A stretch of DNA of 47,637 nucleotides from a virus, in IMG/VR virus record IMGVR_UViG_3300037587_000379, positions 1-47,637 of that record; one strand, 5' to 3'. This document shows positions 1 through 47,637 of the stretch, in pieces (position 1 is the stretch's first letter; each line of letters begins with the position of its first letter). The translations under genes and the position numbers were made by a program. The notes below the pieces were generated by a model that searched no databases, was not told where the DNA came from, and saw only the letters and a program-made list of their open reading frames with translations.

Positions 1-127
1 CGGGTGTGTAACGGGACCAATCTGAGTATTCACCCTTAGGATATCCCAGCCTTTCTCCCCACGCAGCAAGTGAATGCGACCCCCTGTCAGGGTTAAGAAG
101 ACGGGAGAGGATGAGTGTATCAATGAT
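1..127. repeat. Terminal direct repeat, left copy
   Basis: Bases 1-127 are identical to 47511-47637. The repeat lies inside the DNA polymerase gene and restores its frame when the ends are joined. An odd length of 127 inside a core gene points to an assembly overlap of a circular or circularly permuted genome rather than a biological terminal repeat. Confidence 0.95.
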
Positions 128-403
128 GACAACGGAGGGTTCAGGTTCCCATCCATACAATCTTTTGAGTAGAGGTAAATCATAGCCTATTATATTATGT
201 CCTATCAGTGTGTTTGCCTTGTCAAGCATAGACATACAGAGAGAGATGCTTTCTTTTTTGTGGTAAGACAGTTGTATATCTTCATCAACATGAGCTGTAC
301 AGATGCACCATACCCTATCAGCTACGTCCATCCACTCCCCTTTCTTCTTATCGTACTGAGGGAGGTGTAACCCATTGGATTCTAAGTCGAAGACTATTTC
401 CAT
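1..403 (-). CDS. Family A DNA polymerase, N-terminal part (gene crosses the window ends)
   Basis: These are the first 134 codons of the phage replicative DNA polymerase; the rest is at 46108-47637. Because the window ends repeat, a single 601-codon frame runs through the junction (T7 gp5 has 704). This part is the DnaQ-like 3'-5' proofreading exonuclease: Exo I is D6/E8 in FDLESNG, Exo II is N70/D75 in GHNIIGYD, and Exo III (Y139, D143 in RYCQRDVEL) lies just past the junction. The segments DTLILSRLL and SHSLAAWG are shared with T7 gp5. The ATG lies inside the end of the upstream 33-aa membrane peptide, so translation is probably coupled. All catalytic carboxylates are present, so proofreading should be active. 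Confidence 0.95.
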   Translation of the reverse strand, partial: MEIVFDLESNGLHLPQYDKKKGEWMDVADRVWCICTAHVDEDIQLSYHKKESISLCMSMLDKANTLIGHNIIGYDLPLLKRLYGWEPEPSVVIIDTLILSRLLNPDRGSHSLAAWGERLGYPKGEYSDWSRYTP

Positions 404-495
404 AGAGCGTCCAGGCCATTACAGAAGCCAAGGGCGAAGCCGATAGCGAAACCAAAGAGGATAGCTAGTGTGTGTGTTAAGAAGAGAATTCCCAT
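394..495 (-). CDS. 33-aa single-pass membrane peptide
   Basis: This small frame reads MGILFLTHTLAILFGFA and continues as a Gly/Phe-rich hydrophobic segment to about residue 27, ending DALWK. It is almost entirely one transmembrane helix. Its ATG overlaps the stop of the zinc-ribbon gene upstream (TAATG), and its stop lies just inside the start of the polymerase gene, so it sits in a chain of coupled genes. Such peptides are common between phage replication genes; no function can be assigned. Confidence 0.6.
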   Translation of the reverse strand: MGILFLTHTLAILFGFAIGFALGFCNGLDALWK

Positions 496-671
496 TATAC
501 ATCCACCTGTGTAATGAACCAATGGTGGCAGTTACGGCATCGCCACTCTTGTGCATCCACGTCTAAGATCTGAACCTGCTTAGCATCACACTCAGGGCAG
601 CTTGGTTGGATGTGGTACACCCTCTCGTTCTTTTCAACGTATACGTCTACCCAATCTTCTATTTCACTCAT
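495..671 (-). CDS. 58-aa zinc-ribbon protein
   Basis: Two CxxC knuckles (CPEC and CRNC, about 17 residues apart) followed by HHWF make a small zinc ribbon; the N-terminus is acidic. I place the start at MSEIEDW because that ATG overlaps the stop of the preceding gene (GTATGAGTG); the longer frame from 713 would run deep into that gene. Zinc ribbons of this size are usually nucleic-acid or protein adaptors; the target is unknown. Confidence 0.7.
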   Translation of the reverse strand: MSEIEDWVDVYVEKNERVYHIQPSCPECDAKQVQILDVDAQEWRCRNCHHWFITQVDV

Positions 672-865
672 ACATTCTCCATCTCCTGAACATAGCTGAA
701 GCCCATCTGCCACATCTTACCAAGCTTGGAGCGCTTGGGGTGTGGGTTAGTACGTGACTTGAACATGGCTAGGTCTAATCCAGCTGCCCTCTTACCAGCT
801 ACGTACGCACCCTTCTCTGACATATACTTATCTTGATCTTCTGTATTGATTCTAGGTTCGTTCAT
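668..865 (-). CDS. 65-aa protein resembling ribosome modulation factor
   Basis: The pattern GAYVAGKRAAG, then NPHPKRSKLGKMWQMGF, follows the RMF scheme of an AG-containing N-terminal helix, a central NP/CPY segment and a W..G[WF] C-terminal helix, in a basic protein of RMF size (E. coli RMF is 55 aa). RMF inactivates 70S ribosomes by dimerisation; a phage homologue could modulate host translation, but this is inference from a short motif. The start overlaps the end of the upstream gene and the stop overlaps the next start. Confidence 0.5.
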   Translation of the reverse strand: MNEPRINTEDQDKYMSEKGAYVAGKRAAGLDLAMFKSRTNPHPKRSKLGKMWQMGFSYVQEMENV

Positions 866-1088
866 TACTTACCTCTTCATCTGCATCATCTATATCATCG
901 ACATCTTTACAAGCGTCCAAGTCTATGATCATTACAAAGCCATCACCACCTTCAGAATCCCATGTGGATGGGTGCTTCTTCTCAATCTCTTCAGCTTCTT
1001 GTAAGGTAGTACACACCTTAATAGGGTAGCTGCTGACACCACATTCACTGCATCCTACTTGGAAAACTAAATACTTTTTATCTGCCAT
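852..1088 (-). CDS. 78-aa acidic protein with one CxxC
   Basis: Unrecognised. It begins MADKKYLVFQVGCSECG with a single CxxC, has a mixed alpha/beta pattern, and ends in a very acidic tail (DVDDIDDADEEVS). Its ATG overlaps the stop of the primase-helicase gene, so the two are translationally coupled. The acidic tail suggests interaction with a basic or DNA-binding partner, but nothing more can be said. Confidence 0.65.
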   Translation of the reverse strand: MADKKYLVFQVGCSECGVSSYPIKVCTTLQEAEEIEKKHPSTWDSEGGDGFVMIIDLDACKDVDDIDDADEEVSNERT

Positions 1089-2782
1089 TAGAATCCTCCA
1101 GCCTGTGGTACTGACTCAACCATCTCTAGGTATGCACCAGTCTCTTTGTTATAGTATACAGGGAATTGTCCGACGTTACCAAAGACCCTATCACATAGTA
1201 AGACAAATGTAGAACGGTTTCGTTCCAATTCTGATAGCTCAGGGTCCTTATTTCTTTCTATACCTATGATGTAGTGGCTCCACTTCGTCATAGCCCTACT
1301 GCCAGTGAGTTGAGACTCGTGCACCTTACCCCCTCTTTCATGGGGCTTCCCTGTCTTAGGGGGATTCAAGTGTGAGGTGTAGTAGTAGGTGAATTGAAGC
1401 TCTTGAGACATTGATGCTAGATCTGTCATAACCTTATTCAATTCGTCGTTAGCTTCAGATGCTGAGAGTTTTGAAACAAGAGCTGTTAGTGGGTCTATAA
1501 AGATGTGGCGTACCTCCTCCGCTGCTACTAGTATGCGGATGGTCTCCTTTATTTCTTCCCAATCTTTAAAACCAAAATGATTATAGAAGAAGATCTTATC
1601 GCGAAGGGCCTCTAACCCATCTCGTAATTCTTCTTGGGTGAAGTTACCGTCAGGCTTGTGGAACTGCTTGCCCTTCAGTTTACCAGCTATGATCTTAGCT
1701 GTATGGTGGGGTGCCTCCTCCAGCATGAAGGTGGCTATCTTCTCCCCATGTACACACACGAGGTGTTGTTGTATCTGCTTGAAGGCCTCCGTCTTACCTA
1801 TCTTGGGTGCAGCTGCGAAGCCATACCCCTCAGGGCGGATGCCGTACGTAAGCTTTGTTAGGGTGGGCCATGGCCATGAGAGACCCCACTCAGGCATCCT
1901 CATAGCATCCTCCATGATATCATCTACAGTTACAATGGAGGTGGGTCGGTAGGGCTTGGTCTCGGTTAAGACTGCCCATTTTAATTCATCAAGCTTCCCT
2001 GCTCGGAGCATATCGTTCGGATCTTTCTCTGAGAAGGAGGCTACTCGGATCTTTTGAACCGGAATAATTCTAGCAGCTGCCGAGACAAAGCTTTTCCCAG
2101 CAGCATCTTGATCGGGAACAAGCACAATAGTGTCATAGCCATCAAGAAGATCAGAAGCAGCAGCCAGGGTACCAGCAATAGAAGACGCACCATCAGGTAC
2201 GGATACAACAGAAGGATGGAGGTGTGCATACGCGGGTCCAGCTAGGGATGTAAGGATTTGGTATAGTGCCATTGCATCACATTCACCTTCAGTGATGAAC
2301 AATTTCTTACCACGTTTATTGCAAACGTTGGCACCAAAGAGGTCGGGGGTAGAGGTACTGGTCTTGATCTGCCAGAACTTCTTCCCCTCGATTAGGCGGG
2401 TCTTGAACCCAACGAGATTGCCGGCAACATATCGGGGGTAGTAGTGTGACACTAATGTCTGTCCATCCTCTTGGGATAGCCCTACCCTCACTCCGAAGTG
2501 CTCGGCAACCTCGCGGTTAATACCCCTATCACTAAGTGCTCTGATAGGACATGTCAATATCTCTTCGATCCTCTCAGCTACTTCAACTGGGGATCTGCGA
2601 GAACGTTCAGAGGTATGTGTGAACGTCCCTGCGTGCTCACAATAGTGGCACCTGTTACAATAGGAACTACCATCACTGAAGAGAATCAGGTGATTAGCTG
2701 TGCTATCCTTCCCAGCTGCAACACACTGGGGACAGGCTGAATCACCTATGATAGTAGTCTCTGTTCTTTTATGAGCTGTCAT
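1088..2782 (-). CDS. T7 gp4-like primase-helicase
   Basis: Bifunctional replication protein that primes lagging strands and unwinds the fork. Domains in order: zinc-binding primase domain (C17, C20, C42, C45, with FSDGSSYCNRC as in T7 gp4); TOPRIM primase core (E165 in LFITEGECDA; D224 and D226 in VPDQDAAG); and a DnaB/gp4-type RecA helicase with Walker A at about 325-331 (APKIGKT). The first P-loop Gly is replaced by Ala, which the A/G-x4-GK-T consensus allows. At 564 aa it matches T7 gp4 (566). The leader carries only a weak SD. It works with the polymerase, SSB, exonuclease and RusA genes of the same arm. Confidence 0.95.
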   Translation of the reverse strand: MTAHKRTETTIIGDSACPQCVAAGKDSTANHLILFSDGSSYCNRCHYCEHAGTFTHTSERSRRSPVEVAERIEEILTCPIRALSDRGINREVAEHFGVRVGLSQEDGQTLVSHYYPRYVAGNLVGFKTRLIEGKKFWQIKTSTSTPDLFGANVCNKRGKKLFITEGECDAMALYQILTSLAGPAYAHLHPSVVSVPDGASSIAGTLAAASDLLDGYDTIVLVPDQDAAGKSFVSAAARIIPVQKIRVASFSEKDPNDMLRAGKLDELKWAVLTETKPYRPTSIVTVDDIMEDAMRMPEWGLSWPWPTLTKLTYGIRPEGYGFAAAPKIGKTEAFKQIQQHLVCVHGEKIATFMLEEAPHHTAKIIAGKLKGKQFHKPDGNFTQEELRDGLEALRDKIFFYNHFGFKDWEEIKETIRILVAAEEVRHIFIDPLTALVSKLSASEANDELNKVMTDLASMSQELQFTYYYTSHLNPPKTGKPHERGGKVHESQLTGSRAMTKWSHYIIGIERNKDPELSELERNRSTFVLLCDRVFGNVGQFPVYYNKETGAYLEMVESVPQAGGF

Positions 2783-2801
2783 CCATTCTCAATCTCTTAA
2801 C

Positions 2802-2817
2802 TTTTAATTAATTAAAA
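2802..2817. promoter_or_regulatory. 16-bp perfect AT palindrome upstream of the primase-helicase
   Basis: TTTTAATTAATTAAAA lies 20 bp upstream of the primase-helicase start, in a 110-bp AT-rich gap after the nucleotidyltransferase gene. It could be a regulator site, a promoter element, or the transcript's own hairpin; the sequence alone does not decide. Confidence 0.35.
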
Positions 2818-2893
2818 TCTCTAGTAAGAAATTGGACAACTCTTTAACCTTAGAGTTCCTTATAATTTATCCTCCTCGTGACTAACCACACTC

Positions 2894-3802
2894 TTAAGTA
2901 CACTCACTAGCCCTGTACCTGAGGTACAGTTCCTCCTTGATAGCTAGGGCAGTTACCCTATCCACGTCCATGTGCCCCTTCAGACGCTCCACAAGCAGCT
3001 TTGCAGCTTTCTGGGAGGCTGGTATAGGGTGGAGGCTAAAGTCGCGCATACAGCTTCCTACGAGGTCACAGAAGTATGTCCATGTTATAGAGCAGATGAT
3101 GGCACTAACATCCTGATCATCAGCTGAGAGGGTAACCTCCCCATACATAGTACGAGGGAAGAATGTCCTCATCAGGCCTAGCCCTTCCAGTGTCAGCACC
3201 ACATGCATCGGGCACTGTCCCTGGAAGGCCTTGGCAAATTCACAGAAGAGCCTTGACTTATTGACAGTTCTCAGCATCTCTGAGTTCCTATCTATCGAAG
3301 ACTTAACATCAGCTGATAAGGTAAAGCCTAGCTGTATCAGCCTAGCTGCACGCAGCATCCTGACTGGGTCCTCCATGAACCTCTGGTCCGGCTTGCCTAT
3401 ACATACAACCTCTCTCCGCTCTATATCCTCTAGTCCAGAGAAGGGGTCGATGACCTCTCCCTCGTCCCAGTACAGGGCATTGGCTGTAAAGTCTCGACGA
3501 TACACATCATCTGTCAAGGTACCATACCTGTTCTCTTCATCCCTGAAGGTTACTACCTCTATGATCTGTCCTTGGAAGCACACGTGAGCGATGGGGAAGC
3601 GACGCCCCACGATACGGCTATTGTCAAAGATGTCATGGACCTCCTCTGGAGTGGCATCAGTTGCGATGTCATAGTCCTTCGGTGTCCTCCCTATTAGGGC
3701 ATCCCTAACACAGCCACCAACTAGGTAAGCTTGGTGGTCGTACCGCTTTAATCTCCGTATGACCTTACCCACATTGAGGGGCACTACAAGTTGTAACTTC
3801 AT
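2894..3802 (-). CDS. Poly(A) polymerase / tRNA nucleotidyltransferase family protein, poly(A)-polymerase type
   Basis: Class II nucleotidyltransferase that adds nucleotides to RNA 3' ends without a template. Visible motifs: LVGGCVRDAL (residues 27-36), catalytic DxD D43/D45 in KDYDIAT, RRDFTANAL (102-110), and the template-pocket helix DPVRMLRAARL (135-145). Residues 64-74 read IVGRRFPIAHV, matching the signature [LIV][LIV]G[RK][RK]Fx[LIV]h[HQL][LIV] published as separating bacterial poly(A) polymerases from CCA-adding enzymes. At 302 aa it is shorter than PcnB (about 465) and lacks the basic C-terminus. The start is set by AGGGAGG 6 nt before ATGAAG; a 17-codon upstream extension is less likely. 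It lies next to the primase-helicase in the replication arm. A CCA-adding role cannot be excluded. Confidence 0.85.
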   Translation of the reverse strand: MKLQLVVPLNVGKVIRRLKRYDHQAYLVGGCVRDALIGRTPKDYDIATDATPEEVHDIFDNSRIVGRRFPIAHVCFQGQIIEVVTFRDEENRYGTLTDDVYRRDFTANALYWDEGEVIDPFSGLEDIERREVVCIGKPDQRFMEDPVRMLRAARLIQLGFTLSADVKSSIDRNSEMLRTVNKSRLFCEFAKAFQGQCPMHVVLTLEGLGLMRTFFPRTMYGEVTLSADDQDVSAIICSITWTYFCDLVGSCMRDFSLHPIPASQKAAKLLVERLKGHMDVDRVTALAIKEELYLRYRASECT

Positions 3803-3859
3803 ACTGTGCCTCCCTATGTAGAATGTACTTAAGGGTGTGGCCGGTTGCGCCACACAGAT

Positions 3860-4048
3860 TTATTTGAAGCTAACTCTCAACACAGGAACCACCTGATACA
3901 CTTCACCTGAATACTCGTCGACAAGCTCTCTTGCATCAAGAGTCACAAAATCCAACTCCCCTGCATACTTGTCACACAGAGCTGCGAGTGCTGCATAACC
4001 CTCTTTAAAACAAGGGTTGTAACCCTTTGCGGTAGAATCGTATCTCAT
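3860..4048 (-). CDS. 62-aa hypothetical protein
   Basis: Unrecognised small soluble protein (MRYDSTAKGYNPCFKEGY..., ending PVLRVSFK) with an alpha-helical middle and beta C-terminus. The start is fixed by GGGAGGAG five bases before the ATG. The leader GGTCATTGGGAGGAGAAGTC is nearly the same as that of the gene at 5006, which suggests a shared translation or promoter element. Confidence 0.6.
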   Translation of the reverse strand: MRYDSTAKGYNPCFKEGYAALAALCDKYAGELDFVTLDARELVDEYSGEVYQVVPVLRVSFK

Positions 4049-4149
4049 GACTTCTCCTCCCAATGACCTCACCACGTATGCACACACAGTGTATGCACAT
4101 AAGAGGTGAGGCCTAGCTGTCTTGTGCCAGCTTAGGGTGGACATGTAGG

Positions 4150-4254
4150 CTACCAGTTACTCTTGAAAAAATCCAAGCTTGCAGCTCCAGCGGCGCCGGC
4201 AATGTCCCGACACCACACTGCCTTGTCTTTAACGGCCAAGGCTAGCCTGCGCAC
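4150..4254 (-). CDS. Possible 34-aa peptide with GTG start
   Basis: An open frame (VRRLALAVKDKAVWCRD..., ending FFKSNW) fills the gap between two better-supported genes. GGGAG lies upstream but about 13 bases from the GTG, which is long. Coding-like composition is the main support; treat as tentative. Confidence 0.3.
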   Translation of the reverse strand: MRRLALAVKDKAVWCRDIAGAAGAASLDFFKSNW

Positions 4255-4302
4255 TTTCTAAATGCACGCTCCCGGAGTCCACTACGCATTACGCTTTTCC
4301 TT

Positions 4303-4647
4303 TTATAATGGGTAGGGCTCATCGCGCCTACCAGTTTCATTGGCTAGCTGCTGGTGCAGCACCTGCTCCCTAGGTGACAACTGTTGCCACTTTCGTTTGC
4401 GGTAGTGCAGCCTTACCTGATACATCCAGCACGCACCTAGCAGCATTGGGAGAATGATGTAGCTATTCCCCCGTTCAGCCTTGTTCACCATGAATAGCGT
4501 GAACGCCTCACTGATAGGCGGGAGCAGATCAAGGAACATCATGACCTTCTCTCCCGTTACAGTTGGTTTTCTTTTTCTTTCTTCTTTTCCCAGCAGCCAC
4601 TTCGGTAGCTCTGAACACTCCTGCTCGTGCCACTGGTACTTGTTCAA
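4303..4647 (-). CDS. Membrane protein, up to 114 aa (two possible starts)
   Basis: Unrecognised. One or two hydrophobic stretches (AFTLFMV; SYIILPMLLGACWMYQVRL) are followed by a basic, then polar, C-terminus. There are two credible starts: a TTG at 4647 that overlaps the stop of the upstream broken frame (TTGA), giving 114 aa with a KEERKRK segment; or the ATG at 4542 preceded by GGGAG at 8-nt spacing, giving 79 aa. The ATG leader (GGGAGAGAAGGTC) resembles those at 4048 and 5006, so I lean to 79 aa. Confidence 0.55.
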   Translation of the reverse strand: MNKYQWHEQECSELPKWLLGKEERKRKPTVTGEKVMMFLDLLPPISEAFTLFMVNKAERGNSYIILPMLLGACWMYQVRLHYRKRKWQQLSPREQVLHQQLANETGRRDEPYPL

Positions 4648-4847
4648 GGGCTAAGCGCCCGGTTATGGGCCATGTCCTTAGCTATGGACTGCTTTTCTTT
4701 TGCACTAGCCTGAGTACCTTTGTACTGGGTCCCAGGCCCTGAGGCTGAAGCGGTGAATGCCCTTGTACTTGGGTCCGCTTAGCCTCAATCTCTTTATGGT
4801 GGGTGTACAAATACTGGAATGTACATACTCATACCCTCCTCATTTAT
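4648..4847 (-). pseudogene. Broken small gene or frame-shifted remnant
   Basis: A strong GAGGAGGGT plus ATGAGTATG near 4815 opens a frame that ends after 12 codons. A second frame then reads coding-like (FQYLYTHHKEIEAK), and a third takes over near GAGGCTAAGCG and continues as DPSTRAFTASASG...KEKQSIAKDMAHNRALSP to a TGA that overlaps the next start. No single frame with a start covers the stretch. It looks like a small gene carrying two frameshifts (mutation, sequencing error, or programmed shift). The polypurine tract GTGCAAAAGAAAA falls inside it. Confidence 0.35.
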
Positions 4848-5006
4848 CTACGCAAAGCCATGCCTCTTAACGGTACTCTCGTATGCTTCCTGTCTAGCGG
4901 CAAGGTCTGCATGTTGCCGTTCATCGACTCTTAGGTCAGTCAAGAGCGCCAAAACCTCACTCTCAAACTGATCAAGATCCCGAGCATATACGCTCTGTGT
5001 CTCCAT
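4848..5006 (-). CDS. 52-aa helical protein
   Basis: Unrecognised, acidic and strongly helical (METQSVYARDLDQFESEV..., ending STVKRHGFA), probably a short coiled coil. The start is chosen by GGAGGGG six bases before the ATG; the frame extends 51 codons upstream, but that region overlaps the next gene. The leader is nearly identical to that of the gene at 4048. Confidence 0.6.
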   Translation of the reverse strand: METQSVYARDLDQFESEVLALLTDLRVDERQHADLAARQEAYESTVKRHGFA

Positions 5007-5265
5007 GATTTCCCCTCCGAATGACCGTGGAACTGATCTGTCTTCGAAGCAAGATACCTCTTGGGATACCCGAAGATAAGATGGAAGACCTGCTGATGTC
5101 TGCAGTGTAGAGCTTACTAGCCGTGTACTGTTTTTCCAGTGTGGCCTGATTCCCTCCAACAGCTGATGTAAATACTGCTAAGAAGGGGAGTAAGCTGTCT
5201 TCAACCTCATCATCAAGATCCTTACGCAGCTTACTGAGAGCTGCGAAGAACCAGTGAGTTAACAT
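4972..5265 (-). CDS. 97-aa hypothetical protein
   Basis: Unrecognised. It begins MLTHWFFAALSKLRKDLDD and has a hydrophobic patch (LLPFLAVFTSAVGG), while the C-terminal third is Ser/Arg-rich and low in coding character. Its last 35 nt overlap the next gene in another frame. AAAGGAAAAATGCC precedes the ATG, a fair but not ideal SD. The reading frame may be genuine only in its first half. Confidence 0.4.
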   Translation of the reverse strand: MLTHWFFAALSKLRKDLDDEVEDSLLPFLAVFTSAVGGNQATLEKQYTASKLYTADISRSSILSSGIPRGILLRRQISSTVIRRGNHGDTERICSGS

Positions 5266-5588
5266 GGCATTTTTCCTTTAGTCGATATTTACCTACGTGT
5301 GTAGGAGTTTCTTTCATACCATCTTCTTTTCTCTATCCCAATCTCGCCCCTATACCTACTCAGAAAAAGAGAATAGATATAGGTAGCAAGACTAGGATGA
5401 CAACAATGCAACAGGCTCTCAGTCAATGGCCCACAAAAGATAAATAAGTGGGACCTACCTGCTTCAGAGGCAGACGACCCTATCCTGTTCAGCTCTTTTA
5501 CTGCGGGTGGAATCTTCCCTCCATAGGGGCACTACCACCCACTTGTTCTCTTTCTTTTCTTTCCCTTTTTCTAAAACAAACGACTTAT

Positions 5589-5661
5589 CACACCTTGCTG
5601 GATTCGAACCAGCATCTGCTCCTTCGTGTGCAAGGGCTTTATCCAGTTAAGCTATTGATGT
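5589..5661 (-). tRNA. tRNA-like element, anticodon uncertain (ACG-like), possibly degenerate
   Basis: A 73-nt stretch has a canonical D arm (GCTT/AAGC with loop AACTGGATA) and a perfect T arm (GCTGG/CCAGC with loop TTCGAAT). The acceptor pairs only 5 of 7 positions in register (A.A mismatches at 6 and 7), though two further flanking pairs form. The anticodon arm is irregular: in canonical numbering the anticodon would be ACG (Arg) on a poor stem, while the better stem CCTT/AAGG puts GCACACG in the loop with C at position 33. CCA is not encoded. A start-less open frame crosses it. It is either a decayed or unusual tRNA or a tRNA mimic. Confidence 0.45.
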
Positions 5662-5784
5662 GACTAGCTACGAGCTATTATCGCGCATCCTTTCTGACTC
5701 TACTTTCATCCGGGTTTGGCTGAGCCATAGACATTAGCTAATCCGGCCATGCCTATTCTCTATGTGTTGGAGTTGAATCATATT

Positions 5785-5901
5785 TTAGACTGTGGTAAAC
5801 TCCGCCAACCACGGGATTCGAACCCTCTCAGCTTCCCTCATGTAAGGAGGGAGCCTTCCATTTTTGAGTAAGGACAGTGACCCATATCGATACTCTAACA
5901 T
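5785..5901 (-). CDS. Possible 38-aa peptide
   Basis: An ATG frame reading MLEYRYGSLSLLKNGRLPP and ending AEFTTV has coding-like composition but only a weak SD. It contains GGGTTCGAATCCC, which mimics a tRNA T loop, and a 5-bp/7-nt hairpin like an anticodon arm, but no acceptor stem or D arm can be found, so I prefer a peptide or chance over a tRNA. Confidence 0.25.
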   Translation of the reverse strand: MLEYRYGSLSLLKNGRLPPYMREAERVRIPWLAEFTTV

Positions 5902-5958
5902 CCACTGACTTGCGTGTCCGGTTTACTGCCGGATGGGTAAGCGGGTCTAGTTGTACGT

Positions 5959-6020
5959 GGGGCGGCGATATCCCTGCTTCGGGGTCATTTACTCCGCTTC
6001 GCAGGGACCGTCACCTCCCC
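5959..6020. ncRNA. Long imperfect stem-loop
   Basis: Nested helices: GGGG (5959-5962) with CCCC (6017-6020), a partly paired middle, TCCCTGC (5971-5977) with GCAGGGA (6001-6007), and an inner CGGGGT/ACTCCG around a 5-nt loop. The G-U pair in the inner helix forms only in the plus-strand RNA, other wobble pairs only in the minus, so the transcribed strand is unclear. No U-run follows, so it is not an ordinary terminator. Confidence 0.4.
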
Positions 6021-6236
6021 GCTACTCACCACAATTCTTACGGTGACCATTGTATCTCTCAATCCACTGGGCGTGCCTTTGGCATCGGGCCCTTCGGCAT
6101 GTCTTTGGCTCTGCCTTTAAGCTACTAGCCCTTAGCAAGATGCAGATATCACCCGCAGGGTAGGTGGGTATCGAAGCCCACACTTAACATGACCAATGGT
6201 ATTACTATGGCTCTTTGTACTGGAGCCTGCCAGTAT

Positions 6237-6300
6237 AGGTTAAGCTCTCTGCTAGGCAGCAAGGCCACCTCAGAGCATCTCACCGACCTACCGTTAACCT
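6237..6300. ncRNA. Multi-stem element closed by AGGTTAA/TTAACCT
   Basis: A perfect 7-bp closing stem (6237-6243 with 6294-6300) encloses GCTCT/AGAGC and the tight hairpin CTGC/GCAG. It abuts the 3' end of the 134-aa gene and could protect or end that transcript. No T-run is present. Confidence 0.35.
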
Positions 6301-6703
6301 AACATACATTTGTATGCTCACTGGGCCGATCCATTTCTACTTCGTACAAGGTCTCTCCAACTACAAGAGCCTCATCTGCTTCGACGAGTTCTTCCACCTT
6401 ATCAGGGTCAATTTGTTTAACTTCAGCAGGCTGGTCACTCGTCACCTCTTGGTCTCCTTGACCCAGCCGCTTTCTCTTATCCCAGATCCTGTTAGCAGTG
6501 GCGATGCTGCTGCTGTGCATCTTAATTAGCAGCATGTTCATCTTACGCTGTAGTACACCTAGGAATTTTTCCAGCAGAGCTGCACTGCCCCATTGGATAG
6601 ACAGGCCTGAATACCGCAGGCCATACAGGATTCTTTCTTGCATCATTTCTTTCCGACTGTCATACCAGCCGGCTATCTTATCGGTCACCATCTGCTTCAC
6701 CAT
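6299..6703 (-). CDS. 134-aa hypothetical protein
   Basis: Unrecognised. The N-terminal two thirds is basic and helical (MVKQMVTDKIAGWYDSRKEM ... LGVLQRKMNMLL); the C-terminal third is acidic (KVEELVEADEALVVGE). A second ATG at codon 5 is an equally good start. It overlaps the upstream 63-aa gene by 26 nt, so the two are probably co-translated. Confidence 0.6.
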   Translation of the reverse strand: MVKQMVTDKIAGWYDSRKEMMQERILYGLRYSGLSIQWGSAALLEKFLGVLQRKMNMLLIKMHSSSIATANRIWDKRKRLGQGDQEVTSDQPAEVKQIDPDKVEELVEADEALVVGETLYEVEMDRPSEHTNVC

Positions 6704-6869
6704 TCTTTAAGGTTCGTTGTATAAACTTCAAAGCTTCATACCCCGCAACAGCTTCTTCAAAGTGCTGGGCAGCAAAGCCCCTGCGTTTTAGATACGCAAG
6801 AAGTTTATCCCTGTCCAGGTACTCGAAGGCTAGTAGCGGGTCAGCTGTAATAATTTCATCAATGTACAT
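6678..6869 (-). CDS. 63-aa helical protein
   Basis: Unrecognised (MYIDEIITADPLLAFEYLD..., then LLAYLKRRGF and FEEAVAGYEALKFI). The start follows AGGAGAAAGAAG and lies inside the end of the upstream gene (ATG within GATGTACATTGA). The compact three-helix pattern resembles small phage regulators or inhibitors, but no family is recognised. Confidence 0.6.
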   Translation of the reverse strand: MYIDEIITADPLLAFEYLDRDKLLAYLKRRGFAAQHFEEAVAGYEALKFIQRTLKNGEADGDR

Positions 6870-7071
6870 CTTCTTTCTCCTGTTTGTATGGGTCATGCCC
6901 TGCTAGGAACTCATCGTAAGGCATACACCATTCAGTATCAGCTGTACCAGTGTAGACGACATATAGCATAGACACGTGGTCAACAAAGGGTGCACGCTGA
7001 GCTATGGTTGTGATAGTGCATACCTCACCTGAACTATCACTAGTGTACTTCGAATCTTTGGCTATAAGCAT
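6859..7071 (-). CDS. 70-aa hypothetical protein
   Basis: Unrecognised beta-rich protein (MLIAKDSKYTSDSSGEVCT..., then LYVVYTG and PYDEFLAGHDPY), possibly a small SH3/OB-like barrel. The start is set by GAGGAGG 8 nt upstream; the longer frame adds ten residues. It overlaps the next start. Confidence 0.6.
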   Translation of the reverse strand: MLIAKDSKYTSDSSGEVCTITTIAQRAPFVDHVSMLYVVYTGTADTEWCMPYDEFLAGHDPYKQEKEDVH

Positions 7072-7143
7072 AGCCTTCTCCTCCTCACAGTGGCTATTCA
7101 AGGCAGTGTCCTGCTATCTAAACTAGCAAGGCACTGCAGTAAA

Positions 7144-7263
7144 TTACCCTCCGAATAGTCCTGTTACAAACCCGGGGATGTAGGCATTAGCAATCTGCCA
7201 TACCCCAAACCCGATGAACACACCAATGGCCGTGATGGCCACAACCTTTGCCTCTTTAGGCAT
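7144..7263 (-). CDS. 39-aa single-pass membrane protein
   Basis: MPKEAKVVAITAIGVFIGFG then WQIANAYIPGFVTGLFGG: one transmembrane helix with a short basic N-terminus. The SD AGGAGGT is ideal and spans the stop of the upstream two-helix membrane gene, so both are made together. Function unknown; a holin/antiholin or membrane-anchor role is possible. Confidence 0.65.
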   Translation of the reverse strand: MPKEAKVVAITAIGVFIGFGVWQIANAYIPGFVTGLFGG

Positions 7264-7264
7264 A

Positions 7265-7570
7265 CTAACCTCCTGCACCTTTTTGGCCCCAATCAGTAAG
7301 CGTAACGAACCACGTAAAGAAGGGGATACAGATGACACACCACAGCACAGCTGCACCGGTCACCGCATAATTCCAAGGAGTCATGTCCTCTCCCTCCAGC
7401 CCCAAGAGACCCAGACCAAAGAGAATCCAGATGACTGAGTTACTAAAGGCCAGAAGGGTAAGCGTCCTCTTGACATGCGGTGGTAGCTTAGCTATTACGG
7501 GTGAGTCTTTCTTTATAGGCTGTTGTCTCAGCAAATTGCCACCAACAGCCAGCTCTCTTTGATCAGCCAT
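7265..7570 (-). CDS. 101-aa membrane protein with two hydrophobic helices
   Basis: Polar N-terminus (about 35 residues), then two transmembrane segments (TLLAFSNSVIWILFGLGLLG and AAVLWCVICIPFFTWFV) with a short C-terminal tail. The size and topology would suit a class II holin, but the gene lies in the early arm far from the late operon, so a superinfection or membrane-remodelling role is as likely. Start after AGGAGGAGGGC. Confidence 0.6.
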   Translation of the reverse strand: MADQRELAVGGNLLRQQPIKKDSPVIAKLPPHVKRTLTLLAFSNSVIWILFGLGLLGLEGEDMTPWNYAVTGAAVLWCVICIPFFTWFVTLTDWGQKGAGG

Positions 7571-7579
7571 GCCCTCCTC

Positions 7580-8077
7580 CTATGGGGCAGCCTCTACTTC
7601 CTGCCCAGTGTTAACGGGAATCCAGCATCCCTGCACGTACGTCATGCTCTCGCTCTTAGCCTCCCATGCCTGGATAACCGAGGCGAGTGACTCGGTATGA
7701 AGCCTCTCTGCCTCGAGCGCAAGACCCTGTTCACTGATGATGCCATCAAGGTAGAGGACTGTCTTATCAGCAGCCTTCTTGATGGCCTCGGCCTGCTCAT
7801 CATGGTAGAGCACCTTACCAAGAGCAGTATCCAGAGCAGCTCGGAGCTGATCATCCTCGCTCTTGTGTACCTCATCACTAGCACGATACACATCAAGCTT
7901 CTCCTTCCAGCAGGTGTAACTGAAGCCACAACCCTTCTCCTCCTCTAGGGCTGGCACCGGTGGTACATCAGAGGCATGCTCATAAGTCCACCCATCCTTT
8001 GAATAAAAGATAGCCGAAGCTATCACCAATACCAGACCAACTGCAGTCAGGTAGCCTGTCCGTTTATCCGTAGTCAT
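7580..8077 (-). CDS. 165-aa membrane-anchored coiled-coil protein
   Basis: MTTDKRTGYLTAVGLVLVIA gives an N-terminal transmembrane anchor (residues about 9-25). The rest is an acidic/Ala-rich helical domain with a CGFSYTC pair and likely coiled coil, ending GQEVEAAP. The topology resembles an inner-membrane spanin or a periplasmic tether, but no lysis partner is visible nearby. The start overlaps the end of the 251-aa gene and follows AGAGGAGA. Confidence 0.6.
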   Translation of the reverse strand: MTTDKRTGYLTAVGLVLVIASAIFYSKDGWTYEHASDVPPVPALEEEKGCGFSYTCWKEKLDVYRASDEVHKSEDDQLRAALDTALGKVLYHDEQAEAIKKAADKTVLYLDGIISEQGLALEAERLHTESLASVIQAWEAKSESMTYVQGCWIPVNTGQEVEAAP

Positions 8078-8819
8078 ACAGTTTATTCTCCTCTGCATTA
8101 AAGTAACCACACTCATCGACCTCACAGTCAATGTCACCATCAATATCAATCCTTGAGTTTCTAGCATGGTGGCCCTCACACATGGGACATATGTACCCTA
8201 TATGCTCAGGCTCTACCTCTTGTACCTCCTTCTCTTCCTGTACCTCCAACATGTGGGTACCCTCAGCGTTAGTAACGGAGCCAGCGAAGTCATCGAAGAT
8301 ACATACATCTGCCTCCATCTGAGACCTGAGGGTCTCCAGCTCATCCTGCATCCCACGGAAGTCAGCGATGCCAAGCACACACGCAACATTAGAACAGGGC
8401 TCCTCCTCATTCGCCCTCTCATGGTCACACTCAGGACAGAATGTCCGGTGACCTAGCTCTTCTGGGAAGTAATGCTTCAGCCTAGCTTGACTGTACAGCC
8501 ACCCACCAGGTGCATAGATCTCACCAATTATGGGATGCTGTTGGTATTTCTCCTTGAACCCATCCAAGTTTGAAGCTTGAACAAAGGTGTTGAAGTGCCC
8601 ATCTGTATCAGCCCCCTCGATGGCCTCTTCCTGGAAGGAGTTTACAACGGCGACGCCATCCTCCTTACTCATGGCATTCGCCAAGGCTCGCACCTTACTA
8701 GCGCTGACATCCATGTGCACCATCGTTATCTGAACCATCTGTATGGGCTGGTCAAAGTCTGGCAACTGCCTACCGAACATCCCATACAGCCAGTCGGGGA
8801 ACATACTATTATTTTGCAT
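8064..8819 (-). CDS. 251-aa zinc-binding protein
   Basis: Unrecognised. Two zinc-type clusters are visible: CPECDHER...CSNVAC near the middle and CPMCEGHH...CEVDEC near the C-terminus, separated by an acidic, Glu/Val-rich linker. The N-terminal third is a mixed-fold domain (QMVQITMVHMDVSASKVRAL). A modular zinc protein in a phage early region often targets host RNA polymerase or nucleic acid; that is inference only. Confidence 0.6.
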   Translation of the reverse strand: MQNNSMFPDWLYGMFGRQLPDFDQPIQMVQITMVHMDVSASKVRALANAMSKEDGVAVVNSFQEEAIEGADTDGHFNTFVQASNLDGFKEKYQQHPIIGEIYAPGGWLYSQARLKHYFPEELGHRTFCPECDHERANEEEPCSNVACVLGIADFRGMQDELETLRSQMEADVCIFDDFAGSVTNAEGTHMLEVQEEKEVQEVEPEHIGYICPMCEGHHARNSRIDIDGDIDCEVDECGYFNAEENKLYDYG

Positions 8820-8830
8820 ACCTCCTACTC

Positions 8831-9523
8831 CTATTTTAAGATTACCTCGTTATCTATACCTATTATCTTGCCTGCGTTCTCCTTCTTTCGTCTATTGAAT
8901 GCATCCTTCTTCTCACCATGCCCCTGCTTCAGATCCTTATCACTCTTAGCAGGTTGCCATGAGAAGACAGAGGGTAGGTCACCCTTATCCTCATCGTCAT
9001 AATCTTTATCCCTTTCCATCTCCCTCTGTGCTATCATCTCCTCATTGAAGGCATCCTTACTCTTCTTCAGAGCATTGATGTCTCCTTGCCAATCCTTTGG
9101 CCGCTCCCTTTTCTTATGGCTACCGCCCCTATATCCACCCCTATACAGCTTAGGATCAAACTCCGGGGGCTCCATGATAAAGGGGATGCTCCACTGGAAA
9201 AGAGAGAGGGACCATAGGTGTGGTTGCGGCTCCCTTTTCCACTGGGTCAGCCCACCACCATCACCATCACGTAGGGTACTCTTAGCTAAGTACTTAACGA
9301 TGGCATCCCTTCTCCTCTCCGCCTTATCTATTGCATGGAGCAGGTCCTCAACCTTACCCTGTAACTCTACACATTTCTCCTTCATCATATTGATTGGTGT
9401 ATCCAGTCGCATGTAGTCCCGGTGGTAGTACCACTTCGCAAAGGGGTTAGGCCACCTGAACCAGCGCTTCTGAATCTTTGCCAGCTTACTCTCTGGCATC
9501 AGCTTGTATCTCTTCCAAGGCAT
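8831..9523 (-). CDS. 230-aa basic coiled-coil protein
   Basis: Unrecognised. Aromatic/basic N-terminus (KRWFRWPNPFAKWYYHRDYM), a predicted coiled coil near residues 45-80 (MMKEKCVELQGKVEDLLHAI), then a charged low-complexity C-terminal half rich in K/E/D. The start (TGATAGATG) follows directly on the 52-aa membrane gene. Confidence 0.6.
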   Translation of the reverse strand: MPWKRYKLMPESKLAKIQKRWFRWPNPFAKWYYHRDYMRLDTPINMMKEKCVELQGKVEDLLHAIDKAERRRDAIVKYLAKSTLRDGDGGGLTQWKREPQPHLWSLSLFQWSIPFIMEPPEFDPKLYRGGYRGGSHKKRERPKDWQGDINALKKSKDAFNEEMIAQREMERDKDYDDEDKGDLPSVFSWQPAKSDKDLKQGHGEKKDAFNRRKKENAGKIIGIDNEVILK

Positions 9524-9526
9524 CTA

Positions 9527-9685
9527 TCAGCCCTCCTCTAAGGCCCAGAATATAAGGGCTACGGTGCATGAGCCTATCACCAGTACCTTACCAGCTGTAC
9601 CACCAAAGAAGAGCACCAAGAATAGCCAGGTGCTACCAGCTATAGCTGCTAGGGCTAAGATAAGTAATGCTATAAATTTCTTCAT
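9527..9685 (-). CDS. 52-aa membrane protein with two helices
   Basis: MKKFIALLILALAAIAGSTW, then FLVLFFGG and KVLVIGSCTVALIFWALEEG: a hairpin of two transmembrane helices. The duplicated SD (AGGAGAAAGGAGAAAGG) is strong, and the stop is followed three bases later by the next ATG. It heads the leftward cluster of membrane and zinc genes down to 7144. Function unknown. Confidence 0.7.
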   Translation of the reverse strand: MKKFIALLILALAAIAGSTWLFLVLFFGGTAGKVLVIGSCTVALIFWALEEG

Positions 9686-10591
9686 AACCTTTCTCCTTTC
9701 TCCTATAAAATTAGTGTGTCACCCTGGCCGCACCGGCCTATGTACACTACACATGAATACACATAGGTTGGTACGGCGGGGTGACTCATGCACAAGCATG
9801 AATACTACTGGCAGTGTTGTCTTTTCTACTGTATAACTCCTTAGGTTTTCTTTCTTTCTTTTTCTTTTGCACCAGGCTCCAGTTGTCCGCCCTTATGTGC
9901 GACTCTCGATGTGCTCCGAGCCTCTCCCCTCCCGCTGTGTCTCGCTCTCAAGTGTGGGATTAGAAGTTCCCAATGTGTTGGTAGTAGCCTCACGTATATC
10001 TCGCAAGCTCACACTCTTTACACTTTCACTGTCGTAGGCAATCACACCTGAGCGTTAACCCTTGGTGTATTCTTGGTGTAGCGGACATTGTCTCGCTCCC
10101 ACGTCCAGCAGCACTCGACTGATCATCGGGGGTGCCCTCTATTTGAAGCTGAGTATATGTGGGTTACACCCACACACTCCGATTAAGGGGGTCTTAGTTT
10201 ATACCCTGAGTACCCCGCATACCACACCCCATGGAGCCTGGCATACACGATAACCACAGCATATACAAGTGACCAACCTCTCCCATGCCGCCATCTTTAG
10301 GGGTTTTCACACCCCTCTTCAAACTGTATACATGTAGAAGTTTCAATTAACCTTGCACCGTCCATCAAGAGGCCTATTCCATATTGGCTACGGTAAACTC
10401 CTTGTCACCTCTCCCTCTATCAAGACTAAGTACATACTCATCGAGTCATTACTCTCTTTTCTTTTTCTCCCTGCTTACATAGCGCTGCACCTTGCCTCCC
10501 TCATCGGGGAGATACACCGTATAGCTATAGGTCCCGAAGGATACCCAGCCCTGTTGGTGGTAGCGGTATCGAACCGCTGCGCTCTTCTCAA
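9686..10591. other. 0.9-kb gene-poor region with hairpins
   Basis: No well-supported gene. A long stem-loop lies at 9718-9785 and a 7-bp hairpin at 10158-10174. The polypurine tract near 9845-9875 shares GTGCAAAAGAAAA (minus strand) with the tract near 4690. A coding-like minus frame without a start (GWVSFGTYSYTVYLP...SREKKKRE) follows the 481-aa gene at about 10460-10590. Possible roles are 5'/3' untranslated RNA structure, ncRNA or decayed genes. Confidence 0.55.
9718..9785. ncRNA. 68-nt near-perfect stem-loop
   Basis: GTCACCC (9718-9724) pairs with GGGTGAC (9779-9785), CCG with CGG, ACC with GGT, and CCTATGT (9737-9743) with ACATAGG (9761-9767), leaving small internal loops. A second small hairpin CATGC/GCATG follows directly. 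It lies just 5' of the SD of the 52-aa membrane gene, so on the leftward transcript it would be a 5' leader structure. Confidence 0.5.
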
Positions 10592-12037
10592 CTAGAACTT
10601 CAGATCCTCATCGAAGTCACTAGGAGGTGGTAGGTATAAGCCTGACTCAGACTGTGTGAAGGTACATACACCCCCCACACGTAATAGATATTCATCAGTC
10701 TCAACCTTCTTTCTTAGGAGCATTTCCTTTGTACTGGGATTGCCCCACACCAGAGCTGCAAAGGGAGTGGGTTTGTACTGCCCCTCCGATTTAGTTGGTG
10801 CTTGTAAGGGACCTATGAAACGTTCCCTTACCTTGTCCCTTCTGCCCATCCTTCCTAGTTTAAGGGCCTCCATCCTTGAGCGCATCTGTTCCATGCGCTG
10901 ATCTCGACGCTGACTTGCCGTGATCATCTTCTCCAGCAAATACCAGCCCTTCACAGGGTGGTTCACTGCCCACACACTGTACTCGGGAGCTTGCCAGTAT
11001 GCTTTATCTTGGGGCACACGTTCGATGGGCCGTATCACCGGCTCCTTCATCGCAGTTACCCTCGCTACTGACGTCTTGATTACCTTTCCCCCTTGATGCG
11101 GGTCGTCTTCTATTTCTTTTTCTATTGCTTTTTCTTTCTCTTCATTTTCTTTCGGCAGCTTCTCTACAAGGAACTCAGCGCCTGGAACATACTGCATCCA
11201 GTCATCATCACCCTTGGTGTCTCCATTCGTGGCCGCCACGTCCTCCCTCTTGATTAGTTTCTCCCACATGAGGAACACTAGCTCATCATGTCGGCTCCGA
11301 TGCGCAGGCCTGATTGCTATATGCACGGCCCCATTAGCTGATAACCTCCTATCGTACAAGGCATCCCGCTTAATCCTTAGGCGTGTATGCTTCACCCGCT
11401 TAGCTACGTCATCAAAGGCAAAGGTGAGCCTAGTATTACAGCTCCTCTCCTTATCTCTGGTGCGTAATGCGTAGTAGTCCCTTAGGACAGCACGCATCTT
11501 GAGCACTGCTCGTTTAAAGTGTGTTATCTCCTGGACTTTCAGACGACGGTAGATATAATCATCCGCCCTTCCACCAAAAACCTGTGCAATGTACTGTTCA
11601 GCACACCGCACCACAACAGTTGGCATGGCTACCAAATCTTCAGGTGATATGTGTTCAGGTTGACTCCTTGAATTGATTGCCCTCTTCAGGTATTCATGAC
11701 GTGCGCCGACCCAGGAAGACCACCGTTCCCCATAGAAGGGGTGTGGCTTAGGGTCTATCATCCAGCACGCTAATCCAGCAGGGACAGAGGAGTAAGCTTG
11801 CAGCCACGCACGCATGCGCAGATGACCAACTTCAATCGGGGGTGGTCCAGTGCCACCGTATCGACATTCGTTAGCAGCTAAAAGATAAGAGTGAGAGACA
11901 TGGTATAGGTGTATCGGTTTAGACAGGTCGTGATCAGCTAAGCAATCAGTTCGAACGCTGGCCACTCTAAGCTCCTGCCGGATAGCTACCGCAATGTCCC
12001 GTACCCTTGGTAACTTTTCAATGGGTTGTACTTTCAT
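10592..12037 (-). CDS. 481-aa protein of unknown function
   Basis: The largest unrecognised protein of the early arm. The N-terminal half is mixed alpha/beta with many His/Tyr/Arg; a Lys/Glu low-complexity linker (EKLPKENEEKEKAIEKEIED, about residues 290-310) separates a C-terminal part rich in basic helices (MEQMRSRMEALKLGRMGRRD). The start is set by TGGAGG 7 nt before ATGAAAG; a longer frame from 12094 exists. It is flanked by long non-coding gaps on both sides, so it is probably its own transcription unit. No catalytic motif is recognised. Confidence 0.6.
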   Translation of the reverse strand: MKVQPIEKLPRVRDIAVAIRQELRVASVRTDCLADHDLSKPIHLYHVSHSYLLAANECRYGGTGPPPIEVGHLRMRAWLQAYSSVPAGLACWMIDPKPHPFYGERWSSWVGARHEYLKRAINSRSQPEHISPEDLVAMPTVVVRCAEQYIAQVFGGRADDYIYRRLKVQEITHFKRAVLKMRAVLRDYYALRTRDKERSCNTRLTFAFDDVAKRVKHTRLRIKRDALYDRRLSANGAVHIAIRPAHRSRHDELVFLMWEKLIKREDVAATNGDTKGDDDWMQYVPGAEFLVEKLPKENEEKEKAIEKEIEDDPHQGGKVIKTSVARVTAMKEPVIRPIERVPQDKAYWQAPEYSVWAVNHPVKGWYLLEKMITASQRRDQRMEQMRSRMEALKLGRMGRRDKVRERFIGPLQAPTKSEGQYKPTPFAALVWGNPSTKEMLLRKKVETDEYLLRVGGVCTFTQSESGLYLPPPSDFDEDLKF

Positions 12038-12340
12038 ATCAAAGCCTCCAGTGTACAAAAAATAACAACTGATGGATTTATTACAGCTCATCACCCTCGA
12101 CTAGTGCGGGTTCGCACCGCAGCTCATACGTTCCTATAACCTAGCCATGTAAGATTGTGATGAAAAGGTGGGCGGGTAGTATTACCTATACCGCACGCAT
12201 GCACCCTATACTGTATCATTTCGGAATCAGTCTCAGTCTACCTCTAGTCTCAGCATTCGAAGCTGAACCCTTTGCTATCAGGCGCACCCAACAGTGTGCA
12301 TCTAGCCCTACCTGAACTGATGATGTCTTTCTTTGGCCTA

Positions 12341-12472
12341 CTATCTCATTGACTTAATAGCTTTGTTGATGGCATGGTGTAGAGAGTACGCGCACCTATT
12401 TAAAGATCCTCGTTTGTTTTGTGCTGCCTGCAAGAGGGGGACTCCGTAGAGTATGCAACTTGCACCGCCCAT
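12341..12472 (-). CDS. Possible 43-aa peptide
   Basis: The frame reads MGGASCILYGVPLLQAAQN and ends INKAIKSMR: hydrophobic start, basic end, one lipobox-like SC near the N-terminus. No good SD precedes it; support is composition and position only. Confidence 0.3.
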   Translation of the reverse strand: MGGASCILYGVPLLQAAQNKRGSLNRCAYSLHHAINKAIKSMR

Positions 12473-12495
12473 TACGCACGTGGATCTTACCAATG

Positions 12496-12621
12496 TTATC
12501 CGGCCACTGTACACGACGTACCATTATACTCTGTACCTATCAGCGGTAGCTCACAGTGTAGAAGCCTGTATCTCCACGAGACCATCGACCCCAGATCTGT
12601 GTTACCCTCCCGCTTATCCAT
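12496..12621 (-). CDS. Possible 41-aa peptide
   Basis: The frame reads MDKREGNTDLGSMVSWRYRL and ends GTSCTVAG. GGGAAGTGA precedes the ATG, a moderate SD. Unrecognised; its place in a long gap just upstream of another possible mini-gene is the only context. Confidence 0.3.
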   Translation of the reverse strand: MDKREGNTDLGSMVSWRYRLLHCELPLIGTEYNGTSCTVAG

Positions 12622-12948
12622 TCACTTCCCACTAACAGAGGTGATGAGCCTCAGCCTTTAGCATTATGTTCCAAAGGTAACCCTGCCGAGCCACCCTATC
12701 TCCCTGTATGCATGGGCTCACGCCCTTCCCTGTTCTTAAGACCATGTCCTACTACACCTAGGTTTGTATTGCCTGATGCCTCGGTACCCAGCTGCACCCG
12801 TCTTCCTTCGTGAGGGCGTGCTCTGGCGATCTAATTTGGGCTGTACCCTAATGCCATGAAGGGACAAAGCTCCCTCACACGCATGGCACTGTATGTATTC
12901 CAACACACTCCGAGTACCTCTACTAGGAGGTACTGAGGCTGTGCTGTG

Positions 12949-13197
12949 TTACATGTAACCTAACCCACGGGCACACAGCCAGAGGGTAGTGGGTATCAAC
13001 TCTGTAAGGACCCACCCTATAGGTATAATCGATAAACATATGAGCCATAGGCCCAGTACCACAGGGAAAAAGATACCAGTCTGTTCTTTAGGGTTGTCTC
13101 CGAAACCTTCAGGGTCCCACATATATAGAGCAGCTGCAACATATATACAGATAGGTAGCATACCTCCCATGAAGTGAAAAAAGTCTTGTGAATACAT
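12949..13197 (-). CDS. 82-aa two-helix membrane protein
   Basis: MYSQDFFHFM, then transmembrane helices GGMLPICIYVAAALYMW and GIFFPVVLGLWLICLSIIPI, a possible third, and a short end (WLCARGLGYM). Start after AAGAGGACAAGGCT, trimming an 18-codon extension. It directly follows the secreted 221-aa protein gene; together they may form an envelope module. Confidence 0.6.
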   Translation of the reverse strand: MYSQDFFHFMGGMLPICIYVAAALYMWDPEGFGDNPKEQTGIFFPVVLGLWLICLSIIPIGWVLTELIPTTLWLCARGLGYM

Positions 13198-13263
13198 AGC
13201 CTTGTCCTCTTGGTGGATAGCACACTCCAAGTATGCCTGATGGACAGGCACACTCAGGCTGTG

Positions 13264-13929
13264 CTAGATACTCTCACGCAGGGGCATCTCAACTTCACAC
13301 AGCTGATAGCCGGCTTCAGCCATACGCCTTACTTCCAGGGTGGTATTAGCACCCTCACCAAAGAGGACTTCCGGGTATACCACCCAAAACTTGTAATCCT
13401 CGTCATCAGCATGAGGTGTGCAGTACAGGTCTACACTGATGGGCAGTGGGTCAAGCTGGAGCAGTAAACCCACCATCTTCTTCATATGTGACAGGTACTC
13501 ATCCAGTGTGAAGCTAGGCCTAACCCCCCCTACATGCCCCACCTTCTTCAGCCCCGTATCCTGCTTACCCCCACGCATCCTGACCTCTTGGTCACACCAA
13601 TCCTTGCGTGTCTCCTCTATGTCATAGGCTAGCCCAAGCAAGACAGATCTCGACGCCCCTTGCAATTCTTCAAGATCAAAGGTGTAGTACACGAACCACT
13701 CCTTCTTCTTATTACGACAGAGGACCTCTGCCTTACCCACAGTGGCCCCCTTATCCCGGAAGTACTGGAGTACCTTCTCCAAGACAGGGCCCTTCGCACT
13801 GAAGCGGACCTCACTGTACCCTGGTCGGGCACTCTCCTCCGCACTCTGCACGGGGACACAGTACACCAGCAGCATAGCTACCAAGGCGTACATCCAGGTC
13901 ATTCTCATTCTCATCTGTAGTGTGTGCAT
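13264..13929 (-). CDS. 221-aa secreted protein with signal peptide
   Basis: Starts MHTLQMRMRMTWMYALVAML with a basic n-region, hydrophobic core and VQSA-EE cleavage site near residue 30, so it is likely exported to the periplasm. The mature part has four to five Cys and an alternating alpha/beta pattern. The start is the ATG 5 nt after AGGAGG, not the GTG six bases upstream. A secreted phage early protein suggests superinfection exclusion or envelope control (inference). No family recognised. Confidence 0.65.
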   Translation of the reverse strand: MHTLQMRMRMTWMYALVAMLLVYCVPVQSAEESARPGYSEVRFSAKGPVLEKVLQYFRDKGATVGKAEVLCRNKKKEWFVYYTFDLEELQGASRSVLLGLAYDIEETRKDWCDQEVRMRGGKQDTGLKKVGHVGGVRPSFTLDEYLSHMKKMVGLLLQLDPLPISVDLYCTPHADDEDYKFWVVYPEVLFGEGANTTLEVRRMAEAGYQLCEVEMPLRESI

Positions 13930-13946
13930 ACGCACCTCCTGTTTAC

Positions 13947-14342
13947 CTACCTAGTTTTATGTGTCCTAGCTGACACACAATCGTCAATTACCCCAAAGGA
14001 TACATGCGTGATAGCTGCATCATGTATCTCAGTGACTGTGAAGCCTGCCTGATATAGGGCAAGGATCATCTGCGTCTGTAAATTGCTGAGCTTAGCAGCA
14101 TGGTGGTCCTCTCCGCAAATTTTACCGGATAGGCCAAGCTTCTTTATACGATGGTATATACTACCTGTGGATCTCTCTATCATGATGGCGATAGTAGAAG
14201 CCGCCTTCTTACCTGCATACTCTTTAAGTATGGCGTCCTCTTCTGCCGTGTAAAACCTATGGGTATCACCCTCAACCCACCGCTTCACACCTTGCGTGCC
14301 TACCAAGGTACCAATAATCTTTTCATCATTGCTTTCTATCAT
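13947..14342 (-). CDS. Myb/HTH DNA-binding protein, candidate regulator
   Basis: Two DNA-binding-like units: residues 30-72 (FYTAEEDAILKEYAGKK...RSTGSIYHRIKKLGLS) look like the Myb/SANT-type domain of phage regulators, and residues 84-126 (AKLSNLQTQMILALYQAGF...TEIHDAAITHVS) like the HTH found after HNH nucleases, here without a nuclease. Three copies of the palindrome GTCCTAGGAC lie 26-161 bp upstream of the start, making this the best candidate for their cognate, autoregulated factor. That link is inference. Confidence 0.65.
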   Translation of the reverse strand: MIESNDEKIIGTLVGTQGVKRWVEGDTHRFYTAEEDAILKEYAGKKAASTIAIMIERSTGSIYHRIKKLGLSGKICGEDHHAAKLSNLQTQMILALYQAGFTVTEIHDAAITHVSFGVIDDCVSARTHKTR

Positions 14343-14367
14343 GGTACCCTCCGCCCCGTCAGGGGTT

Positions 14368-14379
14368 TGTCCTAGGACA
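14368..14379. promoter_or_regulatory. Palindromic operator-like site 1
   Basis: Perfect 12-bp palindrome TGTCCTAGGACA followed by GGG, 26 bp upstream of the HTH gene start. One of six copies between 14.3 and 18.2 kb. Confidence 0.65.
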
Positions 14380-14419
14380 GGGTCAAGTAGAAGGCAGACC
14401 CCGCCCCTTGATAATGGGT

Positions 14420-14431
14420 TGTCCTAGGACA
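14420..14431. promoter_or_regulatory. Palindromic operator-like site 2
   Basis: Perfect TGTCCTAGGACA, 52 bp (about five helical turns) from site 1, in the gap upstream of the HTH gene. Confidence 0.65.
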
Positions 14432-14491
14432 GAGAGAAGTGCGCAACAGACTCTCAGTGAAAGCCTGCTCTTTGTAGCACACAGTTCTCCC

Positions 14492-14503
14492 CGTCCTAGG
14501 ACA
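14492..14503. promoter_or_regulatory. Palindromic operator-like site 3
   Basis: CGTCCTAGGACA (core GTCCTAGGAC perfect), 72 bp (about seven turns) from site 2 and just past the stop of the 59-aa gene. Confidence 0.6.
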
Positions 14504-14532
14504 GGATGCCAGTGAGTGGTAGCCCACTGGTC

Positions 14533-14712
14533 TTATGTTTTAAGCCTTGGGTGCAAGCCATTGGCAAAGCAATACTGTTTCCAAGCATGGGCGACACTCA
14601 CCCCTCTACCAGTAACACCTGTCCCCCTTACACACCAACATGAAAACGGTACATTATAATATAGGTGTGGATTATCGTTTTTCTTCTTGTCAACATGATA
14701 CCCCGTCATCAT
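14533..14712 (-). CDS. 59-aa hypothetical protein
   Basis: MMTGYHVDKKKNDNPHLYYN, then a PFSCWC cluster and WKQYCFANG; probably a small metal- or nucleic-acid-binding protein, unrecognised. AGGGAGT lies 6 nt before the first ATG. The sequence TATAAT within it looks like a -10 box but is in the coding part. Confidence 0.55.
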   Translation of the reverse strand: MMTGYHVDKKKNDNPHLYYNVPFSCWCVRGTGVTGRGVSVAHAWKQYCFANGLHPRLKT

Positions 14713-14772
14713 TTTTACTCCCTCTCTTTAGTACACTATCCATACCTACCCATTACAGGTAGGTACAGGCAG

Positions 14773-14791
14773 CATACTGCACAGCAGTATG
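14773..14791. terminator. 8-bp stem-loop after the 229-aa gene
   Basis: CATACTGC and GCAGTATG around a 3-nt loop, starting right at the stop codon of the 229-aa gene. No U-run follows on the leftward transcript, so it may be an RNA-processing or stability hairpin rather than a true terminator. Confidence 0.4.
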
Positions 14792-14792
14792 T

Positions 14793-15482
14793 CTAGGCCG
14801 TCAGACGCTCGCCTACCTTGCCCCTCAGCTCCGTTAGAGTGGCAGTGATACGCTTCTGCACACCATCCAGCATCTCGGCAGCCCGCTCCGGATTAATACC
14901 GCGCAGTTCCTTATACTGCTCGGCAATCTTTGACAGCTGCACATCTATCTCATCTGTCGGATCACCGCTGGTATTACCCTGTGCATCAGGCTGCGCAGCT
15001 TGGTAGTCAGCCAGCAATTGCGCCTCATCGGCTAACTTCTTATCCTTCTTAGCCTTAGAGTTAGCCTTAGCTACCTTACTACACGTATCCTCCGTGCGTA
15101 GGTCGGCGCAGCGCTCCATACCACCCAGAATTTTGCGCTTGGCCGCATCGATAGGCTTTGGCATCTCCTGCACTCGGCACTTACCGGCTTCTTCACTGGT
15201 AAGATATACCTCGTACTTGTTGAGCGTGCCAATGAAGTCACGCTTCACCGCCTCCCGATTCTCCGGCACCATTGGGAAACCACCATTGCGATCAATGCAT
15301 TCAAGAGCACGGCTGTGAATATACGCAGCAATACTATTCTCAACGCCATCGGTCGCATCCTGCACACGCATCAGATGCACGGCAGTACGGCAGAACTCCT
15401 TATACTCCATGCCCTTAATCTGTTCGCTGGTCTTACCAACCACGTCCAGTTCGAGCACTTTATCACCTACTTTCAGTTCCAT
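14793..15482 (-). CDS. 229-aa helical protein
   Basis: Unrecognised, soluble, mostly alpha-helical. N-terminal MELKVGDKVLELDVVGKTSE, a basic central segment (KVAKANSKAKKDKKLADEAQ) and a coiled-coil-like C-terminus with a heptad pattern (LDGVQKRITATLTELRGKVG). Ideal SD GGAGGTGACAT. The gene is bracketed by two perfect hairpins (14773-14791 and 15509-15535), which suggests a stabilised, highly expressed message. Confidence 0.65.
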   Translation of the reverse strand: MELKVGDKVLELDVVGKTSEQIKGMEYKEFCRTAVHLMRVQDATDGVENSIAAYIHSRALECIDRNGGFPMVPENREAVKRDFIGTLNKYEVYLTSEEAGKCRVQEMPKPIDAAKRKILGGMERCADLRTEDTCSKVAKANSKAKKDKKLADEAQLLADYQAAQPDAQGNTSGDPTDEIDVQLSKIAEQYKELRGINPERAAEMLDGVQKRITATLTELRGKVGERLTA

Positions 15483-15508
15483 ATGTCACCTCCACATTAG
15501 GACTATGG

Positions 15509-15535
15509 ATGTGAACACAGGGAGTGTGCTCACAT
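15509..15535. ncRNA. 11-bp stem-loop in the leader of the 229-aa gene
   Basis: ATGTGA...TCACAT extends inward to 11 pairs (one G-U) around a 5-nt loop. It lies 27 bp upstream of the 229-aa start. It could be a 5' stabiliser or attenuator. The arms resemble half-sites of a CRP box, but the spacing of 15 is wrong for CRP. Confidence 0.4.
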
Positions 15536-15566
15536 TGATAGACCCAATAGGTGCATAGTGGTAATC

Positions 15567-15851
15567 CTAATCCATACGCAAGTCTCCTATCACCTGTAGC
15601 ACCGGCTTCAACTCATCTAACCATAGCTGGAAGGGTTTACCCTGCCGCTCTAGCATACGTGTCTTCACACCTGCCGTTATCACAGCTACCTTCTCATCCA
15701 TGTGACCTAAAGATTGAGAGCGCCACTCACTACCCTCTACCTTGTAACATATCACATACTTACTAGGCTTGATAGTCCTTACATCGAGTGAAGTGAGGGC
15801 TATTGGTGGCACCTCTCTCCTCTCGCTTGTTCCTTTCTTTACCTTTACCAT
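15567..15851 (-). CDS. 94-aa hypothetical protein
   Basis: Unrecognised. MVKVKKGTSERREVPPIALT, then a beta-rich middle (KYVICYKVEGSEW) and an amphipathic C-terminus (FQLWLDELKPVLQVIGDL). Start from GGAGG 8 nt upstream of ATGGTAAAG. It overlaps the cysteine-rich gene upstream by about 90 nt in another frame. Confidence 0.55.
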   Translation of the reverse strand: MVKVKKGTSERREVPPIALTSLDVRTIKPSKYVICYKVEGSEWRSQSLGHMDEKVAVITAGVKTRMLERQGKPFQLWLDELKPVLQVIGDLRMD

Positions 15852-16140
15852 TAGCTGTACCTCCATGCTCAGGACATGACCACACGCCTATAACGGGGCC
15901 ACCACTGACACTCTTATCCTTCTTTATCTTGGTATTAGTACAGCCCTCGTGCCTGCACTTATATACCATCTTACCCACGACATCTCTCCCGCCATAACAA
16001 ATCAGCTTTGGTATCTGGCACAGTCCTTGAGTTCTTCCACAGACATCGCACCAGCTTGAGCCAGAACACTCGGCGTACCTTTTCCTTATACGGGCACAGT
16101 TTTTCTGCACTCCGCAAGGAATCACTGAGATTAACTGCAT
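15763..16140 (-). CDS. Cysteine-rich zinc-binding protein, about 125 aa
   Basis: Cys pairs WCDVCG and then CRHEGC...CPEHGG look like one or two zinc fingers; the C-terminus is basic (KGKERNKREERGAT). The start is uncertain: ATG 16140 has no clear SD and the region overlaps the 68-aa frame. A shorter form from MVYKCRHEGC is possible. Either way, the finger at residues 60-95 is the best-supported part. Confidence 0.5.
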   Translation of the reverse strand: MQLISVIPCGVQKNCARIRKRYAECSGSSWCDVCGRTQGLCQIPKLICYGGRDVVGKMVYKCRHEGCTNTKIKKDKSVSGGPVIGVWSCPEHGGTANGKGKERNKREERGATNSPHFTRCKDYQA

Positions 16141-16177
16141 CTCTCGCACTACGTACTATCATATGAGATATATGCAC
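15971..16177 (-). CDS. 68-aa basic protein with GTG start
   Basis: GGAGGTGAA five bases before GTG gives a textbook initiation site directly after the stop of the 72-aa gene. The protein (VHISHMIVRSARDAVNLSDS...) is basic, with a CLWKNSR segment. It shares 170 nt with the cysteine-rich frame, so either this is a true overlap or a frameshift joins the two. Confidence 0.45.
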   Translation of the reverse strand: MHISHMIVRSARDAVNLSDSLRSAEKLCPYKEKVRRVFWLKLVRCLWKNSRTVPDTKADLLWRERCRG

Positions 16178-16187
16178 TCTTCACCTC

Positions 16188-16406
16188 CTAAGCACAGTCC
16201 TTACCTATGCTCGCTATTTCACGGGCCGCATCAGGCGTTAGCTGTACTACAGTCTCAGCTTGCACCGCCATCATGGCAGCTCGCTCCAGTACCTTCCAAG
16301 GACAGCGAGAGTGCACCATATTACTAAAGCCTACGATACTAAACTCACCGCCACTATTCTTATTCGGATAGGTAACCAGTACCTTCCGCTTCAGATGCCC
16401 ATGCAT
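16188..16406 (-). CDS. 72-aa hypothetical protein
   Basis: Unrecognised. MHGHLKRKVLVTYPNKNSGG, then a beta pattern and a helical C-terminus (LTPDAAREIASIGKDC). Strong SD GGAGGTGTGCT. Head of a tight cluster with the 68-aa gene. Confidence 0.6.
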   Translation of the reverse strand: MHGHLKRKVLVTYPNKNSGGEFSIVGFSNMVHSRCPWKVLERAAMMAVQAETVVQLTPDAAREIASIGKDCA

Positions 16407-16426
16407 AGCACACCTCCGTTGTTTAT

Positions 16427-16621
16427 TTATCTGATCTCATCAATCCATAGCTGTGGCCCCAATAGCGCATGAAGACAATGAGACACATGCCTATCCCAAT
16501 AGAGGTAGGCACGCATAGATACAGCAAAAGGAAAAGCTGTACCCCTCGTCTGCACTGACCAATACGCTCGTCGTAAGCGTGCTATCCTTAGCGCACGCTT
16601 CACGGCATCATCATCATACAT
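16427..16621 (-). CDS. 64-aa basic protein
   Basis: Unrecognised. MYDDDAVKRALRIARLRRAY has a basic amphipathic helix, then an aromatic C-terminus. Its ATG overlaps the stop of the upstream gene (CATGTATGA) and GAGGTG lies upstream. Confidence 0.55.
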   Translation of the reverse strand: MYDDDAVKRALRIARLRRAYWSVQTRGTAFPFAVSMRAYLYWDRHVSHCLHALLGPQLWIDEIR

Positions 16622-16805
16622 GATGCACCTCACAACTATCACAAGAAAAGCCTGTGGTATCTACTATCCGCGTGACTTCACCATGCTCACCCATATATAG
16701 CAGTTCACAGAAGGCTAATACATCCTTCTTATCTGTCCCATATATGCCAACAGAGAAACCACTAGCAAAAACTACTTTAAAGAGAATCACCTTGTTCCTC
16801 CCCAT
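16614..16805 (-). CDS. 63-aa hypothetical protein
   Basis: Unrecognised. MGRNKVILFKVVFASGFSVG, a beta-strand-rich start, ends in GFSCDSCEVHHV, a CxxC plus two His that could bind zinc. GGAGAATGTATCAG precedes the ATG; an in-frame ATG three codons upstream is an alternative start. Confidence 0.5.
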   Translation of the reverse strand: MGRNKVILFKVVFASGFSVGIYGTDKKDVLAFCELLYMGEHGEVTRIVDTTGFSCDSCEVHHV

Positions 16806-16893
16806 CTGATACATTCTCCATAATACAGGCTTCACCTGTACTATAGGCAACGCACCCCTTGCAGTGGATTGGCGGTCCTAGTTCAGTGCTCAT
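16777..16893 (-). CDS. Possible 38-aa peptide with CxxC
   Basis: MSTELGPPIHCKGCVAYSTG, ending GEEQGDSL, in a different frame from the gene that follows. The nearest GGAG is far upstream, so initiation is doubtful. Confidence 0.3.
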   Translation of the reverse strand: MSTELGPPIHCKGCVAYSTGEACIMENVSDGEEQGDSL

Positions 16894-16955
16894 GGCAGAA
16901 TCACATCATACTCACACTCCTCTCATTTCCGGCACTTTCAATGCACTCATGATCA

Positions 16956-16967
16956 CGTCCTAGGACA
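16956..16967. promoter_or_regulatory. Palindromic operator-like site 4
   Basis: CGTCCTAGGACA followed by GGG, between the 51-aa membrane gene and the possible 38-aa peptide. Confidence 0.6.
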
Positions 16968-16987
16968 GGGCGTGACACATCAGCACA

Positions 16988-17143
16988 CTACTCACCAACC
17001 TCAAGTAAACCCCCACTAATAATCGCTGTACCTAATCCCGCTGCTAGTAGCGCCCATCCTGTACCCCACAATGTGTAGACGCCAATGGAAAAAAAGACAA
17101 CAGCTACAATAGCAAGCACCCAGCCTACTAAACGTATACTCAT
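16988..17143 (-). CDS. 51-aa membrane protein with two helices
   Basis: MSIRLVGWVLAIVAVVFFSI then WALLAAGLGTAIISGGLLEV: a helical hairpin. SD AGAGGAG 7 nt before the ATG. It is flanked by palindromic sites on both sides (16956 and 17205), so it may be under the same regulator. Function unknown. Confidence 0.6.
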   Translation of the reverse strand: MSIRLVGWVLAIVAVVFFSIGVYTLWGTGWALLAAGLGTAIISGGLLEVGE

Positions 17144-17204
17144 ATCACACTCCTCTTATTGTCTCCCATTTAGTTAAGTCAATTTACTCGGGCACCCTAT
17201 CCCG

Positions 17205-17216
17205 TGTCCTAGGACA
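17205..17216. promoter_or_regulatory. Palindromic operator-like site 5
   Basis: Perfect TGTCCTAGGACA in the gap between the 140-aa gene and the 51-aa membrane gene. Confidence 0.6.
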
Positions 17217-17236
17217 AAGGCACCCTGATAAAGGGA

Positions 17237-17659
17237 CTAACCCTGCTCAATAGGTGAGCTTAAGACAGCAGCCCCCTTGCTGTTAGGCGAGCGATACCAT
17301 AGCTGCATCTTGCACATCATCTGCATCCGCTTGCTGCCAGTATCAAGCTCAACATCATTACTGTTGTAGCCATAGGTAGCTTTTTCTATGCCACATTTAG
17401 CCATGACCATCTCGCTGATAGCCTCGCCCAATTCACTGATGTCCCGGCCAGCCTTAGTCAATACACGCTTAGCCATTGTTACCTGGTAGGCTAGTGCTTC
17501 GCGACGACGGCAATTAAAGCCGTTGACCATTGCCCTACTTGGGCAAGCTGGCAGACCTGAACCAGAATCAAAGCTATTCCTACCGATCTCTCGGTCAGTG
17601 ATTACATGACGGGGCACTAGCTCGATATTCACACTACTACCCGGACTGTGTGAGTACAT
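17237..17659 (-). CDS. 140-aa hypothetical protein, first gene of the leftward early arm
   Basis: Unrecognised. MYSHSPGSSVNIELVPRHVI, a central Arg-rich segment (NGFNCRRREALAYQ), a helical part (ISELGEAISEMVMAKCG) and several Met/Cys near the end. Excellent SD TAGGAGG. As the first leftward gene beside the divergent control region it is probably transcribed earliest and may act on host functions (inference). Confidence 0.65.
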   Translation of the reverse strand: MYSHSPGSSVNIELVPRHVITDREIGRNSFDSGSGLPACPSRAMVNGFNCRRREALAYQVTMAKRVLTKAGRDISELGEAISEMVMAKCGIEKATYGYNSNDVELDTGSKRMQMMCKMQLWYRSPNSKGAAVLSSPIEQG

Positions 17660-17856
17660 AGCCTATACCTCCTATATCGTGCCAACAGCCAAAGCGGCGT
17701 CGGGAACGTCGTAGTAGTCAGTGGATCTGAATCTCCAAAGTGGATGAATTTGCTTAAAGGCATTGCATGGCCTGTGCCAAGTCGTGTAAGTGTATGAAAT
17801 GTATAGGGAAAGGAGCCATATTCCAGAAGGGTATAAGCATAGAACCAAGTGCAAAA

Positions 17857-17873
17857 TGTAAAGAAAGCTGACA
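17857..17873 (+). repeat. 17-bp direct repeat, copy 1
   Basis: TGTAAAGAAAGCTGACA, identical to 17977-17993. It ends in CTGACA, close to a -35 box, and 35-55 bp later both copies have GTGTCA followed by TTATAYGC, so a larger diverged module is duplicated. Confidence 0.7.
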
Positions 17874-17976
17874 CATTTGAGGCAATATCAAAGAGTTAGG
17901 GTGTCAGGTTATTATACGCATAGATGTCAATATAAGGTGAAGTGTAGCAGTATCAAGGGCTTAGGTCATGCCGAGG

Positions 17977-17993
17977 TGTAAAGAAAGCTGACA
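17977..17993 (+). repeat. 17-bp direct repeat, copy 2 (possible rightward promoter)
   Basis: Identical to copy 1. Here CTGACA is followed after 17-18 bp by TTATATG, a passable sigma-70 promoter toward the late genes. The copy 1 context lacks a -10 at that distance. Confidence 0.55.
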
Positions 17994-18050
17994 GTCGCAG
18001 TGTCACCTGTTTATATGCGTGAAGTAGCACGTTGACGGTGTGTTACAGGT

Positions 18051-18186
18051 ATGCAATAAGTATGCCGGCATGATACTTGCTAATGCATAGAACGTGCCAG
18101 TGTACCATGGCATAGAGTATGCATCATGCAAAGAGTGTGCCAAGTCCTTGTCCTAGGACAGCAGCTTATGCAAGGAGTGTGCCAAG
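18051..18186 (+). repeat. Iteron-like array around a palindrome
   Basis: ATGCAAAGAGTGTGCCAAG at 18126-18144 and ATGCAAGGAGTGTGCCAAG at 18168-18186 differ by one base; weaker copies start at 18083 (14/19) and 18051 (13/19). Spacings are 32, 43 and 42 bp. The two best copies bracket the palindrome at 18149-18160 symmetrically. Confidence 0.6.
18149..18160. promoter_or_regulatory. Palindromic operator-like site 6
   Basis: Perfect TGTCCTAGGACA between two near-identical 19-bp repeats in the divergent region. It is the only one of the six sites near the late operon. Confidence 0.65.
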
Positions 18187-18420
18187 AAAGAGTAATTGTA
18201 AGAGTAGTCAGAAGGCTAAGCGTAGCCGAAAGCGTATTAATAGTAGTAATGAAAAAGAAAAGACAAATGAGTGTGATTCGCGTTCACGAAAAAGAAGAAG
18301 GGGGTGTGGGGTGTGCTATATAATGCATTTGACCCCTCAAAAATATCTCTACAACTTTTTATAACTCCCTCTACTACTCTAGAATTCCCCTAGCATTCAT
18401 ACAAAAGTACACTAATTCAC

Positions 18421-18470
18421 ACTTATTTTAACTTATTTCATGTTTATTTCACTTATTTCACTTATTTTAC
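18421..18470. repeat. AT-rich short tandem repeats, possible unwinding element
   Basis: ACTTATTT recurs four times, plus one TTTATTTC variant, in 50 bp (units of 9-12 bp). The composition and its place beside the iterons suit a DNA unwinding element. Confidence 0.55.
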
Positions 18471-18500
18471 ACAAAAAAAGGAACGTTCTGGTTTTCAAAC

Positions 18501-18522
18501 GGTCTACTATAGTATATAGACC
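18501..18522. repeat. Inverted repeat with TATA core
   Basis: GGTCTA and TAGACC enclose CTATAGTATA; the inner TACTATAGTA is itself a palindrome. A TA-rich run follows to 18536. It could be a promoter/operator for the late operon. Confidence 0.4.
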
Positions 18523-18682
18523 TATATATATATACTTAGTAATACCACCGTAGCTGTATGTATATTCTATACATCATGTACATACATATACATGTGACAT
18601 TCGCCATAGTGTATGTATGTTACTTTACAGCAGCTGAATATATATACACAGATTAATAAACCAGATAAAGATAAACAATACT

Positions 18683-18946
18683 ATGATTCATAGAAAAGTA
18701 ATAGAGCTGACTACAGGTACTACAGATATAGATGTATCCTCTACCAGTTTAGGCTGGGCTGCAGACAGTACTGGTTCTACTTATACCGTAGAAGGGACCC
18801 ACGATGGCTCACACTACTTCATACTACAAGCCTCTGGGACTGCAGATACCTTCGGTTCCGTCCTATACCCCCTACGTAAGATCAGGCTCAATGTGTCTAT
18901 AGACGCAGGTCAGGTTACACTAATGACGAGTTCCATCTCAGGATAA
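18683..18946 (+). CDS. 87-aa beta-rich protein, first late gene
   Basis: Unrecognised. Thr/Ser/Gly-rich beta pattern (ELTTGTTDIDVSSTSLGW ... LNVSIDAGQVTLMTSSISG) like small tail or fibre accessory domains. The leader has no clear SD. It precedes two small genes and the tail fibres in the rightward operon. Confidence 0.65.
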   Translation: MIHRKVIELTTGTTDIDVSSTSLGWAADSTGSTYTVEGTHDGSHYFILQASGTADTFGSVLYPLRKIRLNVSIDAGQVTLMTSSISG

Positions 18947-18950
18947 GATT

Positions 18951-19145
18951 ATGGCTGTAGCTCAGGCTAAGAAAAATATCAAGTCTCTCTTACGAGATGA
19001 GAAGACAGCTAGGAAGATTCAGCTGGGTGCTAAGACAGCCTCATTAGAAGAAGCTTCTACAAAATTGCTCAATAGGGCAGGTATAGCAGCTCAGAGAGAG
19101 TTTGACAAGTTGGTAGCTGATAGATTAAAAGGAATAAGGAAATAG
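18951..19145 (+). CDS. 64-aa basic helical protein
   Basis: Unrecognised (MAVAQAKKNIKSLLRDEKTA ... DKLVADRLKGIRK). Highly basic, amphipathic helices. It is packed between the 87-aa and PLA2-like genes with 2-4 bp gaps, so it is part of the same translational unit. Confidence 0.65.
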   Translation: MAVAQAKKNIKSLLRDEKTARKIQLGAKTASLEEASTKLLNRAGIAAQREFDKLVADRLKGIRK

Positions 19146-19147
19146 TT

Positions 19148-19363
19148 ATGGCATGCACATTCTTTCCAGAAGGAAGCTGGGCCTCCTGCTGTGTTACACA
19201 CGATAAGCACTACTTAAAAGGCTCTAAGGTGTCTCGTAAGGACGCAGATCAGCACTTAAAGCACTGTGTTACAGAAGCTGGTCACCCCCATATCGCCAAG
19301 ATGATGTATGCAGGTGTACGTACCTTCGGCCGCTTCTTCTATAAGGGCAAGCTAAACAACTAA
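19148..19363 (+). CDS. 71-aa phospholipase A2-like protein
   Basis: EGSWASCCVTHDKHYLKGSK and then KDADQHLKHCV reproduce the phospholipase A2 active-site helix CCxxHDxxY, with a following D and a second Cys helix that would bridge it. Small proteins with this motif occur in phages and proteobacteria. If active it would cleave membrane phospholipids, which in this late position suggests a role in lysis or entry (inference). The Ca-binding loop seen in animal PLA2 is reduced. Its stop overlaps the first fibre gene start. Confidence 0.6.
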   Translation: MACTFFPEGSWASCCVTHDKHYLKGSKVSRKDADQHLKHCVTEAGHPHIAKMMYAGVRTFGRFFYKGKLNN

Positions 19364-20193
19364 TGACTAGTACGTATACCCCTACTACTATAGGTACAGG
19401 CTACGGCGAAGAAACCAAAGTTAATGAGAATTTGGTGGACATCAATGTAGGTCTGGACCAGAACTTATCCCGCTCCCTCTCAGCAGATAATGCTATGGAA
19501 GCAGATCTGGATATGGGTAGCTTTGAGTTAGTCAGTGTGGGCACAACTCATGCACAGACAGTCACCGTACCACAACCCATTCCCACAGTTGGCACAGAGG
19601 TCATAGACCTAACTGTAACAAACACCCCAGCAGGGAATATAGCAGCTACAAGTTTACAAGCAGCTATAAACGAATTAGATACAGAGAAAAGTGCCACTGG
19701 CCACACCCACACTCTTACAGATGTAACGGATAGTGGTACAGTAGCTGCACTAGATATAGGGACTAGTGCGAGCCAGGTTCTTCAGCTAGATAGCTCAGCT
19801 AAACTACCAGCAGTAGATGGTTCTCAGATAACCAATTTGCCTCATAAGTTTCCAAGCTTTTCCAGGATTACAACCTCTTCAAGTTTTGGAAGTGGTAATG
19901 CTACAGTTCTTACTCACGGATTGGGGTCAATCCCCTCTTTTGTTAGTATCCAATTAGTTTGCATAGGTCCAGACCTTGGCTACTCTATAGGGGATATCAT
20001 CTCTATTAACTTTGGATCTGGTGCTCTAGATAATAGGATAGACACTGGGATATCTGTGACCTTATCAAGTACCACTGTAAGTGTGCGGTGGGGAAATGAT
20101 AATGACTTTATCAGGATCCTTAGAAAGAATAACGGTAGAAGGGATAATCTACGTGAACAAGATTGGGATGTACGGATAACAGCCTACAAATAA
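19363..20193 (+). CDS. Tail-fibre protein, paralogue 1 (276 aa)
   Basis: Short fibre in the position of T7 gp17. The N-terminal part (TSTYTPTTIGTGYGEETKVN...) and the middle block AAINELDTEKSATGHTHTL, with a GHTH motif typical of phage fibre shafts, are shared with the next gene. The C-terminal domain (beta-rich, LGYSIGDIISINFGSG) is the likely receptor-binding tip. It diverges from the second copy mainly in the segments flanking the shaft and at the tip. Confidence 0.8.
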   Translation: MTSTYTPTTIGTGYGEETKVNENLVDINVGLDQNLSRSLSADNAMEADLDMGSFELVSVGTTHAQTVTVPQPIPTVGTEVIDLTVTNTPAGNIAATSLQAAINELDTEKSATGHTHTLTDVTDSGTVAALDIGTSASQVLQLDSSAKLPAVDGSQITNLPHKFPSFSRITTSSSFGSGNATVLTHGLGSIPSFVSIQLVCIGPDLGYSIGDIISINFGSGALDNRIDTGISVTLSSTTVSVRWGNDNDFIRILRKNNGRRDNLREQDWDVRITAYK

Positions 20194-20206
20194 ACAAGAA
20201 GAGTAT

Positions 20207-21034
20207 ATGACTAGTACCTATACACCTACCCCTATCTCCGCAGGCTTTGGCCAAGAGACGGCGATAAATACGAACAATACCGATATCAAGACAGCGCTAG
20301 ATGGTGGTCTCACAAGAGCTAGCTCAGCTAGTAATACTATGCTGTCCAATCTTGATATGAATAGCAACGATATAGACAACTGTAGCACCCTTAATACCAC
20401 TATACTGAAGATAGCAGGGGTTGAGGTTACAACTTCGACGGTTACTACTACTGCTTCAGACATAACAAACGTGGCAGCGGGGAATATCTCTTCCACAGAT
20501 GTGCAGTCTGCAATCAATGAGCTAGATACAGAGAAGTCTGCAAGCGCGCATACACACTTACTAGCTACCATAACAGATTCAGGAACAGCAGCCTCTAAAA
20601 ACGTGGGGACATCAGCACTTAATGTTGTACAGCTAGATGGCTCGGCTAAGATCCCAGCCGTAGACGGTTCTCAGCTGACTAACTTACTACTTACAGAAGA
20701 CTTCACCTCTAGTGAGCAAACTATAACAGCTGCAGGATCCTTGACGATAGCACATAGTTTATCCTCAACACCTGAGCTTGTGCAGCTTCACATCATAAAC
20801 AAGACTGCAGAGTTGAACTACTCTATAGGTGACGTGCTCCTAATAAACCCTGCGGGTAATGCTATAGGTGCTGTCTCTCAAGACTATGGAAACTCTGTAG
20901 TACTAGATTCAACAAATATTAATGTTAGGTTTGGTGCAGATACTGCAGTATACGAAGTTTTAAATAAGACAACAGGTGTCTCGGCAACTATAACTCCAGC
21001 TAATTGGAAGCTAGTAATTAAGGCCTGGGCATGA
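20207..21034 (+). CDS. Tail-fibre protein, paralogue 2 (275 aa)
   Basis: Tandem paralogue of the gene just upstream, same length and block order: TSTYTPTPISAGFGQETAIN start, INELDTEKSASAHTHLLATI shaft, AVDGSQLTNL hinge, and a tip with LNYSIGDVLLINPAG. The pair could form a hetero-oligomeric fibre or offer two receptor specificities. Its stop overlaps the next start. Confidence 0.8.
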   Translation: MTSTYTPTPISAGFGQETAINTNNTDIKTALDGGLTRASSASNTMLSNLDMNSNDIDNCSTLNTTILKIAGVEVTTSTVTTTASDITNVAAGNISSTDVQSAINELDTEKSASAHTHLLATITDSGTAASKNVGTSALNVVQLDGSAKIPAVDGSQLTNLLLTEDFTSSEQTITAAGSLTIAHSLSSTPELVQLHIINKTAELNYSIGDVLLINPAGNAIGAVSQDYGNSVVLDSTNINVRFGADTAVYEVLNKTTGVSATITPANWKLVIKAWA

Positions 21035-21264
21035 TTACTACAGGCCTGCTAGAGTTAGTTTGGATACCCTTTGGTATCATAGTGGGCTGGTTGTACACAA
21101 AGATTGGAAAGCTTGAAAGCAGAGTAGATAACAAAGTAGATAAGGATGACTACCACGAGATTTTAGGTCTCGTATCTGAGATTAGGGACATGTTAACCGA
21201 GGTCAGATTAGAGGTAGCCAAATGGGTAGGAAAGCTGGAAGGCCAAGCGAAGCCTCGCGACTAG
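21031..21264 (+). CDS. 77-aa membrane-anchored coiled-coil protein
   Basis: N-terminal transmembrane helix (LLELVWIPFGIIVGWLY) followed by a heptad coiled coil (KIGKLESRVDNKVDKDDYHE...) and a short charged tail. Between fibre and TerL, T7 carries holin, small terminase and Rz genes; this protein could be a holin or spanin-like lysis protein. Its coiled coil would also suit a terminase small subunit, but the membrane segment argues against that. It overlaps terL by 43 nt. Confidence 0.6.
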   Translation: MITTGLLELVWIPFGIIVGWLYTKIGKLESRVDNKVDKDDYHEILGLVSEIRDMLTEVRLEVAKWVGKLEGQAKPRD

Positions 21265-22805
21265 TTGCTCAGGCACCCTTAGAGAAGAACCTCTGGGAAT
21301 TTGCTAAGTTCATTAACCCGCATTACATGTATGGTGACATACACGAGAAGGTCTTCAGCTGGCTCTCAAAGAAGAAGTGTAGCGATCATCAGCTCCTTCT
21401 TATGCCCAGGGCTCACTTGAAATCTCACTGCATAGCGGTATGGTGTGTTTGGCAGATAACACGTGACCCTACCTCTACTATAGTATACCTATCCTCTGGA
21501 GAAGACTTGGCTAAGGCTCAAGTCCACGCTATCAAGATGATGATCACTTGCGATCAATACCGAAAGATGTGGCCTAAGATGGTGGGGCCAGATGAAGGTA
21601 AGAGAGAGAAGTGGTCAGCTTATGGTTTTAATGTAGATCACCCAAAGCGTAAAGAGATGGGTATCCGTGATATGACTATAACTGTGAAGACAGTTAAGTC
21701 TAATGCAGTTGGCCTCCATTGCTCGCACCTAGTTCTAGATGATGTGGTTGTGCCTAAGTTTGCACACACAGAGCTAGGTCGAAAAGACTTACAATCAGCA
21801 GTTGCCTACTACGCCTCTATTAAAAACCCAGGGGCATATACGAAAGCAGTAGGTACTATATATGATCCAAGTGATTTGTATAGTGACTTTATAGAAGCAC
21901 GCTCCTCTATATGGGATGAGGAAGAGAGATGCTTCACAGGGGATGAACCCCTCTGGGATGTAAAGACGTTCGTAGCTGAGGATAATGGGGATGGTACAGG
22001 TAATTTCCTGTGGCCCCGAGAAGTTAATCCAAAGGATGGTAAAGGCTATGGGTTTGATATACAGACTCTTGCTAAGATTAGAGATCAGTATTTCTCAACT
22101 GGACAGCATGCTGAGTACTTCTCACAGTACTACAACGAGCCAAATGACCCCTCCCTAAACAAGATTAACCGTGAAGACATTCAGTACTACGACCCAAAGT
22201 TTGTAGAGTTCGACAGCGGAGTCTGGACTTTCAATGGGGATAGGCTGAATATCTTTGCAGCTATGGATGTAGCCTGGACTACTAGTAAGAGTTCTGACTA
22301 CACAGCCATAGCAGTTGTAGGTATAGACTGCATAAACAATATCTACATATTAGATGTAGATAGATTCAAGACTGCTAGCTACACAGTTTACTACGACCAC
22401 ATTATAGGTATGCACCATAAGTGGGGCCTACGTAAGCTAAGGATAGAAACTAACTCTGGTGGCCAGCTGGTATCTAATGAGATCAAGCGGTTACTAAGAG
22501 AGAATGGGTCTAGTCTGAGTATAGATGCGAAGTATATCTCAGGCACAAGAGGTAAGAAGATAGATAGGATTGATCAGGTACTCATACCTAGAATCTCCAA
22601 TGGCTCTATCTGGTTCGCTAAAGGCGGACTAACTTCTATCCTACTTGAGGAGATTATCCTTGAACACCCTCCTCATGATGATTTAAAAGATGCTCTCTCT
22701 GAGGCCATAATCATCTCTCACCCACCTGGTAAGAGATCAGACAAGGTCACTAAGGCTAAGACAAAGGTAAGATACAATGGTAGATTTGGTGGACGTATAA
22801 GATGA
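21222..22805 (+). CDS. terL: Terminase large subunit
   Basis: DNA-packaging ATPase/nuclease of T7 gp19 type, 527 aa. ATPase: Walker A-like PRAHLKS (residues 62-68) and Walker B LVLDDVV (D173/D174). RNase H-like nuclease: FAAMDVAWTT (about 350), LRIETNSGG and the C-terminal DDLKDALSEA. The N-terminus overlaps the upstream membrane gene, and the stop overlaps the portal start (ATGA). No separate small terminase gene is recognisable. Confidence 0.95.
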   Translation: MGRKAGRPSEASRLVAQAPLEKNLWEFAKFINPHYMYGDIHEKVFSWLSKKKCSDHQLLLMPRAHLKSHCIAVWCVWQITRDPTSTIVYLSSGEDLAKAQVHAIKMMITCDQYRKMWPKMVGPDEGKREKWSAYGFNVDHPKRKEMGIRDMTITVKTVKSNAVGLHCSHLVLDDVVVPKFAHTELGRKDLQSAVAYYASIKNPGAYTKAVGTIYDPSDLYSDFIEARSSIWDEEERCFTGDEPLWDVKTFVAEDNGDGTGNFLWPREVNPKDGKGYGFDIQTLAKIRDQYFSTGQHAEYFSQYYNEPNDPSLNKINREDIQYYDPKFVEFDSGVWTFNGDRLNIFAAMDVAWTTSKSSDYTAIAVVGIDCINNIYILDVDRFKTASYTVYYDHIIGMHHKWGLRKLRIETNSGGQLVSNEIKRLLRENGSSLSIDAKYISGTRGKKIDRIDQVLIPRISNGSIWFAKGGLTSILLEEIILEHPPHDDLKDALSEAIIISHPPGKRSDKVTKAKTKVRYNGRFGGRIR

Positions 22806-24628
22806 GTGGAGCTGATAGTTTAGACCTAGACAACCTATTCCTAGACAAAGACAACATGGCTGATGAGATCACTAATAAGTGGCTCAGCTGGAATGGCGCT
22901 AGAGAGCCTGCTAAGCAGAGATGGCGTGAGAGCACCCAGTATGTCTTTGCAACGTCCACAAGAGAAACTGTCAATGCGAATGTAGGTGGATTCCTAGAGG
23001 ATTCAGATGGGTGGAACCATAGCTCCCATATACCCAAGCTTACACAGATAGCAGATAACCTTGCAGCTAACCTTATGGCAGCTACACATCCTCATGAAGA
23101 CTGGTTCAAGTTCATAGGTGAGGATCGCATGGGACAGACTAAAGAGAAGCGGAAGGTGGTAGAGAGTTACCTAAAGACCAAGCACCGCTTAAACAATTTT
23201 AGAAATACAGAACAGCAGTGGATAAACGACTGGGTCTTGTATGGTAACTGTTTCGGACGAGTAGATTTTGTAAACGAAACAGTGATTGATCCTAAGACTG
23301 GAGAGGTAACTACAGCATATGTAGGCCCCACCGTTGCTAGGATCTCTCCTTATGATATAGTCTTTAACCCTCTTGCTACAGACTTCGAACACTCTCCTAA
23401 GATTATAAGATCCTTAAAGACATTAGGTGAACTCTCTAGAGATGCAGAGGAAAGGCCCGAGCTAGGTTACTCGGCAGATGTCTTGGCAAGGGTACAGAAG
23501 CTTCGTGGTCAGCTACGACAGGCTAGTACTGAAGATATCGATAAGAGTGTACAGCTTTCTTTTGATGGCTTCTCTTCTCCATCACAGTATTTTAATTCAG
23601 GCTTTGTAGAAATCTTAGAGTTCTACGGGGATATGTATGATATCCAGAGCCAAAAATTTCTAAAGAACAGAGTCATAACAGTTGTAGACAAAACCTGGGT
23701 CATCAGGAATGAAGACCTAGATACATGGACAGGACGGCCCAATATCTTCCACTGTGGATGGAGGCTACGCCCAGATAACTTGTGGGCGATGGGGCCATTA
23801 GATAATCTAGTAGGTATGCAATACCTGATCAACCATCTCTCTAATGCTAGAGCAGATGCCTTTGATCAGCACTTAGCACCCACTAGGGTTGTCGTAGGTA
23901 ATGTAGAGAAAGAAGGTGTGGAAGTCGGAGTCCCGGGCGGAGAGTATGTGATACCCGACGGAGATGGCTCTGTAACTAATCTTGCACCGGACACTCTCTT
24001 CTTACAAGCGGACAACCAAGTCTCCAGCCTCTTCAATATTATGGAAGAGTTTGTTGGAGCCCCTCGCCAAAGCATGGGTATTCGTACCCCTGGTGAGAAG
24101 ACCTTAGGTGAGATCAATACCCTAGAGAGAAACTCAGGGCGTATCTTTCAGAACAAGGCTTCCTACTTTGAGGAGAACTTCTTAGAGAAGATCCTTAATG
24201 CAGAGTTGGAGGTAGCTAAGAGAAATCTGATAGCATCAGATACTATCAAGGTTATTGATGATGATACAGGCGTTCAAGAGTTCATGGATATTACCAAGCA
24301 GGATATAACTGCTAATGGTAAGCTGGTGCCTATGGGTGCTAGACATTTTGCTAGACAAGCAGCATTGGCTGCTAACCTGCAAGGAGTACAGTCCGCATTA
24401 ACAGCAGACCCCATGATGGCTGAGCATTTCCCTAGTGAGAGGCTAGCTAAGCTTTGGGTAGAGGTGTTAGAGCTGGATAAGCATGACTTACTCGTACCCT
24501 TTGGTAGGGTAGCTGAAAGGACTGAGCTACAGAGATTATCCCAAGCCGCCGAGCAGATCGTAGGTGAGGAAGACCTGGTAGCAGATGATGCCTTCCAAGA
24601 AGAACCAGATACCGAGCTGCTTCAGTAA
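22802..24628 (+). CDS. Portal (head-tail connector) protein
   Basis: T7 gp8-type portal, 608 aa (T7 has 536), the dodecameric ring through which DNA enters. Family features include the N-terminal WREST-like helix, DNLAANLMAATHPHEDWF, VLYGNCFGRVDF, the central PDNLWAMGPLDNLVGMQYL and the C-terminal helical crown region. It lies directly after terL and before scaffold and capsid, as expected. Confidence 0.92.
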   Translation: MSGADSLDLDNLFLDKDNMADEITNKWLSWNGAREPAKQRWRESTQYVFATSTRETVNANVGGFLEDSDGWNHSSHIPKLTQIADNLAANLMAATHPHEDWFKFIGEDRMGQTKEKRKVVESYLKTKHRLNNFRNTEQQWINDWVLYGNCFGRVDFVNETVIDPKTGEVTTAYVGPTVARISPYDIVFNPLATDFEHSPKIIRSLKTLGELSRDAEERPELGYSADVLARVQKLRGQLRQASTEDIDKSVQLSFDGFSSPSQYFNSGFVEILEFYGDMYDIQSQKFLKNRVITVVDKTWVIRNEDLDTWTGRPNIFHCGWRLRPDNLWAMGPLDNLVGMQYLINHLSNARADAFDQHLAPTRVVVGNVEKEGVEVGVPGGEYVIPDGDGSVTNLAPDTLFLQADNQVSSLFNIMEEFVGAPRQSMGIRTPGEKTLGEINTLERNSGRIFQNKASYFEENFLEKILNAELEVAKRNLIASDTIKVIDDDTGVQEFMDITKQDITANGKLVPMGARHFARQAALAANLQGVQSALTADPMMAEHFPSERLAKLWVEVLELDKHDLLVPFGRVAERTELQRLSQAAEQIVGEEDLVADDAFQEEPDTELLQ

Positions 24629-24857
24629 GCATGTACCTAAAGGTGATAGAGAAAATTACACCGAGTACTACCACTGTGAAGCAACTAGAGAAATTCGTAA
24701 ACTCCTTTGCAAGGTTGCAGAGGACAAAATAGAAACAGCAATCATCTCCTCAGAACGTAAGGGAAGATATGAACTCCCCTGCTGGGCAGAGTACCAGGCT
24801 GACGAAGTCGGGTACCGCAGAGCCTTGAGAGAAATGATAGCAATTTTAAATAGATAG
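24585..24857 (+). CDS. 90-aa hypothetical protein between portal and scaffold
   Basis: Unrecognised, basic, with four Cys (SCFSKH, YYHCEATREIRKLLC, PCWAEY). It overlaps the end of the portal gene by 44 nt in another frame; GAGGAAG lies upstream of a double ATG. Its conserved place between portal and scaffold suggests a morphogenesis helper, but no family is recognised. Confidence 0.6.
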   Translation: MMPSKKNQIPSCFSKHVPKGDRENYTEYYHCEATREIRKLLCKVAEDKIETAIISSERKGRYELPCWAEYQADEVGYRRALREMIAILNR

Positions 24858-24867
24858 GTTATGACCA

Positions 24868-25590
24868 ATGGCCAATAGTTTTAGTAGTACTGACCAAGGA
24901 ACTACAGTAGAAGGAACCGAAGACAGTCAAGTGAGTACCGAGCAGACAGCAGGTAATCAGTATTCCGTTGCGGGTAAGAGTTTCCAAGATTGGGACTCTG
25001 TGAAAAATAGTTATGAGCACCAAGAGAGTCATATTAAGACTCTTGAAACAGAACGTGATGCCGACCGGCAGCGCATTTCTGAGCTTGAATCTAAAGTCTC
25101 ACAGTCGTCTACAGTTGATGAACTTCTTGAAAGGATTCAAAGTGGTGTAGCAGCCCCTATTGATGGTGACATCGATATGGCGCAGATCACCCAACAAGTT
25201 GCCTCTCAGGTAGAGAGCGTACTCCAGGCAAAAGAGCAAAGTTCAATGGAGGAAGGTAACTGGAAGCAAGTATGCGACCAACTGACTACCTCTTTTGGAG
25301 AGAAAGTAAACGAGCAAGTGCAAGCTATTGCTACCAAGTACAACATGTCTTGGGATGAAGCAATACATATGGCACGTGTAAAGCCCGCCATCTTTCTAAG
25401 CCTCTTTAGTACTGGTGCACAAAGCCCCTCTGCCCCAACGATAGGTAGCATCAACACTTCTGCTTTGCAGGATGTTGAAAGGGAAACCCCCAAGGTATCG
25501 GTAATGTCTTTACGTACTGATGCTGAGCGTGTTGCTAATTATAACGACAGATTAGATGCGTTATATGCGCAGCAAGGAATTAAAATTTAA
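24868..25590 (+). CDS. Capsid scaffolding protein
   Basis: T7 gp9-type scaffold, 240 aa: acidic, Gln/Ser-rich N-terminus, long coiled coil (ESHIKTLETERDADRQRISE), another helical segment, and a small C-terminal hook (ANYNDRLDALYAQQGIKI) that would contact the capsid. Directly upstream of the major capsid gene. Assigned by position and character rather than by a strict motif. Confidence 0.8.
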   Translation: MANSFSSTDQGTTVEGTEDSQVSTEQTAGNQYSVAGKSFQDWDSVKNSYEHQESHIKTLETERDADRQRISELESKVSQSSTVDELLERIQSGVAAPIDGDIDMAQITQQVASQVESVLQAKEQSSMEEGNWKQVCDQLTTSFGEKVNEQVQAIATKYNMSWDEAIHMARVKPAIFLSLFSTGAQSPSAPTIGSINTSALQDVERETPKVSVMSLRTDAERVANYNDRLDALYAQQGIKI

Positions 25591-25605
25591 CAATAAGGAC
25601 TTACT

Positions 25606-26595
25606 ATGTCTGGTAATACACGACTAAATACGGATCCGGCGATTCGCGCATTGGTCCATTCCCAGCTTATGCTGGAAACACTGCAGGATGACTTCCTGCC
25701 AGAAGGTCTTTTCCGTAACGTTGCTGACTTCGGCGATGGCACACAGATTCAAATCCCAACAATTGGTGAGATGACTCTGTTTGACCTGGACGAAGGGCAA
25801 CCTACTCCTGTATCTGCAATTGATACCGGAAAGATCTTCTTGACTATCACTGAGCACGTTGGTGTAGCAGGATATGTCACAGATGAACTGAAAGAAGATG
25901 GATACAAAGCTGCTGCTGTTGAAGCTGCAATGGTTCCTCAATCTCTCCGTGCTGTAAAAGAGCGCTTTGAGACTGACCTTCTTAGTCAGATCAATAACAC
26001 TACTGGCGGACTGTTCACACTGTCTGATCCTAATACCATCAATAGCTTTGACCATCGATGGGTTGCAGGAGCTACAGGTAGTAACCTAATCAGCCTTGAA
26101 GACTTCTTGTACGCTAAGCTGTCTATGGATAAAGCGAATGTACCTGAAGAAGGTCGCCTCTTTATCTGCGATCCTATCGTTGAAGCAACGCTGAACAACC
26201 TGACTAACCTGGTTAACGTTAGTAATAACCCACAATTCGAAGGTATGGTTACCACTGGCTTTGCCAAGAACCGTAGATTCGTACGGAACATCTTTGGTTT
26301 CGACATCTGGGTATCTAACCGTTTGCCACATGTAGTTAGTGAAGTTATCACTGGTGGACCACAAGCAGCAGCAACTACCTCAGCGGCAGATGCAGTTGTT
26401 AACATCTTCATGAGTGTAGCTGGTGACGAGAATACCCCATTCATGGGTGCTATGCGTCGTCCACCTCGTGTTGAAGGTATGCGCAATGTCTCTGAGCGGC
26501 GTGACGAGTTCCATGTCACTTCTCGTTGGGGTTTTGCACCACAGCGTGCTGAGACTGCAATTGGTATCATCACTGATGCCACTAGCTTCAAATAA
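25606..26595 (+). CDS. Major capsid protein
   Basis: HK97-fold major capsid protein of the T7-like type, 329 aa. Typical start (NTDPAIRALVHSQLMLETL), P-domain and E-loop features (VGVAGYVTDELKEDGY), and the C-terminal MGAMRRPPRVEGMRNVSERR. Codons shift sharply to CTG, CGT, GGT and AAC compared with flanking genes, which is the signature of very high expression. Confidence 0.88.
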   Translation: MSGNTRLNTDPAIRALVHSQLMLETLQDDFLPEGLFRNVADFGDGTQIQIPTIGEMTLFDLDEGQPTPVSAIDTGKIFLTITEHVGVAGYVTDELKEDGYKAAAVEAAMVPQSLRAVKERFETDLLSQINNTTGGLFTLSDPNTINSFDHRWVAGATGSNLISLEDFLYAKLSMDKANVPEEGRLFICDPIVEATLNNLTNLVNVSNNPQFEGMVTTGFAKNRRFVRNIFGFDIWVSNRLPHVVSEVITGGPQAAATTSAADAVVNIFMSVAGDENTPFMGAMRRPPRVEGMRNVSERRDEFHVTSRWGFAPQRAETAIGIITDATSFK

Positions 26596-26608
26596 GGAGA
26601 GCTGAGAT

Positions 26609-27130
26609 ATGGCTAGTACTACAAAGGAACTGTCCTCTCTAGGAACAGTTCAGCATTACGGTCCTCGTCAAGTGAACGACGGACTTCCCGCAGGTGTATC
26701 CACCTACGGTGTTAAGAAGCAGATTCAAATGCCTTTCAGCTTTGATCAGCTTAACCTAGGTGAGTTTACCGGCGCACAAGATAGCGCCAACCTCCCTATC
26801 CCTGCTAACTCTGTCATCGTTGATGCCTGGTTACATGTAGGTACCGCTTTCGCAGGCGGAACTGACATTACTATCGGTCTGGATGACAATGCAGCATCTG
26901 CAATTGATGCAGATGGTATCTTCACAGCTACAGCTGGTGCTGTTGCTAAGTTGACTGCTAATGCATGGATTCGTGGTGATGGTACTCTATCAGTAGCCGG
27001 CTCTGCTGGTGATGATGTAGCAATCGGTACTGCCGATGGCTATTTAACTATCGATGCAAATGGTACCTTTACTGCTGGTACTGGGCATTTGATTGTTGAA
27101 TACATTCAGCCTACACTAGCAAATAACTAA
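26609..27130 (+). CDS. Capsid decoration-type protein, 173 aa
   Basis: Beta-sandwich-like protein (QIQMPFSFDQLNLGEF ... VIVDAWLHVGTAFAGGTDIT...) with the same high-expression codon use as the capsid gene and only 13 bp after it, behind a good SD (AAGGAGAGCTGAG). The position and composition fit a cement or head decoration protein. Confidence 0.65.
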   Translation: MASTTKELSSLGTVQHYGPRQVNDGLPAGVSTYGVKKQIQMPFSFDQLNLGEFTGAQDSANLPIPANSVIVDAWLHVGTAFAGGTDITIGLDDNAASAIDADGIFTATAGAVAKLTANAWIRGDGTLSVAGSAGDDVAIGTADGYLTIDANGTFTAGTGHLIVEYIQPTLANN

Positions 27131-27202
27131 AGTATAAGTCCTGCGGGGGTTTGGGAGCTAGTCTCCTCCCTCGTGGGCACCTTTATAAGAGGATAGAAGA
27201 AG
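27131..27202 (+). terminator. Weak hairpin between capsid block and head-fibre genes
   Basis: GGAG/CTCC within GGGGGTTTGGGAG...CTCCTCCC could form a modest stem with no clear U-run; perhaps a partial terminator or processing site that lowers downstream expression. Confidence 0.3.
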
Positions 27203-27517
27203 ATGGCAAACCCAACTTCAAATAAAAATACAGACTCCATGGACTTTGGGGATCAAGAGCTTAGGTGTGGACAGATTTCTGTATCAGGAAACGTTGTAAC
27301 TGCTGCACAGCAGTCAACAATCGCTGACGCTGCTGCACCAACAGCATATTCTGCGCATTCATCTGGTGGTACAGCTGTAACATCAACTGCTGCTACAGAT
27401 CTTGATACAACAGCGGCTGCCCTGGCCACTCTGGTTACAGAGATGACCACACTAACCACTAAGGTTAACTCTATTTTGACTGCACTTGAAACTGCTGGCA
27501 TTGTAGCTGACGCATAA
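27203..27517 (+). CDS. 104-aa head-associated coiled-coil protein
   Basis: Ala/Thr-rich N-terminus and C-terminal trimer-like coil (TDLDTTAAALATLVTEMTTL then TKVNSILTALETAGIVADA), as in small phage head fibres or decoration trimers. It precedes a jelly-roll-like partner. Role by analogy only. Confidence 0.55.
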   Translation: MANPTSNKNTDSMDFGDQELRCGQISVSGNVVTAAQQSTIADAAAPTAYSAHSSGGTAVTSTAATDLDTTAAALATLVTEMTTLTTKVNSILTALETAGIVADA

Positions 27518-27543
27518 AAGAAATAGGAGAGAGAGTACTCGAT

Positions 27544-28113
27544 ATGCCAGAGCATAATACAATTACAGATCCCGATCTGCATGAACCTAAAGATGTTGCT
27601 GCCGCCGGGTCCGGAGAGGTATACGTCGCCGACGGCATTGGCTCAGGCGATTGGCGGGCTCTCTCTGAATTCTCAGGGGCGATGGTAGTAACTAATAACT
27701 CCACACCACTTGCCCTCACAGCTGCTACAGACAGTACCTTAGCAACCTTCTCAGACTATATACAGATAACAGGTTTTGTAGCAGGTGCATTAGACAAGAT
27801 AACCTTTGCATCCAACCAGCTGACAGTACCAACCGGTGGTGCTGGGTTATACCTAGTAGATGCTTACATGAATATAGCATCAGATACCATAAACACAGCA
27901 GTTGCTATCAAGTTTGCAATAGATGGTGTGTCAGGAGTAGCTCGTAGACCGAGACATTTCCTAGCTACAACAGGTGCATTTTACAACCTATCAGCCTCAG
28001 GACTAGTAGTCCTAGCTGACGGAGAAAAAGTTGACCTCTATGTAGCAGCAGATAAGACTATCAACCTTACGGTACAAGATTCTTCTTTCCTCTTGCACAG
28101 AGTAGGTGCATAG
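27544..28113 (+). CDS. 189-aa protein with TNF/C1q-like C-terminal domain
   Basis: A short N-terminal adapter (HEPKDVAAAGSGEVYVADGI) is followed by a beta jelly-roll pattern (FATFSDYIQITGF-like strands, GGAGLYLVDAYMNIA, LVVLADGEKVDLYVAADKTI, ending FLLHRVGA), as in trimeric head fibres. Probably an external head fibre that works with the 104-aa coil. Confidence 0.55.
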   Translation: MPEHNTITDPDLHEPKDVAAAGSGEVYVADGIGSGDWRALSEFSGAMVVTNNSTPLALTAATDSTLATFSDYIQITGFVAGALDKITFASNQLTVPTGGAGLYLVDAYMNIASDTINTAVAIKFAIDGVSGVARRPRHFLATTGAFYNLSASGLVVLADGEKVDLYVAADKTINLTVQDSSFLLHRVGA

Positions 28114-28866
28114 ATGGCTAAGCTGACATTGCTACAGATTACAAACTCAATACTCTCCTCTATGGATAGTGATGAGATCAATAGTATCAATGACACAGAG
28201 GAATCTCTACAAGTTGCTAGAGTCGTTGAGGAAGTCTATCTGGAGATAATGTCTCAGAAGGACTGGCCACATCTCAAGGTGATCAGAGAATTAGATGGCT
28301 TATCTGATTCGACTAAGCCTAACTTTATGCAGATACCCTCAGGTCTATCTGAGATAAAGTGTGTCAAGTATGACACATCTGAGTCCGGTGCAACAAGTGT
28401 CACTATCTCTGATATCAGATACATGGAGCCAGAAGATTTTATAAACCTGGTGCATCAACGTAGATCTGATGGCAGTGATGTACAGACTGTCACTACAGCA
28501 GAGGGAGTACCTCTGTTTATTATAAACAATAAATCTCCACAGCGGTGGACATCTTTTGATGAAGACTTGATTGTCTTTGACGCCTTTGACAGTGCTGTGG
28601 ACACAACATTGCAAGGTAGCAAGAGTATAATCTTCGCTGTGAGGATACCTACATTTTCCCAGACAGACACACATATACCAGACTTACCGGAAAGCATGTT
28701 CCCCCTGCTATTAGCAGAGGCTAAGCGTAGCTGCCACATCTACTTCAAGCAGCAAGACTCTCCCATGGATGCTAAGAGAAGCTTACGTGGATTTAATAGA
28801 ATGAGATCAGAGAGTTGGAGAGCACATGACCAAAGGAAAGTTACAAACTTCGGAAGAGCTAGATGA
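28114..28866 (+). CDS. Tail tubular protein A (head-tail adaptor)
   Basis: T7 gp11-type gatekeeper that docks under the portal. Typical N-terminus (TLLQITNSILSSMDSDEINSIN), EVYLEIMSQKDWPHLK helices, and the C-terminal PMDAKRSLRGFNRMRSES. 250 aa against 196 in T7. It is followed after one small gene by tail tubular B. Confidence 0.82.
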   Translation: MAKLTLLQITNSILSSMDSDEINSINDTEESLQVARVVEEVYLEIMSQKDWPHLKVIRELDGLSDSTKPNFMQIPSGLSEIKCVKYDTSESGATSVTISDIRYMEPEDFINLVHQRRSDGSDVQTVTTAEGVPLFIINNKSPQRWTSFDEDLIVFDAFDSAVDTTLQGSKSIIFAVRIPTFSQTDTHIPDLPESMFPLLLAEAKRSCHIYFKQQDSPMDAKRSLRGFNRMRSESWRAHDQRKVTNFGRAR

Positions 28867-29047
28867 CCGAGTCCTTCTAAATCTTCAGAACGGTCGTAAG
28901 AAGCTGAAGGTTGTAGGAGAGATGGGATACTATAGAGCTAAGTGGTCTAATGGTGGAAGGCTGCCGAAAGAGATACTCGGTAAGTTCACATCTAGACACG
29001 CAGCAGAAGAAGCCATCAAGGTATGGCTCGTTAGGAGAGAGGCGTAA
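28826..29047 (+). CDS. 73-aa basic protein overlapping tail tubular A
   Basis: Unrecognised (MTKGKLQTSEELDDRVLLNL ... HAAEEAIKVWLVRREA) with a compact alpha/beta pattern. Its first 41 nt overlap the adaptor gene and its stop overlaps the tail tubular B start (TAATG), so translation is coupled. Confidence 0.6.
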   Translation: MTKGKLQTSEELDDRVLLNLQNGRKKLKVVGEMGYYRAKWSNGGRLPKEILGKFTSRHAAEEAIKVWLVRREA

Positions 29048-30951
29048 TGCCAAGAGTAGCAGGTAGCAAGAACTTCTTTAACTTTGTAGGCGGGATGAAC
29101 ACTGATTCAAATCCCTTAGCCTCACCAGAAGGTACTGCTAGACTCCTTAAGAATGTAGACTTAGAAGTCACCGGAGAAATTCAGCGCCGCCTCGGCCTGG
29201 ACTTTGAAAGTGGCTTTGTTTTTTCTACAGATACATTTACCGAAGTAGATACACAGAATAAGTACATCTCGATGGATGAGTGGACCTCTGCTAATGATGA
29301 TTTGACAGAGAATTTCTACGTAGTACGGGTAGGGCTGAAGCTCTACTTCTTTGACATGGTATCCTCTAACCCATCTGCAACTCTTCGTGGAACTATTACC
29401 CTTACAGGTAATACAGACACTACTATCATTCTCCAGAAAGAAGATATCCAGTTTACTGCTGGCAAGGGGGTACTCTTTGCAACAGGTAGAACATTGAAGC
29501 CCTCCTATATAACCTTTGATGGTGCAAGCACCTTCACACAAGTCATTATTGATATGGAGATACGTGACTTTGAGGGTGTAGATGATGGGCTTGTGCTAGA
29601 GGATAGACCAACCACCCTATCTGTTCTTCACCAGTACAACTTGAAGAACCAAGGGTGGATAGCAACTAATTATGACCTAGTCAAGACAGGGCTAGGTGTC
29701 TTCCCGAGTAATTCAGACATACAAGTACTCGGGAAAGATAGCTCAGATGTCTTCACAGCTGCCCTACTAGATAAACAGTTCTTCGGAAACTCCCAAGCTC
29801 CACGTGGACATTTTATTATAGATGCCTTTGATAATGATAGAGCGGCTGTATCAGGTATAGCTCTAGGCACAGATGCTACAACTATAAAGAGACCACTAGC
29901 CTCAACATTCTTCTCTAGTAGGATATGGTATGCAGGTCCTAATGGTAGAGTTCTCTTCTCCCCTATACTGGAGACACTTAGCAAGGCTGGTAAATGCTTT
30001 CAAGAACAAGACCCCACAGCTGAAGAGTTCAATGAACTGCTTGCAACTGATGGTGGTGTGATCAGTATCCCAGAGATGGGGGATGCTCTCCAAATAGAAT
30101 CAGTAGCTAACGGTGTGTTAGTCTTCTCACCCTCTGGTGTATGGCACATAAGTGGGGGAGTAGAGAACTTCTCAGCTATAAACTTTCAAGTACAGCAGAT
30201 AACAAATGTGGGTCTTTCGGGATCACGCTCTGTAGTACGTGCAGAGGACAGACTCTACTACTGGGCGGATGGTGGTATATATCTTATCTCTGTTGAAGAG
30301 ATCTCTGGTGCTTTCCAAGCAGTCAATATCTCTGAAGGTGTTATACGCAGAGACTTCTCACATATAGCCCAAGCTGCTAAGATCCTTGCCATAGGTACAT
30401 ACGACAGAGAGAGCAAGTTGATCTACTGGGCCTACAACAGAGACCAGTCCATTGGTACTACTGTCAATGAGTCTGACTTTGATACCATGCTCATATACAA
30501 CATCTCCCTAAATGCTTTCTATACTTATAGCATCTCTAATATAACAGATGGTGGTATAACCTCTTTCATTGGTGGCTTACGTAAGAGTACAGCTAGGGCC
30601 CTAGGGTCAGGTTCGTCTAATGTTACAGTTGGCGGAGCCATCGTGACAGTTAGTGCAGTAAATGTCATAGTCACAGAGAATTTCCAGGATGCCTCAGTCT
30701 TAGGGTTGAAGGTCTTGATGTTCTCCCCACAGAGTGGTGTCTTTAAGTTTACACTAGGCGACTTCTCCTCACGATCTTTCTTTGACTGGGAGACCCAAGA
30801 CTCTACAGGTGTAGACTATAGCAGTGTTATAGAGACGGGGTATGGAACACTTGGTGATGCTATGAGAGATAAGCAGGCAACTCACCTCTTTACATTCCTA
30901 AGCAGGGGCCGCTCTGCAATTGATACAGATAACATCTTTACAGGTACGTAG
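29047..30951 (+). CDS. Tail tubular protein B (nozzle)
   Basis: T7 gp12-type nozzle, 634 aa (T7 794). Characteristic N-terminus NFFNFVGGMNTDSNPLASPE with QRRLGLDFE, a beta-propeller-like middle (VLVFSPSGVWHISGGVENFS; RLYYWADGGIYLIS) and a C-terminal beta region. It forms the distal tail tube to which the fibres attach. Confidence 0.85.
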   Translation: MPRVAGSKNFFNFVGGMNTDSNPLASPEGTARLLKNVDLEVTGEIQRRLGLDFESGFVFSTDTFTEVDTQNKYISMDEWTSANDDLTENFYVVRVGLKLYFFDMVSSNPSATLRGTITLTGNTDTTIILQKEDIQFTAGKGVLFATGRTLKPSYITFDGASTFTQVIIDMEIRDFEGVDDGLVLEDRPTTLSVLHQYNLKNQGWIATNYDLVKTGLGVFPSNSDIQVLGKDSSDVFTAALLDKQFFGNSQAPRGHFIIDAFDNDRAAVSGIALGTDATTIKRPLASTFFSSRIWYAGPNGRVLFSPILETLSKAGKCFQEQDPTAEEFNELLATDGGVISIPEMGDALQIESVANGVLVFSPSGVWHISGGVENFSAINFQVQQITNVGLSGSRSVVRAEDRLYYWADGGIYLISVEEISGAFQAVNISEGVIRRDFSHIAQAAKILAIGTYDRESKLIYWAYNRDQSIGTTVNESDFDTMLIYNISLNAFYTYSISNITDGGITSFIGGLRKSTARALGSGSSNVTVGGAIVTVSAVNVIVTENFQDASVLGLKVLMFSPQSGVFKFTLGDFSSRSFFDWETQDSTGVDYSSVIETGYGTLGDAMRDKQATHLFTFLSRGRSAIDTDNIFTGT

Positions 30952-31257
30952 ATGACACATACAGTAGCTACAGATAAGACAACAGATCATAGCTGCCTAG
31001 TAACCGCTAGGTGGGAGTGGTCAGATGACGTAAAGTCAGGACGCTTCTCAGAGCAGCAGCAAGCATACAAGAGACAAAGGGTGTACATCCCAGAGGATGC
31101 AGCAGACCCCTTTGACGATGGCTTCCCAGTAGTAATGACAAAGCTTAAGCTACGAGGAAAGGGTAAGGCCCTTCAGCTGAAGTTTGAGTCAGAGAGTGGT
31201 AAGGATTTCGTACTCTATGGATGGGCAATTCCGTTTACAGGTACAGGTGTAGCATGA
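30952..31257 (+). CDS. 101-aa tail-associated protein
   Basis: Unrecognised. Beta-rich; it contains SCLVTARWEWSDDVKSGRFS and ends LQLKFESESGKDFVLYGW..., like the small nozzle-tip or collar domains next to gp12 homologues. Possibly the split-off C-terminus of tail tubular B. Its stop overlaps the GNAT start. Confidence 0.55.
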   Translation: MTHTVATDKTTDHSCLVTARWEWSDDVKSGRFSEQQQAYKRQRVYIPEDAADPFDDGFPVVMTKLKLRGKGKALQLKFESESGKDFVLYGWAIPFTGTGVA

Positions 31258-31715
31258 TAACATACCAAAAAGATACTGTCGAAAATGTATTCAGAGATAT
31301 TGGTGATACATTCATTAAGCATCATGAGGAAGTCGAGAGCTATACCAAAGACGTTCCTTTAGACATAGATAGAGAGCAGTATGAAGCTCTAGAGGCAGTA
31401 GGCGCGCTGCACGCAGTATCTGTAAGAGATGATGGTGAGCTAATAGGGTATTATGTTTCGATGGTCATGCCCCACCCACACCACAAAGGCAGCCTATTTG
31501 CTGTCAATGATATAATTTATATAGATCCTGAGTATAGAAAGTCAGGTGTAGCCGCAGAGATGATACTCTTTGCAGAGAATGAACTACGGGGGGCAGGCGT
31601 AGACGTTATGACATTCAGTATGAAAGCCGCCTACCCTTTTAAGAGTCTAGCTAAGCATGTAGGCTTTGAAGAAACGGAAATTGTGTACTCTAAGTACATA
31701 GGAGATAATGGATAA
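31254..31715 (+). CDS. GNAT-fold protein (T7 gp13-like position)
   Basis: 153 aa with an N-acetyltransferase pattern: VRDDGELIGYYVSMV, the acceptor strand FAVNDIIYIDPEYRKSGVAA (the Q/RxxGxG/A-type acetyl-CoA loop, here RKSGVAA) and AENELRGAGVDVMTFS. Start at MITYQKD by ATGA overlap with the preceding gene. RNAP-less and T7-like phages often carry such a gene before the internal virion proteins, where it may be structural; the acetylation target is unknown. Confidence 0.75.
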   Translation: MITYQKDTVENVFRDIGDTFIKHHEEVESYTKDVPLDIDREQYEALEAVGALHAVSVRDDGELIGYYVSMVMPHPHHKGSLFAVNDIIYIDPEYRKSGVAAEMILFAENELRGAGVDVMTFSMKAAYPFKSLAKHVGFEETEIVYSKYIGDNG

Positions 31716-32251
31716 TGGGAGCAGCAGCACCGGCAGTAGCAGCGTTTGCCGTCTCAACCTTCTTTAATTTAAAGGCAGCTAGCAAGGCTAGAGACGCAGC
31801 TCGTTCTCAACAAGCGGCCGCAGGTGAGCAACAGAAGGCTATAGGTGAACAGAGAAAGGCAGTCAAGGTTCAGCAGAGAATATCTGAGGTTCAGAACTCA
31901 CGTGCAAGACGCAGAGCAGTTGCAGCTAGTCGAAGAGAAAGAGCTAGATCAGTAGCAGCTGCAGCAAGCTCAGGGGCTATAGGTTCTTCAGGCTTAGCAG
32001 GATTCAGAGCAGGTGGTACTTCCGCAGCAGCTAGCGGCGTTAGCTTCCAGAGAGGACTGGGCGCGCTAGAGTCTCAAAGGCTAGACTTCTTAAGTACTGC
32101 AGCAGGTTTTCAGAGTGCAGCAGTAGGTTTCCAAGGACAGGCAGCAGGCTTTCAAGGACAGCAATCTACACTCACTGGACTTGGCAATATAGCTGGTAGT
32201 TTAGGAACCTTAGGTAATATAAGAACTACACCTACCTTTGGGAGAACCTAA
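31715..32251 (+). CDS. Internal virion protein, small (T7 gp14-like)
   Basis: 178 aa, Ala/Gln/Gly-rich, with an N-terminal hydrophobic segment (APAVAAFAVSTFFNLKAASK), a long helix (QQKAIGEQRKAVKVQQRISE) and Gly-rich repeats (GFQSAAVGFQGQAAGFQGQQ). This is the usual makeup of the ejected gp14 pore protein that crosses the outer membrane. It overlaps the next gene start (TAATG). Confidence 0.75.
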   Translation: MGAAAPAVAAFAVSTFFNLKAASKARDAARSQQAAAGEQQKAIGEQRKAVKVQQRISEVQNSRARRRAVAASRRERARSVAAAASSGAIGSSGLAGFRAGGTSAAASGVSFQRGLGALESQRLDFLSTAAGFQSAAVGFQGQAAGFQGQQSTLTGLGNIAGSLGTLGNIRTTPTFGRT

Positions 32252-35200
32252 TGGTAGAGATAGATCCCTTCTTTAAAGGCCCTGATGCTGTAGAGGCAGG
32301 ACGGGACAAAGAGTTCTTCACAGATAAGCAGGAGGGAGCAGTCCTTCTTGGGTCTGAGATGGCCAATAGATTGGCAGGAACGCTGGCAGTCATAGAAGGT
32401 GGAGAGGATGTGACTAGCCGCTTCACCGCTATAAAGGATGGGGTACTAGCTACAGCTGATACTAGCCCACTAGACAGGTTCAAAGAGAAGTACTTCATAG
32501 AGTCTAATGAGCTTACTACACAAGCAGTGGCTACCTACTTAGCTGATGGGTCTAAGACTTCTAAGGATAAGGCAGACTTTGTAGACACAGTTGCCCGTAA
32601 CCAGAATGAGTTGCTAGGTACACCAGATATCAATAGGGCCTTCATAGATAGTCAGGCTACAGGTGCTATCACTCGTACGATACAAGACAAGGTAAGTCAG
32701 AATGTCCTTATCTCGAACATCGAAGAGATCAACGAAGCTAACCGTAAAGGTCAAGAAATATTCTCCCAGATCAACGAAGAGATAGTTCTTAAAGATTTTG
32801 GAACCATAGCTGATGCAGCAGAGATGCTGCTCATCCCAGGCTTCGGCTTCCGCATGAACAATGTTCTCAATGAGAGCATGCCTGGATTATCTGCAGAACT
32901 AGCAGCAAGCACAGGCTTTGATATAGGCAGTATACACATCCCTGGGGTGACAGATCTGAGTGCAGGCTTCCTGCCAGGAGAGATGCTCACCCTGTGGAAA
33001 GAGAAGATGCGCACAGGTACCCCCTCCTTCAGGGTGCAGGTAGCTGGGCGTATGCAGTCCGCACTCAAGAAGCATACAGGCTTCCTGCAGGATGAGAATG
33101 AGCTAGAAGCTTGGACTACCCTGATGGATACCCTGGGTAATCTGAACCCAACAGATGATGAGGTACAGCTAGACCGCTGGTTGAATAACGTAGCTGGTGT
33201 AGCAGATCTCGTCTTCCTAGGTGGGTTGATAGATGGCACTAGACAACTTATAAGCAAGGTTAGGGCAGGCTCAGCAGCTAGAATGCTAGCTGATACTAAC
33301 CCTACAGCTGCACGTAACTTCTTTACAGAGGCTATAACTGATGGTACTGAGCAGCTTGCAAAGGCAGCGGGTACCACTCGTAATGATATACTTCAGACCT
33401 ACTCCCTACCTAAACCAGTAGGTGCCAAGGTCAATAGTGGCCCTGACATAGCCCCTGAGGTAGTTGATAAAGGTCATGAGATCTTCGACAACGTCTCACA
33501 CAGCTCCCTGAACTTCTATGATACAGAGGTACAGGCTGCAGCAGATAGGACTATACGTCAGCTAGAAGAATTGGCAGAGGCTACACCTAATGTACACCTT
33601 AGTAAGAGTATCATCTCCTCAGGTGAGGATGGTGGGTACAAGGCTAGGGTAGCAATAGGTGCATCAGCAGACAGAGGCTTCACTACCGCAGGTGAGGCCA
33701 GAGACGTAGCTGAGGGATTCATGGAGGTAGCTAATGGCGCCTCTTTTGAGATCCGCAAGAGGGACTATGCCTCTAGTGAACTTGTCCCTATGGTGAAGGG
33801 TGAGAATGAATTAGAGCAGGGTGAGTACTTCGTACTGATAGATCAAGAAGTTGTGCCAACTAAATTGGATGTTGGGGGGCACCAGCTAGGTACAGTTACT
33901 GGTGTCTCTGGTGGAGTAGCTAAATACTTTGATCCGAATGGGCGTCTAGCTGCCTTCATAACAAACGCAGCTGTACGGGCCGTAGACAAAGAGGCATCAG
34001 TACGTACCCAGTTTGCAGCAGTTGTCCGAAACTTCTCAAACCTAGGAGCTAGGAAGCAGAGTCATGTACTCTACGCACTAGAAGAGAGTAGCCAGCAGCG
34101 CAGATGGATGGAGTTAGATGAGTTATTGGAACGCTTTGATGGTGATACACGGATAGTCAAGGGGTACATAGCAGTACGATCTCATGAAGACCTACTCTGG
34201 GTTGTGAACAATGACAGGCTGCGTAAAGAGTTAATAGACAACAACTGGTTTCATCTATCGTCACAAGACTTTGACACTTTTGCTACAGCTATGACCAAGC
34301 AGTCTGCAGAGAATAATATACGTGCCTACTATGATCCAGTTCAGAAGCTGGTTATAGAGACAGACCCTGCCAGCATAGGGCAGATGTATGAAGAAGGCTT
34401 AGCTTTTGGAAGAATGCGTGGAGACCAGCAAGTAGGTAACCACAGAACAGAGTTTGTTTTGATAGATAAGAATAAAGGTACCTCTCTTAATAGGATACCT
34501 GAACATGTTATGCGATATATCCCGGGCTACATCACGGTAATACATGACACCTCCCACCTGATAAAGAAAAGACTTACCGGTATCAAGAGGAATGGAGAAC
34601 TTATCGCAGGTAACCTTGCTGAGGGTCTTGAGAAAGGAGAGATGCTCCAAACATTTAGAACTGCAGCTAACAAGGCAGAAGCAAACAGAGCGGCCAGAGC
34701 TTTTAATTTAAATGCTGAGCCAGGTGTTAGGTATGTAGTTGTGGAGGCTAAAGAAGTAAGAGATGTACGCTATGCGGATCAGTTGGATCTAGACAGTATG
34801 AGAGATTCTGGCAGGCTTTTCTTCAGCAGACGTTCCCCCACTGTTAAGAGTGTAACAGGTCAAAATGTTCTGGTGAATATCCAAGACTCTATGAAGCGGG
34901 CTGCTTCAGCCACGGCTAGGCATCTAGCCTTTGATGAGTTCTCAGCTGCATTTCGAACAAGGTGGGAAAATGATTACAAGCAATTCTCAACTACTGGAGC
35001 CTTCCCAGCTAACCCAAAGGCAATGAAAGAAAGACCAGCAGCTATAGATGAACAGTCTGACTATGATGATGCGGTAGCCCTTGCGGACTATATAAACATA
35101 GTGGAGGGCGCTGATAATAGCTTCACGTCTGCTATGACTAAAAAATCTCTACTGTGGGTAGCTAACTATATTACAGGGGAGGGGTTGGGGCCTTACAGTA

Positions 35201-37071
35201 GGATGCAACGGCTCAAAGAGGGTACTGCAGAGTTTCTCCTTGCAAGAGCTAAGAAACCAGACTTCTTAGTTAATGTTCCTAAGAGTGTAGCCTTCATACA
35301 ATTCCTAGCCTTCAGCCCAATTAGGCAATTATGGATGCAGGCGTCACAGGCTACAATCTATGCAGGTGTAGACCATGGCTTCAAATATATGGTACGACCA
35401 GGTAAAGAAGGATTAGCTTGGCAGGGTAGCGCCCTAGCCACTGGCCTTCTCTCTCTAGACCACCCTAAGGTTTGGCAGAAGGTGGCCCCCACAGCTGCTA
35501 AGGCCTTGGACATGACAGTCCCAGAGTATAAAGAATTCATACTGAACTTCCGTAGGTCTGGACTAAATAATATAAGTTCTAATGAGTATGCTTCCATCAT
35601 GACACTAGACCCACGCACAGTTGTGGCCACTGGTGGAAACAAGATGGTAGAGAGGATACTGCAGCTAGGAGCTACAGGTGTCCGTGGAGCTTCAGCCCTT
35701 ACTCGCTTTGCTAGAGATATAGGGTTTGGCTTAGGGGAGATGATGAACATACAGACATCTTACTTAGTGGCGATGAATAGGTTCCTGAAGAATAACCCTA
35801 AACAGACGCTCAGAACTATACAGTTCAATAAGGATACCATAGACCTTATTGCAGCTGATGCACGACAACTCTCTTTCAACATGGCTAGAGCTGGTAATAC
35901 TGCACAGAGCAAGGGTGCACTCTCTTTACTCCTGCAGTTCACCTCTCACCAGCAGAAAGCTCTGCAGATAATGCTACCTACAGCAGTGGCTGGAAAAGCA
36001 ATTCCAGGTATAAGTAAGATAGCTAATAAGAGATTCAATCAGAGAGAGAAGAACAGGATACTCTTCAATAATGTGATACTTTATGGTGCCTCAGGTGTAG
36101 GGCTAGCTGGTCTCTACGAAGCAGCCAGAGATGAAGCAGGCATAGTAGTACCAGATGAGGTAGATGATCTTATTCGTGGTGGTCTACAAGATCTGCTCCT
36201 AAATGCAGCACTCAATCTAGCTACAGATAGTGATGGGGATATCTCTTTCTCTAGGACCATGGCTCCCCTCTCCGGTGCACCAGCAGGTAACCCGGCAAGT
36301 AAGATATTTGATATCCTTATGGATTCAAATGGTTCTATCTTAGACGTGATTCCAGGTGTATCAGCGATATCAAATGTGACTGAGGCTATTGAGATGGTAC
36401 TGGATATCTACTCTGTAAGACCATTACCACAAGGGAAGAAATTCCTTTTAGCTTTCGATGAATTCTCAAGACTTCTACCTCAATATAATAACTTCATGAA
36501 GGCGCTCTTTGCATTTAGAACTGGGCAGATGGCAAGTAGTAGCGGAAGCCCTATAGCCAATGTGCAACTTACAGAAATTATAGCTAGAGGTCTAGTAGGT
36601 ACACCTTCTGAGAAGGAGATTCAGATAAATGATATCCTATACAGTGGTAAACACTTCAACAAAGGCCCCTTAGATGAAGAACAAGAGATACGTGAGATAG
36701 CCCGTCAAAGCTACAAGTTTCACAAGACACTCTCTTTCCGGCTAGGACTGGGAGAGATAGACAAGGATGAAGTACGCAGGCTTATGACGAATGATGGCTA
36801 CCTACTGCAACACAGTCTAGACCCTACTAGGTTAGAAGCGGTAAACAGAGCTAAGTGGGAGCTGTATCTAAATGACCAAGATGAGAACGGAGAGAATAAG
36901 CTCACAGAGTTATATGATAGGCTGCTAACTAAGGGGTTTATAGACACAGCAGATCCACTGCTGACACAGATTAAGAACACAGAAGAGTTCGAGGGTAAGG
37001 CAGAACTACTAGGCCTTGTACAAGATATGATAGATCTCAAGAATGAGCTTGATGAAGAGGGAGGTAACTAA
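32251..37071 (+). CDS. Large internal virion protein (1606 aa)
   Basis: The largest gene. The position and size match the ejected core proteins of T7 (gp15/gp16). Long helical stretches alternate with mixed domains; a hydrophobic helix pair (NNVILYGASGVGLAGLYEAA; FLAFSPIRQLWMQASQATIY) lies in the C-terminal half. I see no lysozyme or SLT motif; a peptidoglycan-active gene is separate, downstream. It starts directly after the gp14-like protein and ends in a TAATG overlap with the next core protein. Confidence 0.75.
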   Translation: MVEIDPFFKGPDAVEAGRDKEFFTDKQEGAVLLGSEMANRLAGTLAVIEGGEDVTSRFTAIKDGVLATADTSPLDRFKEKYFIESNELTTQAVATYLADGSKTSKDKADFVDTVARNQNELLGTPDINRAFIDSQATGAITRTIQDKVSQNVLISNIEEINEANRKGQEIFSQINEEIVLKDFGTIADAAEMLLIPGFGFRMNNVLNESMPGLSAELAASTGFDIGSIHIPGVTDLSAGFLPGEMLTLWKEKMRTGTPSFRVQVAGRMQSALKKHTGFLQDENELEAWTTLMDTLGNLNPTDDEVQLDRWLNNVAGVADLVFLGGLIDGTRQLISKVRAGSAARMLADTNPTAARNFFTEAITDGTEQLAKAAGTTRNDILQTYSLPKPVGAKVNSGPDIAPEVVDKGHEIFDNVSHSSLNFYDTEVQAAADRTIRQLEELAEATPNVHLSKSIISSGEDGGYKARVAIGASADRGFTTAGEARDVAEGFMEVANGASFEIRKRDYASSELVPMVKGENELEQGEYFVLIDQEVVPTKLDVGGHQLGTVTGVSGGVAKYFDPNGRLAAFITNAAVRAVDKEASVRTQFAAVVRNFSNLGARKQSHVLYALEESSQQRRWMELDELLERFDGDTRIVKGYIAVRSHEDLLWVVNNDRLRKELIDNNWFHLSSQDFDTFATAMTKQSAENNIRAYYDPVQKLVIETDPASIGQMYEEGLAFGRMRGDQQVGNHRTEFVLIDKNKGTSLNRIPEHVMRYIPGYITVIHDTSHLIKKRLTGIKRNGELIAGNLAEGLEKGEMLQTFRTAANKAEANRAARAFNLNAEPGVRYVVVEAKEVRDVRYADQLDLDSMRDSGRLFFSRRSPTVKSVTGQNVLVNIQDSMKRAASATARHLAFDEFSAAFRTRWENDYKQFSTTGAFPANPKAMKERPAAIDEQSDYDDAVALADYINIVEGADNSFTSAMTKKSLLWVANYITGEGLGPYSRMQRLKEGTAEFLLARAKKPDFLVNVPKSVAFIQFLAFSPIRQLWMQASQATIYAGVDHGFKYMVRPGKEGLAWQGSALATGLLSLDHPKVWQKVAPTAAKALDMTVPEYKEFILNFRRSGLNNISSNEYASIMTLDPRTVVATGGNKMVERILQLGATGVRGASALTRFARDIGFGLGEMMNIQTSYLVAMNRFLKNNPKQTLRTIQFNKDTIDLIAADARQLSFNMARAGNTAQSKGALSLLLQFTSHQQKALQIMLPTAVAGKAIPGISKIANKRFNQREKNRILFNNVILYGASGVGLAGLYEAARDEAGIVVPDEVDDLIRGGLQDLLLNAALNLATDSDGDISFSRTMAPLSGAPAGNPASKIFDILMDSNGSILDVIPGVSAISNVTEAIEMVLDIYSVRPLPQGKKFLLAFDEFSRLLPQYNNFMKALFAFRTGQMASSSGSPIANVQLTEIIARGLVGTPSEKEIQINDILYSGKHFNKGPLDEEQEIREIARQSYKFHKTLSFRLGLGEIDKDEVRRLMTNDGYLLQHSLDPTRLEAVNRAKWELYLNDQDENGENKLTELYDRLLTKGFIDTADPLLTQIKNTEEFEGKAELLGLVQDMIDLKNELDEEGGN

Positions 37072-39086
37072 TGGTTACTCTGACACGCAGTGGGGACACT
37101 GAGATCCCCTTCCGAGATACAGGTATACGGAATTTCCCAGCTCTACGCTCCAGTGCTCCACCTGATCGCTCAGGAGAGATAGCTGGTAACGCTATAGCTA
37201 GGGGTATCACAGGTATAGTACCTCTAATAGAGCAGGGGAATAGACAACGCTTCTTATCTAGTGTAAGTTCATCTCTTGATGACACACAGCTCACAGCGGG
37301 TGCATTGGAGGCTGTGGGTACAGACGCACAGACAGAACTGGGACCTGAAGATAAGAACTTTATCAACCAGCTGCATGCACAGAATGCTAGGATAAATCTA
37401 CAGGTAGAGCAGGGAGTCCTGAGGGATAGGGATGTACGTGCCTCACGCCTAGCCGTAGCACACTCAGCTATACAAGCTAACCCACACCTAGCCCCTGAGA
37501 TCAATGATCTATTCCAGTCCCGCTTCGGTAGGGGTGTAGGAGAAGAGAGCCTAGCCCTTAGAGAAGAGAGCCTGGCAGCAGGGGTAGCAGCTAAGAAGCA
37601 GTTTGATGATGGGGTACGAGAGTCCTCTAGAATCTTTGGTATCTCTACAGCTGCACCTATTGATGTACAGTTAGAACTACAGCGACCCTTCTTAGAATCA
37701 CAGACGAGACTCAGTCTGTCTAAGCAGAGTAACGACCAAGCTAGTGAAGACACCAAGTTAAACAAGAATCTCAATAATGACAAGATAGCTGCTCAGCTGC
37801 CAGACCTGATACGTATAACAGCTGGCTCTGTACAGGGAATAGTCTCTAGTATAGATCCAGAGACAGCCTCCGACGAGGAGGTTCAGACTGTCTTACTACA
37901 GCTGGACAACCTAAAGATAGCTACACTACTGGGTGCACAAGAGCAGTTTGGCCGGACACATACAGCTGAAGAACTAATCTCTAAGGGTAAGAGCATCTTT
38001 GACCTTATAGATAATAGGATAGCTTGGGTGAATGGGGAGATACCTAAGGCACAAATAGAGGCTAGAGAGGCAGCTATTAGTGGCACAGCCTTCAACAAAT
38101 TACTATTACAACCAGGTGTAGCTGAGAACTTAGCTAAGCTTGAAGCCTTGAAAGGGGTCTCTGCCTTAATCTCTAACATACCAGCATTAGCCTCCCGTTT
38201 CAAGCTAGCAGGTCTTGCGGAACCAGGCATAGATCTAGTAAGAGCTATCACCCCTGAAGGTGTAGCAGAGAAGCAGACAGCTACACCCCCCACACCTACA
38301 AGCACAAGCCAGAACTTCTATGACTGGATGTTGAATACAATCTCATCCGCCTTCGGTACAGACAGCTACTCTTCAGTAGCCACAACCGCTGGAGATGAGG
38401 CAGCTGGTCTACACATGAAAGATGTAGCCTATGCTATCCAGGCAAACTTTGATAACAATGAGACAGTTGACATCCTAGTGGATGCCATGACTAAGTACAC
38501 TAATGGCTGGCAGAGGGCACCACAGGACATCCCTATGGATGTGTATGATGCCTTCCTAGACGTCGTGGCAGACGACAGGTGGATCAAGTTTAGATCAGGT
38601 GAGGAAAGCCCTATCCTACCACAGAACCTCGTCAGTGGCTTCCAGGAGGCCACACAGCGCATGCGTAATAGCCTGGCTGGAGATATAGGTCAGACCCTGA
38701 GTATACCACTAGACCTACGTGAGGTAGGGGGCCAATTACTTATAGGTGAGATGCTGGAAGTTAAGGTAGCTGCTGACGGCTCCCTGGCTTTCTTACCAGC
38801 AGCAGGATTAGAAGGAGATACAAACGTTTTGAAAGCAGCATCAGCACTCAGCAGAAACTATGGCACCTTCTTCGGTAAACTAGTACGAGCACACTCTCAT
38901 GTAGTCTTTAAAGATACAGACTATCAGAGAAGTGCTAGAGCTATCTTAGCCACAGGTGAGTTCGTAAGGGCAGGCACCTTCGGACAAGAGGCTGCACCAG
39001 TGGAAACAGTTCAGGATGAGCAGGTGGAGCCAACTAGGGTTCGTAGATATAACCCAGCTACACAGAAATTTGAGAGCGTGCAGTAA
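37071..39086 (+). CDS. Second internal virion/core protein (671 aa)
   Basis: Mostly helical, with an N-terminal unstructured, basic segment (VTLTRSGDTEIPFRDTGIRN) and Ala/Leu/Gln-rich helices; the C-terminus has acidic/basic tails (VETVQDEQVEPTRVRRYNPA). Linked by overlaps to the 1606-aa protein and the downstream peptidoglycan-type gene, so it is probably the gp15-like core partner. Identity rests on gene order. Confidence 0.65.
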   Translation: MVTLTRSGDTEIPFRDTGIRNFPALRSSAPPDRSGEIAGNAIARGITGIVPLIEQGNRQRFLSSVSSSLDDTQLTAGALEAVGTDAQTELGPEDKNFINQLHAQNARINLQVEQGVLRDRDVRASRLAVAHSAIQANPHLAPEINDLFQSRFGRGVGEESLALREESLAAGVAAKKQFDDGVRESSRIFGISTAAPIDVQLELQRPFLESQTRLSLSKQSNDQASEDTKLNKNLNNDKIAAQLPDLIRITAGSVQGIVSSIDPETASDEEVQTVLLQLDNLKIATLLGAQEQFGRTHTAEELISKGKSIFDLIDNRIAWVNGEIPKAQIEAREAAISGTAFNKLLLQPGVAENLAKLEALKGVSALISNIPALASRFKLAGLAEPGIDLVRAITPEGVAEKQTATPPTPTSTSQNFYDWMLNTISSAFGTDSYSSVATTAGDEAAGLHMKDVAYAIQANFDNNETVDILVDAMTKYTNGWQRAPQDIPMDVYDAFLDVVADDRWIKFRSGEESPILPQNLVSGFQEATQRMRNSLAGDIGQTLSIPLDLREVGGQLLIGEMLEVKVAADGSLAFLPAAGLEGDTNVLKAASALSRNYGTFFGKLVRAHSHVVFKDTDYQRSARAILATGEFVRAGTFGQEAAPVETVQDEQVEPTRVRRYNPATQKFESVQ

Positions 39087-39874
39087 TGGCAGGCTTCCAA
39101 ACAGTTATTATTGGGGACACAACCTATGAGTACCCAGCAGAGATGAGAGACAGCCGACTTTTTGACCTTCTCAGGGTAGAGCTAGATAGTGCAAACATGT
39201 CAGCACCCAGCAGGAATACCCTCGATATTGAAAAAGAGGATGTGCCGCGGGGGGTTAGGAATAATAACCCAGGCAATATAGACTTCAGGGAAGACACTGT
39301 TTGGGAAGGTCAGTTAGGCAGAGAAAAAAACAAGGGTCGCTTTGTTCGCTTTGATACACCAGAAAAGGGTGTGCGTGCGATGACTAAGATCCTGCAAACT
39401 TACAATGATCGTGGACAAAGAACTCTAAAAGATATCATCTTCGGTATACCAGACAAAGATGGTGTACGCCAGATGGGTTGGGCACCAGAAGTGGAGAACG
39501 ACTCCCAAGGGTATGTAGATTTCCTAGTTGACAGGACTGGTTTTAAGCAGGGGGAACCTCTGGATCTTACAGACCACGAGACACTGCTAAAAGTCTTGTC
39601 AGGTATCATAAGATTTGAGAACGGCACTGATCCTTACAGTGATACCACTATACTGCAAGGTATAGATGAAGCTATAGGTAAGCCTCTAGATCTAGAGGAA
39701 TTGTTACGAGAGGAAGAGCTTATAAGCACCCTCTCAGATACACCAGCTGAAGAAGACAAGGGCGTTACAAAGAGTCCAGGTATTGAGCGTTTAGAACCTG
39801 GCTTCTTTCAAAGAGATAATGGCACCTTCTTCGAGGTGACTCCAGACGGAGGCATAGTCGAACATGGTGCGTAG
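39086..39874 (+). CDS. Virion protein with peptidoglycan-active-type domain
   Basis: 262 aa. The motif RGVRNNNPGNIDFREDTVWE (about residues 54-73) and the following FDTPEKGVRAMTKILQTYND are typical of virion-associated, lysozyme-like phage proteins that process peptidoglycan at entry. The short N-terminal part is beta-rich, the C-terminal part acidic. No other endolysin is recognised in the genome, so this domain may also serve lysis. Catalytic residue assignment is not possible from this alone. Confidence 0.65.
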   Translation: MAGFQTVIIGDTTYEYPAEMRDSRLFDLLRVELDSANMSAPSRNTLDIEKEDVPRGVRNNNPGNIDFREDTVWEGQLGREKNKGRFVRFDTPEKGVRAMTKILQTYNDRGQRTLKDIIFGIPDKDGVRQMGWAPEVENDSQGYVDFLVDRTGFKQGEPLDLTDHETLLKVLSGIIRFENGTDPYSDTTILQGIDEAIGKPLDLEELLREEELISTLSDTPAEEDKGVTKSPGIERLEPGFFQRDNGTFFEVTPDGGIVEHGA

Positions 39875-40340
39875 AGTAAGTGCACTCCCCTCTAGGCTGC
39901 TAAAAGGAGCGGATGGAGAGCGGGGTGACAGAGGTGCGAGAGGTGAGCAGGGTGCACAAGGGTTGCAGGGTGCAGCAGGTGCAAAAGGATCCCAAGGGAC
40001 ACAAGGAGGTTCGGGACCTGTAGGCCACTCCCCAGGGCATGAGGTACAGAACGGTGAGATCCGCTTCTTACAGCCTGATGGTCAGTGGGGAGAGTGGATA
40101 TCCATAACTAGTCCCTCTGGTGGGGGCAAAATATCCACCAATACTTATACCGCAGTTACGACTGCATCTTTTACCATACCTAGGCGTACGCTAGACCTAG
40201 GTATAAATATTTTTGGGGTAAGGGTAACCCCAGCAACAATACTCTTACCCAAGAAAGTGGACAAGCGCTCTATCATCGTCATAAAGGACGAGGTAGGGGA
40301 TGCTGGCACTGATAACATAACAATCCAAGTAGAGAATTAA
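39864..40340 (+). CDS. Collagen-like fibre protein (158 aa)
   Basis: About 12-14 Gly-X-Y triplets (GADGERGDRGARGEQGAQG...) from residue 15 to about 57, then a beta-rich trimerisation/tip domain. Such collagen-like segments make trimeric phage fibres or adhesins. The start overlaps the preceding gene (ATGGTGCG). Confidence 0.8.
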   Translation: MVRRVSALPSRLLKGADGERGDRGARGEQGAQGLQGAAGAKGSQGTQGGSGPVGHSPGHEVQNGEIRFLQPDGQWGEWISITSPSGGGKISTNTYTAVTTASFTIPRRTLDLGINIFGVRVTPATILLPKKVDKRSIIVIKDEVGDAGTDNITIQVEN

Positions 40341-40345
40341 ATAAA

Positions 40346-40801
40346 ATGGCTTCAGGTGATCTGACAGTTTTTGCACAACTCAAGTTAGACTATGGTGATA
40401 AACTCCATAACCTTAGTACTGACACCTTTAAACTGGGCCTGGTCACTAGTGTTACCACGCCTACAGAGACAACAGCAGACCCTAGGTGGGGAGCAGGTGG
40501 TACTACCAACTTCGCTACCAATGAGGTAACTCCGGGTGGTAACTATACCACTGGTGGAGATACTATTGGTGCTAGTGACCACTGGACACTCACCTCTGCA
40601 ACGGTTACCTTCGATGGGGATAATATAACTATCCTCCAGAATGCTAGTAACCCGACTAATGCACGCTGGGGTATCTTATACAATGATACAGATGCGGGTA
40701 AGAGGGCAGTCCTCTTCTTAGATCTGGGAACAGATAGAGATCTAAGTGCTGGCGACTTCACCATTACCTGGAATGCAAGCGGCCTCTTCACTAAGACATA
40801 G
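40346..40801 (+). CDS. 151-aa structural-type protein
   Basis: Beta-rich, of the kind often found next to tail fibres (DLTVFAQLKLDYGDKLHNLS ... FDGDNITILQNASNPTNARW ... LFLDLGTDRDLSAGDFTITW). Unrecognised role; probably a fibre-tip or baseplate accessory. Confidence 0.65.
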   Translation: MASGDLTVFAQLKLDYGDKLHNLSTDTFKLGLVTSVTTPTETTADPRWGAGGTTNFATNEVTPGGNYTTGGDTIGASDHWTLTSATVTFDGDNITILQNASNPTNARWGILYNDTDAGKRAVLFLDLGTDRDLSAGDFTITWNASGLFTKT

Positions 40802-40810
40802 GATATAGAC

Positions 40811-41113
40811 ATGGCTACATATACAGAACTTCGTGGTGCCTTCGGTAACGATGCCCTACGTAATAGGGTAGTTATGGCGACTGTCATAGCTGCATACGGC
40901 CTCCTAGCTACAGCACCTACAGCTGCAGACAGGGCCTGGATCTCAGCAGTCTTTGCTAACCCAGAGATAGAGGGTAGAAAGGCCTTCATGGGCATCCTAG
41001 CAGCTAATGCAGGGCTCTCTATTATTAATATAGAAGCAGCTACAGACGCAGCTATACAGGTACAGGTAGAAGTTGTAGTGCCCAGTCTAGTCTCGGCTAT
41101 GGCAGGAGTATAA
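40811..41113 (+). CDS. 100-aa helical protein
   Basis: MATYTELRGAFGNDALRNRV, Ala-rich helices and a VQVEVVVPSL end; often seen beside the 151-aa type in phages. Possibly a tail assembly factor or chaperone. Nine bp after the previous gene. Confidence 0.6.
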   Translation: MATYTELRGAFGNDALRNRVVMATVIAAYGLLATAPTAADRAWISAVFANPEIEGRKAFMGILAANAGLSIINIEAATDAAIQVQVEVVVPSLVSAMAGV

Positions 41114-41116
41114 GGT

Positions 41117-41584
41117 ATGGCTATAGGTACAGACAGTGCCATTGAGTTCTTTGGCTCTAAGACACTACTAGGTACTACTACTAGCACAGTTCTTAATGAT
41201 GCCTTCTCTGATGGCACGAATGATTTAGATGCCTGGACTAATGTTGATGATGCTCCTCAAGCTACCTTAGCACTAGAGTTTACAACTGCTACTACAGGTG
41301 ATGCTAATAGTGTCATCAACCTGTATGCCCGTGTCATGAATGTAGGCTCAGCTGATACAGAGGATTCTCAGACACCTGATGCTAATTTCCAGCATACATA
41401 TCTCGGCAGTTTCCCCCACAATAACCCAGCTACAGGTGAGCAGGCTGTGAGTATAGTTGTGTCACTGCCCAATGTCTCCTCTCAGCAAGTCTATGAGTTC
41501 TTTATAGAGAACAAGACGGGGCAGACAATTAGTGCAAGCTGGGAGCTGACGATTCGGCCTAAGACACTCGGACCACATGCCTAG
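41117..41584 (+). CDS. 155-aa beta-rich structural protein
   Basis: Jelly-roll-like pattern (VLNDAFSDGTNDLDAWTNVD; VINLYARVMNVGSADTE; SVVVSLPNVSSQQVYEFFIE; SASWELTIRPKTLG). Probably a fibre or receptor-binding accessory; unrecognised. Confidence 0.6.
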   Translation: MAIGTDSAIEFFGSKTLLGTTTSTVLNDAFSDGTNDLDAWTNVDDAPQATLALEFTTATTGDANSVINLYARVMNVGSADTEDSQTPDANFQHTYLGSFPHNNPATGEQAVSIVVSLPNVSSQQVYEFFIENKTGQTISASWELTIRPKTLGPHA

Positions 41585-41592
41585 AGGCTAGT

Positions 41593-42882
41593 ATGGGACA
41601 GATTCTCCTACCCAAGCAGTACCACCCAGACTTTGCACAGCCAGGCAAGAAGCCTATAGGGCTAGTAGAAGTTGACTGGGCTAACCCACTGACAAAAGAT
41701 CTTGAGATAGCTCTCTTACCAGCAATGTGGGTAGGTAAGAACTTAGCTGATATGGGTAATTCTCCTGTACAGCCAGCAATCAATTCAGGTGCCAATACCA
41801 AAGGTCAGTTTGTAGCTAAAACTACTGCTGATGATGATGGCTTCTCTCTAGTTAACCCCAGCCTTGGTAGTCAGAATCGTACTGTCATGCTGGGGCATAT
41901 CAAAGCTGCGGCAGTAACTAATAATGCATTAATAGCATCAGGTACTGTTGCATCTGGACAGAGATGGCAGCTGGCCTATGTAAGTGGTAGCAGCTTACAT
42001 ATAGGAGTAACTTCTGGCGGGTACCAGTCCTCCCTAACACCAGTAGTTGGTGAGTTTTCTATATCTGGGATTAAATTTACCGGGACTACTTTAGCGGACC
42101 ATACGCTTTTTCTAAACGGCGTTTTCGAGAACGCAACAGGTACAAGGGTAATAAATACCACCGGAGCTTCCTATGTAGTAATGGGAGAGGGTCTATCTCA
42201 ATCAACAACCGGCGTTACCGATAAACTCTTTTTCTACTACCATTGGAATCGGGCTTTATCTGATGCAGAGATGCTATCAATTGAGCAAGACCCTTATCAA
42301 CTCTTCAAACCAACCACACCCCAAACCTACACCTTCCCAGCTGCAGCTGCTGGTATAAACATTAATGCTACTACTGATACCCTCATTATAAGTGAGCAAG
42401 GTGCTGTAGTACAGGCAGATGTGGACATAAGTATAGCTGCAGGGACAGATACACTAGTCATCTCTGAGCAGGGTGCCACTGTACAAGCTGATATAGATAT
42501 ACTTATCAGTGCTACTACAGATACACTGATTATAACAGAGAATGCAGCCACTGTTCAGTCTGACGTAGACATAAATGTGGCCGCAAACTCAGATACCTTA
42601 GTGATATCTGAAAATGCAGCCACGGTAGAGCTGATTACTGGTATTTCAATACTAGCTACTACTGGCTCTTTGATTATCTCTGAGCAGGCAGCTGTAGTTC
42701 AAGCGGATGTGGACATAAGCATAACCGCTGGTGTAGACTCCTTAGTTATCTCTGAGTTACAAGCCTCTATCACTTTAGATATAGGCGTTACAATAGATGG
42801 TTCTTCTAGCGTCATTATGACTGCTAACTTCCAGAGTGAGACGCTCTACTTCAATGGAGAGAATTACTTCACTATTGACTAG
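41593..42882 (+). CDS. Lectin-like tail fibre with 24-aa tandem repeats (429 aa)
   Basis: The N-terminal 40 residues resemble fibre anchors (PKQYHPDFAQPGKKPIGLVE). Residues about 60-240 form a concanavalin/LamG-like sandwich ending RALSDAEMLSIEQDPYQLF, the usual end of this domain in phage fibres. From residue 257, six 24-residue repeats follow (consensus I.A.TDTL[IV]ISE[QN].A.VQADVDI), then a degenerate seventh and a short tip (ETLYFNGENYFTID). The repeats suggest a beta-solenoid shaft that can change length. Last gene of the late operon. Confidence 0.75.
   Translation: MGQILLPKQYHPDFAQPGKKPIGLVEVDWANPLTKDLEIALLPAMWVGKNLADMGNSPVQPAINSGANTKGQFVAKTTADDDGFSLVNPSLGSQNRTVMLGHIKAAAVTNNALIASGTVASGQRWQLAYVSGSSLHIGVTSGGYQSSLTPVVGEFSISGIKFTGTTLADHTLFLNGVFENATGTRVINTTGASYVVMGEGLSQSTTGVTDKLFFYYHWNRALSDAEMLSIEQDPYQLFKPTTPQTYTFPAAAAGININATTDTLIISEQGAVVQADVDISIAAGTDTLVISEQGATVQADIDILISATTDTLIITENAATVQSDVDINVAANSDTLVISENAATVELITGISILATTGSLIISEQAAVVQADVDISITAGVDSLVISELQASITLDIGVTIDGSSSVIMTANFQSETLYFNGENYFTID
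42361..42792 (+). repeat. Six tandem 72-bp units inside the lectin-like fibre gene
   Basis: In-frame repeats of 24 codons, e.g. ACAGATACACTAGTCATCTC-type cores. Units 1, 2, 3 and 5 are closest; 4 and 6 are diverged, so expansion was not recent for all of them. Confidence 0.75.
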
Positions 42883-42965
42883 CCTGTATAGCAGGACTTA
42901 CAGTAAGGGAGGCCATCCTCACTTCCACGGAAGTGGGCAGTTGCCTCACAGTTAGTGCATTGCAT
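42879..42965 (-). CDS. 28-aa zinc-knuckle peptide
   Basis: MQCTNCEATAHFRGSEDGLP then YCKSCYTG: two CxxC pairs spaced as a mini zinc ribbon. Its start overlaps the upstream 38-aa frame and its stop overlaps the late operon's last stop on the other strand by 3 bp. Confidence 0.5.
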   Translation of the reverse strand: MQCTNCEATAHFRGSEDGLPYCKSCYTG

Positions 42966-43068
42966 GTATCAATATCTCCTGTGCTCTATAGAAGGGGTCC
43001 TCACTCAGCTCTAATAGATTGGTAGCTTGCTGAATAGCTAGCCTATACTTCTCACACTCTTCACACAT
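42952..43068 (-). CDS. 38-aa peptide with CxxC
   Basis: MCEECEKYRLAIQQATNLLE, a CEEC start then a helix. Preceded by GGAGAAGGAGAAAAGAAAT; an in-frame ATG seven codons upstream is an alternative. Coupled to the zinc-knuckle peptide. Confidence 0.5.
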   Translation of the reverse strand: MCEECEKYRLAIQQATNLLELSEDPFYRAQEILIHAMH

Positions 43069-43097
43069 ATTTCTTTTCTCCTTCTCCATATACAATT

Positions 43098-43134
43098 AAG
43101 GCCGGACAGTTTTCACACTGAGCCGGCCTTTTTA
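43098..43134 (+). terminator. Intrinsic terminator at the convergent end
   Basis: AAGGCCGG (43098-43105) pairs with CCGGCCTT (43123-43130) over a 17-nt loop and runs into TTTTTATT. It stops rightward late transcription 216 bp past the last fibre gene; in the leftward direction the U-tract is poor. The two mini-genes at 42.9-43.1 kb lie between gene end and terminator, antisense to the late message. Confidence 0.85.
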
Positions 43135-43233
43135 TTGCGTACCAAATGATGCCTCGTCTCGGCCATTAACTCTGGTACTACGGCGGGGCATGGAGGCTGC
43201 GCCGATGGGCAGACCTCAACCCACATTTCTCTA

Positions 43234-43350
43234 CTAAGCTACAGCTGCATCTTTAGCCGCTTGGTCTTCACCAAAGCAAGCAGACATGTAGTCAGTACGT
43301 GCTGCATCATTGAGCAGAGCAGCGTATGTTGCTTTATTAAATTCTACCAT
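43234..43350 (-). CDS. 38-aa peptide
   Basis: MVEFNKATYAALLNDAARTD, ending DQAAKDAAVA; acidic, helical. Its ATG overlaps the RusA stop (AAATGGTAG) and AAAGGTG lies upstream. Unrecognised. Confidence 0.55.
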   Translation of the reverse strand: MVEFNKATYAALLNDAARTDYMSACFGEDQAAKDAAVA

Positions 43351-43697
43351 TTGATTTCACCTTTATATTTTTTAAAACGAAAGAGAATTCCTTCGTCGCC
43401 CTTCGGGACTAGTATCTTCTGTATCCAGATATGATATATACGGTTATCATTGAAGCCGTATTTCTCTTGGAGAATATCCACAAAGGGTTTGATACAATTA
43501 TCTGTATCACATGCCTTGTTACTATAGTAGACATTCATCTGGAGGGTTAGTTCCCCACTGGGAACCCGTACGTTGCTAGGCAACTCCTCTAAAAGGACCT
43601 TACGATACTTATTGTAGTCGTACGTCCTTATTTTTTTGCCCATAAAAGCCTTGTTGACTGAGAGTGGCTTTGTATGTGTACGTATCTTACGAGTCAT
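43344..43697 (-). CDS. rusA: RusA-like Holliday-junction resolvase
   Basis: 117 aa (E. coli RusA 120). The metal-binding signature D64-x-D66-N-x-x-K70 in CDTDNCIKPFVDIL matches RusA D70/D72/K76, and the second acidic site D84 lies in FNDNRIYHI (RusA D91). It resolves branched recombination/replication intermediates before packaging; T7 uses endonuclease I instead. Lies at the end of the replication cluster. Confidence 0.88.
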   Translation of the reverse strand: MTRKIRTHTKPLSVNKAFMGKKIRTYDYNKYRKVLLEELPSNVRVPSGELTLQMNVYYSNKACDTDNCIKPFVDILQEKYGFNDNRIYHIWIQKILVPKGDEGILFRFKKYKGEIKW

Positions 43698-43699
43698 AG

Positions 43700-43900
43700 T
43701 TAATGTAGTATAGGTATCAACCCATACTTCCTATAACCTGTGGAAGTTGTATGCCATACCTGATCTGCATAAGTATAGGGGTCACAACCACGATTGCATT
43801 TACCGAGTACAGCTGTAAGGTGGCATCTATTATCAATCTTCGTCTGCCTCTCCCAATCTGCACAGTCTTGAAAGGCTTCCTTTATCCAGGTATCTTCCAT
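43700..43900 (-). CDS. 66-aa hypothetical protein
   Basis: Unrecognised. MEDTWIKEAFQDCADWERQT, a basic Cys-containing middle (CHLTAVLGKCNRGC) that might bind zinc, then an aromatic tail. SD AAGGAGG is ideal; the start lies inside the end of the exonuclease gene. Confidence 0.6.
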   Translation of the reverse strand: MEDTWIKEAFQDCADWERQTKIDNRCHLTAVLGKCNRGCDPYTYADQVWHTTSTGYRKYGLIPILH

Positions 43901-44595
43901 ACATCCTCCTTATTTCGTAAGAGGTATAGTAGTTTGGCATTCTCTACTAGGAAAAGTTCCCAGTAGCTGCCAAACCTATCCTCATACATCTTCTGTACTA
44001 CCTTGTACATCTCTAGCTCGCAGATACACTGCGCTAGCTGCTTATCTGCAGTCACCCTACCTACCCGGAAGAGACCAGGGATGTTATCCCCTGTATCTCC
44101 CATGATAAGCTGGGTGTAGAAGGTACGCAGCCCCTCTACTTCGGAGACTTGGTAGAGCTTCCTCTCTTTCTGCTTCCCGCATTCCCACGAGTAGTGCCAG
44201 CCCGGGACTTGGTCGGGGTCTTTGTCTCTGGAGCAGATGACCGTATCATCAGATTGTCCCATAGCCATTGCGTCATCAGCCTCATAGCCGTAGCAAACCT
44301 CTGCACCATGCTGTCCCAGTAGGTGATGGCGTATCTTATCCCAATAAGGGGGCTTGTTATGTTCATCTCTATTACCTTTGTAAGGTTTAATCGTTGCCAG
44401 AGCTATTCTAAAATTGCTCTGACTATCTGTTAGGTAGACCTCAGCAGAGCAGCACCCCGCCTGGTCTATTATATGTTGTACCTTCTTATCACAGTTGTAC
44501 CTGGCCTCCTTCCAAAGGATATAGTTGCCAGCTATGCAGTCTTGACCCAGCTCATAGCCTAATATATCCCCATCTAGGAGGGAGGTGTAGCTCAT
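43882..44595 (-). CDS. 5'-3' exonuclease (T7 gp6-like, FEN/PIN type)
   Basis: 237 aa. Metal-binding motifs of flap/5' exonucleases are visible: LLDGDILGYEL (D8, D10), GYEADDAMA, ICSRDKDPDQVPG and IMGDTGDNIPGL with the following helix-hairpin-helix-like region. It removes RNA primers and degrades host DNA to feed replication. Start at MSYTSLLDG by ATGA overlap with the upstream gene. Confidence 0.9.
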   Translation of the reverse strand: MSYTSLLDGDILGYELGQDCIAGNYILWKEARYNCDKKVQHIIDQAGCCSAEVYLTDSQSNFRIALATIKPYKGNRDEHNKPPYWDKIRHHLLGQHGAEVCYGYEADDAMAMGQSDDTVICSRDKDPDQVPGWHYSWECGKQKERKLYQVSEVEGLRTFYTQLIMGDTGDNIPGLFRVGRVTADKQLAQCICELEMYKVVQKMYEDRFGSYWELFLVENAKLLYLLRNKEDVWKIPG

Positions 44596-44816
44596 CCTTG
44601 TCTCCAATCACCAACATCAAGTAAGTCTTCTAAAGCAATGCCCACCCAATCATGATGACTACAGGTACCATACTCTGGGCTTACCTCAGAGGGATACTCC
44701 CTATCATACAAACAAGCAGAGGTAGTGCTGTTAAAATGGTGACAGTTTTTACACTTATCTGATGCTACACTATAGGTTTCACAGTAGCCATGCTCAGGTA
44801 GGTGTAGTGATCTCAA
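44592..44816 (-). CDS. 74-aa Cys/His-rich protein with TTG start
   Basis: Unrecognised. Zinc-binding pattern CKNCHHFN...CLYDR...CSHHD. No ATG occurs in frame; TTG at 44816 overlaps the SSB stop and sits 8 nt after GAGGAG, which decides the start. Located between SSB and exonuclease, so perhaps a replication accessory. Confidence 0.6.
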   Translation of the reverse strand: MRSLHLPEHGYCETYSVASDKCKNCHHFNSTTSACLYDREYPSEVSPEYGTCSHHDWVGIALEDLLDVGDWRQG

Positions 44817-45427
44817 AACGGAAGCTCCTCATCTAAGACGATACCATCTACACGTGCACGTAGTTGAGAGGTAGCATAGTTATCTGCTTCCTGAATCCTC
44901 TTACGCGTGAGCGGAGAGCGGAGTGCCTCGAAGTCTGCCTTGGTAGCTGTGTCCCAGTCAAAGATGAAGCTGGGATTCTCTAGTCCAGGGACCTGAGTGT
45001 CCGCAGGTACGCCCGTCACTGCGTCTACAGTGGCATACCCCTTCTTATTACATCCCACTGTAACCTGACAAACTCTGGTTATGATCCTATTCAGGATCTC
45101 ATGGTCCATAACCTCTTCTTCAGGGTTGACAGCTAGCACAATCTTCATCATTGCAGATGTAAAGTTAGGGTCGCTATCGCTGATATTGAAGTTAACGGGT
45201 ACAATCTTAGACACCCAGTGGGGCCTTCCGTCTGCCATGAGACTCTTAGGCAGCTCGAAGGTAATCTCTACCTTATGTGCAGCCTCTATAGTATTCCCTT
45301 GCCATTCTCTCTCCGGCTGTATCCCCAGATCTGTTACCCCTACGACTCTCGCATTGTGTGCACCCCTAACTGGGTTATCTTTCACCTTAGCCTTTGGTGG
45401 GTTATCTTTTGGGTTTGGTAATGACAT
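44813..45427 (-). CDS. ssb: Single-stranded DNA-binding protein
   Basis: 204 aa with an OB-like beta pattern and the C-terminal tip DEELPF, which mirrors the DDDIPF tip bacterial SSB uses to recruit partners. It follows the polymerase cluster and precedes the exonuclease, as the T7 gp2.5 gene neighbours its replication genes. Not recognisable by simple motif beyond the tip and position. Confidence 0.75.
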   Translation of the reverse strand: MSLPNPKDNPPKAKVKDNPVRGAHNARVVGVTDLGIQPEREWQGNTIEAAHKVEITFELPKSLMADGRPHWVSKIVPVNFNISDSDPNFTSAMMKIVLAVNPEEEVMDHEILNRIITRVCQVTVGCNKKGYATVDAVTGVPADTQVPGLENPSFIFDWDTATKADFEALRSPLTRKRIQEADNYATSQLRARVDGIVLDEELPF

Positions 45428-45624
45428 TACTTACTGCTCCTCATTTTTGATATATGCTTGTTTACTAACTTCTCTATACAGTTGACCTGTATCTGCTCAG
45501 GCATAGTACGTCTGAGCTGCCTGAGTACGATAGCTAGATCCATGTGAGCCACATGGCTGTATCTGAGAGACGCGAAGTTGACAAGAGCTGTCAACATTAT
45601 CATCGTTAAGAGTAAGGGATCCAC
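45427..45624 (-). CDS. 65-aa membrane-anchored protein with GTG start
   Basis: An N-terminal hydrophobic helix (DPLLLTMIMLTALVNFASL) and a basic helical tail (LRQLRRTMPEQIQVNCIEKL). The GTG lies one base after the stop of the 57-aa gene, with GAGGAG upstream; its stop overlaps the SSB start. A later ATG (codon 8) is possible. Function unknown. Confidence 0.5.
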   Translation of the reverse strand: MDPLLLTMIMLTALVNFASLRYSHVAHMDLAIVLRQLRRTMPEQIQVNCIEKLVNKHISKMRSSK

Positions 45625-45625
45625 C

Positions 45626-45799
45626 TTACTTTCCGCTCCTCATACCACGAATGAAGTGCCACATCTCTTTATTGATGCCGGCATACAACTCCTCTGAGTC
45701 TTTCAGCATCTGATTGAAGCATACTCTTTCTCCTTCTGTCTCAATTACTACATGTCTTTCTACGAAGACGGGCTTCTTCTCTTCTCTAATATATCTCAT
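45626..45799 (-). CDS. 57-aa hypothetical protein
   Basis: MRYIREEKKPVFVERHVVIE, then ETEGERVCFNQML and an MWHFIRGMRSGK end. Alternating beta strand and helix. Its ATG overlaps the upstream stop (ATGA). Confidence 0.55.
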   Translation of the reverse strand: MRYIREEKKPVFVERHVVIETEGERVCFNQMLKDSEELYAGINKEMWHFIRGMRSGK

Positions 45800-45927
45800 T
45801 GATACCTCTCAAACCATTTGTTATAATCATGTTTAATAAAGTAAGGGTTTACAGAAAACCTTACGAACCATTTACCTATCTGGAGATGTCTTATTCCGAA
45901 CCTCCAGTTTAAAAATAGATCACTCAT
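45796..45927 (-). CDS. 43-aa aromatic basic peptide
   Basis: MSDLFLNWRFGIRHLQIGKW, then FVRFSVNPYFIKHDYNKWFE. Strongly aromatic and basic. Starts within the upstream gene end and ends on the next start, a link in the coupled chain. Confidence 0.5.
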   Translation of the reverse strand: MSDLFLNWRFGIRHLQIGKWFVRFSVNPYFIKHDYNKWFERYQ

Positions 45928-46108
45928 CAGTGCGTCCCGTCTTACATTTGTTATAGCTGTCTAAGTATTCTTCAGCCTTGCTCACAAGTCTCTCCTCAAA
46001 CATAGTATAGGGATTGAAGACCTGCATCCACCTAGGCCTCTGTATTAACTCCAGCTGCCTCTCGTGGTGGTAAGCTTCAAGGTCTGCCCAGAAATCTTTT
46101 ATACTCAT
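45920..46108 (-). CDS. 62-aa hypothetical protein after the polymerase
   Basis: MSIKDFWADLEAYHHERQLE, helical, ending CKTGRTDE. It starts on the polymerase stop (TGATG). Unrecognised; a possible processivity or accessory factor by position only. Confidence 0.6.
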   Translation of the reverse strand: MSIKDFWADLEAYHHERQLELIQRPRWMQVFNPYTMFEERLVSKAEEYLDSYNKCKTGRTDE

Positions 46109-47637
46109 CAGTGTGTCTCATACCAGTTCTTACCTATGCTAGCCTTACCAGCTATAGGTATGTTTAGTTTGTAGTACTCGCCAGCAAGAGTAAGGGACCT
46201 CTCCGCAAGCCTGGCGTATCGCTCAGCGTAGGCCAGGGCCACTTCAGCTTGGGCTTCATCATGCATATCTATCACCTTGATAGCCTCTATCTGATTCAGC
46301 TTAATCATTTCATCCAGTATGATAGCACTCCTCTTCATGACAACCGCATCACCACACTGTAGTAAGGTATTCAGGGCCTTGTGTGCCAGTACCCTGCCAG
46401 ACTCTCCATCTCTACGCATCCAGATTTTTCTGCCGTCCAGACCTTTGAGCCAACCTCTTTCAGCAGAGAATTTAGCAGTATCAATGAGTCGTTTGAGAGC
46501 TGGCAGCTCACGAAGGAACTTTGAGCGGAGGCTTCTACCCCTGCCCGAACCTCCTCCGGCAAGTTGTCCCAGCTTCTCATTACCTGCTCCATATATGAAG
46601 GCGTAGATAAAAGATTTAGCTGCATCTCTCGTGTCAAGTCCTGCCATGGATTGGTTGTAAGTGTGAATGTCTCCATCTAATATCGCCTGTATGTAGTCTT
46701 CATCACCCATGTAATGGGCGAGCATCCTCAACTCTATCTGGTCTGCATCATGCCCCACCATCACGTACCCTTCAGGTACAGTGAAGAGGGAGCGCATCTC
46801 TACACCAAAAGCAGCTCTCTTAGCTGGGACATTGACAACGATTCGATGTCGACAACGGCCAGTAGGGGTACCAATTGTGTTAGCAGCAGCTGTAATCCTA
46901 CCATCAGGTCGTACATTATTTATCCATCCTCTGATTTGAGAGAGACGATGCGAGCATATTTTCCTGCGCTTAATCTTTTGACCGAATTCGCCAGAAATAG
47001 TTCCGAAGCTATCTTCTGTAAGCTTGGGGCTAGACCTTTCTCCGTCAATGTAATTCCACTGTGTGGGTTTCCAACCTTGTTCAAGAAGATACTCCTTTAC
47101 TTGTTTGTCTGATCCGAGGTTGAGTCTGAGGTGTTCGACTTTGGTGAAAGGCCCCCTAACTTCTGGACTACCCCTTTCGTAGCTTTCGCGGTACCAATCC
47201 CGAGTTCTTTTGGTGGGGTCTCCATTAATCTTAAAGGGGCGGGTGACCGTAGCTCCCACCTGTCTATACTTCCCGGGTAAGTCGTAGTCATTCTCTATCT
47301 CCTCTATTTCTTTTACAAGTACAGATTCCAGGGCAGTAGCTGCTCCCATGTCGAAGTAGACACCGTTCTCTTCTTGCCTTTGCATGATGGCGGCGAACTT
47401 GTGCTCCAGCTCAATAGCCTCAGCCCAGTCCCAACCATCCATCTCTTCCAGAAGGGCAAGGTATACCTGTCTGGTAAGCTCGACGTCTCGCTGACAATAA
47501 CGGAGCATCTCGGGTGTGTAACGGGACCAATCTGAGTATTCACCCTTAGGATATCCCAGCCTTTCTCCCCACGCAGCAAGTGAATGCGACCCCCTGTCAG
47601 GGTTAAGAAGACGGGAGAGGATGAGTGTATCAATGAT
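46108..47637 (-). CDS. Family A DNA polymerase, C-terminal part (gene crosses the window ends)
   Basis: Codons from the junction to 601. Polymerase motif A is HDADQIELR (catalytic D389), motif B RDAAKSFIYAFIYGAG (R429, K433, Y437) and motif C MHDEA (catalytic D552). The residue equivalent to E. coli Pol I F762 and T7 Y526 is Tyr (Y437). At this position Tyr is common in lytic phages and allows fast, less ddNTP-selective synthesis. Finger and thumb regions follow T7 gp5 (e.g. GWLKGLDGRKIWMR). It heads the chain of replication genes that runs leftward to RusA. The last 127 bases repeat the window start. Confidence 0.95.
   Translation of the reverse strand: MIDTLILSRLLNPDRGSHSLAAWGERLGYPKGEYSDWSRYTPEMLRYCQRDVELTRQVYLALLEEMDGWDWAEAIELEHKFAAIMQRQEENGVYFDMGAATALESVLVKEIEEIENDYDLPGKYRQVGATVTRPFKINGDPTKRTRDWYRESYERGSPEVRGPFTKVEHLRLNLGSDKQVKEYLLEQGWKPTQWNYIDGERSSPKLTEDSFGTISGEFGQKIKRRKICSHRLSQIRGWINNVRPDGRITAAANTIGTPTGRCRHRIVVNVPAKRAAFGVEMRSLFTVPEGYVMVGHDADQIELRMLAHYMGDEDYIQAILDGDIHTYNQSMAGLDTRDAAKSFIYAFIYGAGNEKLGQLAGGGSGRGRSLRSKFLRELPALKRLIDTAKFSAERGWLKGLDGRKIWMRRDGESGRVLAHKALNTLLQCGDAVVMKRSAIILDEMIKLNQIEAIKVIDMHDEAQAEVALAYAERYARLAERSLTLAGEYYKLNIPIAGKASIGKNWYETH
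47511..47637. repeat. Terminal direct repeat, right copy
   Basis: Identical to bases 1-127; see the left copy. Confidence 0.95.

Follow-up and report, generated by a model that had tools for sequence, protein, structure and literature searches.

A short palindrome dispersed over the early segment of a Zobellviridae-type virus: a putative operator set whose word is conserved in a relative

In the Streptomyces phage phiC31, a temperate siphovirus with a known repressor, palindromic repressor sites (CIRs) are dispersed in the early intergenic regions. The RNase III sites of the T7 early transcript are long hairpins in early intergenic leaders; they have a structure in common and no invariant palindromic word. 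The operators and stoperators of mycobacteriophage L5 and of cluster A are 13-bp, asymmetric and oriented with transcription, and they serve a monomeric repressor in a temperate phage (PMC9283540). In Pseudomonas phage K5 the host protein SrpA has degenerate sites, NTATCN(0,9)GATAN, which are situated in intergenic promoter regions and control early transcription (PMC5945682). For Klebsiella phage Klyazma, the published description goes no further than stating that transcription must be regulated in a different way (PMC9960094).

The DNA stretch analysed here (47,637 bases, called the window below) represents a previously unreported virus of Zobellviridae type, i.e. of podoviruses that lack an RNA polymerase of their own. 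The two contig ends share 127 bases, and the gene for the DNA polymerase seems to span the junction, so the contig was read as a circular assembly of ~47.5 kb. The early and replication genes are on the minus strand, starting at ~17.9 kb and continuing leftward across the junction as far as 43.3 kb, and the late genes are on the plus strand from 18.7 to 42.9 kb. The terminase, portal, family-A polymerase, primase/helicase and two-strand layout match those of Zobellviridae: structural genes are on one strand and replication genes on the other, the DNA polymerase belongs to family A and the terminase is closest to that of Zobellviridae. The term "T7-like" used in the first-pass annotation is therefore loose, since, strictly speaking, the virus does not belong to the T7-like phages. 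INPHARED holds no near match to the window, no sign of an own RNA polymerase was found in this virus, and no lysogeny gene was identified in it. With no sign of such an enzyme, the virus has to time the RNA polymerase of the host.

The 10-base palindrome GTCCTAGGAC is present in the window in exactly six perfect copies, starting at 14369, 14421, 14493, 16957, 17206 and 18150; elsewhere in the 47,637 bases the word does not occur, either perfectly or with one mismatch. This bears out both the number of perfect copies and their confinement to the early-control segment as described in the first-pass annotation, which had given the same sites with every start one base low. It had also considered such a palindrome rare by chance, and indeed a second-order Markov model of the window yields 0.03 expected perfect copies. 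For six copies the Poisson p is ~1e-12, or ~4e-8 when corrected for the roughly 40,000 palindrome forms screened. The probability that six random sites on the circular genome span ≤3.8 kb is 2e-5. All copies are intergenic (0 of 6 in called genes), in a segment of which ~38% is non-coding by our gene calls. The length shared between the copies is 10–12 bp only, with no longer common element: the 12-mer TGTCCTAGGACA is found at four of the six, and the remaining two have C...A flanks.

The copies are palindromic and are listed here without strand. Copy 1 (14369..14378) is located 27 nt before the ATG of a gene for a 131-aa DNA-binding protein (13947..14342, minus strand), which is transcribed on the minus strand downstream of the triplet formed by copies 1 to 3. 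Copy 2 (14421..14430) and copy 3 (14493..14502) constitute the 3' arm and the 5' arm, respectively, of a leader hairpin. Copy 4 (16957..16966) is intergenic, and copy 5 (17206..17215) precedes by 63 nt the ATG of a 51-aa membrane ORF (16988..17143, minus strand). Copy 6 (18150..18159) is placed in the early/late divergent region between two iteron-like direct repeats ATGCAARGAGTGTGCCAAG (18126-18144 and 18168-18186, feature 18126..18186, plus strand), in agreement with the first reading of this region. Together with these repeats it adjoins an AT-rich stretch.

When 2.9 million viral contigs were scanned for pairs of the word 36-66 bp apart, three contigs were returned, one of which, G001 (IMGVR_UViG_3300048612_000037, 45,486 bp), is a true relative and is the one close relative used for the comparison of conservation. 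Its identity to the window is 82% for the primase, 67% for the polymerase and ~40% for the late genes. G001 keeps the word in the equivalent segment, with six perfect copies of GTCCTAGGAC, all within 41403-45205, and p is ~1e-12 for the same segment in each of the two diverged phages. Three one-mismatch copies ATCCTAGGAC (at 49, 43339 and 44904) are located in the equivalent segment and the divergent region. The triplet aligns copy for copy (window 14493/14421/14369 with G001 43470/43394/43339, the last of these being ATCCTAGGAC), and its immediate flanks are conserved while the surrounding sequence has diverged. The flank of copy 2, GTCCTAGGACAACCCA, is kept in G001; the flank of copy 3, CCTGTCCTAGGACGGGG, is common in IMG/VR to the window and G001 only, and no IMG/VR contig apart from these two contains an 18-base word surrounding copy 3. 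The divergent-region site shows the same arrangement, with ATCCTAGGAC at position 49 after the same iteron-like repeat and likewise beside an AT-rich stretch. Two perfect copies of G001 (42481 and 42823) and the one-mismatch copy at 44904 are inside open reading frames, which speaks against an operator role. A location of the mismatched G001 copies on one strand was considered as well; it applies to 3 of 4 and is uninformative.

A different palindrome, GTTGTCTAGACAAC, occupies the same segment of phage GX1 (PQ867844.1; terminase 45% identical). It occurs four times, at 41780, 42233, ~43759 and 45572, i.e. at three early intergenic sites and one divergent-region site, and no copy within two mismatches exists elsewhere in GX1. 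Among the further genomes compared (Zobellviridae and relatives by portal), GX1 is the only one with a similar palindrome cluster; the clusters of ICP2 and VP41s3, judged by sequence pattern only, look like glycine-proline codon repeats.

The over-representation of the word, its confinement to control regions and its conservation at equivalent positions in G001 argue that the six palindromes are putative dispersed operators for one homodimeric regulator of the early segment, which we consider the somewhat more probable case. Many copies of one word, over-represented, confined and kept at equivalent positions in relatives, are what such a set consists of. The core is flanked by a pyrimidine (5') and a purine (3') in 14 of 15 sites, and both the C..A and the T..G flank forms are present on one strand, which fits a DNA site that is free of orientation. 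In Streptomyces loci (L109-L188, from ~70 actinobacterial loci found, of which a subset was inspected), three copies of the identical word GTCCTAGGAC precede a gene for a GntR/UTRA regulator, and so the word can plausibly serve as an operator for a protein dimer. In the window phage, a protein dimer would bind the palindromes on double-stranded DNA.

The distances from site to start codon in leaders with a ribosome-binding site are 32 and 60 nt in G001 and 30, 35 and 49 nt in GX1, next to the 27 and 63 nt of the window. None of the sites is overlapped by a clear sigma70 promoter, and matches of sigma70 type are no commoner than in shuffled sequences; the best of them (G001, 11/12 match) starts ~120 nt upstream of site 45205. 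From this placement we infer that the sites resemble elongation roadblocks or leader elements more than classical promoter operators. Since several sites are 27-63 nt upstream of start codons with no clear promoter overlap, our best guess is that the bound protein may stop or slow the elongating polymerase in a stoperator-like early shut-off. The site in the divergent region would act on initiation.

The first-pass annotation had taken the sites for a phage regulon of an autoregulated DNA-binding protein, namely the 131-aa Myb/HTH product. The part of this proposal which stands is that the sites are phage-specific regulatory ones in early control DNA, conserved in a relative; the autoregulation is not supported, because the protein (D5-like, PHROG 323, E 1e-11) has no homologue in G001, which carries the same operators, or in GX1. 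The gene after the triplet is that of a 77-aa membrane protein in G001, and at the place corresponding to the 131-aa gene G001 has unrelated 166- and 189-aa proteins without family matches. A single-sequence AlphaFold model of the 131-aa protein has a pLDDT of 35. It is possible that this protein is a regulator in the window phage only. The 229-aa early gene adjoining the triplet (14793..15482, minus strand) has a diverged homologue at the same place in G001; it was set aside as the regulator, its identity to the G001 homologue being 27%, its match in GX1 weak and of low probability, and its predicted fold of low confidence. No cognate repressor could be assigned in G001 or GX1, the 131-aa HTH gene being limited to the window. 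The sites do not belong to the GntR/HutC operator class either, as no GntR domain is found in the window, G001 or GX1. The partner may be a phage protein outside the known families or a host protein.

Copies 2 and 3 form the base of an 84-nt RNA hairpin with 36 bp (14420..14503, minus strand). The hairpin inside the triplet is absent from the first-pass annotation. Its counterpart in G001 has 88 nt and 36 bp, in which stems and bulges follow the same order and the spacer differs in sequence. When the palindromes were kept constant, the spacers beat 500 of 500 shuffles in both phages (z -6.0 in the window and -5.0 in G001). About six of the 14 equivalent stem pairs show compensatory (two-sided) changes between the two phages, and folding is far more favourable on the transcript strand than on its complement. 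Based on the shuffle tests, the compensatory changes and the strand bias, a genuine RNA structure very probably exists in the triplet leader. Such a conserved hairpin in a leader, with two putative operator copies as its base, is new here and unusual. It accounts for the 72-bp spacing between copies 3 and 2; the spacings of 52 and 72 bp had earlier been attributed to whole helical turns, and helical phasing is not conserved, the corresponding spacings in G001 being 55 and 76 bp.

These observations, along with the leader fold at the GX1 site ~43759 (z -6.2), suggest an alternative, namely that the word works in RNA. The copies would pair mutually or form small CUAG-loop hairpins upstream of ribosome-binding sites, with processing (RNase III-like), attenuation or translational control as a result. 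We consider this rather unlikely, though a serious rival. When 120-nt windows are centred on the individual sites, the structure of most single copies does not exceed the background, so that, unlike RNase III-type sites, no conserved long hairpin is found at every site, and the triplet and GX1 ~43759 alone stand out. No role in RNA is obvious for the copies that lie in the divergent region or within genes, and one identical, perfectly palindromic 10-mer in all copies exceeds the needs of pairing. A switch of the hairpin between 3:2 and 2:1 pairing was rejected, the 2:1 spacer folding no better than shuffles, and nothing relevant was found in Rfam. The invariant feature of the site set is the word and not the RNA structure.

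Less probable still is that the sites bind a host regulator or nucleoid protein exploited by the phage, in which case the window phage and G001 would have the same host and GX1 another. No DNA-binding protein conserved among the phages explains the sites, and there is a precedent in host SrpA, which binds a palindrome upstream of the RNA polymerase gene of phage K5 (PMC5945682). An apparently unrelated viral contig (G003) also has two copies of the word 53 bp apart in its early/late divergent region. Against this, pairs of the word are found in unrelated contigs at about the chance rate, and the word tracks the phage early/replication module.

It is very unlikely that the sites are a system of replication origin or DNA structure (initiator-binding iterons) and not of transcription control. 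The position of copy 6 between iteron-like repeats beside an AT-rich stretch, in G001 as well, would agree with it, as would the unrelated contig L010, where three copies fall within an apparent phage replication-initiator gene that has a DnaB helicase after it. However, iterons are normally tandem, and five of the six copies are distributed along 2.8 kb of the early operon, where they stand singly or at distances of 52-72 bp, in most cases shortly before a gene. Chance, or a remnant of some unrelated element such as a mobile or CRISPR-like repeat, can practically be dismissed: the 10-mer does occur in unrelated settings such as CRISPR-like array repeats of Thiotrichales and Piscirickettsiaceae contigs (L135, L138), but mimicry of a CRISPR repeat was rejected, as the 10-mer alone is in common and no array spacer matches these phages, and the significance reached in G001 as well contradicts a chance origin.

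The composition of G001 also speaks for the operator reading. G001 is a mosaic, its late genes being 78-86% identical to those of GX1 and its early genes up to 82% identical to those of the window. As it combines GX1-like late genes with window-like early genes and carries the word of the window, the word travels with the early/replication module. A more extended, and tentative, proposal is that each lineage of this lytic podovirus family may have its own private palindromic word at fixed positions of the early module, that the word and its putative regulator may be swapped as a unit with the early/replication genes, and that in the triplet the word may double as the base of the leader hairpin, acting in both DNA and RNA. 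If true, it would mean immunity-like specificity groups in a virulent phage. The word swap itself suggests that operator-specificity groups such as temperate phages have may exist in virulent ones too. A conserved word which is swapped in a sister lineage is a direct handle for pulling out the regulator, whether of phage or host, and bears on the timing of gene expression in Zobellviridae, which lack their own RNA polymerase.

Compared with the T7 RNase III sites, the triplet alone forms a hairpin of that kind in the window. The window sites share with the phiC31 CIRs their palindromic nature, dispersal and early intergenic position, and differ from them in sequence. The word is also different from the SrpA sites of K5, which are few and bound by a host protein. 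The Streptomyces triplet before the GntR/UTRA gene has the identical 10-bp word three times, but its spacing is 18/40 bp versus 52/72 bp and its genome context is unrelated, so this likeness is presumably convergent. In accordance with the first-pass annotation, which knew of no phage operator of this sequence, the word was not found as a described operator in the open-access literature. As in L5 and cluster A, many copies of one short word are present in promoter regions or short intergenic spaces, and the L5 regulator is thought to act on both initiation and elongation (PMC9283540). Unlike in L5, the site is a perfect palindrome of 10-12 bp, limited to the early segment, for which no repressor was found; being palindromic and having both flank orientations on one strand, it does not belong to the L5-type stoperator class. 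The best-supported description is therefore an operator set of the same general kind as the L5 stoperators and the CIRs of phiC31, based on a palindromic word that is new, occurring in a lytic family and exchangeable between lineages.

The early segment of the related phage GX1 (PQ867844.1, L068) is likewise occupied by a palindrome, but the word differs from the GTCCTAGGAC of the window: it is the 14-bp GTTGTCTAGACAAC, found in four copies (at 41780, 42233, 43759 and 45572). The relative G001 (whole contig, L026-L028) is a clear mosaic, its early/replication half resembling the window and its late half resembling GX1. During tests of the palindrome sites an 84-nt leader hairpin came to light at 14420-14503 on the minus strand. 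It was taken up as a rival explanation of these sites, and its 88-nt counterpart in G001 carries compensatory changes. The window holds other repeats as well, namely TGTAAAGAAAGCTGACA, present twice (at 17857 and 17977), and an imperfect inverted repeat of 22 bp, GGTCTACTATAGTATATAGACC, located at 18501-18522 in the AT-rich divergent region.

GTCCTAGGAC is also met in other contigs. In the phage contig G003 (L011), apparently unrelated to the window, two copies of GTCCTAGGAC (30081 and 30134, 53 bp apart) lie in the divergent region together with additional GTCCTAG half-copies, and a terminase-small-subunit-like gene comes next. The unrelated contig L010 has three copies (8677-8805) within a gene that reads like a phage replication initiator, immediately 5' of a DnaB-like helicase gene; these are possibly origin repeats.

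Among cellular genomes, about 70 actinobacterial loci with the word were found (L109-L188, GTDB genomes). In the subset of Streptomyces loci that was read, three copies spaced by 18 and 40 bp precede a GntR/UTRA regulator gene, and this triplet looks like an undescribed conserved operator. GTCCTAGGAC also stands at the end of the 35-nt repeat of a Piscirickettsiaceae/Thiotrichales CRISPR-like array (L135, 6053-6814; L138, 5751-5966), the spacers of which gave no match to these phages.

Elsewhere in the window, a phage-encoded tRNA nucleotidyltransferase/poly(A) polymerase head-domain protein (2894-3853, minus strand) has a G001 counterpart with 55% identity. Two genes close to the late-gene end (39864-40340 and 41593-42882, plus strand) encode a collagen-like protein of Gly-X-Y repeats and a protein in which TDTLIISEQ-type units recur. 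A GNAT acetyltransferase gene (31221-31715, plus strand) is situated among the virion-protein genes, and Vibrio Zobellviridae possess an annotated acyltransferase gene in a similar position.
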